Below, piece after piece: positions 1 through 64,000 of a stretch of DNA of 64,000 nucleotides. The position numbers were made by a program, and so were the translations under genes. A model generated the notes under the pieces. That model did no database searches and was not told the DNA's origin. It saw only the letters and a program-made list of their open reading frames with translations. The DNA comes from Kaistella carnis (GTDB taxonomy: Bacteria > Bacteroidota > Bacteroidia > Flavobacteriales > Weeksellaceae): the NCBI RefSeq assembly GCF_003860585.1, contig NZ_CP034159.1, positions 2,294,001-2,358,000 of the forward strand, given 5' to 3'. Position 1 is the stretch's first letter, and each line of letters opens with the position of its first letter.

Positions 1-176
1 TTTTGAAATTATGAACCGAATGATTAGCCGTCCTGGCTGAACATAGTCCTATATTTTCCCGCTTTTGTACATCGATAAGCTAAACCATTGTATTCCTTCC
101 TCGAAAATTATTTCCCTTTTAAGATCAAGGATTCAAATTTGCCTAACGCCTAACGCCTAACGCCTAACGCCCGCTC
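1..176. other. Left-edge non-coding stretch with a 7-bp tandem repeat
   Basis: No convincing gene is seen. A plus-strand frame open from the window edge ends at a TGA near position 40 and could be the last 12 codons of an upstream gene, but its residues match nothing I recognise. Positions 142-169 hold four exact copies of the heptamer CCTAACG, just downstream of the rodA stop codon, at the end of the mre operon. No clear intrinsic terminator is visible here. Confidence 0.4.
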
Positions 177-1406
177 TTATACTAAACTGTTTCTATCCGC
201 ATAATTCAGCTTAAAAAAGATGAAAGTCATCATAGAAAAGGCCAGGAGAGAACTTCCGCCATAGCTAAAGAAAGGAAGCGGAATCCCAACTGTAGGGAAA
301 AGTCCCATGACCATTCCCAAATTAATGGTAAAGTGAATCATGAGTATGGAAGCGAAACAGTAGCCAAAGACCCGGTTAAAAGCGGACTTTTGTTTTTCAG
401 AGAGATAATAGATTCTTCCGATAAATACAGTGTAGCAAATAACGAGTAAGGCACTGCCCAAAAATCCCCATTCTTCACCTACTGTACAGAAAATATAATC
501 CGTGCTTTGCTCAGGCACGAATTTCCCCTGCGTAACTGATCCTTCACGATATCCTTTACCAAAAAATCCACCTGAACCAATGGCCGTTTTAGAATACAGC
601 AGATTGTAACCGGAAGTGTCGCGAAAAGCTTTTTCTCCTTTATATAAAACCTCGATTCTTTCTCTTTGGTGCTTCGGAAGTTTTTCTAAAATGGTTGGAG
701 CGCCATACGCCAATCCACAAAGCACCCCCACAATCCCTACGATTGCAGAAACGGACATAATATTCCAATGGATTCTATTTGAATTAATGAACAGAACAAA
801 ACTAGTTATTACTGCGATTGCGATGACAACATAAATAGGATCTACGGCCAAAGCCACCAGAAACACACCAGCGAAAATAAAACCTACACCAAAAAACCAA
901 CCCGATAATCCTTCTCTAAAGAGTGCAATAAAAAAGGCAATAAATACAAGAAGCGATCCCACATCGGGGATTAATAAAACCACAATACCCGGAATCCCAA
1001 TAATAGCAATGGAGGTCCAAAGCGACTTTTTATGTTTTAAATTGAAATCTGGTCCTGACACATAGTTGGCTAACATTAAGGCGGTACCAATTTTAGCAAA
1101 TTCGACCGGTTGCAAACTCACAGGTCCGAACTTATACCAGTTTTTCTGACCCAGAATTTCTGTACCAAAAGGAAATAGACCGATGAGCAAAAACAATCCT
1201 ACCAAATAAATAATTCCTGCCATATTCTCGAAGAATTTTGTTCTCATCATAAAAATGATCATTCCCACAAATACAGAAACACCCAGCCAGACCGCTTGTC
1301 GTATTCCACTTGCGGGTTCCACACTGTAAATATTAGCCACGGCAAACAGGCACAGTAAAAAATACAGTGATAATCCCAGTTTGTCAATTCCTTCCATCCA
1401 CTTCAT
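177..1406 (-). CDS. rodA: RodA, SEDS-family peptidoglycan glycosyltransferase
   Basis: RodA polymerises lipid II into glycan strands during side-wall elongation, working in the inner membrane with the class B penicillin-binding protein encoded just upstream. The 409-residue product has about ten hydrophobic segments and the FtsW/RodA/SpoVE signature near the C-terminus (GIPLPFFSYGGSSLLA, about residues 370-385). Length is normal for the family. The start codon overlaps the mrdA stop by one base (TAATG), which indicates translational coupling and fixes the start. It is the last gene of the mreBCD-mrdA-rodA operon. RodA is preferred over FtsW because of this elongasome context. Confidence 0.95.
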   Translation of the reverse strand: MKWMEGIDKLGLSLYFLLCLFAVANIYSVEPASGIRQAVWLGVSVFVGMIIFMMRTKFFENMAGIIYLVGLFLLIGLFPFGTEILGQKNWYKFGPVSLQPVEFAKIGTALMLANYVSGPDFNLKHKKSLWTSIAIIGIPGIVVLLIPDVGSLLVFIAFFIALFREGLSGWFFGVGFIFAGVFLVALAVDPIYVVIAIAVITSFVLFINSNRIHWNIMSVSAIVGIVGVLCGLAYGAPTILEKLPKHQRERIEVLYKGEKAFRDTSGYNLLYSKTAIGSGGFFGKGYREGSVTQGKFVPEQSTDYIFCTVGEEWGFLGSALLVICYTVFIGRIYYLSEKQKSAFNRVFGYCFASILMIHFTINLGMVMGLFPTVGIPLPFFSYGGSSLLAFSMMTFIFFKLNYADRNSLV

Positions 1407-3415
1407 TATTTTGTAGAATTTTTTATTTTAAGAAGAATGGAATCTCTTTTATACATCAATTGCGTTTTTTCACCGTCTTTGGCAGTTTTTAACTGAATAT
1501 TCAACTTTTCCAGATTAATTGAATCTTTACTTGGTTCCTTATAAAGTCCTTTTTTCTTGAGCTCGGCGTCCCATTGTCTTTTGTATTCAGGCATGAAACT
1601 CGCATTAACCATTTTTTTGTATAGATGTTGCCTTTTTAAATCTCCTGTAAGATATTTTTCTGCAATTACGGCGGCAGCTGGTCCCGCCCAGGTTGCTCCG
1701 AATCCCGCATGCTCCATTACGGCTGCGATTACAATTTTTGGATTATCTGCCGGCGCTGCCAACACAAAAATAGAATTATCTTTCCCCTGTGGAACTTGCG
1801 CAGTTCCCGTTTTTGCAAGCATGGTAAAGTCGTTTGATTTAAGAGATCTTGCCGTTCCATTTAAAACCACCGCTTCCATTCCTTTGATGATTGGACCAAA
1901 ATGCTTCGGGTCCACCAAAGTTTTATGTTTAACTTTAAATCGAGGATCTGGATTAGGCTTTCCGTCAATTGATTTTACAATATGTGGGGTATAATACCAA
2001 CCTTTATTTACAATGGCAGCTACAGCATTGGCCATTTGCAGCGGTGTTAACAAAACATCTCCTTGTCCCATTCCATTAAAGATAGAGCCATTCATCGTGT
2101 ATGCTGAAGTCCAGTCTTTTTTGCCACCGCTTCTCTTTTCGTAAAATTCCCCGGAAGGAATACGGCCTTTTGAACCTACAGCTAAATCATTATTAAGAAA
2201 TTCTCCCACGCCAAAACTGCTCATGATTTTCTTCCATTCGTTCACGCCCCGCGTCGGGTCTCCCGGATATTTATTCATAATCGCGATATAGGCGTAAGAA
2301 AAATAACAGTTACTTGAAACCTGAATGGCAGGAACCAAAGGATCTGCTCCACCGTGTCCTTTAATTCTTAAACCCCGATAATTAAAACCACCACCACAAG
2401 GGAAAACGGTATTTTCATCCATCACACCCATTTGCATGGCTGCTGCTGCGGTTAACAATTTAAATGTAGATCCGGGCGGATATGCCGCTTGAAGCGATCG
2501 GTCGAAAGTAGGACGGTTGTTATAAACCGTATCCATTTGTAAACGATAAAGATTTTTGGTTTTTTCCGGACCGGAGAAAAGATTAGGATCAATATCCGGA
2601 CCTGTTGCTAAAACCAGTATTTCTCCGTTGGAAGGATCGATTGCAACTATGGCGCCTTGTTTATTCACCATCATTTCTTCAGCCATTCGCTGCAGATCAT
2701 AGTCGATGGTCAAAGTAATATCTTTTCCCGTAACCACATCTTTATCTAATGTTCCATTCTTGTAAGGACCAATATTTCTTAAACGAATGTCTTTCTGAAT
2801 GTATTGAATTCCCTTTTCGCCCCGTAATTCCTTTTCATACGACTTTTCAATTCCTGTTTTACCTATGAAATCTCCCGGCAGATAGTAGACCGAGTCTTTT
2901 TTTATGTCACGGTCATTCACCTCATTCGTATAGCCAAGCAAATTACCTGAAGTTGAAACTTCGTATTGACGTTGCGGTCTGGAAACAATGTTAAAGGCTG
3001 GATATTTAAAAATAATTTCCTGTATTCTGGCGATTTCTTCCCGACTTAGATTTTTCATGAAAGTCATTGGAGTCAGCTTCGAATAATATTTTTCAGCTTT
3101 AATGGCGTTGATGGTTTTAATAAAATCGCTTTTCTGAATTTTAACCAAATTACAGAAATCCAAAGTATCGAAATCAGGCTTCATCAATGCTTCCGTAAAA
3201 GAGATTTCATAAGCAGGCTGATTTCCTACCAAGATAACTCCGTTCCGGTCAAAGATGACTCCGCGCTGTGGAATAATATATTCTGTTTTAATCGATGTAT
3301 TTGCTGCATTCAAAGCATATCGGTCTGTAAATAGCTGCAAATAAGCAAGCCTTGCCACAAATATGATAGCAATTACAGAGATAAAAACGGTGATTTTTAA
3401 AAATTGTGGTTTCAA
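1406..3415 (-). CDS. mrdA: Penicillin-binding protein 2 (elongation transpeptidase)
   Basis: This is the transpeptidase that cross-links new peptidoglycan in the elongasome, partnered with RodA. The 669-residue protein has one N-terminal membrane helix (about residues 8-28), a dimerisation/pedestal domain, and a transpeptidase domain with all three catalytic motifs: STFK (316-319, nucleophile Ser316), SSN (367-369) and KTGT (535-538). The last ~60 residues form a charged tail beyond the KTGT region. The start ATG overlaps the mreD stop (ATGA), and its own stop overlaps the rodA start, so all three genes are translationally coupled. Confidence 0.96.
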   Translation of the reverse strand: MKPQFLKITVFISVIAIIFVARLAYLQLFTDRYALNAANTSIKTEYIIPQRGVIFDRNGVILVGNQPAYEISFTEALMKPDFDTLDFCNLVKIQKSDFIKTINAIKAEKYYSKLTPMTFMKNLSREEIARIQEIIFKYPAFNIVSRPQRQYEVSTSGNLLGYTNEVNDRDIKKDSVYYLPGDFIGKTGIEKSYEKELRGEKGIQYIQKDIRLRNIGPYKNGTLDKDVVTGKDITLTIDYDLQRMAEEMMVNKQGAIVAIDPSNGEILVLATGPDIDPNLFSGPEKTKNLYRLQMDTVYNNRPTFDRSLQAAYPPGSTFKLLTAAAAMQMGVMDENTVFPCGGGFNYRGLRIKGHGGADPLVPAIQVSSNCYFSYAYIAIMNKYPGDPTRGVNEWKKIMSSFGVGEFLNNDLAVGSKGRIPSGEFYEKRSGGKKDWTSAYTMNGSIFNGMGQGDVLLTPLQMANAVAAIVNKGWYYTPHIVKSIDGKPNPDPRFKVKHKTLVDPKHFGPIIKGMEAVVLNGTARSLKSNDFTMLAKTGTAQVPQGKDNSIFVLAAPADNPKIVIAAVMEHAGFGATWAGPAAAVIAEKYLTGDLKRQHLYKKMVNASFMPEYKRQWDAELKKKGLYKEPSKDSINLEKLNIQLKTAKDGEKTQLMYKRDSILLKIKNSTK

Positions 3416-3918
3416 ACTTTTTGTTTGATTTTAAATGCCAGTGCGTATATGATGATAAATACAAATGAAATGGCACTCGTTGCCAAAACATTCAGAAAGA
3501 TATCAAAGAATCTGCTAAATTTAAAGATTTCAATAAATTGTACCAGCAATTGGTGAATAAAAATACTCATCGAGATAAAGAGCAGAAACTGGCTCCATTG
3601 TAACGATTGGAAAGAAAAGAAATCCGTAGAAGTATCTGTAGAAGTACGGAATATTAAGGTTCTAAAATAAGCGATTATGGTTGTCGCAAATGCATTAATT
3701 CCCCAGGTGTACAGAAACGCATCAATACCCAAACCTAAAATAAAACTTAAGAGCAGAAACTGATATTTGTTTCTGAAAAATGGGTAAAACATGACAAATA
3801 CAGGATAAATTACAGGAGTATATTTACCGAAAAGCGTAATACGATTCAAAACAAAAATCTGTAATGCGATGAGCAAAACAATGATCAAGATATCTGTAAA
3901 AAGGGTTCTACTTATCAT
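3412..3918 (-). CDS. mreD: MreD, rod-shape membrane protein
   Basis: MreD is a small integral membrane component of the elongasome that links MreC and MreB. The 168-residue product is almost entirely hydrophobic, with five or six predicted membrane helices. MreD proteins are poorly conserved in sequence, so the assignment rests on size, topology and its fixed position between mreC and mrdA. Its ends overlap both neighbours by 4 bp (ATGA junctions). Confidence 0.85.
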   Translation of the reverse strand: MISRTLFTDILIIVLLIALQIFVLNRITLFGKYTPVIYPVFVMFYPFFRNKYQFLLLSFILGLGIDAFLYTWGINAFATTIIAYFRTLIFRTSTDTSTDFFSFQSLQWSQFLLFISMSIFIHQLLVQFIEIFKFSRFFDIFLNVLATSAISFVFIIIYALAFKIKQKV

Positions 3919-4766
3919 TTCTCTCTTTTTATGGTCGCTTGTAAGGTATCTTCGATTTTAGAAACTTCTGCTTTCTTAAGATTTTTAACCACAAAAATTT
4001 TACTTAAGTTTCCTATCTTTTCACTGAGTTCTACCGAAATATCCCAGAATCCAGTCTTACTGTCGACCTCATAGCCTGCGACTTTACCAATCATCACGCC
4101 TTGCGGAAAAATGGCCGATTTGCCGTCAGTTACGATAGTATCGCCAATTTTTATGGAAACGTACTTTGGAATATCCGCCAAATGCATCACGCGGGAATCA
4201 GTCCCCGGCCAGGTTAGTGTACCGAAATACCCGGAGCTTTTCAGCGAGGCGTTGATCTTAATTTTATTAACACTTAAAATGGATTGAACGAGCGCATACG
4301 AATCTGTTGTATTGATTACGATTCCGGCAATTCCCGTGGGTGCCATTACTCCCATCTTCGGAAAAACACCATCTCGTTTTCCCCGGTTGATGGTGAAATA
4401 ATTATCCTTTCTATTGATACTGTTGTATACTATATCACCATCCACAAAAGTATAGATCTGGCCACCTCCAATCGTGTCATGAACTTTTCTAAATTCAGGA
4501 TGAGAACCGGCCTTTTTGCCGTAAAGTTGCTCCATAAGGGCTTTATTCTGAGAAACCAACTGATCATTGGTCTGCTTTAGTTTCAAATAAGAGGCGCCTT
4601 CGTCAATATATCCTGAAACCCAAGAATTAAAGGCTGCAGACTGTCCCGCAATCCACGACTGTTGCATTGAATTTCTACTGAAAATCAATACCAAAGCTAT
4701 GAGTTGCAGAAATATAAAGAACACAAATAAACCGTTCTTTGAAAATAACCTCAGCAAAAATCCCAT
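3915..4766 (-). CDS. mreC: MreC, elongasome scaffold
   Basis: MreC is a bitopic periplasmic scaffold that activates PBP2/RodA. The 283-residue protein has an N-terminal membrane helix (about residues 10-30), a short coiled-coil stretch (about 55-80, with KLKQTNDQLVSQNKALMEQL) and the beta-rich MreC domain with the characteristic VSIKIGDTIVTDG and FPQGVMIGKV segments. The C-terminal ~25 residues are charged and variable. The stop overlaps the mreD start by 4 bp; mreB ends 24 bp upstream. Confidence 0.93.
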   Translation of the reverse strand: MGFLLRLFSKNGLFVFFIFLQLIALVLIFSRNSMQQSWIAGQSAAFNSWVSGYIDEGASYLKLKQTNDQLVSQNKALMEQLYGKKAGSHPEFRKVHDTIGGGQIYTFVDGDIVYNSINRKDNYFTINRGKRDGVFPKMGVMAPTGIAGIVINTTDSYALVQSILSVNKIKINASLKSSGYFGTLTWPGTDSRVMHLADIPKYVSIKIGDTIVTDGKSAIFPQGVMIGKVAGYEVDSKTGFWDISVELSEKIGNLSKIFVVKNLKKAEVSKIEDTLQATIKREK

Positions 4767-4790
4767 TCGATAGTTTCGTGAAAGTTAAAA

Positions 4791-5816
4791 TTATTTAATG
4801 AGGAAGTTGAACTTATCCATGTTTTTCAAAGCAATACCTGTCCCACGAACAACTGCTCTTAGTGGATCTTCTGCTACAAAAACCGGAAGTCCTGTTTTCT
4901 TATGAAGTCGATCGCCAAGTCCTCTTAGCAAAGCGCCACCACCAGCAAGATAGATTCCTGTTTTGTAAATGTCAGCTGCCAATTCCGGAGGAGTTAACGA
5001 AAGGGTTTCCATTACCGCATCTTCTATTCTGATAATTGATTTATCCAAAGCGCGGGCAATTTCTTTGTAGTTTACCATAATTTCTTTTGGCTTACCCGTA
5101 ATTAAATCACGCCCTTGTACCGGAATATCTTCAATGTCAACATCAAGATCTTCTACGGCAGAACCTACTTCGATTTTTACTCTCTCCGCAGTTCTTTCCC
5201 CAATGTATAAGTTGTGATGTGTTCTTAAGTAATAGGCAATGTCATTTGTGAAGACATCACCTGCAATTTTTACAGATTTGTCGCACACAATTCCTCCCAA
5301 AGCAACTACGGCGATTTCTGTAGTACCACCACCTATGTCGATGATCATGTTACCTTCAGGTTTTTGTACATCAATTCCAACCCCTATTGCAGCAGCCATT
5401 GGTTCGTAAATCAAACGAACTTCTTTTGCGTTAACCTTTTGAGCAGAATCTCTTACGGCTCTTTTTTCCACCTCGGTAATACCGGATGGAATACAGATTA
5501 CAATTTTTAAAGTTGGCTGGAAAAGTTTTCCTTTGATCCCCGGAATTTGTTTGATGAATTCCTTAATCATGTGCTCAGATGCATGAAAATCAGCAATTAC
5601 GCCATCTTTCAAAGGTCTGATTGTTTTTATGTCCTCATGGGTTTTACCCTGCATGTGTTTGGCTTTTTCACCCACTGCAATTGGCTTTCCTGTAGAACGT
5701 TCTATCGCTACGATTGATGGTTGATCAATGACGATTTTATTATTGTGTATGATAAGTGTGTTCGCTGTTCCTAAATCAATCGCAATATCCTGCGTGAACA
5801 TATCAAATAACCCCAT
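4791..5816 (-). CDS. mreB: MreB, actin-like cell-shape protein
   Basis: MreB is a bacterial actin that forms membrane-associated filaments directing side-wall synthesis. The 341-residue product has the actin-fold phosphate loops (IDLGTANTLI near residue 13 and IDIGGGTTEIAV near 160) and the adenosine motif AGGGALLRG near 290. Length is typical. It is the first gene of the shape operon. A flavobacterial -7 box and a 17-bp palindrome lie directly upstream. Confidence 0.97.
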   Translation of the reverse strand: MGLFDMFTQDIAIDLGTANTLIIHNNKIVIDQPSIVAIERSTGKPIAVGEKAKHMQGKTHEDIKTIRPLKDGVIADFHASEHMIKEFIKQIPGIKGKLFQPTLKIVICIPSGITEVEKRAVRDSAQKVNAKEVRLIYEPMAAAIGVGIDVQKPEGNMIIDIGGGTTEIAVVALGGIVCDKSVKIAGDVFTNDIAYYLRTHHNLYIGERTAERVKIEVGSAVEDLDVDIEDIPVQGRDLITGKPKEIMVNYKEIARALDKSIIRIEDAVMETLSLTPPELAADIYKTGIYLAGGGALLRGLGDRLHKKTGLPVFVAEDPLRAVVRGTGIALKNMDKFNFLIK

Positions 5817-5840
5817 TTTATGCTAATTTTTTAAAGTGTA

Positions 5841-5869
5841 CAAAGATATAAATTTAGAACCGTTCTAAA
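5841..5869 (-). promoter_or_regulatory. Promoter of the mre operon with an embedded palindrome
   Basis: Read on the minus strand, TATCTTTG (5841-5848) matches the Bacteroidota -7 box TAnnTTTG and lies 25 bp before the mreB start. Directly upstream, in the place of the spacer between the -33 and -7 elements, is a perfect odd-centred palindrome TTTAGAACCGTTCTAAA (5853-5869). A repressor bound here would block sigma-factor access. The -33 element is only a T-run rather than TTG. Confidence 0.55.
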
Positions 5870-6049
5870 AATTAGATTGCCACTATTTTTGGTTAAAATT
5901 TTATTAAAATTCCTAATTATTCTCTCATAACTTTTTAATTGTTAAAATATTTCATTATTAATGTAAATTTAGAAACCACTAAAGCTACATCATTGATTTT
6001 GATGATAATCTTCATATATTAGAAGCTTCACCAAGTCAATTTAAAATCT

Positions 6050-6057
6050 TAAATTTG
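6050..6057 (+). promoter_or_regulatory. -7 box of the hem operon promoter
   Basis: TAAATTTG matches the TAnnTTTG consensus of the main sigma factor in Bacteroidota and lies 10 bp before the hemA ATG. No good TTG -33 element is seen at the expected distance. Confidence 0.45.
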
Positions 6058-6067
6058 CGGTTGGTCT

Positions 6068-7342
6068 ATGATTAAGGATACGAACATTCACAAAACGAGT
6101 AATTTCGCCGTTCTCAGCATCAGTTTTGAAAAAGCAGATGCCGAAACACGGGGAAAATTTGCCTTTTTTGATGACAATGTAAAACTTTTTGTTAACCAAA
6201 TTCATGATTTGAATTTGGGAGATGCTTTTGTGGTTTCTACCTGCAACCGTACAGAAATTTATACCACAACTCAAAATTATCTCTTAATAGCGGAATTATA
6301 CTGTAAAATTGTGGGCGTAAGTCTTACAGATTTCATGCAGTATGTGAATATTTTAAAACATGAGGAGGCCCTGAATCATCTGTTCCGCGTTGCGGCAGGT
6401 TTAGAAAGTCAGATTATCGGAGACTTCGAAATCATTGGTCAGATCAAAAATGCCTATCACCGTTTCAGAAAAGAAAAAAGATATTCAAATCCATTTATGG
6501 AGCGCGCCATCAACTCCGCGATTCAAATCTCGAAAAGAATTAAGAATGAGACCGGAATATCAAACGGTGCCGCGTCGGTTTCTTATGCAGCAGTTCACTA
6601 TATTTTAAAAAATCAGGTTCAAATTTCAGATAAAAATATCCTTTTATTAGGCGTTGGTGAAATTGGCCAGAATACGGTAGAAAATCTGGTGAAGCATGTT
6701 TACAAACCCAAAGTGAAAATTGCAAACCGTTCTTCCGACAAAGCAGAGAAGATCGCCGAAAAGTATAAAATTCCCTATATTGAATTTGATGAGTTCCAGG
6801 AGGAATTGAGCAAAACAGATATTTTAATCGTCGCTACTGGAGCACAGCATCCCATTATCAACAAAACTCATTTTCCGAATGGAAAGGAAACTTTGGTAAT
6901 TGATTTGTCCATTCCAAACAACGTAGAGAAGAATATTACCGAAAACACCAATGTAAATTTGGTTGATGTTGATCAGCTTTCGCTTCACATTAACGAAACA
7001 ATGATGCAGCGTCAAAAGGAAATTCCCAAAGCGGAAGAAATCATCAAAGAGATGACGAAAGATTTCCTGGAATGGGAGAAAAAACGCAAACTGGCACCGA
7101 ACATTCATCATTTCAAAGCCGTATTGAAAAATATGGAGCGTAACGAAATGCATAATATTCACAAGAAACATAAGTATGTAGATGTGAATGATATGAAACT
7201 TTCTGATAAAATGATTCAGAAAATTACCAACCGTTTCGCAAAATATATTATCGATAATCCCTGGAAAGCAGAGGAGATTAGCAAATTAATGCATGAAATT
7301 TTAGTAGAACAACCAAATAATGAGTTCAATGAGAAGCATTAA
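6068..7342 (+). CDS. hemA: Glutamyl-tRNA reductase
   Basis: HemA reduces glutamyl-tRNA(Glu) to glutamate-1-semialdehyde, the first committed step of C5-pathway tetrapyrrole synthesis. The 424-residue protein carries the catalytic-cysteine motif STCNRTE (Cys59), an NADPH-binding segment (LLLGVGEIGQNT, about residue 193 on) and a C-terminal helical dimerisation domain. Length is typical. The stop overlaps the start of hemC. It is the head of a hemA-C-D-E operon, and no hemL lies in this window. Confidence 0.96.
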   Translation: MIKDTNIHKTSNFAVLSISFEKADAETRGKFAFFDDNVKLFVNQIHDLNLGDAFVVSTCNRTEIYTTTQNYLLIAELYCKIVGVSLTDFMQYVNILKHEEALNHLFRVAAGLESQIIGDFEIIGQIKNAYHRFRKEKRYSNPFMERAINSAIQISKRIKNETGISNGAASVSYAAVHYILKNQVQISDKNILLLGVGEIGQNTVENLVKHVYKPKVKIANRSSDKAEKIAEKYKIPYIEFDEFQEELSKTDILIVATGAQHPIINKTHFPNGKETLVIDLSIPNNVEKNITENTNVNLVDVDQLSLHINETMMQRQKEIPKAEEIIKEMTKDFLEWEKKRKLAPNIHHFKAVLKNMERNEMHNIHKKHKYVDVNDMKLSDKMIQKITNRFAKYIIDNPWKAEEISKLMHEILVEQPNNEFNEKH

Positions 7343-8243
7343 AATAGGTACGAGAAACTCACCACTCGCCTTATGGCAAGCCAGGGAAGTAGCCCGAAAT
7401 TTGCAAAACAGAAATTATAAAACCGACATTACCCCGATCGTTTCTTCAGGAGATAAAAATCTGACAGAACCGCTTTATGCCATGGGAATCACCGGTATTT
7501 TCACTAAAGATTTAGATATTGCCTTACTCAACAAACAAGTTGATATCGCGGTGCATTCTTTAAAAGATATACCAACACAATTACCAAAAAATATTGAGAT
7601 CATTGCCGTGCTTAAACGTGATTATCCGCAAGATGTTTTGGTTCGCAGTGCAGGTGCTAAAAATAAAGAACTTCATGATTTAAAAATTGCGACGAGCAGT
7701 TTAAGAAGACGTGCTTTCTGGGCAAAAACGTATCCAGACACGCAATTTTTCGATATTCGCGGTAATGTACAAACACGGTTACAAAAACTCGAAGATCAGG
7801 AATTCGATGCGACTTTGTTTTCGTTGGCAGCCATTGAAAGAATGGGTTTACCTGTTGAATACGAACATCTTTCGATGATGATTTCTGCGCCAGCTCAAGG
7901 CGTTGTCGCGGTTTGCGGAAGATCTGATGATGAGGAAATTATAGAGTTGTTTAAAGAAGTTGATCATCGGGATACCAGAATATGCATTGATATTGAAAGA
8001 AATTTTCTTCAAACTTTAGAAGGAGGTTGTACTGCCCCAATTGGCGCTTTTGCAGAGATTAATGAAGAAGACGAAGTGCGTTTTATCGGAAGATTATGTT
8101 CATTGGATGGGAAGAACTGCATCGAAACCGACGAGATTTTTAAGTGGAACGAACATGAGAACTTCGGAGAAGCAATGGCGGAAAAAGTCTTAGAGAACGG
8201 CGGCAGAGAATTGATGGAAGAGATTAAAAGCCAGATCTCCTAA
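7320..8243 (+). CDS. hemC: Porphobilinogen deaminase (hydroxymethylbilane synthase)
   Basis: HemC condenses four porphobilinogen units into hydroxymethylbilane. The 307-residue protein begins with the family signature IGTRNSPLALWQA and has the dipyrromethane-cofactor cysteine in LEGGCTAPIGAF (about residue 238). Two starts are possible: the ATG at 7320 or the in-frame ATG three codons later (7329). Both overlap the end of hemA by about 5 codons, implying coupled translation. Confidence 0.96.
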   Translation: MSSMRSIKIGTRNSPLALWQAREVARNLQNRNYKTDITPIVSSGDKNLTEPLYAMGITGIFTKDLDIALLNKQVDIAVHSLKDIPTQLPKNIEIIAVLKRDYPQDVLVRSAGAKNKELHDLKIATSSLRRRAFWAKTYPDTQFFDIRGNVQTRLQKLEDQEFDATLFSLAAIERMGLPVEYEHLSMMISAPAQGVVAVCGRSDDEEIIELFKEVDHRDTRICIDIERNFLQTLEGGCTAPIGAFAEINEEDEVRFIGRLCSLDGKNCIETDEIFKWNEHENFGEAMAEKVLENGGRELMEEIKSQIS

Positions 8244-8281
8244 GCAGCAATAGTGTAGTATTTACGGATTATTTATTTTTA

Positions 8282-8956
8282 ATGAAAATTCTTTTTACAA
8301 AAAAACTTGACCAAAATGAGGTGGCAACACAGTTAGGAGCTGGGTTTCATCCTTCTTTTTTAGAAGTCATCAAGATCAACTTTCTACAGATTCCCTCGTT
8401 TCCTTTAAAGAGTCAATCCTTGATTTTTACGAGCGTTAATGGAGTAGAAGCCTTCTTTAAAAATGGTTTTAAACCTCAGGATAATTTTGCAGAAAGAAAT
8501 TTTAACAAAATTTACTGTGTTGGTAAAAAGACCAAAATCCAGTTGCGTAAACACGGCTTCGGCGTTTTCAAAATGAAGAAAAACGCGAAGGAACTTTCGG
8601 AATTCATTATTGAAAATTGTGGCAAAGAAAAGTTCATTCATTTTTGTGGCAACCTGGCCTTGGACATTCTTCAGGAAAAATTACCCCTTCAAAATATTGG
8701 CTATAAAAAAGTAGTCGTGTACGAAACCGAACTGATCTATCCGAAAGTGGAAGAGGAATTCGATGCCATCGCATTTTTCTCTCCAAGCGGTGTACGTAGT
8801 TTTGTAGCAAATAATCCCTTGAATTTTAAACAGATTTTTGCCATCGGAGAAACTACAGCTTCCGAAGTGATGAAGCATACTTCACAAAAAATATTTATAG
8901 GCAAAGACAATGATTTAAGTGCTTTGCTCAAACTCATAAAACAGGAAGGCAAATAA
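8282..8956 (+). CDS. hemD: Uroporphyrinogen-III synthase
   Basis: HemD closes and inverts ring D of hydroxymethylbilane to form uroporphyrinogen III. The family is very divergent. The 224-residue length, the segments [13 protein letters not shown] (about 47-59) and [12 protein letters not shown] (about 160-172), and a position between hemC and hemE together support the call. It starts 38 bp after hemC. Confidence 0.85.
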
Positions 8957-9002
8957 AGCTTCCTATATATTAGGACTCAGATCCGGAATTTATTTTAAGA
9001 TT

Positions 9003-10031
9003 ATGATTAAAAATGATTTATATCTAAAGGCATTAAGAGGTGAAACGGTAGAACGTCCACCAGTATGGATGATGCGACAGGCCGGAAGATTTTTGCCAGA
9101 ATTTCGTGCCATGCGTGATGATTATGATTTCTTCACCAGATGTCGTACCCCGGAACTGGCGTCGGAAATTACCATGATGCCGATTCGCAGATATCCTTTG
9201 GATGCCGCGATATTGTTCTCTGATATTTTAGTTGTTCCGCAAGCCATGGGAATGGACTTCGAGATGAGAGAAGGCATTGGACCTTGGTTAGAAAATCCGA
9301 TCCGTACTTTAGAAGCTGTTCAAAACATTGAAGTTCCTGATGTTAATGATACTTTAGGGTATGTTTTCGATGCAATTGAAATGACGCTTCATAAATTAGA
9401 TAACGATATTCCACTTATTGGTTTTGCCGGTTCACCTTGGACAATCCTTTGCTATTGCGTTGAAGGGAAAGGATCAAAAGCTTGGGATGTTGCAAAAAGT
9501 TTCTGTTTTAGAAATCCAGAAGCGGCCCATTTATTATTACAGAAAATAACTGATACTACCATTGCGTATCTGAAAAGGAAAGTGGAGAAAGGCGTTTCTG
9601 CAGTGCAGATTTTTGATTCTTGGGGTGGTTCTTTATCACCGGATGATTATCAAATTTTCTCCTGGCCATATATTAATCAAATTGTTGAAGCATTAAGTCC
9701 TTTAACTCATGTGATTGCTTTCGGTAAAGGTTGTTGGTTTGCTCTAGAAGAAATGACTTTATCAAAAGTTTCGGCTTTAGGAGTTGACTGGACGATCAGA
9801 CCGGAGTTGGCGAGAACGTTAACCAATCACACCATGACATTACAGGGGAATTTTGATCCAAACAGATTGAACTCTTCTCCTGAAACCATAAAGAAAATGG
9901 TGAATGAAATGATCAACCGTTTTGGCAAAGACCGCTATATTGCAAATCTGGGACACGGAATTTTACCCAATATTCCTCTGGAAAATGCAGAAGCATTTAT
10001 TAGAGCTGTAGTCGACTGGAAACCGAACTAA
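9003..10031 (+). CDS. hemE: Uroporphyrinogen decarboxylase
   Basis: HemE decarboxylates the four acetate side chains of uroporphyrinogen III to give coproporphyrinogen III. The 342-residue protein contains the N-terminal signature [16 protein letters not shown] (about residues 19-34) with the substrate-binding arginines, and the conserved GNFDP and LGHGI segments near the C-terminus. It is the last gene of the operon and is followed by a strong intrinsic terminator. Confidence 0.97.
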
Positions 10032-10054
10032 AGGTTTGAGCTTAAAATATCTAG

Positions 10055-10085
10055 AAGAACGTTTCACATGAAACGTTCTTTTTTA
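10055..10085 (+). terminator. Intrinsic terminator of the hem operon
   Basis: A perfect 10-bp stem (AGAACGTTTC / GAAACGTTCT) with a 4-base loop is followed by a T-run. It lies 25 bp after the hemE stop and probably also serves the convergent minus-strand remnant. Confidence 0.9.
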
Positions 10086-10119
10086 TTATTGATAATTTTC
10101 TATTTCATAAACAACAAGT

Positions 10120-10480
10120 CTACATCCTCATGCGGTAGACGAACAACGGACTGATATAAGAACCCAATTTTATGATGAGTTTTTGAGAGGCCACATTTTC
10201 CTTTGTCGTTATAGCAGATATTTTCTTTAATCCCAGTTCGGAAAATGAAGTTTCCAGTAGTTTGGAAGCCGCTTCAAAACCGAATCCTTTGCCTTTAAAA
10301 TGAGGTAAAAAATGAAAAACCGATATCATGAACCTCTAAACCTGCCCGCGCAGAAATCCCTATGCTTCCTATTTTGGTACCGTCTGTTTTTAAACGGATG
10401 AGAAAATTCCAATAGCCTAACCGTTTAAATTGTGGTAGAAATTTAGTTGTGAGTCGTTGGTTTAAAGAAAAGTGGATTTT
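10120..10480 (-). pseudogene. Frameshifted GNAT acetyltransferase (RimJ/RimL type) remnant
   Basis: The 69-codon minus-strand reading frame at 10120-10329 reads as the C-terminal half of a GNAT N-acetyltransferase: an acetyl-CoA loop FKGKGFGFEAA followed by the N..S..LI.KLG end. The upstream half is in another frame (residues like GTKIGSIGISARAG then LEVHDIGFSF). The frames switch within a T-rich stretch around 10312-10330, where one extra base would explain the break. Further upstream the frame meets a stop and no start is clear. I infer a decayed gene rather than a short functional protein. A sequencing error in the T-run is the alternative. Confidence 0.65.
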
Positions 10481-10553
10481 TTGTTGTGAAGGTAATTCTA
10501 TTCAATGTAGAAAATTGATGGCACAGAAATGGGATTGGAAGAGAAAATTAAAA

Positions 10554-10988
10554 ATGGAAAAAATAATATCGGGCTTTATTGCCATTTTCGGACTGCTAAT
10601 ACTGGCAAATTGTACCACCCAAAAAACCAATGCACCGGAAAACATTCAAAGAGAATGGATGTTGGTTGAATTTCAGGATTTTAGCAAGGATGTAATGACG
10701 AGCAACAAAGCACGTCTGGATCTTTCTAATAAAGAAAAAACAAATCAATTTTCTGCAAATATGGGCTGTAATAATATGTTTGGAAAGGTCAGCTTTAATG
10801 TAGATGGAACCGTAAAATTTTCTGAAATAGGAAGTACCATGATGTTTTGTGACAGAGCGATGGACTTAGAACAGGCTTTCGGAAAAGAATTGCCAACGAT
10901 GACCAATTATAAAGTTGAGGGACATTACCTTACTCTAAGCAACTCAAGTGGAAAAGTAATGAAATTCGTCGCTTCAGACTGGGATTAA
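10554..10988 (+). CDS. META/HslJ-domain lipoprotein
   Basis: The product is a predicted outer-membrane or periplasmic lipoprotein with a META domain, as in HslJ; members are linked to heat or antibiotic stress but have no enzymatic role known. From the chosen ATG (144 residues) it begins with a lipoprotein signal ending LILANC, with the acylated cysteine near residue 19. The domain shows the family hallmark of N.FSAN.GCNN.FG followed by TMMFC. The reading frame stays open 35 codons upstream, but that stretch overlaps the acetyltransferase remnant, so the ATG at 10554 with its lipobox is the sensible start. Confidence 0.8.
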   Translation: MEKIISGFIAIFGLLILANCTTQKTNAPENIQREWMLVEFQDFSKDVMTSNKARLDLSNKEKTNQFSANMGCNNMFGKVSFNVDGTVKFSEIGSTMMFCDRAMDLEQAFGKELPTMTNYKVEGHYLTLSNSSGKVMKFVASDWD

Positions 10989-11057
10989 AAATTATACTAT
11001 AATAACTTCAATCTCCGATATTTATCTGAGATTTTTTAATGGGCAAGATCAAAGTAT

Positions 11058-11065
11058 TATCTTTG
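11058..11065 (+). promoter_or_regulatory. -7 box of the hflX promoter
   Basis: TATCTTTG matches the TAnnTTTG consensus exactly and lies 22 bp before the hflX ATG, leaving room for a short leader. Confidence 0.5.
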
Positions 11066-11087
11066 TACAAATGCCACAAGGAAATTT

Positions 11088-12308
11088 ATGCTAGACAAAA
11101 AAGAACATCTATACGAAAAAGCCGTTTTAGTCGGCTTAATTACGCAAAATCAAAGTGAAGAAAAGCTCATCGAATATATGGATGAGCTCGAATTTTTGGC
11201 TTTAACAGCCGGAGCAACCATCGATAAAAGATTCACTCAGAAATTAACACAGGCAGATTCCAAAACCTTTATTGGTAGTGGAAAAGCCCAGGAAATAAAA
11301 GAATATGTAAAGGATAAAGGCATCGGAACCATGATTTTCGATGATGAACTTTCACCTTCTCAATTAAAGAATCTCGAAAGAGAAATGGAAGTTAAAATCT
11401 TGGACAGAACCAATTTAATTCTGGATATTTTTGCACAAAGAGCCGAAACTTCTTACGCAAGAACGCAGGTAGAACTGGCTCAGTATCAGTATTTACTCCC
11501 AAGACTGAGCAAAATGTGGTCTCACCTTGATAAGCAAAAAGGGGGAATTGGAATGCGTGGTCCCGGTGAAACCGAAATTGAGACCGACAGAAGGATTATT
11601 CGCGACAGGATCTCCTTATTAAAAGAGAAATTAAAAACCATCGATAAACAGATGGCAACCCAAAGACAGAACCGTGGGAAAATGGTGCGTGTGGCGTTGG
11701 TCGGTTATACCAATGTTGGAAAATCTACCTTGATGAACGCAATTTCTAAATCTGACGTCTTTGCAGAAAACAAACTGTTCGCAACTTTGGATACCACGGT
11801 TCGAAAGGTCGTCATAGGAAATTTGCCTTTTTTATTAACGGATACCGTTGGATTTATCAGAAAACTTCCGACCCAGTTGGTGGAAAGTTTTAAATCAACT
11901 CTGGACGAAGTTCGGGAAGCTGATCTTTTGATTCATGTCGTTGATATTTCGCACGAGAGTTTTGAAGATCACATCAACTCCGTGAATCAGACATTAATGG
12001 AGATTGATGCACATCAAAAACCGATGATTATGGTTTTCAACAAGATTGATGCATTTGCGTACGAGAAAAAAGAAGAAGATGATCTAACGCCGGAAACCAG
12101 AAAGAACATTTCTCTGGATGAATGGAAAAAGACCTGGATGTCTAAATCTCAGTTTCCGACCGTCTTTATTTCTGCTTTAAACAAAGAGAACTTCCCTGAA
12201 ATGAAGAAAATGATCTATGATGAGGTTTTGAAAATTCATACTGCAAGATTCCCTTACAATGATTTCTTATTTGAATATCATGATGAAGAGGAACAAATAG
12301 AAGAATAA
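11088..12308 (+). CDS. hflX: Ribosome-associated GTPase HflX
   Basis: HflX is a GTPase that binds the 50S subunit and splits or rescues stalled ribosomes during stress. The 406-residue protein has an N-terminal HflX domain, the glycine-rich linker KGGIGMRGPGETEIETDRR (about 157-175), and the G motifs: GYTNVGKST (G1, about 205), DTVGFIRKLP (G3) and NKID (G4). Length is typical. It is monocistronic, with its own promoter box and terminator. Confidence 0.96.
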   Translation: MLDKKEHLYEKAVLVGLITQNQSEEKLIEYMDELEFLALTAGATIDKRFTQKLTQADSKTFIGSGKAQEIKEYVKDKGIGTMIFDDELSPSQLKNLEREMEVKILDRTNLILDIFAQRAETSYARTQVELAQYQYLLPRLSKMWSHLDKQKGGIGMRGPGETEIETDRRIIRDRISLLKEKLKTIDKQMATQRQNRGKMVRVALVGYTNVGKSTLMNAISKSDVFAENKLFATLDTTVRKVVIGNLPFLLTDTVGFIRKLPTQLVESFKSTLDEVREADLLIHVVDISHESFEDHINSVNQTLMEIDAHQKPMIMVFNKIDAFAYEKKEEDDLTPETRKNISLDEWKKTWMSKSQFPTVFISALNKENFPEMKKMIYDEVLKIHTARFPYNDFLFEYHDEEEQIEE

Positions 12309-12326
12309 AGCAAAAGCTTACTATTT

Positions 12327-12360
12327 TAAAAATGCTTAATTTATTTTAAGCATTTTTTTT
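12327..12360 (+). terminator. Intrinsic terminator of hflX
   Basis: An 11-bp stem (AAAATGCTTAA / TTAAGCATTTT) with a short loop runs into a long T-tract 20 bp after the hflX stop. Confidence 0.85.
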
Positions 12361-12392
12361 ACTTTTAATTCCAAAATAAATCCCATTTTTAC

Positions 12393-13316
12393 GTGATGAA
12401 TGCAGATTACCAAAAAGTTATTTCAACAGTTTACGCTGAAATTTTGACTCAGGAAAATATTGGAAAAGTGCCGGATTACATTCCTGAGATTGCCTGTATT
12501 GAGGAGAATAAGTTTGGAGTTAATTATACAGATTTAAACGATAACTCTTTCGGATGCGGTGATTTTCAGGAAAAATTTTCTATTCAAAGTATTTCTAAGG
12601 TTTTTGCGTTGTCCTATGTCTATGAAGAACTGGGAGAAAAACTCTGGAAAAGAGTTGATGTGGAACCTTCCGGAAATCCCTTTAATTCTCTACTTCAATT
12701 AGAGGCTGACCACGGAATTCCGCGAAACCCTTTTATTAATGCCGGTGCGCTGGTTATTTGCGATATATTATTGGAGATCTGCGATAAGCCGAAAGAAAAA
12801 ATGCTCGAATTTATTCGCAATCTTGCGGAAGATGATGAGATTTTCTTTAATGAAAAGGTCGCTCAAAGTGAAATGGAAAACAGTTTCAGAAATACGGCCA
12901 TGTGTAATTTCATGAAATCGTTTGGAAATATTCACGAGCGACCAACTGCAGTTATCGATCTTTACTGTCATCTTTGTTCTATAGAAATGACTTGCGAACA
13001 GTTGAGCAAGAGTTTTTTATATCTGGCAAATGGCGGTAAAAAACCATCGGATAACACTTCTGTTTTGCCTTTTCTTAAAGCCAAAAGGATTAATGCCATC
13101 TTGTTAACCTGTGGCTTTTATGATGAATCTGGGGAGTTTTCCTTCCTGGTTGGTTTACCCGGAAAAAGTGGAGTTGGAGGAGGAATTATCGCTATTCTAC
13201 CGCAGAAATATTGCATCGCTGTTTGGAGCCCGAAACTGAATCCGAAAGGAAATTCCTACCGTGGAATGAAGTTTCTCGAGAAATTCACCACACTCACAGG
13301 CGAAACTATTTTCTAG
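12393..13316 (+). CDS. glsA: Glutaminase
   Basis: The enzyme hydrolyses glutamine to glutamate and ammonia in the cytoplasm and belongs to the serine-dependent beta-lactamase-fold glutaminase family. The 307-residue product has the catalytic S-x-x-K motif in QSISKVFAL (about residues 65-73) and the conserved segments NPFINAGALV and GLPGKSGVGGGI. Length matches the family (~305). gdhA lies 3.4 kb away, so two glutamate-linked nitrogen enzymes are near each other but not in one operon. Confidence 0.95.
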   Translation: MMNADYQKVISTVYAEILTQENIGKVPDYIPEIACIEENKFGVNYTDLNDNSFGCGDFQEKFSIQSISKVFALSYVYEELGEKLWKRVDVEPSGNPFNSLLQLEADHGIPRNPFINAGALVICDILLEICDKPKEKMLEFIRNLAEDDEIFFNEKVAQSEMENSFRNTAMCNFMKSFGNIHERPTAVIDLYCHLCSIEMTCEQLSKSFLYLANGGKKPSDNTSVLPFLKAKRINAILLTCGFYDESGEFSFLVGLPGKSGVGGGIIAILPQKYCIAVWSPKLNPKGNSYRGMKFLEKFTTLTGETIF

Positions 13317-13365
13317 TGTCTAGCAATATTATCGATCCATGAAGTAAGCGGAGTCGTCAGCGCCA

Positions 13366-13749
13366 TTACTTCATTTTCCGCGCCATTTCCATTTTGTGAG
13401 CCATTAGATTTGCAATATTTCTGGCTTTATATATGGCAAGATCTGCCATTTCTCCAGTGAAATTTTCTTCTATGGTCTCGGTCCACAATTTAATCCAGTG
13501 GTCGAAATGAAATTTCTCCATCGGAACCTCAGAATTAATGGGAAAGTGTACAGCCATAGGGTTTCCCTTGTATGAAATTTGCCCAAACAAAAGCGTTTCC
13601 CAAAACGAATACATTTTCGGCAAATGATGCGACCAATCAACCTTTGCAACATCACTGAAGAAAAATCCAATCGTTTCGTCTTTTTGCACTTTCGCATAAA
13701 AACCATTCACCAAATCTTCAATATCCTGCCGCGACTCTAATTTTTTCAT
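13366..13749 (-). CDS. Group 3 truncated haemoglobin
   Basis: This is a small haem-binding globin, probably handling O2 or reactive nitrogen species in the cytoplasm. The 127-residue protein matches the group III truncated-globin pattern: FYAKVQKDETIGFFF at the start, a central KMYSFWETLLFG helix, AVHF with a candidate proximal histidine, and FDHWIKLW. Length is normal for the family. It is transcribed convergently with glsA. Being close to the haem biosynthesis operon is suggestive but not proof of a link. Confidence 0.85.
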   Translation of the reverse strand: MKKLESRQDIEDLVNGFYAKVQKDETIGFFFSDVAKVDWSHHLPKMYSFWETLLFGQISYKGNPMAVHFPINSEVPMEKFHFDHWIKLWTETIEENFTGEMADLAIYKARNIANLMAHKMEMARKMK

Positions 13750-13796
13750 ACTTCAAAATTACTCAAAAATTTCAGCATGCCTTTATGATTTCGGTC

Positions 13797-13915
13797 ACTC
13801 ATTTATATTTGGGCGGACAATTCGCGCTATCCGTTCCTACTCCTCAGTCGCCAGCTCCACTTCGTTCCGCTGGCTCCTTGCGGGGTAACCACTTCTATCT
13901 CGGCCGCAGTCTTGC
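13797..13915. repeat. GC-rich imperfect-hairpin intergenic repeat (candidate dispersed element)
   Basis: This stretch is clearly more GC-rich than the surrounding spacer and contains short inverted segments (CCAGC / GCTGG around an ACTTCGTTC core). It resembles the dispersed, degenerate intergenic elements common in Flavobacteriales. No other copy is obvious in this window, so the call rests on recollection and composition. A reading frame runs through it into the next gene but it is not believable coding sequence. Confidence 0.3.
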
Positions 13916-13952
13916 ATCTTTAGAAAGTTCTGATTTAAAAAGTAAATTCACT

Positions 13953-13960
13953 TACTTTTG
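13953..13960 (+). promoter_or_regulatory. -7 box immediately before the CxxCxxCC gene
   Basis: TACTTTTG matches TAnnTTTG, and its last base is only 4 nt before the ATG at 13965. Transcription would start at or next to the start codon, so the mRNA may be leaderless. This also supports choosing the ATG at 13965 over any upstream start. Confidence 0.5.
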
Positions 13961-13964
13961 CAAA

Positions 13965-14456
13965 ATGAATTTAGAATTCTATAAAAACCAGGCTCTGTTA
14001 AGACAGAAAGAAAACAAAAAATTCCTGGAGAGTCTCAAGAAAAAACCTCCAAAAAATCTGGATTATCTTGTGCAGGAAACCCATGAACAGGTTTTTGAGA
14101 AAATAGATTGTCTGCAATGTGCCAACTGCTGCAAAACGACCGGACCACTTTTTACAGAAAAAGACATCGAGAGGATTGCTAAACATTTGAAAATGAAAGT
14201 TTCAGATTTCGAGCAGAAATTTTTACAAACCGATGAAGATCAGGATAAAGTTTTGCAAAATCTTCCCTGTTGGTTTCTAGCTGATGATAATACGTGTTCT
14301 ATTTACGAAGTCCGTCCCAAAGCGTGTCGTGAATTTCCGCATACCGACCGGAAGAAAATCTATCAGATCAACCATCTTACGCTGAAAAACACCTTGATAT
14401 GTCCTGCTGCTTATGAATTTGTAGAGAAAATGAAGGAAAATTTAACAAAGAAGTAG
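13965..14456 (+). CDS. YkgJ-family cysteine-cluster protein
   Basis: The product is a predicted metal- or Fe-S-binding protein of the UPF0153/YkgJ family, function unknown. The 163-residue product from the chosen start has the cluster CLQCANCCK (CxxCxxCC) near residue 47 and further cysteines in LPCWFL, TCSIYEVRPKACREFP and LICPAAYEF, the usual family pattern. The frame continues 60 codons upstream through a GC-rich repeat and lacks any promoter there, so the internal ATG right after a -7 box is used. Confidence 0.85.
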   Translation: MNLEFYKNQALLRQKENKKFLESLKKKPPKNLDYLVQETHEQVFEKIDCLQCANCCKTTGPLFTEKDIERIAKHLKMKVSDFEQKFLQTDEDQDKVLQNLPCWFLADDNTCSIYEVRPKACREFPHTDRKKIYQINHLTLKNTLICPAAYEFVEKMKENLTKK

Positions 14457-14560
14457 CATTTTCTTAAACTTTTATAAAGTTCGTTAAACTTTGGTCGCTC
14501 CTATGCAATTGCCTAAAATTCTTCGTTATGGTGGTATCATTAACTTAAAATTACATCATT

Positions 14561-14851
14561 ATGAAAAAGTCATTGTTAGCAATCGTGCTTATTGCAGGAG
14601 GAATTACCTTCGCTACGGCACAAACTACGAAGAACGAAAATACTTTACAGCAAGCACCAGTAACTGATACCGTTAAGCAGGATGAGATGTCGGTAAAAAT
14701 GGATTCCACAGCAGAAGCCAAGGCCGCTGAGATGGAGGCAGAAAATGTAAAAATGAAAGAAATGGAAACTGCGGAAATGAATGCAAAAAAAGAAGCAGAA
14801 GCTTCCCCGGAAACTAAAAAAGTAAAAAAGGCAAGAAAACAAATGGAGTAA
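14561..14851 (+). CDS. Small exported Met/Glu/Lys-rich protein, function unknown
   Basis: The 96-residue product has a clear signal peptide (MKKSLLAIVLIAGGITFATA, cleavage likely after ATA at residue 20). The rest is low-complexity and highly charged (E, K, M, A), with repeated EME/AEME-like units and a basic KKVKKARK tail, probably helical and soluble in the periplasm. I recognise no family. The hairpin that follows may belong to the neighbouring insertion sequence rather than to this gene. Confidence 0.65.
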   Translation: MKKSLLAIVLIAGGITFATAQTTKNENTLQQAPVTDTVKQDEMSVKMDSTAEAKAAEMEAENVKMKEMETAEMNAKKEAEASPETKKVKKARKQME

Positions 14852-14871
14852 ACTTCCTGAAGTATAAAAAA

Positions 14872-14901
14872 GAAGCCGTCTCAATACTGAGGCGGTTTTT
14901 T
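14872..14901 (+). terminator. Inward-facing terminator at the left IS end
   Basis: A hairpin CCGTCTCA-ATAC-TGAGGCGG is followed by six T. It ends transcription coming from the small exported-protein gene before it reaches the transposase. Confidence 0.75.
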
Positions 14902-14964
14902 CTGTGTTTAACATTTGTCAGTTTTAAAGGGTTTTACTATCTTTAAGTATTGATAATCAATTAT

Positions 14965-16503
14965 ATGAGTATTAAATTTAAAGATTATAACCAGCAACAA
15001 AATTGGTTATTCCCACCATCAATCGAGGAATTGATTCCAGAAAATCATCCCGTTCGGGTCGTTAATGGAATTATTGAACAACTGGATTTACGATTGCTCA
15101 TTGAAGAGTATAGTAAAGATGGCAAACCGAGCTTTCATCCCAAGATGATGCTTAAGGTGATGGTTTACGCTTATATGGATAATACGTATTCCAGCAGGAA
15201 GATCGAAAAAGCGATGCGTGAGAATATTAATTTTATGTGGTTGTCCGCTCAACAGGTCGCAGACCATAACACCATCGCACGTTTTCGGAGCAAGAAACTC
15301 AAGACTATTTTCAAAGACATTTTCAAACAGGTCGTCCTGTTATTAGCAGAGGAAGGACTCGTTAGCTTGAAAGAAGTTTTTACCGATGGAACTAAGATAG
15401 AGTCTATTGCCGGGAGATATACCTTCGTTTGGGGCAATGCCATTAAAACCAGAAAAGAGAAGATGGCAGAACAACTTGAACAAATGTGGAACTATGCCCA
15501 AAGCATTGCTGAGGAAGAAGACAGCGATCCTACACCACCGGAGTTTAAAACCATCGATAAAGATAAAATAGAGAAGACCGCCAAGAAAATAGAAGAGATC
15601 ATCAGCAAAAACCCGAAGGCATCCACCAAAGCAAAGGCAAAATTAAGATACATTCAAAAGAATTTTTCTCAGAACCTGGATAAGTACCAGGAGCAGGAAA
15701 AGGTTTTGGACGGACGTGGCAGTTATAGTAAGACCGATCCCGATGCCACATTTATGCGCATGAAAGATGATCATATGCAGAATGGTCAACTTAAACCCGC
15801 CTACAACGTGCAGGTAAGTTCTGAATCCCAGTTTGTTATTCATTATACTTTACACCAAACCACCAATGATTTAAATACGCTTAAACCACATCTCAATACT
15901 TTTGAAGAACTTTATCAGTTTTTGCCGGAAGAACTTACTGCTGATGCTGGTTACGGCAGTGAAGAAAATTATGATTTTCTGGAAGAGAAAAATATAGAAA
16001 CCTTCGTAAAATACAACACCTTCGATAAGGAACAGGGTATTTTAAAATCGAAAAGAAAGAAAATCAACGAAGACTTTCACCGCGATAAACTTTATTATAA
16101 CGAAGAGAACGATCAGTATATCTGTCCGATGGGGCAACCGATGAATAAAATCACCAACCGAAATCGAAAAACAAAAAGCGGTTATGCTCAGACAAGTTCA
16201 CTGTACCAGGCTCAAAACTGCACCGGTTGTCCGCTGCGAGGGGCTTGCCATAAAGCCCAGGGAAACAGAATAATAGAACGCAACCAAAATTTAGAACGGC
16301 ATAAGGAGAGAGTTCGGGAAAACATCTTGAGTGAAATCGGAGAAATAAAACGCAAACAACGCACGGCGGATGTAGAACCCGTCTTTGCACATATCAAATC
16401 CAATCGGAACTTCAAGCGTTTTACACACAAAGGAATAGAAAAAGTGGAATTAGAGTTCGGATTACACGCTTTAGCACACAATCTAAGAAAAAAGAGTGCT
16501 TAA
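14965..16503 (+). CDS. IS1182-family transposase (DDE)
   Basis: This is a DDE-type transposase of about 512 residues. The N-terminal DUF772-like region begins QQNWLFPPSIEELIPENHPV; the catalytic core has candidate acidic residues in EVFTDGTKIE and TADAGYGSEENY; a zinc-ribbon-like segment follows (CPMGQPM...CTGCPLRGACHKA); the C-terminal region is VEPVFAHIKSNRNFKRF. The frame is intact and full length, so the copy may be active. A start 5 codons upstream (14950) is less likely than the ATG at 14965, which begins the conserved N-terminus. Confidence 0.93.
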   Translation: MSIKFKDYNQQQNWLFPPSIEELIPENHPVRVVNGIIEQLDLRLLIEEYSKDGKPSFHPKMMLKVMVYAYMDNTYSSRKIEKAMRENINFMWLSAQQVADHNTIARFRSKKLKTIFKDIFKQVVLLLAEEGLVSLKEVFTDGTKIESIAGRYTFVWGNAIKTRKEKMAEQLEQMWNYAQSIAEEEDSDPTPPEFKTIDKDKIEKTAKKIEEIISKNPKASTKAKAKLRYIQKNFSQNLDKYQEQEKVLDGRGSYSKTDPDATFMRMKDDHMQNGQLKPAYNVQVSSESQFVIHYTLHQTTNDLNTLKPHLNTFEELYQFLPEELTADAGYGSEENYDFLEEKNIETFVKYNTFDKEQGILKSKRKKINEDFHRDKLYYNEENDQYICPMGQPMNKITNRNRKTKSGYAQTSSLYQAQNCTGCPLRGACHKAQGNRIIERNQNLERHKERVRENILSEIGEIKRKQRTADVEPVFAHIKSNRNFKRFTHKGIEKVELEFGLHALAHNLRKKSA

Positions 16504-16576
16504 GTAAGAGCACATTTTTATCCTAATGTGCAAAAATCACAAATAATCAAAATTTAACGCTTTACAACAGAAAATA

Positions 16577-16612
16577 AAAAAACCGCCTCAAATTTTATTT
16601 TGAGACGGCTTC
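16577..16612 (-). terminator. Inward-facing terminator at the right IS end
   Basis: Read on the minus strand this is GCCGTCTCAA, an A/T loop, then TTGAGGCGG with a run of seven T. It is the mirror of the left-end hairpin and would stop minus-strand transcription entering the element from the gdhA side. Confidence 0.65.
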
Positions 16613-16659
16613 ATCCTTTCACTTTACTTTTTTTTCCCATTATCCCGGGACAGGTTTTA

Positions 16660-16689
16660 TTAAAAAAGTCGGAGCATACCTCCGACTTT
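16660..16689 (-). terminator. Intrinsic terminator of gdhA
   Basis: A 10-bp stem (AAAGTCGGAG / CTCCGACTTT) with a 5-base loop lies 8 bp after the gdhA stop and runs into a T-run on the minus strand. Confidence 0.85.
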
Positions 16690-16697
16690 ATTTTTTT

Positions 16698-18056
16698 TTA
16701 TACAACGCCTTGTGCTAACATGGCTTCCGCAACTTTTACAAATCCGGCAATGTTTGCTCCTTTTACATAGTTGACGTAGCCGTCTTCCTCTTTCCCGTAA
16801 TCTCTGCAGGCTTTGTGAATACCAATCATAATTTCTTTCAGTCGGGCATCAACTTCCTCAGAGGTCCAGTTCAGTCGGATGGAATTCTGAGTCATTTCCA
16901 AACCGGATGTGGCAACACCGCCGGCGTTGGAAGCTTTCCCTGGAGAAAACAATACTTTGTTTTCTAAGAAATAGTTGATCGCATCCAGTGTTGAGGGCAT
17001 GTTAGCTGCTTCAGTTACACACATTACTCCATTCGCAACTAGAGCTTTAGCGTCTTCGAGTAGTAATTCATTTTGTGTAGCTGCCGGGATTGCAACATCA
17101 CATTTTACTTCCCACGGCCGTTTTCCTGCAAAAAATTCTGCAGTTGGGAATTTCTTCACATAATCTTCGGCTCTGTTATTTCCGGAAGAACGAAGTTGTA
17201 ATAAATAATCAACTTTTTCACCGTCAATTCCGTCTTTATCGTATACATAACCATCAGGTCCGGAAATAGTGACTACTTTTCCACCCAGTTCTGTAACTTT
17301 TTTAATCACCCCCCAAGCTACGTTTCCGAAACCGGAAACCACAAAGGTTTTACCTTTAATACTTTCTCCTACGGTTTTCAACATCTGTTCGCAGAAATAA
17401 ACGACGCCATATCCTGTTGCTTCCGGGCGGATCAATGATCCACCATATGCAATTCCTTTTCCGGTAAGTACGCCGGTAAATTCATTTCTGATTTTTTTAT
17501 ACTGACCGAATAAATATCCGATTTCTCTTGCTCCTACGCCAATGTCTCCAGCAGGAACATCGGTTTCAGGACCGATATGTTTGCACAATTCCGTCATAAA
17601 TGCCTGGCAAAAACGCATCACTTCCATGTCGGATTTTCCTTGTGGATCAAAATCTGCACCTCCTTTTCCGCCACCCATAGGTAGCGTAGTTAAAGAGTTT
17701 TTAAATGTTTGCTCGAATGCCAAAAACTTTAAAACAGATAAATTCACGGTTGGATGAAAACGGATTCCCCCTTTATAAGGACCAATTGCAGAATTCATCT
17801 GGATTCTAAATCCTCTGTTGACCTGAATTTCTCCCGAATCATCTACCCAAGGAACGCGAAAAATAATGGTTCTTTCTGGTTCTGCCATCCTTTCCAAGAG
17901 TTTCATTCCGTCATATTCTTTACGAGTGGCTATGAAAGGAATTACGGTGTAAGCAACTTCTTTTACCGCTTGTAGAAATTCTGGCTCGTGGGGATTTTTA
18001 GATTCAATTTTGTCGATAAATTCCTGAATTCTTTGCTCTACGTTATTGTGTTCCAT
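16698..18056 (-). CDS. gdhA: NADP-specific glutamate dehydrogenase
   Basis: The enzyme aminates 2-oxoglutarate with ammonium to glutamate, using NAD(P)H. The 452-residue product contains the glutamate-dehydrogenase active-site segment LPMGGGKGGADFDP with the catalytic lysine, and the dinucleotide-binding FVVSGFGNVAWG. Length is typical of the hexameric small-subunit type, as in E. coli GdhA. It is monocistronic, with a strong terminator. Confidence 0.96.
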   Translation of the reverse strand: MEHNNVEQRIQEFIDKIESKNPHEPEFLQAVKEVAYTVIPFIATRKEYDGMKLLERMAEPERTIIFRVPWVDDSGEIQVNRGFRIQMNSAIGPYKGGIRFHPTVNLSVLKFLAFEQTFKNSLTTLPMGGGKGGADFDPQGKSDMEVMRFCQAFMTELCKHIGPETDVPAGDIGVGAREIGYLFGQYKKIRNEFTGVLTGKGIAYGGSLIRPEATGYGVVYFCEQMLKTVGESIKGKTFVVSGFGNVAWGVIKKVTELGGKVVTISGPDGYVYDKDGIDGEKVDYLLQLRSSGNNRAEDYVKKFPTAEFFAGKRPWEVKCDVAIPAATQNELLLEDAKALVANGVMCVTEAANMPSTLDAINYFLENKVLFSPGKASNAGGVATSGLEMTQNSIRLNWTSEEVDARLKEIMIGIHKACRDYGKEEDGYVNYVKGANIAGFVKVAEAMLAQGVV

Positions 18057-18240
18057 AAATGGGCTGATATTGTTGTAACAAATTTACTTTTTTTTTAAAA
18101 CCGACAATAAAAAGTTTAATATTTTAGGAATGTTTAATTAATTTAAGTTTTTGTTTTATTAAAACAAAATTTTATACATTAACCTTATTAAAAGCTCAAG
18201 TAATGTATGAAAATAGTATATTTTTAAAAACGCTTATTTA

Positions 18241-19350
18241 TCACAATGCCAAATATTGTCTGCCCGAAAGTGCTCTTATGTAGCCCATCATTTCCAAATG
18301 AAGCAAATCAGGTAAAATTTTATAAGTAGGAATATTTAAATGAGCGGAAATCTCATCTAAAGAAAAAGGCGTGGACTTATGCAATTGATTTAGAATTAGT
18401 TGCTGATGATCAGGTAAGAGGATCTTCATTTCTGAATTTGGGAAAAGTTCACCTGTTTTTTCAGTTTCAGCGCGGAATCCCAACTGATCAATGAGCGAGG
18501 GAACCGTTGATATTACTGTAGCTTTATTTTGATAAATAAGTTGATTGCATCCCTGGCTGTATTTATCGGTAATTTTTCCAGGTAATGCAAAAACTTCCCG
18601 GTTATAATTGTTTGCAAAAGTTGCGGTACTTATGGATCCGCCACCAAAAGCCGTTTCTACGACAATGGTTGCAGGACTTAAACCGGCAATATTTCTGTTG
18701 CGCTGAATGAAATTTTCGCGATCCGGCTTTTGTGAAGTGTTAAATTCGGTAAAAAGCACCCCATTTTCCTCCAGTATTTTTTCAGAAAGTTTTCGGTGTT
18801 TCGACGGATAAAGCGTATGAAAACCGTGGGCTAAAACAGCAACGGTAGGAATTTTGTTTTCGATTGAAGTAAAGTGCGTTTCAGCGTCAACTCCCAATGC
18901 CAAGCCACTTACCGTTTGAACCTGTTGGGTTTTAACCGCTTCCAGAAATTCATTAATGAAATGTTTTCCATAGGAAGTCATATTGCGTGTTCCTACAATG
19001 CTTATTGGTTTTAAGGCAGTATTATATTTTCCTTTTTGATATAAAATGGCGGGTGCATCTTCACACTCATTTAAGAGGGAAGGCAGTTCTCCCAAGTGAC
19101 GCAAATTAATAGTGATGTTGTGTTTTTCGCAGAACGCCATTTCATTTTCGGCAAATTGTAGGTGAACAGGATTTCCTATTTCTGACGCGATTTTTTTACC
19201 GATCCCAAATATATCGTGCAATCCGGATTTTGAAAGTTCCCAAACTTCTTTAGCCGAGCCTACTTCTGCCACCAACTTTCGGAAGATGATATCTCCGATC
19301 AATGGGCAATGTCGCAATGCAAGAGCGTAAAGTACTTCTTCGGAACGCAT
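18241..19350 (-). CDS. dprA: DNA-processing protein DprA
   Basis: DprA protects incoming single-stranded DNA during natural transformation and loads RecA on it. The 369-residue protein has an N-terminal helix-hairpin-helix-like region, the DprA Rossmann core (SIVGTRNMTSYG, SGLALGVDAETH, GGGSISTATFANNYNREVFALPG) and a C-terminal winged-helix domain (STPFSLDEISAHLNIP). Together with the ComM-type ATPase 2 kb away, it suggests that DNA uptake and processing functions exist here. Confidence 0.95.
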   Translation of the reverse strand: MRSEEVLYALALRHCPLIGDIIFRKLVAEVGSAKEVWELSKSGLHDIFGIGKKIASEIGNPVHLQFAENEMAFCEKHNITINLRHLGELPSLLNECEDAPAILYQKGKYNTALKPISIVGTRNMTSYGKHFINEFLEAVKTQQVQTVSGLALGVDAETHFTSIENKIPTVAVLAHGFHTLYPSKHRKLSEKILEENGVLFTEFNTSQKPDRENFIQRNRNIAGLSPATIVVETAFGGGSISTATFANNYNREVFALPGKITDKYSQGCNQLIYQNKATVISTVPSLIDQLGFRAETEKTGELFPNSEMKILLPDHQQLILNQLHKSTPFSLDEISAHLNIPTYKILPDLLHLEMMGYIRALSGRQYLAL

Positions 19351-19378
19351 AAAGTTGTTTTACCAAATTTATCAAAAA

Positions 19379-20149
19379 TTATCCATTTTTTCGGATTTCA
19401 TCTAAGTGTTCCCAAACATTGTCTTTCTTTTTATAGGGAAGTTCCAAAAAATCTTCGGGGTGATTCTCTTTGTATTGCTGCCAAAGTTTATCGTCTTTTT
19501 CGCTGTAATAATTTGGGAATTCCCAGATGTACTTTTTTTTTCGCTCCCCCGCTTTCCGAAACATAAAGGCCATGATGATCCCAATGACCGCTCCGGAGAG
19601 GTGAGACTGCCAGGAAATTCTGCTGGGTTCTGCAAGGTGAGAGAACAGTTCTTCCGGTAAGACGCCCCATACTAAACCTCCGTAGTATAATGCCACCACC
19701 ATGGAGACGGTAAGAAATTTGGTATTCCACCGAAAAACACCACTGAAGAAAAGAAAAAATGCGAGAACGTAAACAATTCCACTTGCACCGATAATACAGA
19801 CTTGGTTGTAGTCGCCTGTGTAAATGTCAATGGAAGGAAGAAGCCAGACCAGAAATCCGGTCAGTATCCAACCCAGGAAAAAAACTTTTTTTGCAATGAA
19901 AGGATAAAATTGAAAAAGCAGAAAGATCAAGACAAAGATGGGAACCGAATTACCAAAAATATGTTCCAGTCCACCATGCAGAAATGGAGATAGAAAAATG
20001 CCTTTCAATCCGTAGGGACTCAACGGAATAATTGCACCCGAACATCCGCTGAACCAACCCAGATTCTGCAGTAAAAACCCCAACCACATCGCCGCAACCA
20101 TGAGGACTGCGTAAAGGACGGCGTTATAGTTTATAGCGTTTTTGAACAT
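19379..20149 (-). CDS. Rhomboid-family intramembrane serine protease
   Basis: The product is an intramembrane protease that cleaves membrane-anchored substrates. The 256-residue product has about six membrane helices. The catalytic serine lies in IGASGIVY (GxSG), the catalytic histidine in SHLSGAVIG, and the oxyanion-region HGGLEHIFGNS matches the family HxxxN motif. A charged cytoplasmic tail of ~60 residues follows the last helix. The substrate is unknown. It is probably cotranscribed with dprA (28 bp gap). Confidence 0.9.
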   Translation of the reverse strand: MFKNAINYNAVLYAVLMVAAMWLGFLLQNLGWFSGCSGAIIPLSPYGLKGIFLSPFLHGGLEHIFGNSVPIFVLIFLLFQFYPFIAKKVFFLGWILTGFLVWLLPSIDIYTGDYNQVCIIGASGIVYVLAFFLFFSGVFRWNTKFLTVSMVVALYYGGLVWGVLPEELFSHLAEPSRISWQSHLSGAVIGIIMAFMFRKAGERKKKYIWEFPNYYSEKDDKLWQQYKENHPEDFLELPYKKKDNVWEHLDEIRKNG

Positions 20150-20286
20150 AAATGTTTTTGGTCAAAGTTGTAACCAAAATTAATTTCAAGCAATTATGGC
20201 TAAATAATTTAATAAAAATAAATAAAATCAGCCAAAAAGTAAGAAATCAATTCTAAAAACCATTTTATAGATATAATTGTTTGTCT

Positions 20287-20294
20287 TAAATTTG
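20287..20294 (+). promoter_or_regulatory. -7 box directly before the DUF3078 gene
   Basis: TAAATTTG matches TAnnTTTG and ends 6 nt before the ATG at 20301, again close enough for a leaderless or nearly leaderless transcript. Confidence 0.45.
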
Positions 20295-20300
20295 CCAACT

Positions 20301-21410
20301 ATGAGAAAGATGTTACTTTTTATTTCATTCCTTTATTCCATTAATCTCTTCTCGCAGAAGAATACTGAGGTCGCGGCTGAAATTGATTCCATTTCCCAAA
20401 ATAGCTGGAATGCCGTTGCGCTGAACTTAGACAGTCTGGCTGATCCGAAGTTTGAGAAGTTTGAAGTTCATTTTAAAGATACTATTGTTATTCGTAACAG
20501 AATTCCTCTTGCTGATCAGGAAGAAAATATTCCCGTAACTCCGTACAATATTTTACAGCTTAAAGATCCGATCAAGTGGTTTTATTACGGTCAGAATAAT
20601 GTTGTTTTTAATCAGTCTTCATTTTCCAACTGGAACTCCGGAGGGAATAATAACATTGGAATCATTGGAAAAGTAAACTATACCATCAGTTATAAAAACG
20701 GCCGAAATTTTTTAGATAATAATATTCAGTTGGGTTACGGTTTTGTGGCAGCTGAGGGCGAATCTTCCCGAAAGACAGAAGATTATATTAATTTGATGAG
20801 TAATTACGGTTACGATGTGGGTCAGAATTTTTATCTGTCCACAGGATTTCAGTTTCTTTCTCAGTTTTCAGCCGGTTATAATTATAGTGAAACTCCGGAT
20901 CCTACCTTTGAAGACCGTATTTCCAGATTTATGTCGCCGGGATATCTTTACGCCGGGGTCGGGATCTTGTACAATCCGAATGAAAACTTTCAAGTCATAT
21001 TTCGTCCGGTCAATGGTAAATTTACTTTTGTGACGGATCCTTATCTGCAGAAAGCAGGGCGGTATGGTTTAGAAAAAGATGGACAGTCGATACGGTCGGA
21101 ATTAGGAGCCTTGGTGAACGTTCTGTATCGGGTTAAAATTTTAAAAGATATCAGCTTTGTGAATCAGGTCAATTTCTTTAGCAACTACATTTTCCATCCG
21201 GAACGTGTTGATATTTCTTACAACGGAACGCTCAACTTTAAATTTAATAAATTCATTACCACGACGGTGAGTCTTGATCTTCTTTACGACCACGATCAAT
21301 TACAAAAACTGCAGATGAAGCAATCTCTTGGCGTTGGATTCTTATATAACTTTGGTTTTGAAATCAAGGAGAAGAATAAAAAGATGATTAAGCCTTTCAT
21401 AGCTAAATAG
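20301..21410 (+). CDS. DUF3078-family exported protein
   Basis: The product is a predicted outer-membrane-associated protein of a Bacteroidota-specific family without known function. It has a signal peptide (MRKMLLFISFLYSINLFSQ) and a beta-rich body with the family-like stretch VVFNQSSFSNWNSGGNN (about residues 108-124) and alternating aromatic strands, consistent with an outer-membrane beta-barrel. The protein is 369 residues from this ATG; an in-frame ATG 8 codons upstream lies before the predicted transcription start. Confidence 0.8.
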   Translation: MRKMLLFISFLYSINLFSQKNTEVAAEIDSISQNSWNAVALNLDSLADPKFEKFEVHFKDTIVIRNRIPLADQEENIPVTPYNILQLKDPIKWFYYGQNNVVFNQSSFSNWNSGGNNNIGIIGKVNYTISYKNGRNFLDNNIQLGYGFVAAEGESSRKTEDYINLMSNYGYDVGQNFYLSTGFQFLSQFSAGYNYSETPDPTFEDRISRFMSPGYLYAGVGILYNPNENFQVIFRPVNGKFTFVTDPYLQKAGRYGLEKDGQSIRSELGALVNVLYRVKILKDISFVNQVNFFSNYIFHPERVDISYNGTLNFKFNKFITTTVSLDLLYDHDQLQKLQMKQSLGVGFLYNFGFEIKEKNKKMIKPFIAK

Positions 21411-21426
21411 AGCGGCAAAGTCACGT

Positions 21427-22962
21427 TTACACATTCCAGAACTCGCGATCTAAACTTCGGTACTGAATCGCTTCGGAAATATGTGCAGAATTTAATTCCG
21501 GTGCTCCTTCAAGATCAGCAATAGTTCGGGCGACTTTTAAAATCCGGTCGTAAGCTCTTGCGGAAAGGTTCAGTTTTTCCATTGCATTTTTAATGAGGGT
21601 TTTCGAAGTTTCGTCCAGTTCGCAAAATTTTTCAATGTCGCGAGGTCCCATTTGAGCATTATAATGAATATCGGAATTTTGATATCGTTTTGTTTGAATA
21701 TCCCGGGCTCTTAATACCCGGGCCCGAATCGCATCGCTTTGTTCCCCTTTTCTTTTGTCGGCAAGCTGTTCGAACTCTACTTTTTGAACTTCAATATGAA
21801 TATCGATTCGATCGAGTAACGGTCCTGATAGTTTATTCATGTAACGCTGCATTTCGAACTGAGAAGACGTGTTGTTCGGGTCATCTGGAAAGAAACCACT
21901 CGGACTCGGGTTCATACTTGCCACCAACATAAAACTGGCGGGATAATTTACGGTAAACTTCGCTCTTGAAATCGTCACTTCGCGGTCTTCCAACGGTTGT
22001 CGCATTACTTCGAGTACCGTTCTTTTAAATTCCGGCATTTCATCCAGAAATAATACGCCGTTATGTGCCAGGGAAATCTCTCCGGGCTGCGGGTAACTGC
22101 CTCCTCCCACCAGTGCGACATCTGAAATCGTATGGTGTGGACTTCTAAAAGGACGAACGGTCATCAAAGAGGTTTCTGTTCCTATTTTGCCCGCCACCGA
22201 ATGAATTTTTGTGGTTTCCAGCGCTTCCCGCAACGTCAAAGGTGGTAATATGGTCGGAACTCTCTTCGCGAGCATCGTTTTACCGCTTCCAGGCGGGCCA
22301 ATGAGAATGATGTTGTGACCACCTGCCGCGGCAACTTCCATAGCGCGTTTCGCTGTTTCCTGACCTTTAACCTCCGAGAAGTCATTGGGAAAATGATGTA
22401 TTTTTTCCTGAAACTCTTTCCGTACATCGATCGTGGTTCTTTGCAGCGGAATTCCTTCATTAAAAAAATCAACTACTTCTTTAATATTGTCAATACCGTA
22501 AACTTCAAGATCGCTTACAATCGCGGCCTCCCGAATATTGAGCTTTGGTAAAATAATCCCTTTAAATCCTTCCTCTTTTGCTTTAATGGCAATCGGCAAT
22601 ACTCCTTTTATGGGCAGTAAACCGCCATCGAGTGACAATTCTCCCATGATAATATAATCGCCGATATTTTCCGCATTAATCTGCTCGGAGGCTGCCAAAA
22701 TACCCAAAGCGATACTCAGGTCATAAGACGAACCTTCTTTGCGCAAATCTGCCGGCGCCATATTGATGGTGATTTTTTTGCCCGGGATTTTAAAACCAAT
22801 GTTTTTCAAAGCTGCTGAGATCCGGTAACTGCTTTCTTTGATCGCATTATCGGGAAGGCCAACTAAATGGTATCCTACGCCACCTGTGTCTACATTGACC
22901 TCAATGGTGATGGTCTGAGCGGAAACTCCGTGTATCGCGCTCCCGTAAACTTTTACTAACAT
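21427..22962 (-). CDS. ComM/YifB-family Mg-chelatase-like AAA+ ATPase
   Basis: The family includes ComM, a hexameric helicase that drives branch migration during natural transformation. The 511-residue protein has the N-terminal ChlI-like domain (VEVNVDTGGVGYHLVGLPDNAIKE region), Walker A (LIGPPGSGKTMLA, about 218), Walker B (VLFLDEMPEF) and the C-terminal YifB domain (LSARAYDRILKVARTIADL). Length is normal. It is convergent with the DUF3078 gene and flanked on the other side by the duplicated tRNA-Val region. Confidence 0.93.
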   Translation of the reverse strand: MLVKVYGSAIHGVSAQTITIEVNVDTGGVGYHLVGLPDNAIKESSYRISAALKNIGFKIPGKKITINMAPADLRKEGSSYDLSIALGILAASEQINAENIGDYIIMGELSLDGGLLPIKGVLPIAIKAKEEGFKGIILPKLNIREAAIVSDLEVYGIDNIKEVVDFFNEGIPLQRTTIDVRKEFQEKIHHFPNDFSEVKGQETAKRAMEVAAAGGHNIILIGPPGSGKTMLAKRVPTILPPLTLREALETTKIHSVAGKIGTETSLMTVRPFRSPHHTISDVALVGGGSYPQPGEISLAHNGVLFLDEMPEFKRTVLEVMRQPLEDREVTISRAKFTVNYPASFMLVASMNPSPSGFFPDDPNNTSSQFEMQRYMNKLSGPLLDRIDIHIEVQKVEFEQLADKRKGEQSDAIRARVLRARDIQTKRYQNSDIHYNAQMGPRDIEKFCELDETSKTLIKNAMEKLNLSARAYDRILKVARTIADLEGAPELNSAHISEAIQYRSLDREFWNV

Positions 22963-23095
22963 AGGCTGTGTTTTGAGTTAAATTTAATAAATAAATATCA
23001 ATCTCCGGTAAAAGAATGGGGTGGAACTGCAAACGTAAATGAAAGAAGGGTGAATAAACGCAAAAAATCTCACTAAAAAGCAAGATTTTTATAAG

Positions 23096-23170
23096 TGGGC
23101 GATACTGGGTTCGAACCAGCGACCTCTGCGATGTCAACGCAACGCTCTAAACCAACTGAGCTAACCGCCC
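23096..23170 (-). tRNA. tRNA-Val (anticodon GAC), left copy
   Basis: The 75-nt cloverleaf has an acceptor stem GGGCGGT/ATCGCCC, D-arm AGCTCAGTTGG, an anticodon loop TTGACAT on a 5-bp stem, and T-loop GGTTCGAACC. CCA is not encoded. This is likely the original chromosomal copy, as it is on the ComM side of the integration point. It differs from the right copy by one base in the T-stem (C versus T on the plus strand). Confidence 0.95.
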
Positions 23171-23174
23171 TTAA

Positions 23175-23202
23175 TTAAAAAAACCTCAGAATAAACTGAG
23201 GT
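23175..23202 (-). terminator. Hairpin between the tRNA-Val genes (left copy)
   Basis: The stem ACCTCAG/CTGAGGT with a 6-base loop and a following T-run on the minus strand lies between the tRNA-Val(UAC) remnant and tRNA-Val(GAC). It may be a terminator or a processing signal in a tRNA operon. Confidence 0.5.
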
Positions 23203-23210
23203 TTCTTGGG

Positions 23211-23232
23211 TGGGCCCTGAGGGATTCGAACC
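23211..23232 (-). pseudogene. 3' end fragment of tRNA-Val(UAC) (attL)
   Basis: These 22 nt are identical to the 3' end of the intact tRNA-Val(UAC) at 45007-45081. The rest of the tRNA is missing and is replaced by unrelated island sequence starting TATTGTC. This marks the left end of the inserted island. Confidence 0.9.
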
Positions 23233-23463
23233 TATTGTCTTTGTTGATTGGTAATTAGTGACTTATCAGTTTGTGCTTGCTATTGTATTCCTAAAAGCAT
23301 GCCTTTTTTAATTTTTTTGCATCACTTCGGAAATAGTTGACTAATTAATTTTGGACTGCCATAAGCAAGGTTGTTTTTATCTTCAAATATATTGTTCAAA
23401 GCCTATAGTAGTTACTGCCAATGACAAGATTGTTCTTATATTTTTCATATTTTATTTATTTTG

Positions 23464-23856
23464 CTAATTCATTATTAAGTTGATTTGTCCTTCGAAATAT
23501 TTGCTTTCTTCGTGGAAAAAATGATTTCGAGCTCGTTTCAATTTGTTTACATTAAAGTCATTACAAGTTTTTACGATGTATAAACAGTAATCTGGTGTAC
23601 TCCAAATCATTTTGGGTTTAAGTATCTGATTTTTATGGTTTGTTATTTTATATCTATCATATTCCATGCATAAGGCTGGTATTTGAAAAACAGCATACAT
23701 TTCAAAGAAAGTGTCTTTTACACTTTGATTTTGAATGGTTTGTGATAAATCTTTCACAATCTTATCAAACAGTAAATCTGCTTCATGATACTTCCTAAAC
23801 TTCCCAAGAAAGCACCCCGTGTCACCAGTTTCATACAAAACAGCATATTCCATCAT
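23464..23856 (-). CDS. Unknown 130-residue island protein
   Basis: No family is recognised. The predicted cytoplasmic protein has no signal or membrane helix and begins MMEYAVLYETGDTGCF. It contains four cysteines scattered over the chain and several aromatic residues. It lies alone near attL, 188 bp past the end of the Sel1 operon. An accessory or host-factor role is possible but nothing in the sequence tells. Confidence 0.45.
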   Translation of the reverse strand: MMEYAVLYETGDTGCFLGKFRKYHEADLLFDKIVKDLSQTIQNQSVKDTFFEMYAVFQIPALCMEYDRYKITNHKNQILKPKMIWSTPDYCLYIVKTCNDFNVNKLKRARNHFFHEESKYFEGQINLIMN

Positions 23857-24044
23857 CTCCCTTAGTTATGGCTTTAAATTTTATTTATTGAATGGGTGAT
23901 TGCATTTATAAGATTTAGTAAGTCACTAATAGCCAGTGTCAACAATTAAACTTATTATTTATTTGTTCAAATAATTAAATGCCCTTCTTGATTGCGATAT
24001 ATTTCCACAAAATCATAAAGATCACACACGATATAGTAAGTCAT

Positions 24045-24242
24045 TTATTTTTCTGCTTTCCTTTTTATCATCCAAAAGATGAATATCATAATTGCATTGG
24101 GTATAATGCTTCCTAGAATATAAGCTCCACCAACATCAGGATTATCTTGAATGCGGGGTACCACAATAAAAATATATTGAAGTATTGCAAGTCCTGTTAC
24201 AAGCCAGAAAACAATAGTCCACTTTGAGTTTTTCTTATCCAT
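24045..24242 (-). CDS. Small two-helix membrane protein
   Basis: The 65-residue product has two hydrophobic segments (about residues 9-27 and 42-58) joined by a short polar loop, with positively charged ends, so it should span the inner membrane twice. No family is recognised. It starts 6 bp after the stop of the Sel1-repeat gene and is the last gene of a three-gene operon, suggesting a joint role with that protein at the membrane. Confidence 0.6.
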   Translation of the reverse strand: MDKKNSKWTIVFWLVTGLAILQYIFIVVPRIQDNPDVGGAYILGSIIPNAIMIFIFWMIKRKAEK

Positions 24243-24248
24243 TATCTT

Positions 24249-25574
24249 TTATTTCATTTTGTTTAAATAATCTAGTACATCTTGAGCTTCGGAGTAACCA
24301 TTTAAAGCTGATTTGGTAATCCATTTTCTTCCTTCAGTTAGATCAGCCTCACCTAAAGTTCCTTGTAGTAAGAAAAGTCCCAGATTATACTGCGCTTTCA
24401 TATGATTTAAGTTTGCTGCCTTAAAATAGCACTCATATGCCCTCACATCATTTTGTTTAACCCCTTTGCCTTCTAAAAATGAATTCCCTAATTGATATAA
24501 TGCATCTTTATCATTCAGCTCAGCAGCTTGTTCAAAGTATTTATTTGCCTCTTCAAATTTACCTTGTGAAAATAATAAGGTACCATCGTTATAAAGCTTT
24601 TCAGCCTTAGCTACAGTCACTACATCACTAAAATCGTTAACTAAAAAGTCCATTTTTTCATCATTATTTTTTGAAAGAGACTCAGCTTTATGATTTATTT
24701 CGGAAAGGGTATTGCTGAGCCATTGTTCTACAATTTTAGATATCTCAACAAAGGTATTTTTACTGTTCAGTATAGAAGAAATAAGTTGAGTAAAGCTGTC
24801 TATTTTCTGTCCCAAATAATCTCTATCAGACGTGAAGCTGTTTTTAATAGTTAAATCTTCAATTTTATCTAACGCAATTGCAAAAATTCCATGGAAATAA
24901 CTTTGTGCTAGCAGTTGTGAATCTTGATCATTTTTATAATTTAGTACTTGAGTTCTTTTATTTGAAAGACCTTCTAGACCTGCTACAAAACCATTTACAA
25001 ACATTTGCTGTTCAAAGGTAAATATCATCCTAGAATCCAGTTTTTTCGTTTGGAAGTTATCTAGAGCATTATTTTTAAATATTAATCCCCATTTTTTAAT
25101 AAAGTTCTGCGCTTGTTTTTGATCAACTCCACTTGAATATGAATCTTCAAAATTAAGCTCAAAATCCTTTATCATCAGACTTTGCTGTTTTTGTATATAT
25201 TCTTTATCTTCAAAACATTTCTCTGCAATCATTTTGTCATTGGCTCTCCAGACACCGTGCTTAAATGTATTATGAACAATATTCAAAACCTTGTTATCAA
25301 AATTTTGTACTATTACTTCCTGATTTGAATGCTCAACATCTATTGGTTGTAGTATTCTATAAAGTTCTACAGAGTTTTCAAATTCTTCAGGTGTCATTTC
25401 ATCATCTGAGTATTTAGCTACCTTTTGTAGAATAGCATCCTTTTCATTATTTGAGTTTTCACTTTTAATACTCTTTTTAGGAATATTTGTATTAGTGTTT
25501 TGTGTATTCTCTTTTTCTTTATTTATCATGAAATAAATTATAAGTCCTACTACGATAATAACAATCCAAATCAT
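24249..25574 (-). CDS. Membrane-anchored protein with Sel1/TPR-like repeats
   Basis: The 441-residue protein has one N-terminal membrane helix (IWIVIIVVGLIIYFMI), a charged linker, a helical middle region of ~280 residues without recognised family, and at the C-terminus three Sel1-like repeats (about 345-435), recognisable in ALYQLGNSFLEGKGVKQND and AQYNLGLFLLQG. Such repeats mediate protein-protein contacts. It is middle gene of an operon with an exported protein and a two-helix membrane protein, opposite an Xre regulator. A defence or toxin-related role is possible but unproven. Confidence 0.65.
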   Translation of the reverse strand: MIWIVIIVVGLIIYFMINKEKENTQNTNTNIPKKSIKSENSNNEKDAILQKVAKYSDDEMTPEEFENSVELYRILQPIDVEHSNQEVIVQNFDNKVLNIVHNTFKHGVWRANDKMIAEKCFEDKEYIQKQQSLMIKDFELNFEDSYSSGVDQKQAQNFIKKWGLIFKNNALDNFQTKKLDSRMIFTFEQQMFVNGFVAGLEGLSNKRTQVLNYKNDQDSQLLAQSYFHGIFAIALDKIEDLTIKNSFTSDRDYLGQKIDSFTQLISSILNSKNTFVEISKIVEQWLSNTLSEINHKAESLSKNNDEKMDFLVNDFSDVVTVAKAEKLYNDGTLLFSQGKFEEANKYFEQAAELNDKDALYQLGNSFLEGKGVKQNDVRAYECYFKAANLNHMKAQYNLGLFLLQGTLGEADLTEGRKWITKSALNGYSEAQDVLDYLNKMK

Positions 25575-25576
25575 AT

Positions 25577-25948
25577 TTATTTATTTAAAGGGTATAATAA
25601 AACTTTTTTTACTTTTTTCAATTTCTGATACTTTTCACATTTTTTATCAGCATCTATGGGAGGACTCCATTGTGACCAATTTTCTTTCTTTGCAATCTCA
25701 GAGCAGTTTTTACCTTTGAAATTTGAATAATCTACACCAGTATTGCTGGTGCTACTTGCTATACCCTCTATATGTTTTTTATAGAATTCTTGATTTTCTT
25801 TTCTATGTTTAGCTATTTCTAACTCAAAAGGAGTTAGTTGTTGTGAAGTCTTTAACACAGTATTCTTTTTCTTTTTAATTTGGGCTTTTGTACCAATTGG
25901 AATAACACCTAGTAGCAGAATAGGTAAGAAAATAATTATTTTTTTCAT
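25577..25948 (-). CDS. Small exported protein of unknown function
   Basis: The 123-residue product has a signal peptide (MKKIIIFLPILLLGVIPIGTKA) followed by a lysine-rich segment (QIKKKKN) and a polar domain with two cysteines near the C-terminus (NCSEIA, KKCEKY) that could form a disulfide. No family is recognised. It is the first gene of the three-gene operon, 2 bp before the Sel1 gene, and faces the Xre regulator across an 89-bp spacer. Confidence 0.55.
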   Translation of the reverse strand: MKKIIIFLPILLLGVIPIGTKAQIKKKKNTVLKTSQQLTPFELEIAKHRKENQEFYKKHIEGIASSTSNTGVDYSNFKGKNCSEIAKKENWSQWSPPIDADKKCEKYQKLKKVKKVLLYPLNK

Positions 25949-25973
25949 AAAGTCATTTTATATTATTTATTAT

Positions 25974-26036
25974 TGCCATATATGGCATTACACTCAGTAA
26001 ATATAAACTCTTTCTTTGACCTGTCAAATAAGTCAA
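25974..26036. promoter_or_regulatory. Divergent control region with two palindromes
   Basis: The 89-bp spacer between the exported-protein operon and the xre-type gene holds two perfect palindromes: TGCCATATATGGCA (25974-25987) and TTTGAC-CT-GTCAAA (26015-26028), with an extra GTCAA half-site at 26032-26036. These are plausible operators for the adjacent helix-turn-helix regulator. Confidence 0.5.
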
Positions 26037-26037
26037 G

Positions 26038-26271
26038 TTGGATAAATCTAAAATTCTCATACAAGTTGGTAAAAGAATTAAAGAAGTGAGAGAATCAAAA
26101 GGTATCTCTCAAATTGAACTTGTGGGTAGAATGGAAGGGAATATTGATGCTACTAATATTTCTCGCATAGAATCTGGTAGAACTAACCCAACTATAATAA
26201 CACTCTATAGAATTTCAATTGCATTAGAAATCTCTCTTTCTGAACTCTTTCTGATGAAATTTTCAAATTAA
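26038..26271 (+). CDS. Xre-family helix-turn-helix regulator
   Basis: The 77-residue protein is a single HTH_3 domain: IKEVRESKGISQIEL with the recognition-helix region NISRIESGRTNPTIITLYRI. It is most likely a dimeric repressor or activator of the divergent three-gene operon. The only start consistent with the complete first helix is a TTG at 26038; the next in-frame ATG would remove half of the domain. The inferred TTG start suggests low expression, common for such regulators. Confidence 0.8.
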   Translation: MDKSKILIQVGKRIKEVRESKGISQIELVGRMEGNIDATNISRIESGRTNPTIITLYRISIALEISLSELFLMKFSN

Positions 26272-26518
26272 TTCCTTCATTGGTCACTGGACTTATTGGT
26301 AGTGAAATTAATGAAAAGTTGTCTATCTATTAAATCCATTTTCTTGACTCATCTGGGAATAACTAAATTTTATAATATTATTCTAGATCTTCATTTTCAC
26401 CACTAGTATCTTCACTTTTTTTTTGTACTACTAATTATTCTACAAATATAAATGTATCCCAAAGTCATTGCGACTAGTTGCAAATTTGCAAATTTAATGA
26501 TGCATAATCTATCTTTTT

Positions 26519-27619
26519 TTAACTATCACTATCCTTCTGGAGAATACTAATACCCTTAAAAGAGCTTCCGTGGCTCTCTCCATCTATAATATAATGCTTT
26601 GCAAATTCATAATCCATCAATTTTAGAAATGCAGATTTAACCCTTGAAATATGAGTGTAAATTGCCTTGGTCTCTACATTGACAATATCCTCAACACTTT
26701 TATTGATTTTATCTAGATCAGATAAAGGTGATATTTTTAAATAGATCTCAAAAAGAATGTTCTTGAATCTTTTAAGATCATTGAGATCTATTCCTTTAGG
26801 ATTCGAATAGAATAAGATATAAACTGATTTCGTCAGGTGACTCATTTTCACTTCAAGGTTATTGAAAGATGGTAATGTGATACTATAATTTGAATCTATA
26901 TGAATTTGACTAACAGTATTAAGATTAATTTCTGTGTGCTCCGAAAGTAATTCTTGCAAAACAGGTAACACCAAAAGTAATTGTCCAGACTTTTTTAACT
27001 GTTTTAGCTGTGTTTCAATTTGGTTGATTTTATCTTTAGTTTCCTGATCCACATTTTCAAGAATATAATTTATTGAACCAAAAGCATCTCTGGCATGACT
27101 TTCTGCAACTGCCTGATTACGGAGATACATTATAAGGTTTTCTACAATAGTGCCATCCTTATGAAAGAAGTTGATATGATCAACACCTAGCACATATAAA
27201 TTATGATTACTACTAATGATAAATCCTGTTCTTGATAGTCCCTTATATCCAATACTCTTTAAGATTCTTCCGTACAGCTCCTTACAAGGTAAAGAAGCTG
27301 TTCTCTTTAATCCAATATCCAAAGCCTCATGTAAACTGCTAAGCCTTGGTAAATAGTATTCATAAGTTTCTACTGGGTTAGAAAGATTAACCTCCTTTGG
27401 AAGAAAGATAAAACTCTTGTTAGTAAATTTAAATGCTTCGATGATGTTATCATAATTGTGTTCCAAATATTCTACAGTACTAATAGTTTCATCTAGATCA
27501 AAGAAGAAGCAGGCATTTTTAGGAAATGCAAACATATTCATGTGTCCAGTTGTATAACTGTATTCTAAAATCTCATACTGTAATCCAAAAGCTGTTGCGA
27601 ACTTTCCTAAATCTTTCAA
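26519..27619 (-). CDS. Unknown protein with a Bacteroidota-type C-terminal domain
   Basis: The 366-residue soluble protein has an N-terminal ~200 residues unlike anything I know, with DLDETISTVEYLEHNYDN, and a C-terminal ~150 residues (LTKSVYILFYSNPKGIDL..., ending with SRVKSAFLKLMD...AKHYIIDGE). That tail resembles a recurrent Bacteroidota domain of unknown function with the pattern LxxxxYILFLxHPxGI...SRIKxAF...YYIxG. No catalytic motif is visible. It is transcribed alone. Confidence 0.55.
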   Translation of the reverse strand: MKDLGKFATAFGLQYEILEYSYTTGHMNMFAFPKNACFFFDLDETISTVEYLEHNYDNIIEAFKFTNKSFIFLPKEVNLSNPVETYEYYLPRLSSLHEALDIGLKRTASLPCKELYGRILKSIGYKGLSRTGFIISSNHNLYVLGVDHINFFHKDGTIVENLIMYLRNQAVAESHARDAFGSINYILENVDQETKDKINQIETQLKQLKKSGQLLLVLPVLQELLSEHTEINLNTVSQIHIDSNYSITLPSFNNLEVKMSHLTKSVYILFYSNPKGIDLNDLKRFKNILFEIYLKISPLSDLDKINKSVEDIVNVETKAIYTHISRVKSAFLKLMDYEFAKHYIIDGESHGSSFKGISILQKDSDS

Positions 27620-28027
27620 GTAATATTTTTTTCAAAGATAATTAAGATTTGGCTATTAGTTACTTGAAGCTAAAATCCCCCATACACCCCAAAATACATC
27701 CCTCATACATTCCCCATAAACACGTAAAAACCGCATCAAAACTCCGCTATATAGAATAGATCAGAAAAAGTATAGTTAAAGACTCAAATAAACTAGCCAC
27801 TCCTTCATATAACTATTCACAAAAAAGCTATAGTATATATGTAGTATAATTTATTTTATAACTACAATCATAGAGATTTACTACATATTCAACTCCTTCA
27901 CACCTGCGTAATAAACAAATGACAAAGTACCTAAAACACCTTGGGATATTAGCGTTATAACTATATTCCAAAATAATATTCATTTACAACTAGCTAATAC
28001 TAATTGTATAGCACTTTGTCACTTTTA
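27620..28027. other. 408-bp AT-rich non-coding stretch inside the island
   Basis: No gene is seen. It contains a C-rich stretch on the plus strand (several CATACA/CCCC-containing short repeats around 27670-27720), many TATA-rich steps, and a 9-bp inverted repeat TGACAAAGT / ACTTTGTCA (27920-27928 and 28013-28021) enclosing 84 nt next to the radC-like stop codon. It could hold a replication origin or an RNA, but nothing is decisive. Confidence 0.35.
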
Positions 28028-28474
28028 TTATAGAAGTCCTTCATCTGCAAAACTGTAATAATCAGACTTCGTAATGATCAAATGATCTAGTAAAACTATG
28101 TTCATTATGTCACATGCAGATTTTAATCTTTCTGTTATTGCTAGATCTGCTTTACTAGGTTTAGTATTACCGGAAGGATGGTTATGTATTAGAATAATAC
28201 CTGTAGAAAGAGTTTTCAATGCTACAGATAGAATAATCCTGATATCAACCTCACAGCTATTTAGTCCTCCCTTTGCTAGAGGATAAACTCCTAATACTTT
28301 GTTACTTCTATTGAGTAGTAATATTTTGACTTCCTCTTGCATCTCTAAGGTTTTTTTACACCACCCTTCTAACAATAATTCAAAAGATGATTTGCTATCA
28401 TTAATCTGAAAATTATTAAGGATACTTGGATAATATGAAACCTGAATCTCTGCTACGTTGTTTATTGTATTCAT
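28028..28474 (-). CDS. RadC-like JAMM/MPN domain protein
   Basis: The family has a Zn-dependent JAMM fold; RadC proteins are frequent on mobile elements and linked to DNA repair or recombination, but the biochemical role is not settled. The 148-residue product shows the metal site ILIHNHPSGNTKPSKADLA (HxHPSG...D) and a C-terminal LLDHLIIT. An open frame extends 25 codons upstream but begins within a hydrophobic non-homologous stretch, so the ATG at 28474 is preferred. It lacks the N-terminal helix-hairpin-helix of chromosomal RadC, as mobile-element copies often do. Confidence 0.85.
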   Translation of the reverse strand: MNTINNVAEIQVSYYPSILNNFQINDSKSSFELLLEGWCKKTLEMQEEVKILLLNRSNKVLGVYPLAKGGLNSCEVDIRIILSVALKTLSTGIILIHNHPSGNTKPSKADLAITERLKSACDIMNIVLLDHLIITKSDYYSFADEGLL

Positions 28475-28571
28475 GCTAAAAAATATAATTAGGTGGGAAA
28501 TAACTACATGATATAAGTTGTTGGCAACTACCAACACACCAAAATTCAAAAATGTAGATTGATTAAATTAA

Positions 28572-28630
28572 TAAAAGTGTCCAAAATCGGTATTACTTAT
28601 ATATACCTGTGCGGAAAATGGACACTTTTA
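28572..28630. repeat. Stem-loop element, copy 1
   Basis: The arms TAAAAGTGTCCA and TGGACACTTTTA enclose a 35-nt loop that begins with an AATCGGTAT-containing segment and can form an inner GGTAT/ATACC stem. The same arms, loop length and TCGGTAT segment recur at 40660-40716, in the same orientation. Confidence 0.75.
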
Positions 28631-28641
28631 ATGAAAAAGAT

Positions 28642-28697
28642 AAAATCCAGTGAGAATTAGTTAGTCTAATTATAGACTGTCATGTTCACTGGATTTT
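28642..28697 (-). terminator. Nested hairpin after the OB-fold-like gene
   Basis: A perfect 12-bp outer stem (AAAATCCAGTGA / TCACTGGATTTT) encloses a perfect inner hairpin AGTCTA-ATTA-TAGACT. It starts about 10 bp after the stop of the 117-residue gene and ends in a T-run on the minus strand, so a terminator role is plausible. Confidence 0.6.
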
Positions 28698-28706
28698 CCA
28701 TTGTGT

Positions 28707-29060
28707 TTACAGCTCAAATGCTGATTCTAGTTCCATTGCCAAAACCTCTTCATCATTTTCTACACCCTCTGGTAGATATACATGTCTATGATTTAGAGTA
28801 ACCTCTTCACCTGTTTCACGGATTGTGTATTGGTAAGGTTCTGTAGACATCTTAGTAATCTTCCCTGGCATTTGAGTACCTATTAGTGCTTTGCACGTTC
28901 CTTCATCAAACGTAGTTGATAAGGTAGCCTTTTTAGCAGTTGCATAATACTGATTGGTAGTTTTGGATTGTACCATCTCTAGTCCACCCTGAACTTCTAG
29001 AAGATAAAATTCTGTACCATCTTCTTTAGTACGTGTCTTGTAATTGATAATTGTAACCAT
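28707..29060 (-). CDS. Unknown 117-residue protein, possibly OB-fold
   Basis: The predicted soluble protein is rich in beta-strand-forming residues (FYLLEVQGGLEMV, YYATAKKATLSTTF, YQYTIRETGEEVTLNHRHVYL) and has an acidic C-terminal tail (ENDEEVLAMELESAFEL) reminiscent of single-strand DNA-binding proteins. No family is firmly recognised. Its place beside RadC-like, SRAP and RecA-like genes fits a role in single-stranded DNA handling, which is an inference. Confidence 0.5.
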   Translation of the reverse strand: MVTIINYKTRTKEDGTEFYLLEVQGGLEMVQSKTTNQYYATAKKATLSTTFDEGTCKALIGTQMPGKITKMSTEPYQYTIRETGEEVTLNHRHVYLPEGVENDEEVLAMELESAFEL

Positions 29061-29362
29061 TGCTTTAAGTTTTTGAGTTAGAAAAACCTTAAAAGAACAA
29101 GTTCACTTCTACACATTAATTTTTGCTTTCACCTAAAATTTAATCTGCCTGAAATTTTCTGATTCTGTATAAAGGTGGCGGGGGTATTTCCCCATCCAAA
29201 AACAGGTGGGGGTACATGTTGAGGGGGAGCTGCGTGCGAGTAAGTGGTGTGTAATTTTTTTTTTTAATTTTTTAACTACGCACAAATCCTAACTGACTAA
29301 TTGATACAAATTATAGCAATATGCCTTTGCTAGTTAGTACAAATCTTATCTACTTTTGACCA
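29061..29362. other. 302-bp non-coding stretch with three G5 runs
   Basis: In an otherwise AT-rich island, 29174-29227 on the plus strand contains GGTGG and three runs of five G (29180-29184, 29208-29212, 29223-29227), plus a GGGGTATTTCCCC hairpin, followed by a T12 tract. A G-quadruplex or an origin/nick-site role can be imagined. No iterons are seen. Confidence 0.4.
29351..29358 (+). promoter_or_regulatory. -7 box directly before the 93-residue gene
   Basis: TACTTTTG matches TAnnTTTG and ends 4 nt before the ATG, a third case in this window where the mRNA would start at or near the start codon. Confidence 0.45.
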
Positions 29363-29644
29363 ATGAAACTACAAGCTAGAATTAAAGAAGCTGTTGATAT
29401 GAAGAATGGCACTGCACCACAATCTGTAATAGTTGAATTTTTTGGAGATAAGGAAAAGCAACTTTTTGAAGTGCTATTCTATGACTTAGATCCTTATAGG
29501 GAAGGAATAAGAAAATGGGATATTTGGGAACTCACAATTAAATGGAAAAGTGAAGTCTTTACAGATGAGAAAATTGGAAAGAAGTCTTATTTCACTTATT
29601 TAATATGTTCAAAAGCAAAGCCTGTAGTACAGATGCAAAAATGA
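29363..29644 (+). CDS. Unknown 93-residue protein, faint DUF3127-like character
   Basis: The small soluble protein contains VIVEFFGDKEKQLFEVLFYDL followed by IWELTIKWKSEVF, a strand pattern slightly like DUF3127 (a predicted single-strand-binding fold in Bacteroidota). The resemblance is weak. A good -7 box supports real expression. It is convergent with the SRAP gene. Confidence 0.5.
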   Translation: MKLQARIKEAVDMKNGTAPQSVIVEFFGDKEKQLFEVLFYDLDPYREGIRKWDIWELTIKWKSEVFTDEKIGKKSYFTYLICSKAKPVVQMQK

Positions 29645-29686
29645 CTTTTATTCATTATTCTATCCCAAATAGATTACTTATAAGAA

Positions 29687-30334
29687 CTAAAAAAGTGTTG
29701 TTGGATTTCCCGCATCTAAATTTAAAGCAACTAATTGGGGGTTGTAATGAGGAAAAGCAAAGTCATCTACTGGTCTATCAGATAGCCAGGCTTCTTCTGC
29801 TTCCTTTGATAGGATTAAGGGCATTCTGTCCTTTGTATTGTGGATTTCAGACATTAGTTCGTTGGCATTTGAAGTCACAATAGAAAAGCTGGTAAGAGTT
29901 TCATTAGTGTCCTTATCAGTCCATATATTGTAGATTCCTCCTAGTGCAAAAGGTTCATTACCATTATCTAATTGAATGAAATATTTCTCCTTATTCTTGC
30001 CTTTAGAATCCAACCATTTCCACTCATAGAAACCATTGACTAAAACTAAGCATCTATTAGAAACTGAATTTTTAAAACTTGGTTTTTCTGTGAGAGTATC
30101 AATCCTCGCATTCAAAGTCATCTTTTGAATATCTCTATTCTTTGCCCAAAAAGGTATCAAACCCCAATCTCCCAATATTGCTTCATCAGGGTTTTCATCC
30201 ATAATGATTGGTGTTTTTGGAAAAGAAAAGCCATTGAGAAAACCAGATCCTTTAAAGTCCGGAGCATTATACTCAACTCCAAAGGAATCCTTTATTTCTT
30301 TTTTGGTTAGATTGTTTGAAATATAGTAACACAT
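29687..30334 (-). CDS. SRAP-domain protein (HMCES/YedK family)
   Basis: SRAP proteins form a stable thiazolidine cross-link to abasic sites in single-stranded DNA, shielding them during replication. The 215-residue product has the catalytic Cys2 after the initiator Met (MCYYISN), the asparagine in LNARIDT, the glutamate in GFYEWKWL and the histidine in EIHNTKDRMPLIL, all four conserved residues of the family. It is full length and so probably active. SRAP genes are common on phages and islands. Confidence 0.9.
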   Translation of the reverse strand: MCYYISNNLTKKEIKDSFGVEYNAPDFKGSGFLNGFSFPKTPIIMDENPDEAILGDWGLIPFWAKNRDIQKMTLNARIDTLTEKPSFKNSVSNRCLVLVNGFYEWKWLDSKGKNKEKYFIQLDNGNEPFALGGIYNIWTDKDTNETLTSFSIVTSNANELMSEIHNTKDRMPLILSKEAEEAWLSDRPVDDFAFPHYNPQLVALNLDAGNPTTLF

Positions 30335-30354
30335 AATTGTTTTTTAACTTTATC

Positions 30355-30711
30355 TTAAAATTTTACACCTTTCTCCCCATGTTCAAATATTTCACGATGG
30401 ATATCATTAATTTGGGGAACTCTGAGCTTAGCTATTTTATATGCCTTTTGAAGCAGTGTAAATATCTCGGGATCACTTGCTGATGCCTTGTAAACATAAA
30501 GGTTTCTTCGGTCTAGATTACTGAAATATTCTTCATCAAAATTGATTATGGTATTTGCAGAATCAGTCCATTTAGTTATAAAATACCCTTCAAACTCGAT
30601 GCCTCTTTTACTAGCTTCATCATGCAATAGCCCAAAGACACTTTCTAAATAGTAATCAATGTTTTGAGGTTCGTCATAAAACAACTTCTGAAAAAGAATT
30701 TCTATGTTCAT
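30355..30711 (-). CDS. Unknown 118-residue island protein
   Basis: No family is recognised. The soluble acidic protein has MNIEILFQKLFYDEPQNIDYY at the start and an aromatic-rich middle. It lies 20 bp upstream of the SRAP gene on the same strand, probably in one transcript, and diverges from the methyltransferase operon. Confidence 0.5.
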   Translation of the reverse strand: MNIEILFQKLFYDEPQNIDYYLESVFGLLHDEASKRGIEFEGYFITKWTDSANTIINFDEEYFSNLDRRNLYVYKASASDPEIFTLLQKAYKIAKLRVPQINDIHREIFEHGEKGVKF

Positions 30712-30798
30712 ATTTGAACTAAATATTTGTATTAAACGACTTACTGTAATTGAAAATTTATTGGGTCAAATTTATAATTTAAACTTAATAAAATTAAC

Positions 30799-30806
30799 TA
30801 TTTTTG
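30799..30806 (+). promoter_or_regulatory. -7 box of the restriction operon promoter
   Basis: TATTTTTG matches TAnnTTTG and ends 18 bp before the ATG at 30825. An earlier in-frame ATG at 30804 lies inside this box, so the later start is more likely. Confidence 0.45.
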
Positions 30807-30824
30807 TTAAAACTCATATTTAGA

Positions 30825-32402
30825 ATGCCCACATTACATTGGATTGGAAAAGACAAAGTCATTAATCATCACCAAGATGTTCCTTACAGAATTTTAGAGA
30901 AGCAATACACCTACAAAGATGGGCAAGAAAGTGATGCTCCTTCTGAGAACAAAATCATTCATGGAGATAACCTTGAAGCCTTAAAATCTTTGCTGCCTGA
31001 GTACGAAGGGAAAGTAAAGTGCATCTACATAGATCCACCTTATAACACAGGAAATGAGGGCTGGGTTTACAATGACAATGTGAATGATCCTAAACTTAAA
31101 AAATGGTTAGGACAAGTTGTAGGCAAAGAAAGTGAAGATTTATCTAGGCATGATAAGTGGCTCTGCATGATGTATCCTAGATTAAAACTTTTGCATAAGC
31201 TTTTAGCAGAAGATGGTGCTATTTTTATTTCTATTGATGACAATGAACAAGCCAATTTAAAGTTGATTTGCGATGAAATCTTTGGAGGTAGAAATTTTGT
31301 AACTGACTTAGTTTGGAGACACAGTGATAATAGTAATAATAATACTTTAAAGTTTTCAGAGGATTACAACCACACTTTGATTTACTCAAAAAAAGATGAC
31401 TGGAAACCAAATTTTTTAAATGATGTTGACAAGAGAAAACATTTTAAAAACCCTGATAATGATCCCAAAGGTCCATGGTTTGATGGAAATCCAGTTAATA
31501 ATCCAGGACTTAGGGTTAATCTTCAATACAACATTGAGACACCATCAGGTAAAATCATTAAACATCCTCCAAATGGTTGGAGGTGGTCAAAGGAAACCAT
31601 TGCTGAAAAATTAAGCACTGGAGAATTAAGATTTTCTCCAGATGAAAAAAGATTAATTAGAAGAACTTATTTGAATGAATCAGAGGGCTTGCCTCCATCA
31701 AATCTATGGATAGATTTAGAAAAAACCAGTCATACTAGAAGAGCAAAATATGACTTGAAAAGTATATTTCCTGAAGTTGCTACTACGAGTTTGTTCCCAA
31801 CTCCAAAAGCAACCAAATTCATTGAAAATATACTCAAAATAGCAACACTCCAGGATTCCATTATTTTAGACTCATTTGCAGGTTCAGGTACCACAGCACA
31901 TGCAGTTTTAAACCTCAACAAAGAAGATGGTGGCAATAGAAAGTTTATCCTCATAGAAATGGAAGACTATGCAGACACCATTACTGCTGAAAGAGTCAAG
32001 AGAGTCATCACTGGTTATGGTGAAGAGAAAAAAGCAGTTGAAGGTACTGGTGGAGATTTTAGTTATTATGTGTTAGGGAAACCTGTGTTTCTAGACAATG
32101 AAATGCTCAATGAGGAAATAGGCAAAGAAAAGATTGAAGAGTATGTGTGGTTCAGTGAGACCAAACTACCCTACCAAGCACAGCAAGAAAATTATTTATT
32201 GGGTACTAAAGACCAAACTGCTTATTATTTCTACTATGATCCAAACAGTATTACCACACTTGATGAAAGCTTTTTAAGAACCTTGAAGACCAAAGCTAGT
32301 CAGTACATCATCTATGCAGATAATTGCCTTTTGACAAAGGAACTGATGCAGAAGTACAATATAATCTTCAAAAAGATTCCAAGAGACATAACAAGATTTT
32401 AA
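30825..32402 (+). CDS. mod: Type III restriction system DNA methyltransferase (Mod)
   Basis: Mod recognises the target sequence and methylates adenine at N6 with S-adenosylmethionine. The 525-residue protein carries the catalytic DPPYNTG (about residues 70-76) ahead of the AdoMet site DSFAGSGTTAHA (about 350), the order found in beta-class type III enzymes. The variable region between them (about 130-330) is the expected target-recognition domain. The C-terminal ~120 residues would contact Res. It is first gene of a five-gene plus-strand operon, and the frame is intact. Confidence 0.93.
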   Translation: MPTLHWIGKDKVINHHQDVPYRILEKQYTYKDGQESDAPSENKIIHGDNLEALKSLLPEYEGKVKCIYIDPPYNTGNEGWVYNDNVNDPKLKKWLGQVVGKESEDLSRHDKWLCMMYPRLKLLHKLLAEDGAIFISIDDNEQANLKLICDEIFGGRNFVTDLVWRHSDNSNNNTLKFSEDYNHTLIYSKKDDWKPNFLNDVDKRKHFKNPDNDPKGPWFDGNPVNNPGLRVNLQYNIETPSGKIIKHPPNGWRWSKETIAEKLSTGELRFSPDEKRLIRRTYLNESEGLPPSNLWIDLEKTSHTRRAKYDLKSIFPEVATTSLFPTPKATKFIENILKIATLQDSIILDSFAGSGTTAHAVLNLNKEDGGNRKFILIEMEDYADTITAERVKRVITGYGEEKKAVEGTGGDFSYYVLGKPVFLDNEMLNEEIGKEKIEEYVWFSETKLPYQAQQENYLLGTKDQTAYYFYYDPNSITTLDESFLRTLKTKASQYIIYADNCLLTKELMQKYNIIFKKIPRDITRF

Positions 32403-32467
32403 CATACATAAGAAAGTGAAGAAAGATAGTTATATGACAAAGATGTAAACAAAATACTAAACAAGAG

Positions 32468-32539
32468 TGTGCACAACGAGTATGATATGCACAAGAAGAT
32501 GTAGTTTTGTGTGCACATACAATTGAATATACACAAGAA
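32468..32539 (+). promoter_or_regulatory. 42-bp tandem operator-like repeat before the Fic gene
   Basis: The palindrome TGTGCACA occurs at 32468-32475 and again at 32510-32517, exactly 42 bp apart. Each is followed at the same distance by ATATGCACAAGAA or ATATACACAAGAA (32485-32497, 32527-32539), also 42 bp apart. The second copy ends 2 bp before the Fic ATG. The spacing equals about four helical turns, which fits binding of two dimers on one face of the DNA. Confidence 0.6.
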
Positions 32540-32541
32540 AT

Positions 32542-33615
32542 ATGGAAAATGAATTTGATATTCCTCAGTTACCACCAAGAGTTGATGTTGAAACTGTTAA
32601 TATATTAAAAGCTCTAAATAGTGCTAGTAGAGCATTAGGAGAATTAAAAGGTGAGATTAAAAAGATCCCCAACTCTCAAATACTTATTGATACCATATCA
32701 TTACAAGAAGCAAAAGACAGTAATGAAGTAGAAAATATAGTAACAACTGATGACGAGCTTTATCAAGCATCTATAGAGCCAGATAATATTTCTAATGAAG
32801 CAAAGGAAGCAGTGAATTATGCTAAAGCTCTAAAACTTGGGTTTGAAATAATAAAATCCAAAGGAATTTTAAGCATCAATGACATCAAGAAGATTCAAGA
32901 AATTGTATCTCCTAATCACCCTGTTAGGAAGCTTCCAGGAACAGTTTTAAAAAACCCCAAAACCCAAGAAGTTGTTTTTACACCACCACAAAATCACACC
33001 CAAATTGTTTCCTTATTAAGCAATCTTGAAAAATATATCAATGACAAAGAATTTCATGATGTAGACAGTATCATAAAAATGGCAATTATCCATCATCAAT
33101 TTGAGAGCATTCACCCTTTTTATGATGGAAATGGTAGAACTGGCAGAATACTGAATGTTCTGTATTTAGTGCAACAAGGTCTTTTAGATATTCCTGTTCT
33201 GTACCTAAGTAGTTATGTAATAAAAAACAAATCAGATTATTACAGATTATTACAAGAAGTTAGAACCAAGCGCAGTTGGGAAGAGTGGATTATATGGATG
33301 TTAAAAGGAGTTGAAGCAACTGCAAAAGAGACCATCATTGTTGTTAATAAAATAAAAAACTTGATGGATGAGTATAAAATTAAAATAAGAGCCAATCACA
33401 AATTCTACAGTCATGATCTAATCAATACATTGTTTAAGCATCCTTACACTAAAATAGAATTTATGGAAAGAGAACTCAACATCCATAGAAATACAGCAAG
33501 TAGTTATCTAAATTCTTTAGTAAATGATGAAAATCAATTTTTAATTAAAATTAAGATCGGGAAAAGTTATTATTTTGTGAACCATAGACTATTAAATATT
33601 TTGAAAAGCAGATAA
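32542..33615 (+). CDS. Fic-family protein with winged helix (class II)
   Basis: Fic proteins attach AMP (or another nucleotide moiety) to hydroxyl groups of target proteins. The 357-residue product has a Fic_N-type region, the catalytic motif HPFYDGNGR (191-199) with His191, and an N-terminal inhibitory-helix motif SNEVEN (60-65, S..xE-N pattern), placing it in self-inhibited class II. The C-terminal ~90 residues look like a winged helix (MERELNIHRNTASSYLNSL). It sits between mod and res, its stop overlapping the res start by one base. It may modify Res, or regulate the operon through the upstream repeat. Confidence 0.9.
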   Translation: MENEFDIPQLPPRVDVETVNILKALNSASRALGELKGEIKKIPNSQILIDTISLQEAKDSNEVENIVTTDDELYQASIEPDNISNEAKEAVNYAKALKLGFEIIKSKGILSINDIKKIQEIVSPNHPVRKLPGTVLKNPKTQEVVFTPPQNHTQIVSLLSNLEKYINDKEFHDVDSIIKMAIIHHQFESIHPFYDGNGRTGRILNVLYLVQQGLLDIPVLYLSSYVIKNKSDYYRLLQEVRTKRSWEEWIIWMLKGVEATAKETIIVVNKIKNLMDEYKIKIRANHKFYSHDLINTLFKHPYTKIEFMERELNIHRNTASSYLNSLVNDENQFLIKIKIGKSYYFVNHRLLNILKSR

Positions 33616-36281
33616 TGGAGCTTAAATCATACCAGCAAGAGGTCATCAATGACCTGGAAAATTTCCTGGACTATCTTAACCAAAATTCTAACCCTTCAAA
33701 AGCTTTTAACAGTTATTGGAAGGACAGAATAGGTGAGTATAATCCATTGACCAATAGTGGAATGAAGCCTTATAAAAATAACATTCCAAATGCTGTACAC
33801 ATTGCAGTAAAAGTTCCTACAGCAGGTGGTAAGACTTTCATTGCCATTAATGCTTTGCAGTCTTTCAACAAATACTTTAACCAAGGAAATCCTAAAGCAG
33901 TAGTTTGGTTAGTTCCTTGGTCAAATCTACTGCAACAAACTTATAACGCATTTTCTAATCCTAACCACCCTTATAGAGAAAAACTAAATTCTCTGTTTGG
34001 AAATAAGGTGGAGGTATATCAAAAAGACCAATTACTACAAGGTGCTAATTTCAATCCCAGTTCAGCTACAGAGCAGTTGAATATTTTTATTTTAAACTTT
34101 AGCAGTTTGAGAATTGACAAGGCTAAGAAAGAAGACAGGAAGATATTTCAGGAGAATGGTGCATTAGAATCTTTCAGAGATTGGACAGATAAAGATTTAA
34201 GTCTTGAAGGTACAGATGAAACAGCACTCATTAATATCATTAGAAATTTAAACCCTATTGTGGTGGTAGATGAAAGCCACAATGCTGAAAGTGATCTAAG
34301 TGTGGAAATGCTCAAGAATCTAAATCCAAGTATGGTACTGGATCTTACAGCTACTCCCAAAGAGAACAGTAACATCATCAGTTTTGTAAGTGCTTTGAGG
34401 TTGAAGAAAGAGCACATGGTTAAGTTACCAGTGGTAGTGTTTAATCATCACAGAAAAGAAGAGGTGATCTCTAGTGCTTTACATCTACAAAGAAAACTGG
34501 AGTTACATGCAAAAGAAGAAGAGAAAATTACTGGTAGGTATATAAGACCAATAGTTTTGTTCCAGGCACAATCCAATATCAAAGGAAAAGACAACACCAC
34601 TTTTCAGAAAATTAAAGAACAGCTTATCAAACTACAGATTCCAGAGGAACAGATAAAAATCAAGGTAAGTGGTATTGATGAGTTAAAAGGCATTGATTTG
34701 ATGGACAGAAATTGTCCAGTCAAGTACATTATTACTGTGAATGCTTTGAAAGAAGGTTGGGACTGTCCAAATGCCTATATCTTAGCATCTTTGGCAGATA
34801 AATCTTCTGCTGTAGAGGTAGAACAGATTTTAGGAAGAGTTTTAAGGCAACCTTATGTTACTAAACATCAAGAGCCATTATTGAATATGTCCTTTGTTTT
34901 AACAGCTTCATCAAAGTTCAAAGAAACTTTAGAGAATATTGTCAAAGGATTGCAAGATGCCGGGTTTAGTAAAGAAGATTATTATGCAGAAGAGGCACAG
35001 GAAATTCCAGAAACAAGAGAAGAAATTCTCCAAAAAGAACTATTTGGTAATGATGAACCAGAAATGGAACCTGATCCAAAAGAGCAGTTTGATGTTGAAC
35101 AGGTAGACTTTGATCCAAATGAGAAGGTGACATTGGAAGATTACCAAACCAAGCAAGGACTTTCTGCTATCAGTCAACTCACAGAAAAGGCTACTGTTGA
35201 AGCCACTACTTTTGAACAAAATATTGAAAATCTAGACCTAGATAATAACGTAACCTTAATGACAGAAGTAATGAAGAAAACTCCTAAGAGGTATGTGATG
35301 GAAGAAGAATATAAGAGCATAGTTTCTGACATTACTTTGCCCCAGTTCTTCATCAAAGTAAATGATGAAATAGGTGATGGGATTTTGTTTGATGAATTGA
35401 AGCAAGAAGAAACACTACTCAATAAGCTAAACTTATTGGATGGGTTTAACTTGCTGAACTGTGACACTCAAATTAATTTTGATGATGCAGCAGCAGAAGT
35501 CTATAAAGTAGATTTTGATGAAAGTAAAGGTACATCTACGATGAATAAGCTGTCCAAAAAAGCAGTAGATATTCTGACAGATTCCATACTTGCTAAGCCT
35601 AAAGACAGTCAGATAAGACAAGTTGCAGGCATCATTGTAGGTAAGTTGGGAGATATGACTCCAATCTCTGACCAAGACTTAAAAAAATATGTAAGCAGAA
35701 TTTTTGAGAATCTTACTTCTGAACAAATTAGAGACATCATCAACAATGATTACCTCTACACCTACAAAATTAAAGAAAAGATAAAAAGCCTGACAGACAG
35801 TTTTGCCAAAGAACAGTTTGTACAGCTTTTAGATTCCAATGAAATTACAGTAAAACCTAATTTTCAATTTGGTGAATCTATTACTCCAATTATAGCCTCT
35901 GAACCAATCTCAAAATCATTGTACCATCAAGAAGATACTATGAATAACTTTGAGCATAGAATGGCTTTAGAAATATCTTCTATGGACAATGTGGTCTTCT
36001 GGCACAGGAACATGACTAGAGGTAAAGGTTTCTTCATCAATGGGTACAGTTCTAACCATTATCCAGACTTCATTATCTACACCAGTAAAAATAATCTGAT
36101 ATTGCTGGAGACTAAAGGAGATTACTTGGTAAATAATGATACTAAAGAAAAGAATAAGTTAGGAAAACTGTGGATAGATAAAGCAGGTTCTAACTACAAG
36201 TACTTCATGGTATTTGAAAAGGCAAATGTTGAAGGGTGTTATAATGAGGGGAATATTTTGGAGGTTTTGAAGAGGTTGTAA
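33615..36281 (+). CDS. res: Type III restriction endonuclease helicase-nuclease (Res)
   Basis: Res is the ATP-driven SF2 translocase and nuclease subunit that cuts unmodified DNA together with Mod. The 888-residue protein has Walker A PTAGGKT (68-74), DESH (219-222), motif III-like DLTATPKE, motif VI EQILGRVLRQPY, and a C-terminal PD...ExK nuclease site (PD 817-818, E832-T-K834). All key residues are present, so it should be active. It overlaps the Fic stop by one base, showing tight coupling of fic and res rather than of mod and res. Confidence 0.93.
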   Translation: MELKSYQQEVINDLENFLDYLNQNSNPSKAFNSYWKDRIGEYNPLTNSGMKPYKNNIPNAVHIAVKVPTAGGKTFIAINALQSFNKYFNQGNPKAVVWLVPWSNLLQQTYNAFSNPNHPYREKLNSLFGNKVEVYQKDQLLQGANFNPSSATEQLNIFILNFSSLRIDKAKKEDRKIFQENGALESFRDWTDKDLSLEGTDETALINIIRNLNPIVVVDESHNAESDLSVEMLKNLNPSMVLDLTATPKENSNIISFVSALRLKKEHMVKLPVVVFNHHRKEEVISSALHLQRKLELHAKEEEKITGRYIRPIVLFQAQSNIKGKDNTTFQKIKEQLIKLQIPEEQIKIKVSGIDELKGIDLMDRNCPVKYIITVNALKEGWDCPNAYILASLADKSSAVEVEQILGRVLRQPYVTKHQEPLLNMSFVLTASSKFKETLENIVKGLQDAGFSKEDYYAEEAQEIPETREEILQKELFGNDEPEMEPDPKEQFDVEQVDFDPNEKVTLEDYQTKQGLSAISQLTEKATVEATTFEQNIENLDLDNNVTLMTEVMKKTPKRYVMEEEYKSIVSDITLPQFFIKVNDEIGDGILFDELKQEETLLNKLNLLDGFNLLNCDTQINFDDAAAEVYKVDFDESKGTSTMNKLSKKAVDILTDSILAKPKDSQIRQVAGIIVGKLGDMTPISDQDLKKYVSRIFENLTSEQIRDIINNDYLYTYKIKEKIKSLTDSFAKEQFVQLLDSNEITVKPNFQFGESITPIIASEPISKSLYHQEDTMNNFEHRMALEISSMDNVVFWHRNMTRGKGFFINGYSSNHYPDFIIYTSKNNLILLETKGDYLVNNDTKEKNKLGKLWIDKAGSNYKYFMVFEKANVEGCYNEGNILEVLKRL

Positions 36282-36323
36282 AGAATAATCATTGAGTTAA
36301 TATTTTTGGTATAAATTTGCAGA

Positions 36324-37208
36324 ATGTTTTATAGAAGAAAAGTTATTTTAGCAATTTTAGAAGTATTTGGAAATGAAATAGAAAAAGTAAGACTTCAAAA
36401 ATTACTTTTCTTATTGAGTAAAGTTCAAAGTAAGCCAGCTTATGATTTTGTCCCATACAAGTTTGGATGTTACTCGTTTTCAGCAAGTGCTGACATTGCT
36501 ACAATGATTAAGAAAGGTATTTTGGTTGATACTGACAATGGCTTAAAGAAAGATGATCCCACTATTTACTTCAAATCTTTGATTAAAAAAGATCAACTAA
36601 TTATAGAAGAATTAAAGAAATTTTATGGAAATTTGAGTGTGACGGGTTTAATGAAGCACACCTATATCAATTTTCCATTTTGGGCAACCAAAAGTCTTAG
36701 AGCAAAAGAAATCCTAAGTTCAGAACAATTTGATAATGTTTCCAAGGCTATACCCTCTTCAAGTGAGATAATCTTGTTTACCATTGGATATGAAGGAATA
36801 TCTCTTGAAGAATATCTGCTTAAACTTCTGAAAAATGATATCAAGGTACTTGTCGATGTGAGAAGAAACCCATTAAGTATGAAGTTTGGATTTAGTAAAA
36901 GTCTATTGAAGAAGTATTGTAATGCTTTGGATTTGGAGTATGTGCATTTCCCTGAAGTTGGTATTCAATCTGATGAAAGGCAAGAATTACATACACAAGC
37001 AGACTATAATGCTTTATTCTTGAGATATAGGACTAATAATATTCCTACAACAATTGAAATACAAGATAAAATATTAGACCTTCTCAAAACACACTCAAGA
37101 ATAGCATTGACTTGTTTTGAAGCTAGTCACTGTCAATGTCATAGAAGCGATTTGGCAACAGCCATTATAGCAAGGTCAGATAATAAATTTGAATTAAAGC
37201 ACATTTAA
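36324..37208 (+). CDS. Panacea-like/DUF488 fusion protein
   Basis: The 294-residue protein appears to be a fusion. Residues 1-140 (KVRLQKLLFLLSK, FVPYKFGCYSFSASADIATM) resemble the SocA/Panacea (DUF4065-type) fold used in antitoxin-like proteins, a loose match. Residues 150-294 match DUF488: FTIGYEGISLEEYLLKLL, LVDVRRNPLSMKFGFSK and a cysteine/histidine tail CFEASHCQCHRSDLA. DUF488 is of unknown function and often lies beside DNA modification genes. It begins 42 bp after res; its stop is directly followed by the next ATG. Confidence 0.75.
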   Translation: MFYRRKVILAILEVFGNEIEKVRLQKLLFLLSKVQSKPAYDFVPYKFGCYSFSASADIATMIKKGILVDTDNGLKKDDPTIYFKSLIKKDQLIIEELKKFYGNLSVTGLMKHTYINFPFWATKSLRAKEILSSEQFDNVSKAIPSSSEIILFTIGYEGISLEEYLLKLLKNDIKVLVDVRRNPLSMKFGFSKSLLKKYCNALDLEYVHFPEVGIQSDERQELHTQADYNALFLRYRTNNIPTTIEIQDKILDLLKTHSRIALTCFEASHCQCHRSDLATAIIARSDNKFELKHI

Positions 37209-38045
37209 ATGGCTAAAACTAAAGTCCTAATCACTGTCACTACTTATCCACTTCCATCGCGAAGTTATGATGAACTTGTTTGTACAGCAGGAGTTTTAGA
37301 AGATGGCACTTGGATAAGAATATATCCAGTTCCTTTTAAATTTTTGCAAGGATTTAAGGATGGACAGAAATTAAGTTCGTTTAAATATCACTGGGTAGAA
37401 ATGGACTTAGTTAAAAGGGAGGATGATTTCAGACCTGAAAGTCATTCACCTTCAGATTATGATTTCTCAAAGGTATTGTCGATAGGTAAAGTTAATACCA
37501 AAAATAATTGGCAAGAAAGAAAACACTACTGTCTTAAAAATGTTTACACTAATAAGGGTAAACTTATCGAAGACTCAAAGGCACCAAACAATATTTCATT
37601 GGTTACATTCAAACCATCAAAAATCACTTCTTTTGAGATTGTAGATGATGAAAGAGAATGGAAGGAAGTTTGGAAAGAATTAAGAAAGCAGGGTGATTTA
37701 TTTGACCAAGATAAAGAAACTGAAATTCAAATTAGAAAGTTGCCTTATAAATTTTACTATAATTTTCTTGATGATGAAGGTGTTAGTAGCAGATTAATGA
37801 TAGAAGATTGGGAAATTGGTGCTTTATATTGGAATTGCTTAAAAGCATCAGAGGGTAATGAAATTTTAGCACTTCAAAAGGTGAGAGAAAGATATGAATC
37901 TCAATTTATCAACCATAATGACATTTATCTATTTCTTGGTACAACAAAGGAATGGCATTTAAGAAGGGGCAAAAATCCATTTGTTATTATAGGGGTTTTT
38001 TATCCATTGATACAAAAAGAAGAGCAACTAAGTCTGTTCTTTTAG
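37209..38045 (+). CDS. DUF488-partner protein ending in a clamp-binding motif
   Basis: The 278-residue soluble protein begins KTKVLITVTTYPLPSRSYDELVC. Similar proteins are, as I recall, often encoded beside DUF488 genes, but I cannot name the family. It ends with EEQLSLFF: QLSLF is a perfect match to the bacterial beta sliding-clamp-binding pentapeptide (QL[SD]LF), and it lies at the extreme C-terminus where it would be exposed. This suggests the protein is brought to replicating or repairing DNA. The ATG follows the previous stop with no gap, and a terminator-like hairpin follows. Confidence 0.6.
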   Translation: MAKTKVLITVTTYPLPSRSYDELVCTAGVLEDGTWIRIYPVPFKFLQGFKDGQKLSSFKYHWVEMDLVKREDDFRPESHSPSDYDFSKVLSIGKVNTKNNWQERKHYCLKNVYTNKGKLIEDSKAPNNISLVTFKPSKITSFEIVDDEREWKEVWKELRKQGDLFDQDKETEIQIRKLPYKFYYNFLDDEGVSSRLMIEDWEIGALYWNCLKASEGNEILALQKVRERYESQFINHNDIYLFLGTTKEWHLRRGKNPFVIIGVFYPLIQKEEQLSLFF

Positions 38046-38054
38046 ACACAATAA

Positions 38055-38080
38055 AAACCACTCCATATTTCTATGGAGTG
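38055..38080 (-). terminator. Hairpin between the defence operon and the DUF3871-like gene
   Basis: A perfect 9-bp stem CACTCCATA-TTTC-TATGGAGTG runs into a T-rich stretch on the minus strand, 7 bp after the DUF3871-like stop. It may serve both convergent units. Confidence 0.75.
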
Positions 38081-38086
38081 AATCAC

Positions 38087-39289
38087 CTAACTCAAAAACC
38101 AATTGTAAGGTGAGCTACAATTGAGGGCTTTCTGGACACCTTTAGAGAACTCAAAGGCATTCAGATTCCTGTCTAGGAAAGTATCAATATAGGAGGACTT
38201 ATTAGCCTGTGTGAAGAGATTAAACACATCCCAAAGATTTATTCTTCCATCTTCCATTCTAGAGAAATTCTGATCTTCATAATAATCCTTTGCTATGGTA
38301 TTAATGTGGCTATCATTAAAGTTAAGCAGAGGTATTCTTTGCTTCTCAAATTTAGGAAGGTGTTGATATAATCTACTCTTTCCTATTAGTTGAGCAAACT
38401 GATGCTCTGTAAGATACACTTGCGTAAGTTCTTTCATCTCCATTAGATGTAATTCTGCATTGTACTTCTGCATAACCTGTAAAGCTTTAGATTGAAGTTC
38501 TTCAATAGTTGAAGCTCTTAAATCTTCCAAAAATCCATCAGTTGAAATACACATGTTGCAACAAACTTTGTTCTGAAAACCTATAAAAAATCTAAACTTT
38601 TCCATGTTCTTCTTTCCATAAAGGTTTTCCTGATTGTAAGCTCTAACACCACCTATAGTTAATGAAAGCTCATTTCCATTAATGAAATCTTTAATACTAG
38701 GTATTCTAATGATAAAAGCCATTCTTTCATAATAAATTGTTTTCTGATGATCTAATAAATCTTTAGCATTCAAGTATATTGCATCTGGTGTTCTTCCTTT
38801 AATTTGATGAGAAACTCTAATCTCTGCAGGTGAAATAGTATGATGGGGAAATACTTTAGTTACAGCTTCCATAATCACCTCAATAAACTCTTGATGCGCA
38901 ATAGTCTTTTCATTGTCTTTACTGAATACAGGAATAATGCAGTCATTTTGTAAGTGTTGTAGTGGAACCTCTATTGTATTGGCTAGAATAAAAGGACTAG
39001 GAACATGACTATCTCCCGAATCTAGTTCGCTAGCGGGTAAAACAAGCTCATTACTAGGCATAAAAAAAGGCTGAACTACTTTTGTTTCAACCTTTTCTTT
39101 ATCTTGATGACTATTCATTTTACTAGGATAATAGATTTCTGCATCTTCAAAATCTTTTTCATCATTCAACAGAATATCACGCATTGACATTCTATGCTGT
39201 TCTTTACCAGAGCTTACTGTGCGTAAGTCCATGCTCGTATTATCACTAGCTATTACTGTAGCAGAATTATTGAATTCTTGATTTTCCAT
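38087..39289 (-). CDS. DUF3871-like island protein
   Basis: The 400-residue protein's C-terminal ~270 residues (LSLTIGGVRAYNQENLYG, GFQNKVCCNMCISTDGF, LPLLNFNDSHINTIAKDYY-like, INLWDVFNLFTQANKSSYIDTFLDRN) recall DUF3871, found on Bacteroidota mobile elements and distantly like DUF932/anti-restriction folds. The N-terminal ~110 residues are polar and probably disordered. It overlaps the upstream RecA-like ATPase gene by 23 bp, so the two are translationally coupled. Function is unknown; recombination helper or anti-restriction roles are both possible. Confidence 0.65.
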   Translation of the reverse strand: MENQEFNNSATVIASDNTSMDLRTVSSGKEQHRMSMRDILLNDEKDFEDAEIYYPSKMNSHQDKEKVETKVVQPFFMPSNELVLPASELDSGDSHVPSPFILANTIEVPLQHLQNDCIIPVFSKDNEKTIAHQEFIEVIMEAVTKVFPHHTISPAEIRVSHQIKGRTPDAIYLNAKDLLDHQKTIYYERMAFIIRIPSIKDFINGNELSLTIGGVRAYNQENLYGKKNMEKFRFFIGFQNKVCCNMCISTDGFLEDLRASTIEELQSKALQVMQKYNAELHLMEMKELTQVYLTEHQFAQLIGKSRLYQHLPKFEKQRIPLLNFNDSHINTIAKDYYEDQNFSRMEDGRINLWDVFNLFTQANKSSYIDTFLDRNLNAFEFSKGVQKALNCSSPYNWFLS

Positions 39290-40256
39290 TTTGACTGAAG
39301 TTATTTGGGTTTGATAAATTAGTGATCAGAGATTTTCTTGCTTCAAAATCTACTCTTAAACTCTCCTGAAACTGTGGAAACTGTTTATATAATGCAATGA
39401 GTTCAGCAATAACATTACAATTCTGGATAGCCTCGTAAACATCCTTTTCAGACACTTTCACAGGAACGCTGTAGTTGTTGTTTATGTCAGAAGGAAGCTT
39501 CTGAAATGCTTCATCAAGTTGTACTCTTGGTAAGGGTTCAGACTTGGTCACTTCTTGTACTTCTTGAGTTTTCTTCTCAGGAACACTTCCCGAATTACAC
39601 CAGTCTAAGATCTGTAATCCAATGCTTTCAGAAATGGTAAACTCCGGCTTACCCATAAACAAGCCTGTTCTGTCTTTATTAGACACTACAAAGTGCTTTA
39701 TATCAACATCAAAAACCAAAGTGAATTCATAGTCCAATCCATCTCTCTGCACTGCTTTTAAACCTACTTTCTCAGGGATAAACTTACCATCTTTTTGATT
39801 CAGTACATAATCCTGTTTTGTTCTCATTGTAGCTATTACATGAGCTTTTGCTTGTAGTATCTTTTCAATGAATAGTTTTTCTAAAGGTTTTATTTTAGCC
39901 CAATTGGTAAATGAATTCCCTGCAAGAGAACTATGATAATCCAACAAGTAATCCCAACAATGAGAAATACTATCAATAATGATCACCTCCATTCCTGCAT
40001 CTTCACACACTTGTATTGCTTCTGCATATTTTTGTGGTGAAAATGGTGGTTGTAATGATAGCACATTGAAGTTACCCAAATGGGCATATAAATCTGCACT
40101 TCCATTCTCTGTGTCAATGATGGCTACTTTAGATAACTTCCCATTGGTTAGTCCCTTAGCTAAAAGTAAACTTGAAAAGGTTTTGCCAGATCCTGCTGAT
40201 CCTTGTAAAGCCATCTTGATTTTGGCTTGTCTACGTTCTGATTGTCTTAATTGCAT
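39267..40256 (-). CDS. RecA-like phage-type ATPase (Sak4-like, AAA_24)
   Basis: The 329-residue protein has a RecA/KaiC-type core: Walker A GSAGSGKTFSS (about 19-29), a first-strand TENGSADLYAH, and Walker B VIIIDSISHCWDYLLDYH. Phage proteins of this kind (Sak4) assist single-strand annealing and recombination. The C-terminal ~110 residues are variable, perhaps binding partners. It is the first gene of a two-gene unit, preceded by a long leader ending with an intrinsic terminator. Confidence 0.8.
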   Translation of the reverse strand: MQLRQSERRQAKIKMALQGSAGSGKTFSSLLLAKGLTNGKLSKVAIIDTENGSADLYAHLGNFNVLSLQPPFSPQKYAEAIQVCEDAGMEVIIIDSISHCWDYLLDYHSSLAGNSFTNWAKIKPLEKLFIEKILQAKAHVIATMRTKQDYVLNQKDGKFIPEKVGLKAVQRDGLDYEFTLVFDVDIKHFVVSNKDRTGLFMGKPEFTISESIGLQILDWCNSGSVPEKKTQEVQEVTKSEPLPRVQLDEAFQKLPSDINNNYSVPVKVSEKDVYEAIQNCNVIAELIALYKQFPQFQESLRVDFEARKSLITNLSNPNNFSQNGKSRIQ

Positions 40257-40290
40257 AATTGTACATATTTAAAAGGTTAGTTATTTTTCA

Positions 40291-40322
40291 TTAAAAAATA
40301 GCCCTTTTACAAAAAGGCTATT
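40291..40322 (-). terminator. Intrinsic terminator (possible attenuator) before the RecA-like ATPase gene
   Basis: On the minus strand, AATAGCC / GGCTATT arms enclosing a T/A-paired extension are followed by six T. It lies 34 bp ahead of the ATPase ATG. Either it ends a separate RNA or it attenuates the ATPase operon. Confidence 0.65.
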
Positions 40323-40456
40323 AGCTCTAAAGTGTGATAAATACGATAAAAAGCTTGATATTGTCCTGGGAATTTAGTAACTTCGCGTATCAAACAATTT
40401 GCTACACTAACATACTCCTAAAGTAGGCCTCCTCTGAATTCGTGCGTTGCCAAATC
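40291..40456 (-). ncRNA. Candidate ~165-nt leader or small RNA
   Basis: Between an imperfect -7 box (AATCTTTG on the minus strand, around 40457-40464) and the intrinsic terminator at 40291-40322 lies a complex, more GC-rich stretch without open frame, including GGCAACGCACG, CAGAGGAGGCCTAC and TTTGATACGCGAAG. It stands out from the AT-rich flanks and looks structured or conserved. It could be a free small RNA or the sensor part of an attenuated leader. Confidence 0.35.
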
Positions 40457-40464
40457 AAAGATTT

Positions 40465-40659
40465 TTAAGGATTGGAAGATTTAAAAAGAAACCTTGCGTC
40501 TATTCCGCACTGATTTATAGTCCTTTTACTAATTTAGTTTAGTAGAAGATTAAGATAATAGTTACCTAGTAGTTTTAAAATATTATTCTTGAAATAATTT
40601 CTGGATTGTTAATCTAGTAAAAGCAAGCTTTAAAATATTTAAGATAAATATTAATGACG
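40465..40659. other. Non-coding AT-rich stretch upstream of the candidate RNA
   Basis: No gene or defined motif is seen beyond TTACTAGATT/AATCTAGTAA-like short inverted segments near 40520-40620. It separates the helicase 3' stem-loop from the candidate RNA. Confidence 0.3.
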
Positions 40660-40716
40660 AAAAGTGTCCAATTTCGGTATAGGTATATATAATGTAAACC
40701 AAAAATGGACACTTTT
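40660..40716. repeat. Stem-loop element, copy 2
   Basis: The arms AAAAGTGTCCA and TGGACACTTTT enclose a loop of exactly 35 nt, as in copy 1 at 28572-28630, with the shared TCGGTAT segment near the loop start. The right arm touches the helicase stop codon, so this copy may act as the helicase terminator. Confidence 0.75.
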
Positions 40717-43486
40717 AATCCTGAGTAGGAACATTTGTTAGTTTTGACATTAATCCTGGAAGGCTTGCAGGTTCTTCATTTTTAGCAGTATTGCTGATTT
40801 CTTCCTTATTCTCATCAGTAGATTTATCTACAGGTTGAACTTTCTTTTTAAGTTGGTCTTTAATGCTTTTTGTATAGATTGAAGGAGTTTCAGCTTTAGG
40901 AATAAGATCACTTTTTTTATTTTCTAGTGTTAATGACTTTTTAAAGTTTGCCATGAAGTTATTGTAACCTTCAACACTGCCATAATTATTTATAGCAAAC
41001 TCTTCAAATGTTGTATCTGAATTTATTAAGTCCAAGTATTCTGCTGGTTGCACTAGATTAATATGATTATTAGATATTGGTAAAGATTTTATTGATGAAA
41101 CAATCATTACATATCTTCTTTCGCCATTGATTTCTATCCTAGGGTTCGGAAGATCCTCAAGATTTATAAAGTCTTCTACTAAAATTGAATAAAATGAGTT
41201 TATGTTTTTAGTTATATTATGGGTATTAACTCTTCGAGTAAATTCATAAACATTATTACTAATAAAATCATCCTCATCAACTAGATAGTTTATTAGTTGA
41301 GTGAATCTAGGTAATTCTGAAGTTGTGATGAAATTATCGTCAGGTTTAATAGGAAGGTATTCGTAAGATTGTGACCCTCTACTGTAGGATCTTTTTTGAG
41401 AAATTATCTTCTCCCTAAAATATCCAAGGTTTTGATAAGCAACAATCCTCTGCTTATCTACGTCAGAAAAGGTTCTATCTTCTACATTAATTGTACTAGC
41501 ACTTTTTATAGCATCTAAGAAGTACTGACTTCTACTATAATCTAAATCCTCTGTTCTAGTTTTATAATCTTCTTTTAGATGGTAGTTATTACCATAGTAC
41601 ATGAAGGCTACAAATCTTAATAATTGTTTCTCAAACTGCGAATTTTTGAAAGATTTAATTTTAGTTATTTTTTCTCCTTCCTCTTTTCTGTATTGTAGTG
41701 TTACAACTCTAAATAATTCATTTCGAAACTCAAGATATGCTAATCTAAAATTAAATCTAGCTCTAAGTGTTTGAAAATATTCCTCACCCCAATATCTTTT
41801 AAGAGCTTCTTCAAAGATAAATTGCATGTCATTATCTTGAAATGTAAAATTAGTCTTATAGCTAATTTCGGAAAGACTACAATTAATAAACTGATTCGTG
41901 AAGGCACAGTAAGTTATATAGGAAGATAGTTCACCTCCAAAAAAACTATAAGTATCAGCAAGATAATCTTCTCCTCTATTCAAAACAAAGTTTTTGTAAC
42001 TTGGAAAATCTAAGCTTGCGAGTCCTATTCTACTAGTCTCTCGAGAATATTCAATTCCTGTCAAAACATTATCCTTTAAAATATCTTCGTAAAACTCTTT
42101 GAGGTAGTACAACTGAAGTCTTTGAGGAAAATATTTCACCTTATCTACATCCTTTTTATAGTGGCTAACCTTATCATAGTGCTTTTTAAAAACACTTACC
42201 TGTTCCTCAGTAAAAGTTCTTGGAAGAGATTCATAGTCAAAAGGATCTGGCTTTGATAAAATGATATGTATTTCTCCTTTTTTTCTTTGTCTAGCTAATG
42301 CTTGAATTACAGAGTTTATTCCACCAGAGAAAATTCCATAATTGTTTTTAAATTTTCCAATGGTATGTCTAGATGGCATTATTATTACAAAAGCATGATT
42401 TTCTTTTTCTATACTTACGCCAGATTTGAAATTAGTTCCAATATTACATCTTCTCTTATCAAATCTATTCTGGGGTGGAGCATTATCTGGCCTTTCATTA
42501 TCTATATTTTCAGAGGTGCAATCGTTTATAGGACCAAATTTCTCTGCTAGTTTTCCACCTAATTCTTTATCCTTTATTATTTCTTGGGCTAATTTTTTTG
42601 AGTAACAGAGAACATCTACCTTTTTATCACTCTTTATCAAACTAGTTATTGCTGATCTTATCTCAAGCGTACTAGTAGTAAACCTGTGCTCAGCTGAATA
42701 ATGAAGAATGAGTTTGCTTTGTTTCGAAATGTTTCTATCCCTTTCAGTTTCAATAATATGAATCTTCTTGTCTGTTAATTCAGCTAGATATTCTATAACC
42801 ACTTTAGATGCTTCACTAAATGTAGCACTGATGATAAAGTTTTTATGAATTACTTTTTTCCATTTCCAGAGATTGAAAATAAATTCTTCCTTGAAGTTCT
42901 TTATAGTGTCATGAATTTCATCATATATAAATACAACTTTGATGTTGTTTTCTTCGCAGTGTGCAATTAGTTCATTTAGATAGGCTCTCTTAATATCTGA
43001 GTTCTTATAACTGTCGTCTCCAGGATTACCTAATAGGGTATTAGCAGTTAAAACTTGAACTCTTTTGTTGATGTATGGAATCTTATCCCTTCCTAGAGAA
43101 CCATAGTTATATATTTGGTTAGAAGGTATATCACCATCTTCATTAATATCTTTACAGTACTGTTCAACTAAACTAACAAATGGTGTTGCCACAATAATTA
43201 AGAACTTCTCTGGATCATCATAAAACCTTTTAATGGTCTTAATGATTGCATAGGACTTTCCTTTTCCTACAGAAGAGTTTATCACAATTGTATTCTTCTC
43301 TTCAAGATTAATTTCCTTCTGCAAAGAATCATTTAAATACTCATTTTTCTCTATTTCAAGGCTGGTTTTTTTTATTTCGAAGCCATCAGGATTGTTCCCA
43401 AATAAATCTATATAGCTAAAGTCAGCCTCATTAAGTTGTTTGTATTCTATTGGGAAATCCTTGAAATGCTCGTTTGGTAATGCCAT
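40715..43486 (-). CDS. Large island helicase-like protein, family unknown
   Basis: The 923-residue protein has an SF2-like ATPase core: Walker A NSSVGKGKSYAIIKT (about 70-84), TPFVSLVEQY (motif Ia), Walker B VVFIYDEIHD (about 184-193), SATFSEAS (motif III), and a motif V/VI region GTNFKSGVSIEKENHAFVIIM ... QALARQRKKGEIHI. The ~500-residue C-terminal half has no recognised domain, and the last 80 residues are polar and low-complexity. Candidates are a replication initiator-helicase of the island or a defence helicase. It lies directly downstream of the integrase gene. Confidence 0.65.
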   Translation of the reverse strand: MALPNEHFKDFPIEYKQLNEADFSYIDLFGNNPDGFEIKKTSLEIEKNEYLNDSLQKEINLEEKNTIVINSSVGKGKSYAIIKTIKRFYDDPEKFLIIVATPFVSLVEQYCKDINEDGDIPSNQIYNYGSLGRDKIPYINKRVQVLTANTLLGNPGDDSYKNSDIKRAYLNELIAHCEENNIKVVFIYDEIHDTIKNFKEEFIFNLWKWKKVIHKNFIISATFSEASKVVIEYLAELTDKKIHIIETERDRNISKQSKLILHYSAEHRFTTSTLEIRSAITSLIKSDKKVDVLCYSKKLAQEIIKDKELGGKLAEKFGPINDCTSENIDNERPDNAPPQNRFDKRRCNIGTNFKSGVSIEKENHAFVIIMPSRHTIGKFKNNYGIFSGGINSVIQALARQRKKGEIHIILSKPDPFDYESLPRTFTEEQVSVFKKHYDKVSHYKKDVDKVKYFPQRLQLYYLKEFYEDILKDNVLTGIEYSRETSRIGLASLDFPSYKNFVLNRGEDYLADTYSFFGGELSSYITYCAFTNQFINCSLSEISYKTNFTFQDNDMQFIFEEALKRYWGEEYFQTLRARFNFRLAYLEFRNELFRVVTLQYRKEEGEKITKIKSFKNSQFEKQLLRFVAFMYYGNNYHLKEDYKTRTEDLDYSRSQYFLDAIKSASTINVEDRTFSDVDKQRIVAYQNLGYFREKIISQKRSYSRGSQSYEYLPIKPDDNFITTSELPRFTQLINYLVDEDDFISNNVYEFTRRVNTHNITKNINSFYSILVEDFINLEDLPNPRIEINGERRYVMIVSSIKSLPISNNHINLVQPAEYLDLINSDTTFEEFAINNYGSVEGYNNFMANFKKSLTLENKKSDLIPKAETPSIYTKSIKDQLKKKVQPVDKSTDENKEEISNTAKNEEPASLPGLMSKLTNVPTQD

Positions 43487-43493
43487 CTTTATA

Positions 43494-43530
43494 TTTAACT
43501 GTGCTGTAAAAATACTACAACACAGTTAAA
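43494..43530. promoter_or_regulatory. Nested inverted repeat between integrase and helicase genes
   Basis: TTTAACTGTG (43494-43503) and CACAGTTAAA (43521-43530) form a 10-bp stem with an inner TGTA/TACA. It lies 8 bp before the helicase start and 9 bp after the integrase stop. It may be an operator, a terminator, or a structure covering the helicase ribosome binding site. Confidence 0.5.
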
Positions 43531-43539
43531 CAAAGAAAT

Positions 43540-44733
43540 TTAGCTCAATTTAATATTTAATTTGTCCATCTGTTCACTCACCTTTCTCTGGACAACTTTC
43601 GCATAGTGTGCTTGGGTAATTCCAATTTCAGAATGTCCTAGTAGTTCAGATACTATTTCCATAGGAACATCATTGTATAGTAGGATAGTAGAAGCAAAGG
43701 TCTTTCTAGCAGTGTGATGAGTGAGTTTCTTACTAATTCCAATGATATCAGCTATTTCCTTTAGGTAAGCATTGAATTTTTGGTTCGAAATTAAAGGTAA
43801 GATCTGGTAATCATTTTTATACTTACCCAAAATTATCTTTGCTTTGTCTAGTAAAGGGACGCTATATGTTCTAGTTGTTTTCTGTCTTGTGATGTTGATC
43901 CAAATATTCTTATCAAAGTTTACAACTAAATCTTTAGGTTGTAGATTTGCCATTTCAGTATATGCAAGTCCTGTATAGCAACAAAATATAAACATATCTG
44001 CAACTTGTTGAAGCCTAGCTGATGCAAATTGATGATTTTCAAGACTACATAGTTCTTCTGTAGTAAGAAATATTATTTGTTTCTTAGGTTTCTTGTTCTT
44101 ATGAAGCAGGAATGGATCTTTATCAAGAAAATCTAACCCTACGGTTTGTTTTATGATTTGCTTAAATCTCTGTAAGGTTTTGTGAATGGTATTCTGTTCA
44201 AATTGTTTCTCAGCTTTAAGATAATATTCAAACTCGTTAATAAAACTCATCTTCAAATTCTGAAGTAGAAAGTCTGATCTATTGAATTTCCACTTTATAA
44301 AATTCTTTACGTGAGCCTTAGTCTGATGGAACTTGCTTACTGATCCTTGAGTTGTGCTGATTCCAATTAGCTTTTCTTGCTTATTAATATAAAGATTAAA
44401 CATTTCCATGACAGTTTTATCCTGCTTGATATTTTCTCCTTTGTATTGACTGTAGATATCATCTACATTAAAGTCCTTTGCTTGGATTTGAAGCAATAAA
44501 AAAGCCTGATTAAGTTCTTGTTTAATCAGGCTCAATTGAGTGTTTATTTGAGTGTGCTCTGTGTCTCGTGGGATTGCTTTCTGTTTAGAAGCATTCCAAA
44601 AATTGGGATTAATGAACAATCCGGAGGAAAAAGGCTTTCTCTTCTTATCTAATGTTATTCTACATTCGATTGGACAGACACCCTTAAGATTAATCTTGTT
44701 CCTTCTTAAAAGGAATAGTATTGATAGTTTCAT
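43540..44733 (-). CDS. int: Tyrosine recombinase (integrase) of the island
   Basis: The enzyme catalyses site-specific integration and excision at the tRNA-Val att site. The 397-residue protein has an Arm-DNA-binding N-terminus (MKLSILFLLRRNKINLKG), a SAM-like core-binding domain, and a catalytic domain with HTARKTF (HxxR), LGHSEIGIT and the nucleophile in HYAKV. In the box I region the usual Arg is Ala (CCYTGLAYTEM), a feature shared with many Bacteroidota integrases. It lies 157 bp from attR and points inward, as expected. Confidence 0.93.
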   Translation of the reverse strand: MKLSILFLLRRNKINLKGVCPIECRITLDKKRKPFSSGLFINPNFWNASKQKAIPRDTEHTQINTQLSLIKQELNQAFLLLQIQAKDFNVDDIYSQYKGENIKQDKTVMEMFNLYINKQEKLIGISTTQGSVSKFHQTKAHVKNFIKWKFNRSDFLLQNLKMSFINEFEYYLKAEKQFEQNTIHKTLQRFKQIIKQTVGLDFLDKDPFLLHKNKKPKKQIIFLTTEELCSLENHQFASARLQQVADMFIFCCYTGLAYTEMANLQPKDLVVNFDKNIWINITRQKTTRTYSVPLLDKAKIILGKYKNDYQILPLISNQKFNAYLKEIADIIGISKKLTHHTARKTFASTILLYNDVPMEIVSELLGHSEIGITQAHYAKVVQRKVSEQMDKLNIKLS

Positions 44734-44889
44734 TGTAGTAATGGGGGTTTAAATGGGTAACCTAGAATTTCAGTGGGTAACCTAGAGGGTAACCTAAAAA
44801 AGATTTTAGTTGTGCTATTTCATGATTGTAAGAGAATACAAGTAGTTGCCCTAAACAAAAAAACTCCTCAATTTCTTGAGAAGTTTTGG

Positions 44890-44964
44890 TGGGCGATACT
44901 GGGTTCGAACCAGTGACCTCTGCGATGTCAACGCAACGCTCTAAACCAACTGAGCTAACCGCCC
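44890..44964 (-). tRNA. tRNA-Val (anticodon GAC), island-borne copy
   Basis: The 75-nt cloverleaf is identical to the left copy except for one T-stem base, giving a weaker pair there. Anticodon loop is TTGACAT. By position it came with the island and now follows the intact tRNA-Val(UAC). Both tRNAs probably remain functional, so insertion duplicates rather than destroys tRNA genes. Confidence 0.95.
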
Positions 44965-44970
44965 TAAATT

Positions 44971-44998
44971 AAAAAAAAACCTCAGAATAAACTGAGGT
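44971..44998 (-). terminator. Hairpin between the tRNA-Val genes (right copy)
   Basis: The stem ACCTCAG/CTGAGGT and T-run are the same as in the left copy, with two additional bases in the T/A-tract. Confidence 0.5.
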
Positions 44999-45006
44999 TT
45001 CTTGGG

Positions 45007-45081
45007 TGGGCCCTGAGGGATTCGAACCCCCGACCCTCTCGGTGTAAACGAGATGCTCTGAACCAACTGAGCTAAGAGCCC
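45007..45081 (-). tRNA. tRNA-Val (anticodon UAC), integration target
   Basis: The 75-nt cloverleaf has acceptor GGGCTCT/AGGGCCC (one G-T pair), D-arm AGCTCAGTTGG, an anticodon loop TTTACAC and T-loop GGTTCGAATCC. The 5' part belongs to the host chromosome, while the T-loop and 3' end were supplied by the island on integration. CCA is not encoded. Confidence 0.95.
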
Positions 45082-45132
45082 GATACCATTTTGATGTGTC
45101 AAATTTTGGTTCGGCAAATGTACAAAAAAAAT

Positions 45133-46371
45133 CTATTCCTCCAAATTTTTTTCTAAAAATTCTCCTACTACAAAGTTGCTTCCACCGATAAAAATCATTT
45201 CTTCTTTTTTAAGTTGTTGTTTTGCAAAAAGATACGCATCCTGTACGGTTGGAAAAATTTTATAATTTATTTTCGATTTTTTTAGTAAATCTTCATAATC
45301 TTCAGGATGACGACCCCGGTTTACCTTAGGTTTCGCAAAATAGAAGATAGAATCCTTGGGAAGAATTTGCAAAACTTCCTCAATTTTTTTGTCTGCTACG
45401 AAACCTAAGATGATATGTTTGGATTTTGGTATGGCATTAATCTGTGCAAAAACCTGTTCTAAACCGGCTTGATTGTGTGCCGTGTCGCAAATAATTAAAG
45501 GGTTTTGGGAAAATTCAAACCAGCGACCGATGAATTTGGTATTTTGATGCACATTTAAAAGTCCGTCTTCGATATTTTTTTCAGAGATATGAAGTCCTGA
45601 TTTTTGTAATTCTTTTACCAAGGCTAAAACAACTTTGATATTTTTCTGCTGATAATTACCTTTTAAATCTGAAGCATAATCGTTTTCTATGGAGGTAGCA
45701 TCAATGAAATCAGCATTTTTTTCTAATGCTTTGGCCTTGATAATATTCCGCACTACTGAATCTTCTGCACCTGAAATGATGGGAATATGGGACTTTATGA
45801 TTCCGGCCTTTTCTGTTGTAATTTCTTCAATAGTCTTTCCTAAAACATCTTGATGATCCAAGGCGACGTTTGTAATAGCAGTAATTATTGGATTTATAAT
45901 ATTGGTAGAATCCAGCCGTCCGCCTAAACCGACTTCTATAATCGCATAATCTACTTTCTTTTGATAAAAATATTCGAAAGCCATAATGGTCGTTAATTCA
46001 AAAAAAGAAGGCGAGATTTCCTGGGGAAGATTTCTTAGTTTCTGGGTGAATTCATACACGAATTCTTTGTCACAGTTTTCGCCATCGATTTTTATTCGTT
46101 CGGTAAAATCGATGAGATGAGGTGAATTGTAAAGACCTGTTTTATAACCCGCTTCCTGAAGAACTGAAGCCAACATATTGCTCGTGGAGCCTTTTCCATT
46201 GGTGCCACCAATGTGAATCATTTTTAATTGGTTCTGAGGGTTTCCAAATAAATCACAGAGTTTTCGAATATTGTCCAACCCTGGTTTGTAGGCTTTCTGG
46301 CCATCAATTTGGTAATTCGCAAGTTGTGCGAAAAGCCAGTCGATTGCTTGTTGATATTGCTGATTTGTCAT
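45133..46371 (-). CDS. folC: Dihydrofolate/folylpolyglutamate synthase
   Basis: FolC adds glutamate to dihydropteroate and to reduced folates using ATP. The 412-residue protein has the Mur-ligase-type P-loop GGTNGKGST (about 54-62), a second ATPase segment AIIEVGLGGRLDSTN, and a C-terminal domain with CDTAHNQAGLEQ. Length matches the family. It lies directly beyond attR and is the first undisturbed host gene on the right. Confidence 0.95.
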   Translation of the reverse strand: MTNQQYQQAIDWLFAQLANYQIDGQKAYKPGLDNIRKLCDLFGNPQNQLKMIHIGGTNGKGSTSNMLASVLQEAGYKTGLYNSPHLIDFTERIKIDGENCDKEFVYEFTQKLRNLPQEISPSFFELTTIMAFEYFYQKKVDYAIIEVGLGGRLDSTNIINPIITAITNVALDHQDVLGKTIEEITTEKAGIIKSHIPIISGAEDSVVRNIIKAKALEKNADFIDATSIENDYASDLKGNYQQKNIKVVLALVKELQKSGLHISEKNIEDGLLNVHQNTKFIGRWFEFSQNPLIICDTAHNQAGLEQVFAQINAIPKSKHIILGFVADKKIEEVLQILPKDSIFYFAKPKVNRGRHPEDYEDLLKKSKINYKIFPTVQDAYLFAKQQLKKEEMIFIGGSNFVVGEFLEKNLEE

Positions 46372-46559
46372 CTTACAAAAATCTTAAAATTTTTAAGGAG
46401 GGAAAAGTGGTCGTTTTAGTTCTGCTACTTAAAAGGTGCCCAAACTGCGACCCGACTGAAACGGAGCTCTTTTTATAAAATAAATGAAGGGAAAAATGCG
46501 GTGGATTATTTTATGAAAAAGCGGGAGTGGAAGGCGGAAATTTGTCGCCCAAAAAATTC

Positions 46560-47399
46560 TTAAAAAGTAATGCTGTACGTTCCTGTAGAAGATGTGTTTG
46601 CTCTTTCTGCCTTCACATATTTCTTCACCCAGCTCACTGAACTGGAAACCACGCAAGGATCGGAAACGCCGCTCAAGCGTCTGGCAGAAATCACATTACC
46701 GGCTTTATCTACGGTGTAAGAAACATTGATGGTGCCGGTGGCTGTACAATTATTTGTCGGTTGAGCGCCGCCACGTCCCATTGTTCCCGGAATAAAACCA
46801 ACCAATTTACGGTCGATCCCAATTTTGCTGTCCCCGTTTCCTTCTCCGCCTAAGGGATCGCCGGCATTTCCGGTGGTGCCATTGGTTCCTTGATTTCCTG
46901 CTTTCGTTCCGCGTCCTTTCAATAGATTTCCTATGGCCGCAGTTCCTTTGCCATCGCCAGTGCCGGTTTTGGAGTTGGGAGTAGCTGCTTTGGCAGGAGT
47001 AGATTTTGTAGGAGTCGTCTTAGCGGGCGTTGCTTTGGTCGGTGTTTTCTTTGGACTTATTTTCTCAGCTTTTGGTACCGCAGTTACTGGATTTGTTCCT
47101 GTGATTATTTTTTCGGGAACAATAGGTTTTGTCTGTTCAACTTCCGGTTGGGATTCTGTTACTTCGTTATTTGCAGCCAAACTTCCTTCTTGGTTAGCGG
47201 GTTCTTCTACTTCATTTCCTTGGCGGTTGTTCCCAAAGTTAAGAAGCATGGTTGTGACTTCTTCTGGTTTTTCGGTGATTTTGGTAAATTTATAAAAGAA
47301 TATTCCCAGAAAAATCAACAGGGAAATAAGCAGCGTCAAAATAAGGCTGTTTCTTCTGTCTTTGTCTTCGTTTCTTTTATGTTGAACGGTGTAATGCAT
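46560..47399 (-). CDS. TonB-family energy transducer
   Basis: The protein links the proton-driven ExbBD motor to outer-membrane transporters. The 279-residue product has one N-terminal membrane helix (about 21-42), a long Pro/Lys/Thr-rich periplasmic linker with KATPAKTTPTKSTPAKA repeats, a Gly/Asn-rich stretch, and a C-terminal TonB-like domain (GTINVSYTVDKAGNVISARR). It forms an operon with exbB and exbD upstream (36-bp gap), which supports the function. Confidence 0.85.
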   Translation of the reverse strand: MHYTVQHKRNEDKDRRNSLILTLLISLLIFLGIFFYKFTKITEKPEEVTTMLLNFGNNRQGNEVEEPANQEGSLAANNEVTESQPEVEQTKPIVPEKIITGTNPVTAVPKAEKISPKKTPTKATPAKTTPTKSTPAKAATPNSKTGTGDGKGTAAIGNLLKGRGTKAGNQGTNGTTGNAGDPLGGEGNGDSKIGIDRKLVGFIPGTMGRGGAQPTNNCTATGTINVSYTVDKAGNVISARRLSGVSDPCVVSSSVSWVKKYVKAERANTSSTGTYSITF

Positions 47400-47435
47400 T
47401 TTCTCTGAAGTTCCTTTTTTTGAAGAATAAATAAT

Positions 47436-47834
47436 TTAGTTTTCCTGCGTCGTTGCAATGGCTAAATTATACTGGTGGTTTTCTGCAATTCCCATCACAA
47501 AAACAACATCTTTGTGTTTCGTATTTTCGTCTGCACGAATGGTAAAAGAAGGTTTTTCCTCGCCTTTTAAGGTGTTGACTAAATATTGTTCTAGTTGTTC
47601 TTTCGGGATTTCCTTATCGTTTACAAAATACTTGCCGTCTTCTTTTATAGTCACTACGGAGGGATCCTGAACATTGGGATTCGTAGTTTCGGCTTTCGGT
47701 AATTTTACCTCAATGGCACTTTGGGTGATGGCAGAACTTGTGATCATGAAGAAAATCAAGAGCAAAAAGATAATATCGGTCATCGATGCCATACTGAATT
47801 CAGCATTGACTCTATTTCTTCTCTTTAATTCCAT
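47436..47834 (-). CDS. exbD: ExbD/TolR biopolymer transport protein
   Basis: ExbD is part of the inner-membrane proton channel energising TonB. The 132-residue protein has one N-terminal membrane helix with the conserved aspartate in SMTDIIFLLLIFFMI, and a periplasmic domain. Its start overlaps the exbB stop by one base (TAATG). Confidence 0.92.
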   Translation of the reverse strand: MELKRRNRVNAEFSMASMTDIIFLLLIFFMITSSAITQSAIEVKLPKAETTNPNVQDPSVVTIKEDGKYFVNDKEIPKEQLEQYLVNTLKGEEKPSFTIRADENTKHKDVVFVMGIAENHQYNLAIATTQEN

Positions 47835-48514
47835 TATAGCGGGGTATTTAAGGTATCCAGAAATTCATTCACATGGGTTTGAATTTTTAAAACCAAACGG
47901 TCAACATTGGTTACCAAAATATTATAAAAAAAGTAAGCGGGAATTCCGATAAATAAACCGACCGCCGTTGTTGCCATGGCGGTGTAAATTCCGGAAGCCA
48001 ATAATTTAGGACTTACTGCACCGGTTACATTTGATATTTCGAAAAAGGCCATGATCATTCCAACTACGGTTCCTAAGAATCCTAACATCGGCGCCGCTCC
48101 TGAAGCAGAGGCTAAAATGTTAAGGTTCTTTTCCAGTTTCGAAACTTCTAATTGACCTTGATTTTGCATAGCGTTTGAAATGTCAGAAATAGGTCGTCCA
48201 ATTCGGGCCAAACCTTTTTCAATCATTCTGGCTTCCGGAGAGTCGATCGTTTTACAATAATCAATTGCAGTGGTAATCTTACCTTCCTGTACGAAATCCT
48301 TGATGTTTTCTAAAAAATTGGGAGTTTGCTTGGAAGCTCTTTTAATGAAAAAATATCTTTCTAAAAAGATATACAGCGCGAGAATTCCCAAAAGAAAAAT
48401 GGCGATCATAATGATATTTCCGACCAGTCCGCCTCCGAAAAGAATTTCCCAAAGCGAAAAAACGTGTTTTTCTGTAGTGGTATTGATGATTTGCGTTGGA
48501 GCTTGTAAAAACAT
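47834..48514 (-). CDS. exbB: ExbB/TolQ proton channel protein
   Basis: ExbB forms the pentameric channel around ExbD. The 226-residue protein has three membrane helices (about 28-52, 135-160, 175-200), and MotA/TolQ/ExbB signature segments APMLGFLGTVVGMI and MATTAVGLFIGIPAYF. It is the first gene of exbB-exbD-tonB. A TAATTTTG -7 box (48545-48552 on the plus strand, minus orientation) lies 30 bp upstream. Confidence 0.93.
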   Translation of the reverse strand: MFLQAPTQIINTTTEKHVFSLWEILFGGGLVGNIIMIAIFLLGILALYIFLERYFFIKRASKQTPNFLENIKDFVQEGKITTAIDYCKTIDSPEARMIEKGLARIGRPISDISNAMQNQGQLEVSKLEKNLNILASASGAAPMLGFLGTVVGMIMAFFEISNVTGAVSPKLLASGIYTAMATTAVGLFIGIPAYFFYNILVTNVDRLVLKIQTHVNEFLDTLNTPL

Positions 48515-48544
48515 GAGTTATTTTTTGATTTTTAGATTGAACGT

Positions 48545-48552
48545 CAAAATTA
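48545..48552 (-). promoter_or_regulatory. -7 box of the exbB-exbD-tonB operon
   Basis: On the minus strand, TAATTTTG matches TAnnTTTG. No clear -33 TTG is seen. Confidence 0.4.
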
Positions 48553-48607
48553 CCTTAATATTACAGATTTTAAGGTGATTTATTAAAGTTTGAATGAATT
48601 ATCAGGA

Positions 48608-49069
48608 TTAATCTTCTTCTACTACAATCTCGTCCTGCTTGAAATTGCATTTCAGTTTAAATGGAATAGGATCACCTGAACCCGTACAGAAATCGGTAAT
48701 ATTTCCTTCCCAAAAAAGTTCCAGTTCTCCCTCAGCATCGTTTTTGAAAACGAGTTTACTGTCGGTAAGGAAAACATCTTCATCGTCAAAGAGATCCACG
48801 CCGGTGAAATTATCTGCGTCTTCATCGGAAATGTCAAAAGATTTCCCCACCAATTCTGCGTCTTCAATTGGAAAATCAAAAACATTCATCGAAATTTGAG
48901 GGAAGTTGTATTGCAAAGAATCATCATCTACATGATCCAAAGAATCATCGGTAATGATTTCTACTTCTAAAAAATGTTGGGTGTTGCTGTAAACCGCTTT
49001 GCAATAAGTATTCTGGATGTGGTATTTAAGGGTTTCATCCGGATGATAGATTTTTAAAATCCCTTTCAT
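48608..49069 (-). CDS. Unknown acidic protein (153 residues)
   Basis: The soluble protein is strongly acidic with Asp-rich segments (DDSLDHVDDDSLQ, DISDEDADNF, LFDDEDVFL). I recognise no named family. The ATG at 49069 is chosen because a good promoter (49118-49146) lies upstream of it and within the longer open frame that begins at 49168, so the longer form could not be made from this promoter. It diverges from the DUF885 gene. Confidence 0.65.
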   Translation of the reverse strand: MKGILKIYHPDETLKYHIQNTYCKAVYSNTQHFLEVEIITDDSLDHVDDDSLQYNFPQISMNVFDFPIEDAELVGKSFDISDEDADNFTGVDLFDDEDVFLTDSKLVFKNDAEGELELFWEGNITDFCTGSGDPIPFKLKCNFKQDEIVVEED

Positions 49070-49117
49070 TTCTGTTGGAAAAATTGAGTTATATAATTCA
49101 TAGCGAAACTGATTGAA

Positions 49118-49146
49118 CAAAGATAAAAAATAGATTGATTGCGCAA
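49118..49146 (-). promoter_or_regulatory. Well-matched Bacteroidota promoter (TTG-N18-TATCTTTG)
   Basis: On the minus strand TTG (49144-49146) is followed by 18 nt and TATCTTTG (49118-49125), the complete -33/-7 consensus. It drives the acidic-protein gene with a leader of about 40 nt and decides its start. Confidence 0.7.
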
Positions 49147-49250
49147 AATTATTTGTTGTAAATTTCATTTCTGTCTAAATCGACCGTTTAATTTACAATA
49201 GTAAAACTTTAAACAAAAAAAATTAATTTAGCATCTTTAAACATAGGAAA

Positions 49251-51044
49251 ATGAAAAACTTACTATATACTGCTTTTTTAGGAGTGGTTTTCTTGAGCGG
49301 AGTTACAAGCTGTAAAAAGTCTGATTCTCCTTTAACTAAAGTGACACCGGTTGAAGTAGATTCCATTGCGACGAATTATTACGAACAGTATTTAAAGCTT
49401 TATCCTTTAGAAGCTACTTCCCAAGGCGATCTGCGTTACAATGATCAGTTGCCCATTAATATTGATAAAGATTTTATTTCCGGTGAAATATCTTTTTATA
49501 ATTCGGTTCAGAATGAATTAAAGAAACTGGATTATCAATCACTGAATGATGAGGATAAGACGGTTTATGATGTTCTTGATTATACTTTAAAGGATAAGAT
49601 TGAACGATATGCCTATCATCCTGAATACATTCCGTTCACCCAATTTGGTGGATTGCCGCTTGATTTTCCTTTGTTGGGAAGTGGAGAAGGAAGTCAACCT
49701 TTTAAAACAGAAAAGGATTATGAGGATTGGTTAAAGAGAATGGAAAAATTCCCGGAATGGATGAATACCGCAACGGAAAACTTCCGCGAAGGAATTAAAA
49801 AAGGAATCGTACTGCCTAAAAAATTGGTGGTTAAAATGATTCCGCAGATGAAAGCGGAAGAACTTACGAGTTCTGATCTTGATAAAAATATATTCTATGG
49901 ACCAATTAACAATTTTCCGAAAAACTTTAGCAGTGCACAAAAGCAGAAGTTAACTCAGAAATATACCGAGGTTATTGCGAACCAAATAGTTCCGGCCTAC
50001 ACAAAGATGGGTGAATTTCTTGAAAATGAATATTTGAGCAAAGCCAGAACCACTGATGGAATAAATGCATTGGCGAAAGGAAATGAGGTTTACGCCTACT
50101 ACACGAAAAGCTGGACGACCACGACCAAAACACCTGAAGAGATCAATAAAATTGGGCTGGAACAAGTTGCAATGCTGCGCGGAGAAATGGAAAAAGTAAA
50201 ACAGCAAGTTGGTTTTACCGGAACCTTGGATGAGTTTATTACGCACGTAAAATCTGATCCAAAAGCAATGCCTTATAAAACAAGTAAAGAAGTTCTCGCA
50301 GGTTTCAATGGTATTCTGGCTAAGATTACACCGAAATTGAAAACAATGTTTGGAGTAACTCCGGTAACTCCATTTGAAATTCGTCAAACCGAGAAGTTTA
50401 GAGAAGCTACTGCAAGTGCCGAGTATATTCAGGGAACGCCGGACGGAAAAAGACCCGGGATTTTCTATATTCCAATTCCAGATCCGACGAAATTCAATGT
50501 GACTTCCGGCATGGAATCACTCTTTTTACATGAAGCAATTCCGGGACATCACTACCAGATTTCTTTACAGCAGGAAAATACCAAACTTCCCAAGTTCATG
50601 CGTTTCGGCTGGTTCGGTGCGTATGGCGAAGGTTGGGCACACTACTGTGAAACCCTCGGTCCGGAGTTTGGGTTGTACACCGATCCATATCAAAAAATGG
50701 GTTATTTGAGTGATCAAATGCTGCGTGCTGTTCGGCTTGTTGTTGATACCGGAATTCACACCGGAACCATGAATCGCGAAGAAGCGATTAAATATTTCTT
50801 AAGCAATATTTCATATGATGAAGCATCTGCCACGGCTGAAGTAGAGCGTTATATGGCGATGCCTGGACAAGCTTTAGGTTACAAAATTGGCGCATTAAAA
50901 ATTCGTGAATTGCGCGATAAATACACAAAAGAACTTGGAAGCAAATTCAGTCTGGGCAAATTCCACGATGAGGTTTTAAATCAGGGATGTTTGCCTTTAG
51001 ATGTCTTGGATCGCAAAATGGAAAACTGGTCAAAAAAACAGTAA
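49251..51044 (+). CDS. DUF885 lipoprotein, putative metallopeptidase
   Basis: The 597-residue product has a lipoprotein signal (MKNLLYTAFLGVVFLSGVTSC, lipid-Cys about residue 21), placing it at the outer membrane or periplasm. DUF885 members are likely zinc carboxypeptidases. The signature LFLHEAIPGHHYQISLQ (HExxxGHH) near residue 425 contains the expected metal ligands, and GEGWAHYCETLG supplies a likely downstream glutamate. Substrate is unknown. An intrinsic terminator follows. Confidence 0.9.
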   Translation: MKNLLYTAFLGVVFLSGVTSCKKSDSPLTKVTPVEVDSIATNYYEQYLKLYPLEATSQGDLRYNDQLPINIDKDFISGEISFYNSVQNELKKLDYQSLNDEDKTVYDVLDYTLKDKIERYAYHPEYIPFTQFGGLPLDFPLLGSGEGSQPFKTEKDYEDWLKRMEKFPEWMNTATENFREGIKKGIVLPKKLVVKMIPQMKAEELTSSDLDKNIFYGPINNFPKNFSSAQKQKLTQKYTEVIANQIVPAYTKMGEFLENEYLSKARTTDGINALAKGNEVYAYYTKSWTTTTKTPEEINKIGLEQVAMLRGEMEKVKQQVGFTGTLDEFITHVKSDPKAMPYKTSKEVLAGFNGILAKITPKLKTMFGVTPVTPFEIRQTEKFREATASAEYIQGTPDGKRPGIFYIPIPDPTKFNVTSGMESLFLHEAIPGHHYQISLQQENTKLPKFMRFGWFGAYGEGWAHYCETLGPEFGLYTDPYQKMGYLSDQMLRAVRLVVDTGIHTGTMNREEAIKYFLSNISYDEASATAEVERYMAMPGQALGYKIGALKIRELRDKYTKELGSKFSLGKFHDEVLNQGCLPLDVLDRKMENWSKKQ

Positions 51045-51087
51045 TTTAGATTTACTAATTACGATTCTACAATCTGTAGATAGAAAT

Positions 51088-51120
51088 TGGGGGCAGATTA
51101 TTTCTGTCCCCATTTTTTTA
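51088..51120 (+). terminator. Intrinsic terminator of the DUF885 gene
   Basis: A stem GGGG(G)CAGA / TCTG(T)CCCC with a short loop is followed by seven T. Confidence 0.85.
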
Positions 51121-51200
51121 TTTATGGTGGTATGTTGGAAAAAGTAGAACCTCCATTAGACAATAGTTTTAAGGCCGTATTACCTTCTAAAAATCCTTCT

Positions 51201-51821
51201 TTAATGATCGAAAAGCATTTTGGTAATGAAATCGTTCTCTTTATTTCCTCGCGCGGGCGAATATTCTCTGCCGTAGAAAATAATCTGGAGATGTAGTTTA
51301 TTCCAGGTTTCTTTAGGGAACAATTTCTTGGCATCTTTCTCTGTTTCCACGACATTTTTTCCGGAGGTTAATTTCCACTGCGTCATCAATCGATGAATAT
51401 GCGTATCTACAGGAAAAGCAGGAACGCCAAATCCCTGACTCATGACCACTGAAGCGGTTTTGTGTCCAACTCCCGGAAGCGCTTCCAGTTCTTCAAAAGT
51501 TTGGGGAACGACACCATTATGTCTTTCTACAAGGAGTTCTGCCATTCTTTTTAGGTTTTTGGCTTTCGTATTAGCGAGACCGATTTCTTTAATTAAATAT
51601 TTAATTTCATCAACTTCCAGATCTTTCATTTTTAAAGGATCGCCCGCAACTTCAAAAAGTTTAGGCGTGATCTGATTCACTTTTTTATCGGTCGTTTGAG
51701 CGGAAAGCGCCACCGCAACTAATAAAGTAAACGGATCTTTATGATCAAGCGGAATCGGAACGGTAGGATATAATTTTTCGAGTTCGGTCATTACGATTTC
51801 TGCTCTTTGCTTTTTCGTCAT
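51201..51821 (-). CDS. nth: Endonuclease III-like DNA glycosylase without Fe-S cluster
   Basis: The enzyme excises oxidised pyrimidines and nicks the abasic site. The 206-residue product has the helix-hairpin-helix LPGVGHKTA with catalytic Lys121 and the Asp139 in FPVDTHIHRL. It lacks the four C-terminal cysteines of the [4Fe-4S] loop; indeed the protein has no cysteine at all and ends in REYSPARGNKEN instead. The frame stays open far upstream through the bcp promoter, so the ATG at 51821 that begins TKKQRAEIV is used. It diverges from bcp. Confidence 0.88.
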   Translation of the reverse strand: MTKKQRAEIVMTELEKLYPTVPIPLDHKDPFTLLVAVALSAQTTDKKVNQITPKLFEVAGDPLKMKDLEVDEIKYLIKEIGLANTKAKNLKRMAELLVERHNGVVPQTFEELEALPGVGHKTASVVMSQGFGVPAFPVDTHIHRLMTQWKLTSGKNVVETEKDAKKLFPKETWNKLHLQIIFYGREYSPARGNKENDFITKMLFDH

Positions 51822-51829
51822 TTTAATTC

Positions 51830-51837
51830 TAAATTTG
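51830..51837 (+). promoter_or_regulatory. -7 box of bcp
   Basis: TAAATTTG matches TAnnTTTG, 16 bp before the bcp ATG and inside the short nth-bcp divergent spacer. Confidence 0.45.
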
Positions 51838-51853
51838 AACAAAAATAAACAAT

Positions 51854-52306
51854 ATGTTGAACGTAGGCGATCAGTTACCGGAATTTGAAAGTGTAAATCA
51901 AGATGGTGAAAAGGTAAAGTCATCCGATTTTTTAGGAAAGAAATTGGTGGTTTTCTTTTATCCAAAAGCAAATACACCAGGTTGTACCGCGGAGGCGTGC
52001 GATTTGAATGATAATATTTCACTTCTTAAAAAAGAGGGTTATGAAATAGTAGGAATCTCTGCGGATTCGGTTTCTGCTCAAAAGAAATTTCACGAAAAGT
52101 TTGGATTTCAATATCCACTAATTGCCGATGAAAGCAAAGATATTTTAGAAAAATTCGGCGTTTGGCAACTGAAGAAATTCATGGGAAAAGAATATATGGG
52201 AATCGTTCGTACGACCTTTATATTTGATGAAAATGGAGTTTGTACGCGCGTTATCGACAAGGTAAAAACCAAAGAAGCTGCGAAACAAATTTTGAAAAAT
52301 TCGTAA
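51854..52306 (+). CDS. bcp: Thiol peroxidase, BCP/PrxQ type
   Basis: This peroxiredoxin reduces hydroperoxides in the cytoplasm. The 150-residue protein has the peroxidatic Cys44 in TPGCT and the resolving Cys49 five residues later (AEACD), the pattern of atypical 2-Cys BCP. Length is typical. Its divergent pairing with a base-excision glycosylase hints at shared oxidative-stress relevance, an inference. Confidence 0.94.
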   Translation: MLNVGDQLPEFESVNQDGEKVKSSDFLGKKLVVFFYPKANTPGCTAEACDLNDNISLLKKEGYEIVGISADSVSAQKKFHEKFGFQYPLIADESKDILEKFGVWQLKKFMGKEYMGIVRTTFIFDENGVCTRVIDKVKTKEAAKQILKNS

Positions 52307-52516
52307 AAGACTAAAATATATTTCCAAGAATGCACGAATATTTTAATTCATGTATTCGTGGTATTTTCTATAAAAACAACTTTTGTAGTTAATAAAAAAT
52401 TTAAATTACAAAGTCACAAAAAGTTTTAAGTTAAAATTGATACGCTATTAAGTTAAAAAAAGCTTCAACGATTTAGTTTGCGTAAAAATATTTAAGAATT
52501 TGCATGAAACCGAAAT

Positions 52517-53737
52517 CTAGCCTAGCATTCGTTGGGCTTTTTTTACCCCTTCTGTCAAAATATCAACTTCTTCAAAAGTATTGTAAACAGCAAAACTTGC
52601 ACGAACTGTTCCCGCAATATTAAAATATTCCATAATCGGTTGTGTACAGTGATGTCCCGTTCGCACCGCAATTCCGAGTTTATCCAGAATCATTCCGACA
52701 TCAGAAGCAATCCCGATTCCTTCAAGGTTGAAGGATACTACACCAGTTCTATTGGCCTTTTCACCGTAAATTCTTAAACCATCAATTTCCAGTAACTTTT
52801 TCTGAGCATAATCTAATAAAGCGTGTTCATGAGTCTGAATATTTTCATGACCAATTATTTCCATGAAATCAATGGCTGCTCCCAAAGCTATATTTCCACC
52901 AACATTCGGTGTGCCGGCTTCAAATTTAAAAGGCAAATCTGCATACGTTGTTTTTTCAAAAGAACAGGTTGCAATCATTTCGCCGCCGCCATGAAAAGGC
53001 TGAAGTTTTCTGAGGATATCTTCTTTGCCATAAAGAATTCCGGTTCCCATCGGAGCGTACATTTTGTGTCCGGAAAAGACAAAGAAATCACAGTCCATTT
53101 TCTGAACATCGATTTTAAAATGCGGAACCGACTGTGCACCATCAATGACAATCATTGCGTCTGAATTCGCTCTGGTTTTTTTAATGATTTCTTCAATTGG
53201 ATTTATGACTCCTAAAGCGTTTGAAACCTGGTTTAAAGAAACAATTTTCGTTCTCTCACTTAAATTTTGATCTAAAAAATCGAGTTGAAGAATTCCGTTT
53301 TCATCCATTGGAATTACTTTCAATTTCGCGCCTGTTCTTTCACAAAGCATTTGCCAAGGAACAATATTCGAGTGATGTTCGAGATAAGAAATAATAATTT
53401 CGTCGTCTTTCTTAATCAAATTCGTTACTGCATAAGCGATGAGGTTGATTCCTTCCGTCGTTCCTTTGGTGAAAATAACTTCAAAATCATTTTTCGCATT
53501 AAGAAATTTCTGAACTTTTCTGCGGGAAACTTCCATCTCTTCCGTAGCTAACTGACTCAGAGTATGAATTCCACGATGAACATTGGCGTTGATTTCTTTA
53601 TAATATTTCTCCCAACTTTGTAAGACAGAAATTGGTTTTTGAGAAGTTGCGCCGTTGTCAAGATAGACCAAAGGTTTACCGTTAACAGTTTGAGTAAGAA
53701 TAGGAAACTGACTGCGAATATTTTGTAGGTCAAACAT
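52517..53737 (-). CDS. sufS: Cysteine desulfurase (SufS type)
   Basis: A PLP enzyme that mobilises sulfur from cysteine for Fe-S assembly. The 406-residue product has the PLP lysine in FVFSGHKMYAPMGTG (about 225), the substrate arginine region and the active-site Cys in VRTGHHCTQPIM (about 364). The RxGHHCAQP-type loop and length indicate group II (SufS/CsdA). No other suf genes lie next to it in this window, so SufS versus CsdA is not settled. Confidence 0.9.
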   Translation of the reverse strand: MFDLQNIRSQFPILTQTVNGKPLVYLDNGATSQKPISVLQSWEKYYKEINANVHRGIHTLSQLATEEMEVSRRKVQKFLNAKNDFEVIFTKGTTEGINLIAYAVTNLIKKDDEIIISYLEHHSNIVPWQMLCERTGAKLKVIPMDENGILQLDFLDQNLSERTKIVSLNQVSNALGVINPIEEIIKKTRANSDAMIVIDGAQSVPHFKIDVQKMDCDFFVFSGHKMYAPMGTGILYGKEDILRKLQPFHGGGEMIATCSFEKTTYADLPFKFEAGTPNVGGNIALGAAIDFMEIIGHENIQTHEHALLDYAQKKLLEIDGLRIYGEKANRTGVVSFNLEGIGIASDVGMILDKLGIAVRTGHHCTQPIMEYFNIAGTVRASFAVYNTFEEVDILTEGVKKAQRMLG

Positions 53738-53918
53738 AATGCTTATTTAGAATGCTTCAAATTTACGAAATTTTAAATTGAATAGTCTTTATTAGATTAT
53801 AGATTTAATCACAAGAGATTAGAGAAGAAATATTCAAAATAAATTTTAGCGCATTTTTTATTTAGCAGAAAAGGCACAAAGAATGATGACTTTAAAGTTA
53901 TTCAAAAGACATCAAATC

Positions 53919-55058
53919 CTAATCAAAATTTTTCACAACTTCATTCACGTAAAAATCAACCTGACTTGGTCTTTCTTTCGCATCTACAGTTTCCCTTTTA
54001 TCCATTCCGGTGCGAACGATGACCATGTTTTTTTCCGGGATCATAATAATGTATTGACCATACAATCCCCGGAAATAGTAGTGTTTTACTGCAGCGTCAT
54101 TATTGATCCACATTCCTTTTCCATAAGCGCCTCGCGATAATTTGGTGGGCGTTTTAATGGCCGCTAATGAAGTGGCGCTGATAATCTGTTGTCCGTTAAA
54201 AGTTCCGTCATTTAAAAACAATTGTCCCAACTTTGCAAAATCTCTACTTGTAGAATTGATGCAACAGAAGGTTTTTTCCATTTTAAAATCATCGGTATTC
54301 CAGGTGGCATTTTGCTCCATGCCGAGTGGTTGCCAGAAATTTTCCGACGCATATTCCGCAATGGTTTTGTTGAGCCTTTTTCTTAATGCAAAACCCAGAA
54401 GCTGCGTGGCTCCGGATTGATACTCGAATTTTGTTCCCGGCTCAGCTTTAAAGCCACGCATAAAAACAGCTTCTTCCAAAGACTTTCCGTAATAGGCTTT
54501 GGCATTTGGCAGAAAAGGATTGTTATAATTTTCGTTCCAGTTTAAGCCGGCTTCCATTTCTGCAAGATTAGCAAGCGTTAAATCTTTTCCAAAAGTTACA
54601 TTTTTATAATTCTCAAAGAAATCTGAAAATGGTTCATTAAAACTCTTTATTTTTTGGTCTTCTATTGCTTTTGCAACCAACATCACCGTCACCGTTTTCG
54701 CCATGGAGAACGAATTGGTTTTAGAGTTTTGACTGTAGCCGTCCCAATATTCTTCGTGGACCAGTTTGCCGTTTTTAATAATTAAAAAAGACGAAGTATT
54801 GGAGCTTTTTAAATCTTCAACTAAATTTTTCGGCAAGGACTTTTTATTATAGAGTGAATCCTTTTCCCAAGGAATTACTTTTCCTTTTGCAATAACGTGG
54901 GAGGGAAAATAAGAGCCATCATCAATCGTAGATCCACCTTCGCCGCGCAAATAAGTTTCGCGAATTCCCTTGAATAAATAATCGTAGCCAAAAGTATAGG
55001 CGAGTGCGATCAAAGCTGCGATAAGGACTAAAAGCCCTTTCAGAATTTTTTTAAACAT
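53919..55058 (-). CDS. Serine hydrolase of the beta-lactamase superfamily (class C-like)
   Basis: The 379-residue product has an N-terminal membrane anchor or signal (ILKGLLVLIAALIALAYTFG). Catalytic motifs are SMAK (SxxK, about residue 117) and YQS (YxS/N type, about 213). Such proteins are often esterases or DD-peptidases rather than resistance enzymes, and nothing here indicates antibiotic hydrolysis. It is separated from glyS by a terminator. Confidence 0.85.
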   Translation of the reverse strand: MFKKILKGLLVLIAALIALAYTFGYDYLFKGIRETYLRGEGGSTIDDGSYFPSHVIAKGKVIPWEKDSLYNKKSLPKNLVEDLKSSNTSSFLIIKNGKLVHEEYWDGYSQNSKTNSFSMAKTVTVMLVAKAIEDQKIKSFNEPFSDFFENYKNVTFGKDLTLANLAEMEAGLNWNENYNNPFLPNAKAYYGKSLEEAVFMRGFKAEPGTKFEYQSGATQLLGFALRKRLNKTIAEYASENFWQPLGMEQNATWNTDDFKMEKTFCCINSTSRDFAKLGQLFLNDGTFNGQQIISATSLAAIKTPTKLSRGAYGKGMWINNDAAVKHYYFRGLYGQYIIMIPEKNMVIVRTGMDKRETVDAKERPSQVDFYVNEVVKNFD

Positions 55059-55104
55059 GGTTAATGGTTTCTACAAATTTAGCATTTATAACGGTTATTC
55101 TTAA

Positions 55105-55139
55105 AAATAAAAAAGTCCCGGATTTCTCCGGAACTTTTC
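55105..55139 (-). terminator. Intrinsic terminator of glyS
   Basis: On the minus strand, AAAGTTCCGGA-GAAA-TCCGGGACTTT is followed by T's, 24 bp after the glyS stop. Confidence 0.85.
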
Positions 55140-55162
55140 TTCAATAATATTTTTTTAGAACC

Positions 55163-56704
55163 TTAAATCTTAGAAAGTAAATTTCTGAAATTCGTTTTTT
55201 CGTCGATAATTCTACGTAAATCAGAAACTGCAACTCTTTCCTGTTTCATCGTGTCTCTGTCTCTTAAAGTTACGGTGTGATGAGTTAAAGAGTCGTGGTC
55301 AATTGTAATACAGAAAGGCGTTCCAATTGCATCCTGACGTCTGTAACGTTTTCCGATACTGTCCTTATCTTCATAAATCATGTTGAAATCATATTTCAAA
55401 TCATTGAAGATCTTCTCCCCATATTCTCCTAAACCATCTTTTTTCATCAATGGTAAAATCGCTGCTTTCACCGGAGCCAAAGCCGGCGGAAGAGATAGAA
55501 CTGTTCTCTCTGAACCGTCTTCTAAAACTTCATCTTTCAAACAGTTAGAGAAAATTGCGAGGAACAAACGGTCTAAACCAACCGAAGTTTCTACAACATA
55601 AGGAACATAATTTTCATTTCTTTCTGCATCGAAATATTGTAATTTACGGCCGGAATGTTTTTCGTGCGCACTCAAATCGAAATCGGTTCTGGAGTGAATT
55701 CCTTCCAGTTCTTTAAATCCAAATGGGAACTTAAACTCAATGTCAGCCGCAGCATTTGCGTAATGCGCCAGTTTTTCGTGATCGTGGAATTTATAATTGT
55801 TAGCACCCAAACCTAACGCCAAATGCCAGTTCAAACGTTTCTCTTTCCAAGCTTCATAAAAACCTAATTCTGTTCCCGGAGGTACAAAAAACTGCATTTC
55901 CATTTGTTCAAATTCACGCATTCTGAAAATAAACTGTCTCGCAACGATCTCATTTCTAAAGGCTTTACCAATTTGAGCAATTCCAAAAGGTAATTTATGA
56001 CGGGATGTTTTTTGAACATTTAAGAAATTCACAAAAATTCCCTGCGCCGTTTCCGGTCTCAAATATAAATCGGTTGCAGAATCTGCAGATGCTCCTAATT
56101 TAGTTCCAAACATTAGGTTGAACTGACGAACATCCGTCCAGTTTTTAGAACCGGTATCAGGATCCGCAATTTCCAACTCTTCAATCAATGCTTTCACGTC
56201 GGCAAGATCTTCTTTTTCAAGAGATTGCGCCATTCTGGAAAGAATTGTTTTCTGCTTTTCTCTGTATTCTAAAACACGCGGATTCGTGCTTTCAAATTCG
56301 TTTTTATCGAATGCATCTCCAAATCTTTTCGCTGCTTTATCGATTTCTTTTTGGGCTTTATCTTCTAATTTCGCACAATAATCTTCCAGTAGAACGTCGG
56401 CTCTGAAACGTTTTTTCGAATCTTTGTTGTCAATCAATGGATCATTAAAAGCATCAACGTGGCCGGAAGCTTTCCAAATGGTAGGATGCATAAAAATTGC
56501 AGAATCAATACCCACAATGTTGTCATTCAACTGAACCATCGCCTTCCACCAATACTGTTTGATGTTGTTTTTCAGTTCCACCCCATTTTGTCCGTAATCG
56601 TAAATCGCTGAAAGTCCGTCGTAAATTTCACTCGAAGGAAAAATAAAACCATATTCTTTCGCGTGCGAAATCAATTTTTTGAAAACATCTTCTTGTTTTG
56701 CCAT
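55163..56704 (-). CDS. glyS: Glycyl-tRNA synthetase (alpha2 type)
   Basis: The enzyme charges tRNA(Gly). The 513-residue protein is the eukaryote-like homodimeric class II form: N-terminal FIFPSSEIYDGLSAIYDYG, motif 1 region LRPETAQGIFVNF, motif 2 FRNEI...RMREFEQMEMQFF, and a C-terminal anticodon-binding domain. Length is typical. Confidence 0.95.
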   Translation of the reverse strand: MAKQEDVFKKLISHAKEYGFIFPSSEIYDGLSAIYDYGQNGVELKNNIKQYWWKAMVQLNDNIVGIDSAIFMHPTIWKASGHVDAFNDPLIDNKDSKKRFRADVLLEDYCAKLEDKAQKEIDKAAKRFGDAFDKNEFESTNPRVLEYREKQKTILSRMAQSLEKEDLADVKALIEELEIADPDTGSKNWTDVRQFNLMFGTKLGASADSATDLYLRPETAQGIFVNFLNVQKTSRHKLPFGIAQIGKAFRNEIVARQFIFRMREFEQMEMQFFVPPGTELGFYEAWKEKRLNWHLALGLGANNYKFHDHEKLAHYANAAADIEFKFPFGFKELEGIHSRTDFDLSAHEKHSGRKLQYFDAERNENYVPYVVETSVGLDRLFLAIFSNCLKDEVLEDGSERTVLSLPPALAPVKAAILPLMKKDGLGEYGEKIFNDLKYDFNMIYEDKDSIGKRYRRQDAIGTPFCITIDHDSLTHHTVTLRDRDTMKQERVAVSDLRRIIDEKTNFRNLLSKI

Positions 56705-56750
56705 CGTTTTTAGAATTTATGCAAAAATAGGGAATTTTATTGTATTTTTT

Positions 56751-56848
56751 AGGAGCCGGGAACCTGCTCTACACTCTATCTTTTTTATTTTTTGCGCCGC
56801 TTTTCCCGCACCGAAAAATAAAAAAGGATGCCGTTGCGATCAGGGCTA
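56751..56848. repeat. Flavobacterial intergenic repeat with a long A/T stem
   Basis: The segment starts GGAGCCGGGAACCTGCT, contains an imperfect stem with perfectly pairing TTTTTTATTTTT / AAAAATAAAAAA arms around a GC-rich loop, and ends GGATGCCGTTGCGATCAGGGC. I recall closely similar elements dispersed between genes in Chryseobacterium and Flavobacterium genomes. Only this copy is seen in the window. Function unknown. Confidence 0.5.
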
Positions 56849-56939
56849 TTTTAAATTCGGATTCATAAAAAAGAGGTGCTGTAAAAACAAAAAACGGAAA
56901 TCACTTTCCGTCTTCATTAGTATTTAAGGTTATGGCGAT

Positions 56940-57434
56940 TTAAAAATTATAACTTAAAGCCAAACCATTTTCGGCAGTTTCCACTTTGAAGTAGGGTTGA
57001 AAAGCCGTTGATTCACCATTTTCAGTTTGGATTGCTTTGTCGAAGTTTTTCTTAGCACCTAAATAAAACGGAATCGAAGCCAGGGCAATTCCGGCACTGA
57101 TTCCGAAAACCGTCCATCGCGCGCTGTTATCAGTTTTATAGACATAGGTGGTTCCAAAAAGTCCCTCCACCTTTGTTTCCTTTGGGCTGCTGATAATTTG
57201 TCCTAACGTGAACCCCATTCCGAAACCGCCCACAGTTCCTAAAATATCGCCAAAAGTTTTGTTGCTTCTTCCTTTCTTGAAATAGTTTCTTGCCTCGGTC
57301 TTATCAAATACTTGCTCGTATTTGGATATTTTATAAGTCTGTCCATCTTTTGATAGTTTCCGACCCGACATTGAAACTTGTGAAAAGACACTTTGAAAAG
57401 AAAGAGCCAATCCCAAAAGTAGAAATTTATTCAT
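56940..57434 (-). CDS. Exported protein, paralogue A
   Basis: The 164-residue product has a signal peptide (MNKFLLLGLALSFQSVFS), two hydrophobic segments (TVGGFGMGFTLGQII, VFGISAGIALASIPFYLGA) and the ending [10 protein letters not shown]. It shares its layout and several motifs (SGRKL, SKYEQVF, final GLALSYNF) with the protein at 61074-61577. No named family. The C-terminal aromatic Phe and the alternating pattern fit an outer-membrane or periplasmic location. Confidence 0.7.
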   Translation of the reverse strand: MNKFLLLGLALSFQSVFSQVSMSGRKLSKDGQTYKISKYEQVFDKTEARNYFKKGRSNKTFGDILGTVGGFGMGFTLGQIISSPKETKVEGLFGTTYVYKTDNSARWTVFGISAGIALASIPFYLGAKKNFDKAIQTENGESTAFQPYFKVETAENGLALSYNF

Positions 57435-57470
57435 ATATTTTTTTTGCTAAAGTAATGGTTTTAATTTATA

Positions 57471-58157
57471 TTAATTGCTTTTAATGAATTTTTTGATGTC
57501 TTCATTATCCCCATAAATAACCAGGATATCTGCAGCTTCTAAAACGGTATCGGTAGTTACAACTCCCTGAATCTGGTTAATCCGTTTTACTTTCCCGAAG
57601 AGATTTTTATCCGCTATTTTTTTAATGATGGTTACACAAACAAGGTTATAATTGTTTCTGAATCCCACCTCTTCAATTGTCTTTCCCACCAATTTATCAG
57701 GAATGGAGATTTCTGCAATACTGAAGTTCATGCTGAGTTCAAATGAATCCACCATGCCTTTTAGGGAGAGTTTTTTCGCCCATCGTTCGGCACTTTCATC
57801 TTCGGGGTGAATAATCGTTTCTACATTCATAGCCTCTAATATGGTTTCATGAATTGGTGTTATGGCTCGACTGATAATGCGGTTTGGATGCAGTTTTTTT
57901 ACCATTGCAGTCGCCATGATATTCGCCCCGGTATCTTCGCCTATGGCAATAATTACAATGTCGGTATCTTTCCAGGGAAGTCCGGACATTGCGAATTCAT
58001 CCGTAGCATCAAGGCAAATGGCGTAGGAAATCTTTTCTTTTACGGCTTCTACCTTGGCGATGCTGTTGTCAATTCCGATAACTTCGTTACCTAATTTTGT
58101 GAGTTTTTCGGCGAGAGAAAGTCCAAAATTTCCTAAACCGACGACTATATATTTCAT
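57471..58157 (-). CDS. TrkA/KtrA-type regulatory subunit of potassium uptake
   Basis: The cytoplasmic RCK protein gates the Trk/Ktr channel by binding nucleotides. The 228-residue protein has a Rossmann GLGNFGLSLAEKL (about 7-19), an acidic strand end EVIGID and a C-terminal TrkA-C domain. Single-RCK length points to the KtrA type. It starts 9 bp after the end of the membrane subunit, so they form an operon. Confidence 0.92.
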   Translation of the reverse strand: MKYIVVGLGNFGLSLAEKLTKLGNEVIGIDNSIAKVEAVKEKISYAICLDATDEFAMSGLPWKDTDIVIIAIGEDTGANIMATAMVKKLHPNRIISRAITPIHETILEAMNVETIIHPEDESAERWAKKLSLKGMVDSFELSMNFSIAEISIPDKLVGKTIEEVGFRNNYNLVCVTIIKKIADKNLFGKVKRINQIQGVVTTDTVLEAADILVIYGDNEDIKKFIKSN

Positions 58158-58166
58158 GTTTTTTTA

Positions 58167-59918
58167 TTAATTAATTAAAATTTCTTCCTTTGGATATTGA
58201 TAATTATGATATTTCTCCCGCTTCATCATAGCGATCAAAAGAGAGAACATGCTTACCCTGCCTATAAACATCATGGCGATAATGATCAGTTTTCCAGCGG
58301 AGGAGAGATTGGGAGTGGTGTTAACGCTTTGACCCACTGTAGAGAAGGCTGAAAATGCTTCAAAAGCTAAGGTTAATAAATCTTTATCGGGCTCTACGAT
58401 AACCAGAAGAAAGATTCCTATTCCTAAAACAAGCAGAGATAATGCAATAATAGCAAAGGCTCTGCGTATTGAATGTTCTCCGATTTCCCGACGATAAATT
58501 TCTGTTCTTTTTTTACCTTTTGCTAGACTGATAATATTGAGAACAGCGATCGCAAAAGTACTGGTTTTAATTCCGCCTCCGGTTGAAGCCGGCGAGGCAC
58601 CGATCCACATTAAAAATATGCAGATCATTAAAGTCGGCGCCGATATCAAACTGACATCTACGGTATTAAATCCCGCAGTTCTGTTATTCGCAGAGATAAA
58701 AAATGCTTCAATCAAGGCACCAAAAGTAGAGTGCTCTTTCAAAGCTCCATTATATTCGAATAAATAAATAAACACGGTCCCGAATAGAAGAAGCAGAAAA
58801 GTGGTTGTTAAAATAATTCGCGAATTTAGATTGATCACCCACGGAGTATGATGAAGTTTCTCTTTGCTGAAAAAGGAGAGAAAGAGATTTCTGATCAAAT
58901 GTTTAACATATTTGTAAACGTTATATACGATGGGAAAGCCAAGTCCACCGAAAATAAACAACGATGCTACGGTAAAATGTAAACCATAGTTGAATTGATA
59001 ACCTGGTTCATACAAATTACCGCTTAACGTAGAAAATCCGGCATTACAAAACGCAGAAATCGCATGGAATATGGAAAAGAAAATTCCTTTATTCACCGAA
59101 CCATCCAGTAGAGAAAGGTCCAAAGTGGAGTAAATGAAAACTGCGCCTAAAGCTTCTACGATCACCGTAATGATAATGATAATCTTAAGGGTGTTAAAAA
59201 CCTCGCCCAATTTATCAGAACTCGTCATTTCGCCCAGACTGATCTGGTTTTCGTAAGAAGAACCGCCGCGGAAAAAGTAACTGAAATAGCTCGCAAAAGT
59301 CATAATTCCCAAACCACCAATCTGAATGAGGGAAATGATGATAATCTTACCAAAAAGTGTAAAATCTTTTGCGGTATCCAAAACAATCAATCCTGTTACG
59401 CATACCGCACTGGTGGCAGTAAAAAGTGCATCTAAAGGTTTTATGCCATTTACCGTCGCATTAGGCATCATAAGTAATGCGGTTCCGAACAAAATAATAA
59501 ATAGAAAACTTAAGATGAAAAGCTGCGCCGGATTAATAAAAGTCCTTTTAAAATTAATGTTTAAACTGGAAAAATCCCGAATGAAACACAGTACAATCAG
59601 CACATATAAAAGCCGAAGATTAAAGAATTGAAAGGTTCGCGTAGAGAAAAAATTATATTCAAAACGCGCCATATAATACACGACAATTAAGGTGGTCACG
59701 ATAATTTCTAAGGGCCAGATCTTCCGGGTAGCGGGACTTTTCTTATAAAAATTGTAATATAGTATATTGAAAAGCGTCAGAATAAAACTGAAATCATAAA
59801 AATAGATGATTTGACTTCGGAAGAGGAATTCCTCAAAAAAACCCGTCTCCACGATCATAATCAAAACTGCGAGGAGACTCGTGTAAAAAGAAAAGAGATT
59901 TAGTTTTTTATTCCACAT
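58167..59918 (-). CDS. Trk/Ktr-type potassium uptake membrane subunit
   Basis: The protein forms the K+-conducting channel. The 583-residue product has four P-loop repeats with selectivity-filter glycines in AVCVTGLI, AFCNAGFST, NRTAGFNT and FSTVGQSVN. It carries about four additional N-terminal membrane helices (residues 1-120) before the first repeat compared with KtrB, a layout seen in Bacteroidota homologues. It is coupled with the RCK gene downstream. Confidence 0.92.
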   Translation of the reverse strand: MWNKKLNLFSFYTSLLAVLIMIVETGFFEEFLFRSQIIYFYDFSFILTLFNILYYNFYKKSPATRKIWPLEIIVTTLIVVYYMARFEYNFFSTRTFQFFNLRLLYVLIVLCFIRDFSSLNINFKRTFINPAQLFILSFLFIILFGTALLMMPNATVNGIKPLDALFTATSAVCVTGLIVLDTAKDFTLFGKIIIISLIQIGGLGIMTFASYFSYFFRGGSSYENQISLGEMTSSDKLGEVFNTLKIIIIITVIVEALGAVFIYSTLDLSLLDGSVNKGIFFSIFHAISAFCNAGFSTLSGNLYEPGYQFNYGLHFTVASLFIFGGLGFPIVYNVYKYVKHLIRNLFLSFFSKEKLHHTPWVINLNSRIILTTTFLLLLFGTVFIYLFEYNGALKEHSTFGALIEAFFISANNRTAGFNTVDVSLISAPTLMICIFLMWIGASPASTGGGIKTSTFAIAVLNIISLAKGKKRTEIYRREIGEHSIRRAFAIIALSLLVLGIGIFLLVIVEPDKDLLTLAFEAFSAFSTVGQSVNTTPNLSSAGKLIIIAMMFIGRVSMFSLLIAMMKREKYHNYQYPKEEILIN

Positions 59919-60079
59919 GAGTCAGATGTAAGTTGCAAAAGTATTTTAACAATTTAATTTATACGAATGTAAATAAATTTCAAGTAAAACGGCGAAAAAA
60001 GCTTTTTAATAAAAGAAATTATAGAAAGATTTTCGACACACATTCTATTTTGCGTATTTTTACACCAACTCATTTTACC

Positions 60080-61111
60080 ATGTACAAATCCATTATTCGC
60101 CCTATTTTTTTCAAGTTCGACCCGGAAGAAGTTCATTATTTTACTTTTTCATTATTAAAGAATTTTCCTTTTCTAGCAAAGATTTTTCTGCCCAAACCCA
60201 TTGAAGATAAAAGACTGGAAAGAGAAGTTTTCGGTTTAAAGTTTAAAAATCCCGTGGGTTTAGCTGCAGGTTTTGATAAAGATGCAAAAATGTTCACCGA
60301 ACTTGCAGATTTAGGATTTGGTTTTATAGAAATCGGAACATTAACACCGAAACCTCAGGACGGAAATCCTAAAAAAAGATTGTTCCGATTAAAAGAAGAT
60401 TCTGCAATTATCAACCGAATGGGTTTCAATAATGGTGGAGTAGATGCGGCGGTAGAACGGTTAAAGAAAAATAAAAATGTGCTCATCGGCGGAAATATTG
60501 GTAAAAACAAGATCACGCCAAACGAAGAAGCTGTGAACGACTACATCATTTGCTTTAAAAAATTATTTGATCACGTTGATTATTTTGTAGTGAATGTGAG
60601 TTCACCAAATACGCCTAATCTGCGCGAACTTCAAGACAAAGAACCTTTAACAAAACTGCTTGGAACACTGCAACAATTGAATCTAACAAAGAAAAATCCG
60701 AAGCCTATTCTCTTGAAAATTGCACCCGATTTAAGTGATGATCAGCTTTTAGATATTATTGATATTGTGAAAGACACGAAAATTGCGGGCGTCATTGCGA
60801 CGAATACCACACTTTCCCGCGAAAATTTAGTTTCAGAAAACAAAAATGAAACGGGTGGACTTTCCGGGAAACCGTTAACAAAAAGATCCACGGAAGTCAT
60901 TCGTTTTCTTTCCGAAAAGAGTGGAAAAGCTTTCCCAATCGTCGGCGTTGGTGGAATTCATACCGCGGAAGATGCTTTGGAGAAGCTTGAAGCTGGAGCG
61001 AGTTTGGTACAGCTTTACACGGGATTTATTTATGAAGGACCTGCGCTAATTCATGAGATCAACGCAAAGCTTCTTAAAAATTATAGCTCAGCGCCAAACC
61101 GTCTCCAGTAA
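60080..61111 (+). CDS. pyrD: Dihydroorotate dehydrogenase (quinone), class 2
   Basis: The enzyme oxidises dihydroorotate to orotate in pyrimidine synthesis, using the quinone pool. The 343-residue product from this ATG has the N-terminal amphipathic membrane-binding helices ([20 protein letters not shown]), FMN-binding [11 protein letters not shown], and the catalytic serine in [14 protein letters not shown] typical of class 2. The frame is open 49 codons upstream, but class 2 proteins begin here. The last 13 codons overlap the convergent paralogue B gene and end in an atypical [10 protein letters not shown]. Confidence 0.94.
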
Positions 61112-61577
61112 AATTGAATTGATAGTAATTTTGAGATTTGGGCTCAAAGCTGTTTTCGGCTTGCACCCCTTTCTTCACTTTCTTGTTTCCGATAATTGCA
61201 AGCGGAACGGCTACTGCAACCAGTCCAATTCCTAATCCAACGAAAGTCCAGCCGGGTTTTTTACCTTTGAACTTTATCATTTGTCCCGTGTCTGCATTAT
61301 AATAAATTCCCGAGTTTTTTTCTGAAAGTGCGTTTGGAAGTCCTGCGCCTATTAATATGCCTCCAGCAAAACCTATAATATTAGCGGTTGTTTTCAAACC
61401 GCGACCATCTTTGATATAACTTTTTGCAGCAGGATTCTGAAACTGTTGTTTGTATTCAGACATTTTATATTCAACACCGCTCACTTCAAATCTCCGTCCA
61501 CTCTTAGACAAAGTAATTTGTTGGGAGAATGAAAAGCAGAATAATAAAATGGTAAATAAAATAGAGATTTTTTTCAT
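61074..61577 (-). CDS. Exported protein, paralogue B
   Basis: The 167-residue product has a signal peptide ([18 protein letters not shown]) and the same layout as paralogue A at 56940: [14 protein letters not shown], a glycine-rich hydrophobic segment [12 protein letters not shown], a second hydrophobic segment [16 protein letters not shown], and ends [10 protein letters not shown]. No named family. Its 3' end overlaps that of the convergent pyrD by 38 bp. A functional pair with A is possible; TrkH/KtrA and pyrD lie between them. Confidence 0.7.
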
Positions 61578-61604
61578 TTAATTTTTTGACTAAAGTATTG
61601 AAAA

Positions 61605-62849
61605 TTAAATGAAAAATTCCGTTACCGTATAAATTATCAATCCAACCAAACCACCCACAATAGTTCCGTTCACACGAATAAACTGTAAATCTTTTCCAAC
61701 CTCCAACTCTAGTTTTGCGCTGAGTTCTTTGCCTTCCCAATTTCCCACCGTAGAACTTATTAAACCGCCGAATTGATGGGTGTTTTTCAGAATATATTTA
61801 TAAGCTGTGGCACGAACCCAACCATCAATTTTATTCTGAAACTTTTCGTCGGTCTGTAGATTTTGAGAAAGTTCACTTAGATTTTTTTGAATGTAATTTT
61901 TTAAAGCAGAATGTTCCTCTTCGAGTTCTTTCGACAATGATTTTTTAATCGAATTCCAAATGTCAAGAGAATATTGTGTGATTTTGTCAGAGGTTAAAAA
62001 ATCGTTTTTAATCGTGGCAAATTCTTGCATCCATTTTTCTTCAGTCTGAATTTCTTTTGAAAAAGAATAAAGTTTGTCCGTAATTTCCTTTCTTAAAGAA
62101 TGATCTTCGTTCAGTTCAACTTCTTCAAAATATTTAGAAAGGCCATTTGTAATTTTGTCTGCAATGCTGTCGTCAACAAACTTCGGAATCAAAAAATAGC
62201 TTTCACTCTTCACCCTTTCCTTTACCATATCCTGATTGTTCAAAACATATTCTTTGATTTGTTTTGAAAGGTTAGTGATGAAGCGCTGATGGTCTTCTTT
62301 GTCTAAGATATAGTGGAGTCCATTGCCAATAATCTGGTTAATCTTTACATCATCGGTCATTTCTTTCGCCTTTTTACCAATGAAATTCACCACTTCCTTA
62401 TCGTCTAATTTATTTAATATATCTAAAATGATATTGGAAAGTTCGCGCATTAAATTTTCCTGATTGTTTTTTTTTGCAAGCCAGTCGCCCACGAAATTTG
62501 AAATTTTAATTTTTTGAATATAGGGACGAATATTTTCAGGAGAGAGAAAATTTTCAACCACGAAGTTGCCAAGATTGTCTCCAATTCTTTCCTTGCTGTT
62601 TTCAATTAAATTGGTGTGTGGAATTCTAATGCCGAGTGGATAATGGAAAAGTGCCGTAACCGCAAACCAATCTGCTAATGCACCAACCATCGCAGCTTCG
62701 GAAAAGGCACGAATATAGCCGATCCAATGGGCAGGATTTTTCTTTTCTAATATGGTCATGAGTATAAAAACAAGTGCCATCAAAACAAAGAGTCCTGTGG
62801 CAAACATTTTATAGTTTCGTAATTGGATTTTTTTCTGTGCGTCGTTCAT
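61605..62849 (-). CDS. DUF445-family membrane protein
   Basis: The 414-residue protein has two N-terminal membrane helices, a conserved GALADWFAVTALFHYPLGIRIPHT motif region (about 55-78), a long helical cytoplasmic middle, and a C-terminal membrane helix (GTIVGGLVGLIIYTVTEFF). Function of the family is unknown. It lies 27 bp upstream of paralogue B on the same strand and is probably cotranscribed. Confidence 0.9.
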   Translation of the reverse strand: MNDAQKKIQLRNYKMFATGLFVLMALVFILMTILEKKNPAHWIGYIRAFSEAAMVGALADWFAVTALFHYPLGIRIPHTNLIENSKERIGDNLGNFVVENFLSPENIRPYIQKIKISNFVGDWLAKKNNQENLMRELSNIILDILNKLDDKEVVNFIGKKAKEMTDDVKINQIIGNGLHYILDKEDHQRFITNLSKQIKEYVLNNQDMVKERVKSESYFLIPKFVDDSIADKITNGLSKYFEEVELNEDHSLRKEITDKLYSFSKEIQTEEKWMQEFATIKNDFLTSDKITQYSLDIWNSIKKSLSKELEEEHSALKNYIQKNLSELSQNLQTDEKFQNKIDGWVRATAYKYILKNTHQFGGLISSTVGNWEGKELSAKLELEVGKDLQFIRVNGTIVGGLVGLIIYTVTEFFI

Positions 62850-63103
62850 TAATTCAAATTTAAGGAATTAAATTTTTTAAGGTGTAAAATTTTAAAATTT
62901 ATCTTTTTCAAACACAATTTCGATAAGCGCTATTTCTTGTAAGAAACGCGAAACAGAAATATTGAGAACGTGTTCCAGTCGTGGCAAACCTTTTGTTGCT
63001 CATAATCGTATTTTAAATTGTAAGGTTCATTCCTTTAAGTTTCATGTTTTATAATTGAAGGAAAAAGAACAGCAGAATTAACGTACTAAACAATTTAAAA
63101 ATA

Positions 63104-63664
63104 ATGAAACCAATAATTTTTATGCTATTCTGTCTATCCTTGCAGATGTGCTCACAAGTTAAGCAATCAGAAAAATCTAACCCGATTAAAAATTCAACTT
63201 CAATGGAAAATTCTACAACACCAAAAGAAAATCCTTATTATTCCAGAACCGACCGTACAAAACTCGATGTTCCAAATTCTGAATGGAAAAAAATCCTCTC
63301 TCCGGAAGTTTACGCAGTAGCGCGCGAAGCAGATACTGAAAGACCCGGCACCGGAAAATACAACCAGTTTGATGAATTGGGAGAATATTACTGCGTGGTC
63401 TGTGGGAATCATTTATTCCGGTCAGATGCTAAGTTTTCCTCAACCTGTGGTTGGCCAAGTTTTTTTGAAGCCGATAAAGAAGGGGTAATCTACAAGAGAG
63501 ATTCCACCTACGGAATGGAACGAACAGAGGTCCTTTGTAAACGATGTGATTCACATTTAGGCCACGTTTTTAATGACGGACCGCCACCAACAGGAACGCG
63601 GTTCTGCATGAATTCAGTAAGTCTGGATTTTGAACCTGATTCGAAAACAACAGCAAGTAAATAA
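63104..63664 (+). CDS. msrB: Lipoprotein-type peptide methionine-(R)-sulfoxide reductase
   Basis: MsrB reduces methionine-R-sulfoxide in proteins. The 186-residue product has a lipoprotein signal (MKPIIFMLFCLSLQMC), so it acts outside the cytoplasm. The MsrB domain has two zinc CxxC pairs (CVVC, CKRC) and the catalytic cysteine in TRFCMNSVSLDF. It repairs envelope proteins. A strong terminator follows. Confidence 0.93.
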   Translation: MKPIIFMLFCLSLQMCSQVKQSEKSNPIKNSTSMENSTTPKENPYYSRTDRTKLDVPNSEWKKILSPEVYAVAREADTERPGTGKYNQFDELGEYYCVVCGNHLFRSDAKFSSTCGWPSFFEADKEGVIYKRDSTYGMERTEVLCKRCDSHLGHVFNDGPPPTGTRFCMNSVSLDFEPDSKTTASK

Positions 63665-63666
63665 TA

Positions 63667-63700
63667 AAAATGCAGCGAATTTAAACGCTGCATTTTTTTT
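63667..63700. terminator. Bidirectional terminator between msrB and the HRC-repeat gene
   Basis: AAAATGCAGCG-AATTTAAA-CGCTGCATTTT with T-runs on both strands lies between two convergent genes. Confidence 0.85.
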
Positions 63701-63717
63701 ATCAATATCTTTTAACT

Positions 63718-64000
63718 TTATGTTAAAGGTGCACCAACCTGCAAATCACATCGGTGATGAGCCTCGCCGTGTGGCGGATTAGTGGCAGGTTTTGGACCTA
63801 CCGAAGTGGCAGGACTCAGAGAAGGTGAAATTGGGGTGGTATTGAATCCTGTGTTGGTCTGCATTTGTTGTGGAGCTGGTTGTGGTGCCATATTCTGTTC
63901 CGGCGCGCTGTCAATAGGCGCTCCTACCGGAATTTCACATCGGTGATATGGTTGCCCATGCTCAGGATTGAGCGCAGGTTTGTCGCTGGACGAATTTGCT
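63718..64000 (-). CDS. C-terminal part of an HRC-repeat protein, cut by the window edge
   Basis: The gene enters from the right edge on the minus strand; 93 codons and the TAA at 63718-63720 are visible. The protein ends with two copies of a motif, KPALNPEHGQPYHRCEIPVG and KPATNPPHGEAHHRCDLQVG, joined by a Pro/Gln/Thr-rich linker. The pattern NPxHGxxxHRCxxxVGAPL is one I recall in flavobacterial exported proteins. Function unknown. The paired His and Cys could bind metal, an inference. Confidence 0.75.
   Translation of the reverse strand, partial: ANSSSDKPALNPEHGQPYHRCEIPVGAPIDSAPEQNMAPQPAPQQMQTNTGFNTTPISPSLSPATSVGPKPATNPPHGEAHHRCDLQVGAPLT

What the first reader, a model, noticed from the sequence alone, without database searches (positions are those of the whole stretch)
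30825..38045. Five-gene operon: type III Mod, Fic, Res, DUF488 fusion and a clamp-binding protein
All five genes run on the same strand with coupled or near-zero junctions from fic onward (1-bp overlap, 42 bp, 0 bp). A classical type III system needs only mod and res. Interposing Fic between them and adding a Panacea/DUF488 fusion with a partner suggests one larger defence system, where methylation state, a post-translational modifier and replication-fork recruitment work together. I know no named system with this gene set.
Basis: partly seen in the sequence, partly recalled or inferred. Interest (0 to 1): 0.75.

Follow-up and report, generated by a model that had tools for sequence, protein, structure and literature searches.

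The report
Restriction operon carrying two accessory modules
A mobile island in a Bacteroidota genome carries a DNA-cutting defence operon into which two separately mobile modules have been added: a toxin-like protein modifier, and a widespread protein pair, one of which ends in a tag expected to grip the DNA-replication clamp.

Summary
The five genes, strands and junctions are as described. They are mod and res of a type III restriction system, a SoFic-type Fic gene between them, and a pair that PADLOC already lists as defence candidate PDC-M19A/B. They lie in a 21.8-kb element integrated at tRNA-Val.

The five-gene set is not conserved. M19 is absent from 49 loci with related res genes, and SoFic sits between mod and res in 1 of 49. 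But it is no pure accident. SoFic lies in restriction operons in 5 of 20 related loci. The M19 pair has a same-strand restriction gene within 2 kb in 19 of 80 loci.

The parts
30825..32402 (+). mod: type III DNA methyltransferase (525 aa), DPPY and FAGSG motifs
   Evidence: (PADLOC MTase_III 675.8 bits)
32467..32539 (+). two 31-nt direct repeats (74% alike) with TGTGCACA palindromes just before fic; possible operator
   Evidence: sequence only
32542..33615 (+). SoFic-type Fic protein (357 aa): HPFYDGNGRTGR active site, SNEVEN inhibitory motif, SoFic-like C-terminal domain
   Evidence: (SoFic 377.6 bits)
33615..36281 (+). res: type III restriction subunit (888 aa): PTAGGKT, DESH, QILGRVLR, PD-ExK
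36324..37208 (+). PDC-M19A: Panacea-like N-terminal domain fused to DUF488 (294 aa)
   Evidence: (395.9 bits)
37209..38045 (+). PDC-M19B (278 aa): predicted OB-like body, low-confidence (probably flexible) C-terminal tail ending QLSLFF (clamp-binding motif)
   Evidence: (378.7 bits)
23095..23232 (.). left attachment repeat: tRNA-Val(gac) plus a piece of the next tRNA-Val
44889..45028 (.). right attachment repeat of the same sequence, at the tRNA-Val pair
43540..44733 (-). tyrosine integrase of the element

Best explanation
The locus is a type III restriction operon on a tRNA-Val-integrated element that has taken in two accessory modules of the kind restriction operons repeatedly acquire. Module 1 is mod+res: methylation marks self and Res cuts unmarked DNA. 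Module 2 is SoFic, an autoinhibited AMPylating toxin between mod and res; expressed with the restriction enzyme it most likely serves as a backup that halts the cell when restriction is overcome (inferred, by analogy with PrrC). Module 3 is the PDC-M19 pair: M19B uses its C-terminal clamp motif, and probably an OB-fold body, to sit at replication forks and brings the DUF488 protein M19A there (motif and pairing shown by comparison; clamp binding, ssDNA binding and DUF488 chemistry inferred). The modules share a strand and perhaps a transcript, not a conserved machine.
For: Families and intact motifs. Mod and Res share G+C (0.349, 0.348) while Fic (0.303), M19A (0.308) and M19B (0.319) are lower. 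Mod-res without Fic is the rule; a same-strand gene of 200 aa or more lies between them in 7 of 49 loci: SoFic, Fic, RhuM twice, DUF1016/YhcG, DUF3800, Bro-N. In the one other mod-SoFic-res locus (L042) Fic is 73% identical but Mod 49% and Res 51%, as expected if Fic moved separately. SoFic has a same-strand restriction gene within 2.5 kb in 5 of 20 (L270 and L273 Pfam-confirmed). M19 pair: 19 of 80 with a same-strand restriction gene within 2 kb, e.g. HsdR-M19A-M19B-HsdS-HsdM in L105 and the same with RhuM before HsdM in L087; HsdM in 12 of 80 loci against 1.25 expected; at least 12 changes of this state on the M19B tree. M19B tail motif 72 of 78 and 113 of 120, shuffled means 2.3 and 2.9; M19A tails 0 of 80. 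An M19A-type DUF488 protein precedes M19B in 80 of 80 loci, and DUF488 is beside it in 12 of 15 plasmid records opened. SoFic as abortive toxin: abstract and section 2.1 of PMC12249575. Restriction-embedded Fic/Doc and RhuM proposed in PMC3710099 (passages).
Confidence: 0.55

Rival explanations
1. Hitchhiking only: three independent defence units stacked in one mobile island by selection for carriage, with no functional coupling.
For: M19 and SoFic are mostly free of nearby restriction genes; the island is a mobile element at tRNA-Val; no other locus examined has the set.
Against: SoFic and M19 are found inside restriction operons, between subunit genes and often with gaps of a few to a few tens of bases; HsdM 12 of 80 against 1.25 expected.
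Confidence: 0.2
2. M19 is a SocAB-like toxin-antitoxin pair: M19B jams the clamp and so replication; the Panacea-like DUF488 protein restrains it until phage infection.
For: Panacea-like N-terminus; SocA is a Panacea antitoxin and SocB a clamp-binding toxin (passages of PMC8832971; PMC9690074; PMC12795458); tight two-gene pair with M19A first.
Against: GPV signature lost. The Panacea part is not constant: DUF488 beside M19B also occurs alone, with HTH or with ParB, so DUF488 and not Panacea is the conserved partner. M19B is a conserved body of about 270 aa. The metG-linked copies look like stable genes. M19B was not compared with SocB itself.
Confidence: 0.1
3. M19 protects the host's own forks from its restriction enzymes (restriction alleviation): tethered to the host clamp it shields or repairs freshly replicated, incompletely methylated DNA.
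For: Repeated placement inside restriction operons of types I and III; clamp tail; type III sites are methylated on one strand, so replication makes unmodified copies (recalled).
Against: 61 of 80 pairs have no same-strand restriction gene found within 2 kb; I recall no alleviation factor of this kind; chemistry of DUF488 unknown.
Confidence: 0.1
4. One dedicated five-gene defence machine.
For: Same strand and short junctions.
Against: Set not found in any of the 49 Res, 20 SoFic or 80 M19 loci examined; differing G+C.
Confidence: 0.05

Closest known systems
Type III restriction-modification (mod-res)
   Same: Mod and Res families, order, catalytic motifs
   Different: Fic gene between mod and res; two more genes downstream
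SoFic (class II Fic AMPylase, anti-phage)
   Same: Fic_N, Fic and SoFic-like_C domains, active and inhibitory motifs; solved SoFic structures align over residues 16-354
   Different: In Streptococcus thermophilus it is described as a stand-alone unit (passage of PMC11514479), and in E. coli H397 with a downstream 47-aa AS1 antitoxin; here the downstream gene is res. Below NCBIfam's cut-off
PDC-M19 (PADLOC phage-defence candidate)
   Same: Both proteins, adjacent, full-length profile matches
   Different: No mechanism found in print (no paper held has the term). The clamp tail, the restriction-operon placement and the metG placement are added here
PrrC-EcoprrI and other restriction-embedded toxins
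   Same: A toxin gene inside a restriction operon as second line of defence (PMC3710099, passages)
   Different: Fic AMPylation instead of an anticodon nuclease; type III instead of type Ic; latency control not shown
SocAB and RipAB clamp-targeting toxin-antitoxin systems
   Same: Clamp as target; Panacea-type partner in SocAB (passages)
   Different: DUF488, not Panacea, is the constant partner of M19B; toxicity of M19B unknown; no sequence comparison with SocB or RipA was made

Membership tests
Type III restriction-modification | Mod with beta-type N6/N4 methylase motifs | tested here: met
   PF01555 E 8.9e-40; DPPY at 70, DSFAGSG at 349
Type III restriction-modification | Res with SF2 helicase motifs and PD-ExK nuclease | tested here: met
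Type III restriction-modification | restriction of unmodified DNA | not testable with these tools
   needs an assay
SoFic | Fic motif HxFx(D/E)GNGRxxR with inhibitory (S/T)xxxE(G/N) | tested here: met
   HPFYDGNGRTGR at 191, SNEVEN at 60; motif definitions recalled
SoFic | score above NCBIfam equivalog cut-off (NF046030, 550 bits) | tested here: not met
   369.2 bits; PADLOC SoFic 377.6 bits
SoFic | AS1-like small antitoxin downstream | not tested
   res follows with a 1-bp overlap; no search for AS1 homologues elsewhere was made
PDC-M19 | adjacent M19A and M19B proteins | tested here: met
PDC-M19 | anti-phage activity | not testable with these tools
   candidate only
Panacea (SocA-type) antitoxin | Pfam SocA_Panacea match | tested here: not met
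   no hit to the protein at E up to 10; no match in the window's genome
Panacea (SocA-type) antitoxin | profile-level relation and GPV signature | tested here: inconclusive
   hhalign 86%, P 4.9e-6, but GCY in place of GPV, and a few of the 21 template frames look wrong
Clamp-binding protein | C-terminal QL(S/D)LF-type motif | tested here: met
   72 of 78, 113 of 120; motif from PMC9690074 (passage)
Clamp-binding protein | physical binding to DnaN | not testable with these tools
   needs an assay
OB-fold ssDNA-binding protein | structural match to RPA/SSB-type OB folds | tested here: inconclusive
Restriction-embedded toxin (PrrC-like) | toxin gene inside a restriction operon | tested here: met
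   fic between mod and res; 5 of 20 related loci beside restriction genes
Restriction-embedded toxin (PrrC-like) | toxin held latent by the restriction complex | not testable with these tools
   needs an assay

The most novel reading that the evidence does not exclude
PDC-M19 is a two-protein replication-fork module shared by bacteria and archaea: an OB-fold protein that holds the clamp (beta clamp by a QLSLF tail, PCNA by a PIP-like tail) and delivers a DUF488 enzyme whose extra N-terminal domain is exchangeable (Panacea-like, ParB, HTH or none). Restriction operons of types I and III repeatedly recruit it so that cutting is coordinated with whose DNA is being replicated.
Probability: 0.25. 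Interest if true: 0.8.

Novelty: new variant of a known kind. Interest (0 to 1): 0.5.

Why it matters
It shows that a 'five-gene system' can be a restriction operon carrying exchangeable accessory modules, which warns against naming a system from one locus. It also gives a testable handle on PDC-M19, a family with thousands of homologues (6,878 at E 0.001 or better) and no mechanism found in print here: a conserved clamp-binding tail, a steady DUF488 partner and repeated placement inside restriction operons. If confirmed, it would link restriction to the replication fork.

Tried and rejected
Considered and rejected: a single conserved five-gene system (none of the 49 Res, 20 SoFic or 80 M19 loci examined holds the set). 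My first reading that M19 is unrelated to restriction (looked only for relatives of the window's Mod, Res and Fic) was wrong and was corrected after the scan of neighbours.

Led nowhere: no solved-structure relative of M19B or clear one of M19A by sequence; Pfam has no family for M19B; promoter and terminator counts equal shuffles, so operon transcription is not shown. The strict PIP pattern is in only 6 of 65 archaeal-type M19B tails (shuffled mean 0.5), and the bacterial clamp pattern in 8 of 65 (shuffled mean 1.6); the looser core [LIMF]x[DNE][FYIW], in 20 of 21 and 28 of 44 against 1 of 120 bacterial-type tails, was chosen after seeing the tails. Distant bacterial or phage M19B tails carry the clamp motif in 6 of 9, read by eye; Rhizobium, Arthrobacter and S. 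canus do not. No model of M19A was obtained. A Foldseek PDB search of M19B was not accepted, so absent families mean nothing.

Rows dropped: 2 of 80 M19B (L053 split, L111 short) from the tail counts and the tree; three distant Res loci (L047-L049, read: mod-res adjacent, nothing between) from the 49; 5 of 20 plasmid records (H29, H31-H34) and 6 of 7 phage records were not opened; 78 of 183 neighbour proteins were left out of the scan.
Full report
What is there. Families: Mod N6_N4_Mtase; Fic_N, Fic and SoFic-like_C; Res ResIII; DUF488; and a partner with no Pfam family. PADLOC names them MTase_III, SoFic, REase_III, PDC-M19A and PDC-M19B. Active-site motifs of Mod, Fic and Res are intact. The genes lie in an element of about 21.8 kb between two copies of a roughly 138-bp repeat made of tRNA-Val(gac), a spacer and part of a second tRNA-Val; it carries an integrase, DUF3871, AAA_24, a helicase, RadC and SRAP genes. 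In the genus, 36 of 36 genomes (the window's own among them) match the region; in some, for example G160 and G180, one uninterrupted match covers the tRNA pair, as expected for an empty site.

Is the set conserved? I took related Res loci from samples of family, order and phylum (26 of 246 genomes with matches at E 0.001; 9 of 395 and 38 of 395 at E 1e-50) and read 49 of them with flanks. Mod directly before Res is usual. A gene of 200 aa or more on the same strand lies between them in 7 of 49: SoFic (L042), another Fic (L176), RhuM (L175, L183), DUF1016/YhcG (L179), DUF3800 (L182) and Bro-N (L184). So the mod-res junction accepts different accessory genes. M19 proteins were found in 0 of these 49 loci and in 0 of 19 SoFic loci.

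SoFic. In the same family 21 of 242 genomes, the window's included, have a match at E 1e-40 or better. Of 20 loci other than the window (19 fetched plus L042), 5 have a same-strand restriction gene within 2.5 kb: mod-SoFic-res (L042), mod-res-SoFic (L270, L274) and type I operons with SoFic before hsdR (L271, L273) (L270 and L273 Pfam-confirmed). A Pontibacter plasmid has mod-res followed by a gene annotated as Fic. In L042 Fic is 73% identical to the window's, but Mod 49% and Res 51%, so Fic seems to have moved on its own. The closest SoFic, 86% identical, in G019, has no restriction gene found in the 12 kb fetched. SoFic is reported as an AMPylating toxin causing abortive infection (abstract and section 2.1 of PMC12249575). 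Restriction operons with Fic/Doc and RhuM genes were described and compared with PrrC in 2013 (PMC3710099, passages). I therefore infer a backup toxin; latency control by Mod or Res is not shown.

The M19 pair. M19A precedes M19B in 80 of 80, with 0-7 bp between them in 60 and an overlap in 10. My first check, limited to relatives of the window's Mod, Res and Fic, found almost nothing (one Res, one Fic). A scan of 105 of 183 neighbouring proteins then showed 8 type I specificity subunits and 9 methionyl-tRNA synthetases. With type I references added, 19 of 80 loci have a restriction gene on the same strand within 2 kb. Examples: HsdR-M19A-M19B-HsdS-HsdM (L105), HsdR-M19A-M19B-HsdS-RhuM-HsdM (L087), HsdM-HsdS-orf-M19A-M19B-HsdR (L129), HsdM-HsdS-YhcG-M19 (L064) and M19-Res (L067). 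Ten of these neighbours were scanned with Pfam and nine gave type I families, four HsdR and five HsdS. HsdM is near M19 in 12 of 80 loci against 1.25 expected from 379 N6_Mtase matches in 401.7 Mb; this treats related loci as independent. On the M19B tree the restriction-linked state needs at least 12 changes over 79 rows, 11 when 11 rows with short flanks are left open; 12 of the linked rows fall in one branch of 17 rows. The window's copy groups with L050, L051 and L052, of which L051 is a type I locus.

Against a purely defensive role, 14 of 80 pairs sit 12-25 bp behind metG and form one supported clade of Flavobacteriaceae.

The clamp tail. The last 16 residues hold QxxL[FW] or QxxLx[FL] in 72 of 78 loci whose M19B frame is 240 aa or longer (shuffled mean 2.3, highest 9) and in 113 of 120 homologues (shuffled 2.9); M19A tails 0 of 80. 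The spacer before the motif varies while the Q is nearly invariant. The model of M19B (mean pLDDT 82, pTM 0.82) falls to about 50 at the last residues, as a free peptide would. QL(S/D)LF at the C-terminus is the bacterial clamp motif and Qxx[I/L]xxFF the PCNA motif (PMC9690074, passage); the six-residue form QxxLx[FL] is recalled. Six of nine distant bacterial or phage proteins keep the motif at or near the end. Archaeal-type relatives (65 proteins; the 8 with a named organism are all archaeal) match the bacterial pattern in 8 of 65, and have tails such as QKSLFNFF (P0160) and QKTLFDIL (P0145); strict PIP 6 of 65, loose core 48 of 65 against 1 of 120 bacterial-type tails, chosen post hoc. I count this as suggestive.

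How it most likely works. Shown by sequence: intact type III system, intact Fic site, conserved pair and tail. Inferred: Mod-Res restrict; SoFic acts when restriction is beaten; M19B sits at forks through the clamp, perhaps also on ssDNA, and brings DUF488 to that place. Whether that harms phage forks, poisons the host, or shields host DNA from its own restriction enzymes cannot be told here.

Novelty. No held paper has 'PDC-M19'; of the 20 listed of 53 papers in the Panacea-antitoxin-DUF488 search none has both Panacea and DUF488; the 25 papers with DUF488 are by title and abstract about other matters, with one passage read, on ParB-DUF488-HTH fusions in archaea; and the 9 papers of a clamp-and-defence search were by title and abstract nothing of this kind. 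Subscription papers and preprints are mostly not in that library. The modules are known; their combination, the clamp tail and the restriction-operon habit of M19 appear new to me.

Noticed in passing
window 23095-45028: The whole region is a 21.8-kb element integrated at tRNA-Val with integrase, RadC, SRAP, DUF3871, AAA_24 and a large helicase; some relatives of the genus show the uninterrupted tRNA pair.
   Followed up: partly
window 32467-32539: Two 31-nt direct repeats with TGTGCACA palindromes lie directly before fic, possibly an operator.
   Followed up: no
L084, L090, L092, L093, L097-L099, L104, L115, L120, L122, L123, L125, L128: M19A follows metG by 12-25 bp in 14 of 80 loci, a fixed place in Flavobacteriaceae.
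   Followed up: partly
L206:1945-3870: In a Saccharolobus plasmid a ParB-DUF488 fusion stands directly before the M19B relative; a DUF488-HTH fusion of the ParB-CTPase fold in archaea that binds CTP is mentioned in PMC12704722 (one passage).
   Followed up: partly
L207:2974-3828: Gordonia phages (7 records, one opened) carry an M19B relative with a QISLF motif near its end, close to the integrase and a gene annotated as immunity repressor; no DUF488 neighbour found.
   Followed up: partly
L205:3852-4358 and L206:3870-4361: A small gene of unknown family follows M19B in two Sulfolobales plasmids; no Pfam match for the one tested, L205.
   Followed up: no
L211:8822-11113: In a Fibrella plasmid a Piwi-domain protein is annotated directly behind a related restriction gene.
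   Followed up: no
window genome G000: Six N6_Mtase matches in one 3.2-Mb genome: rich in type I-like restriction genes.
   Followed up: no
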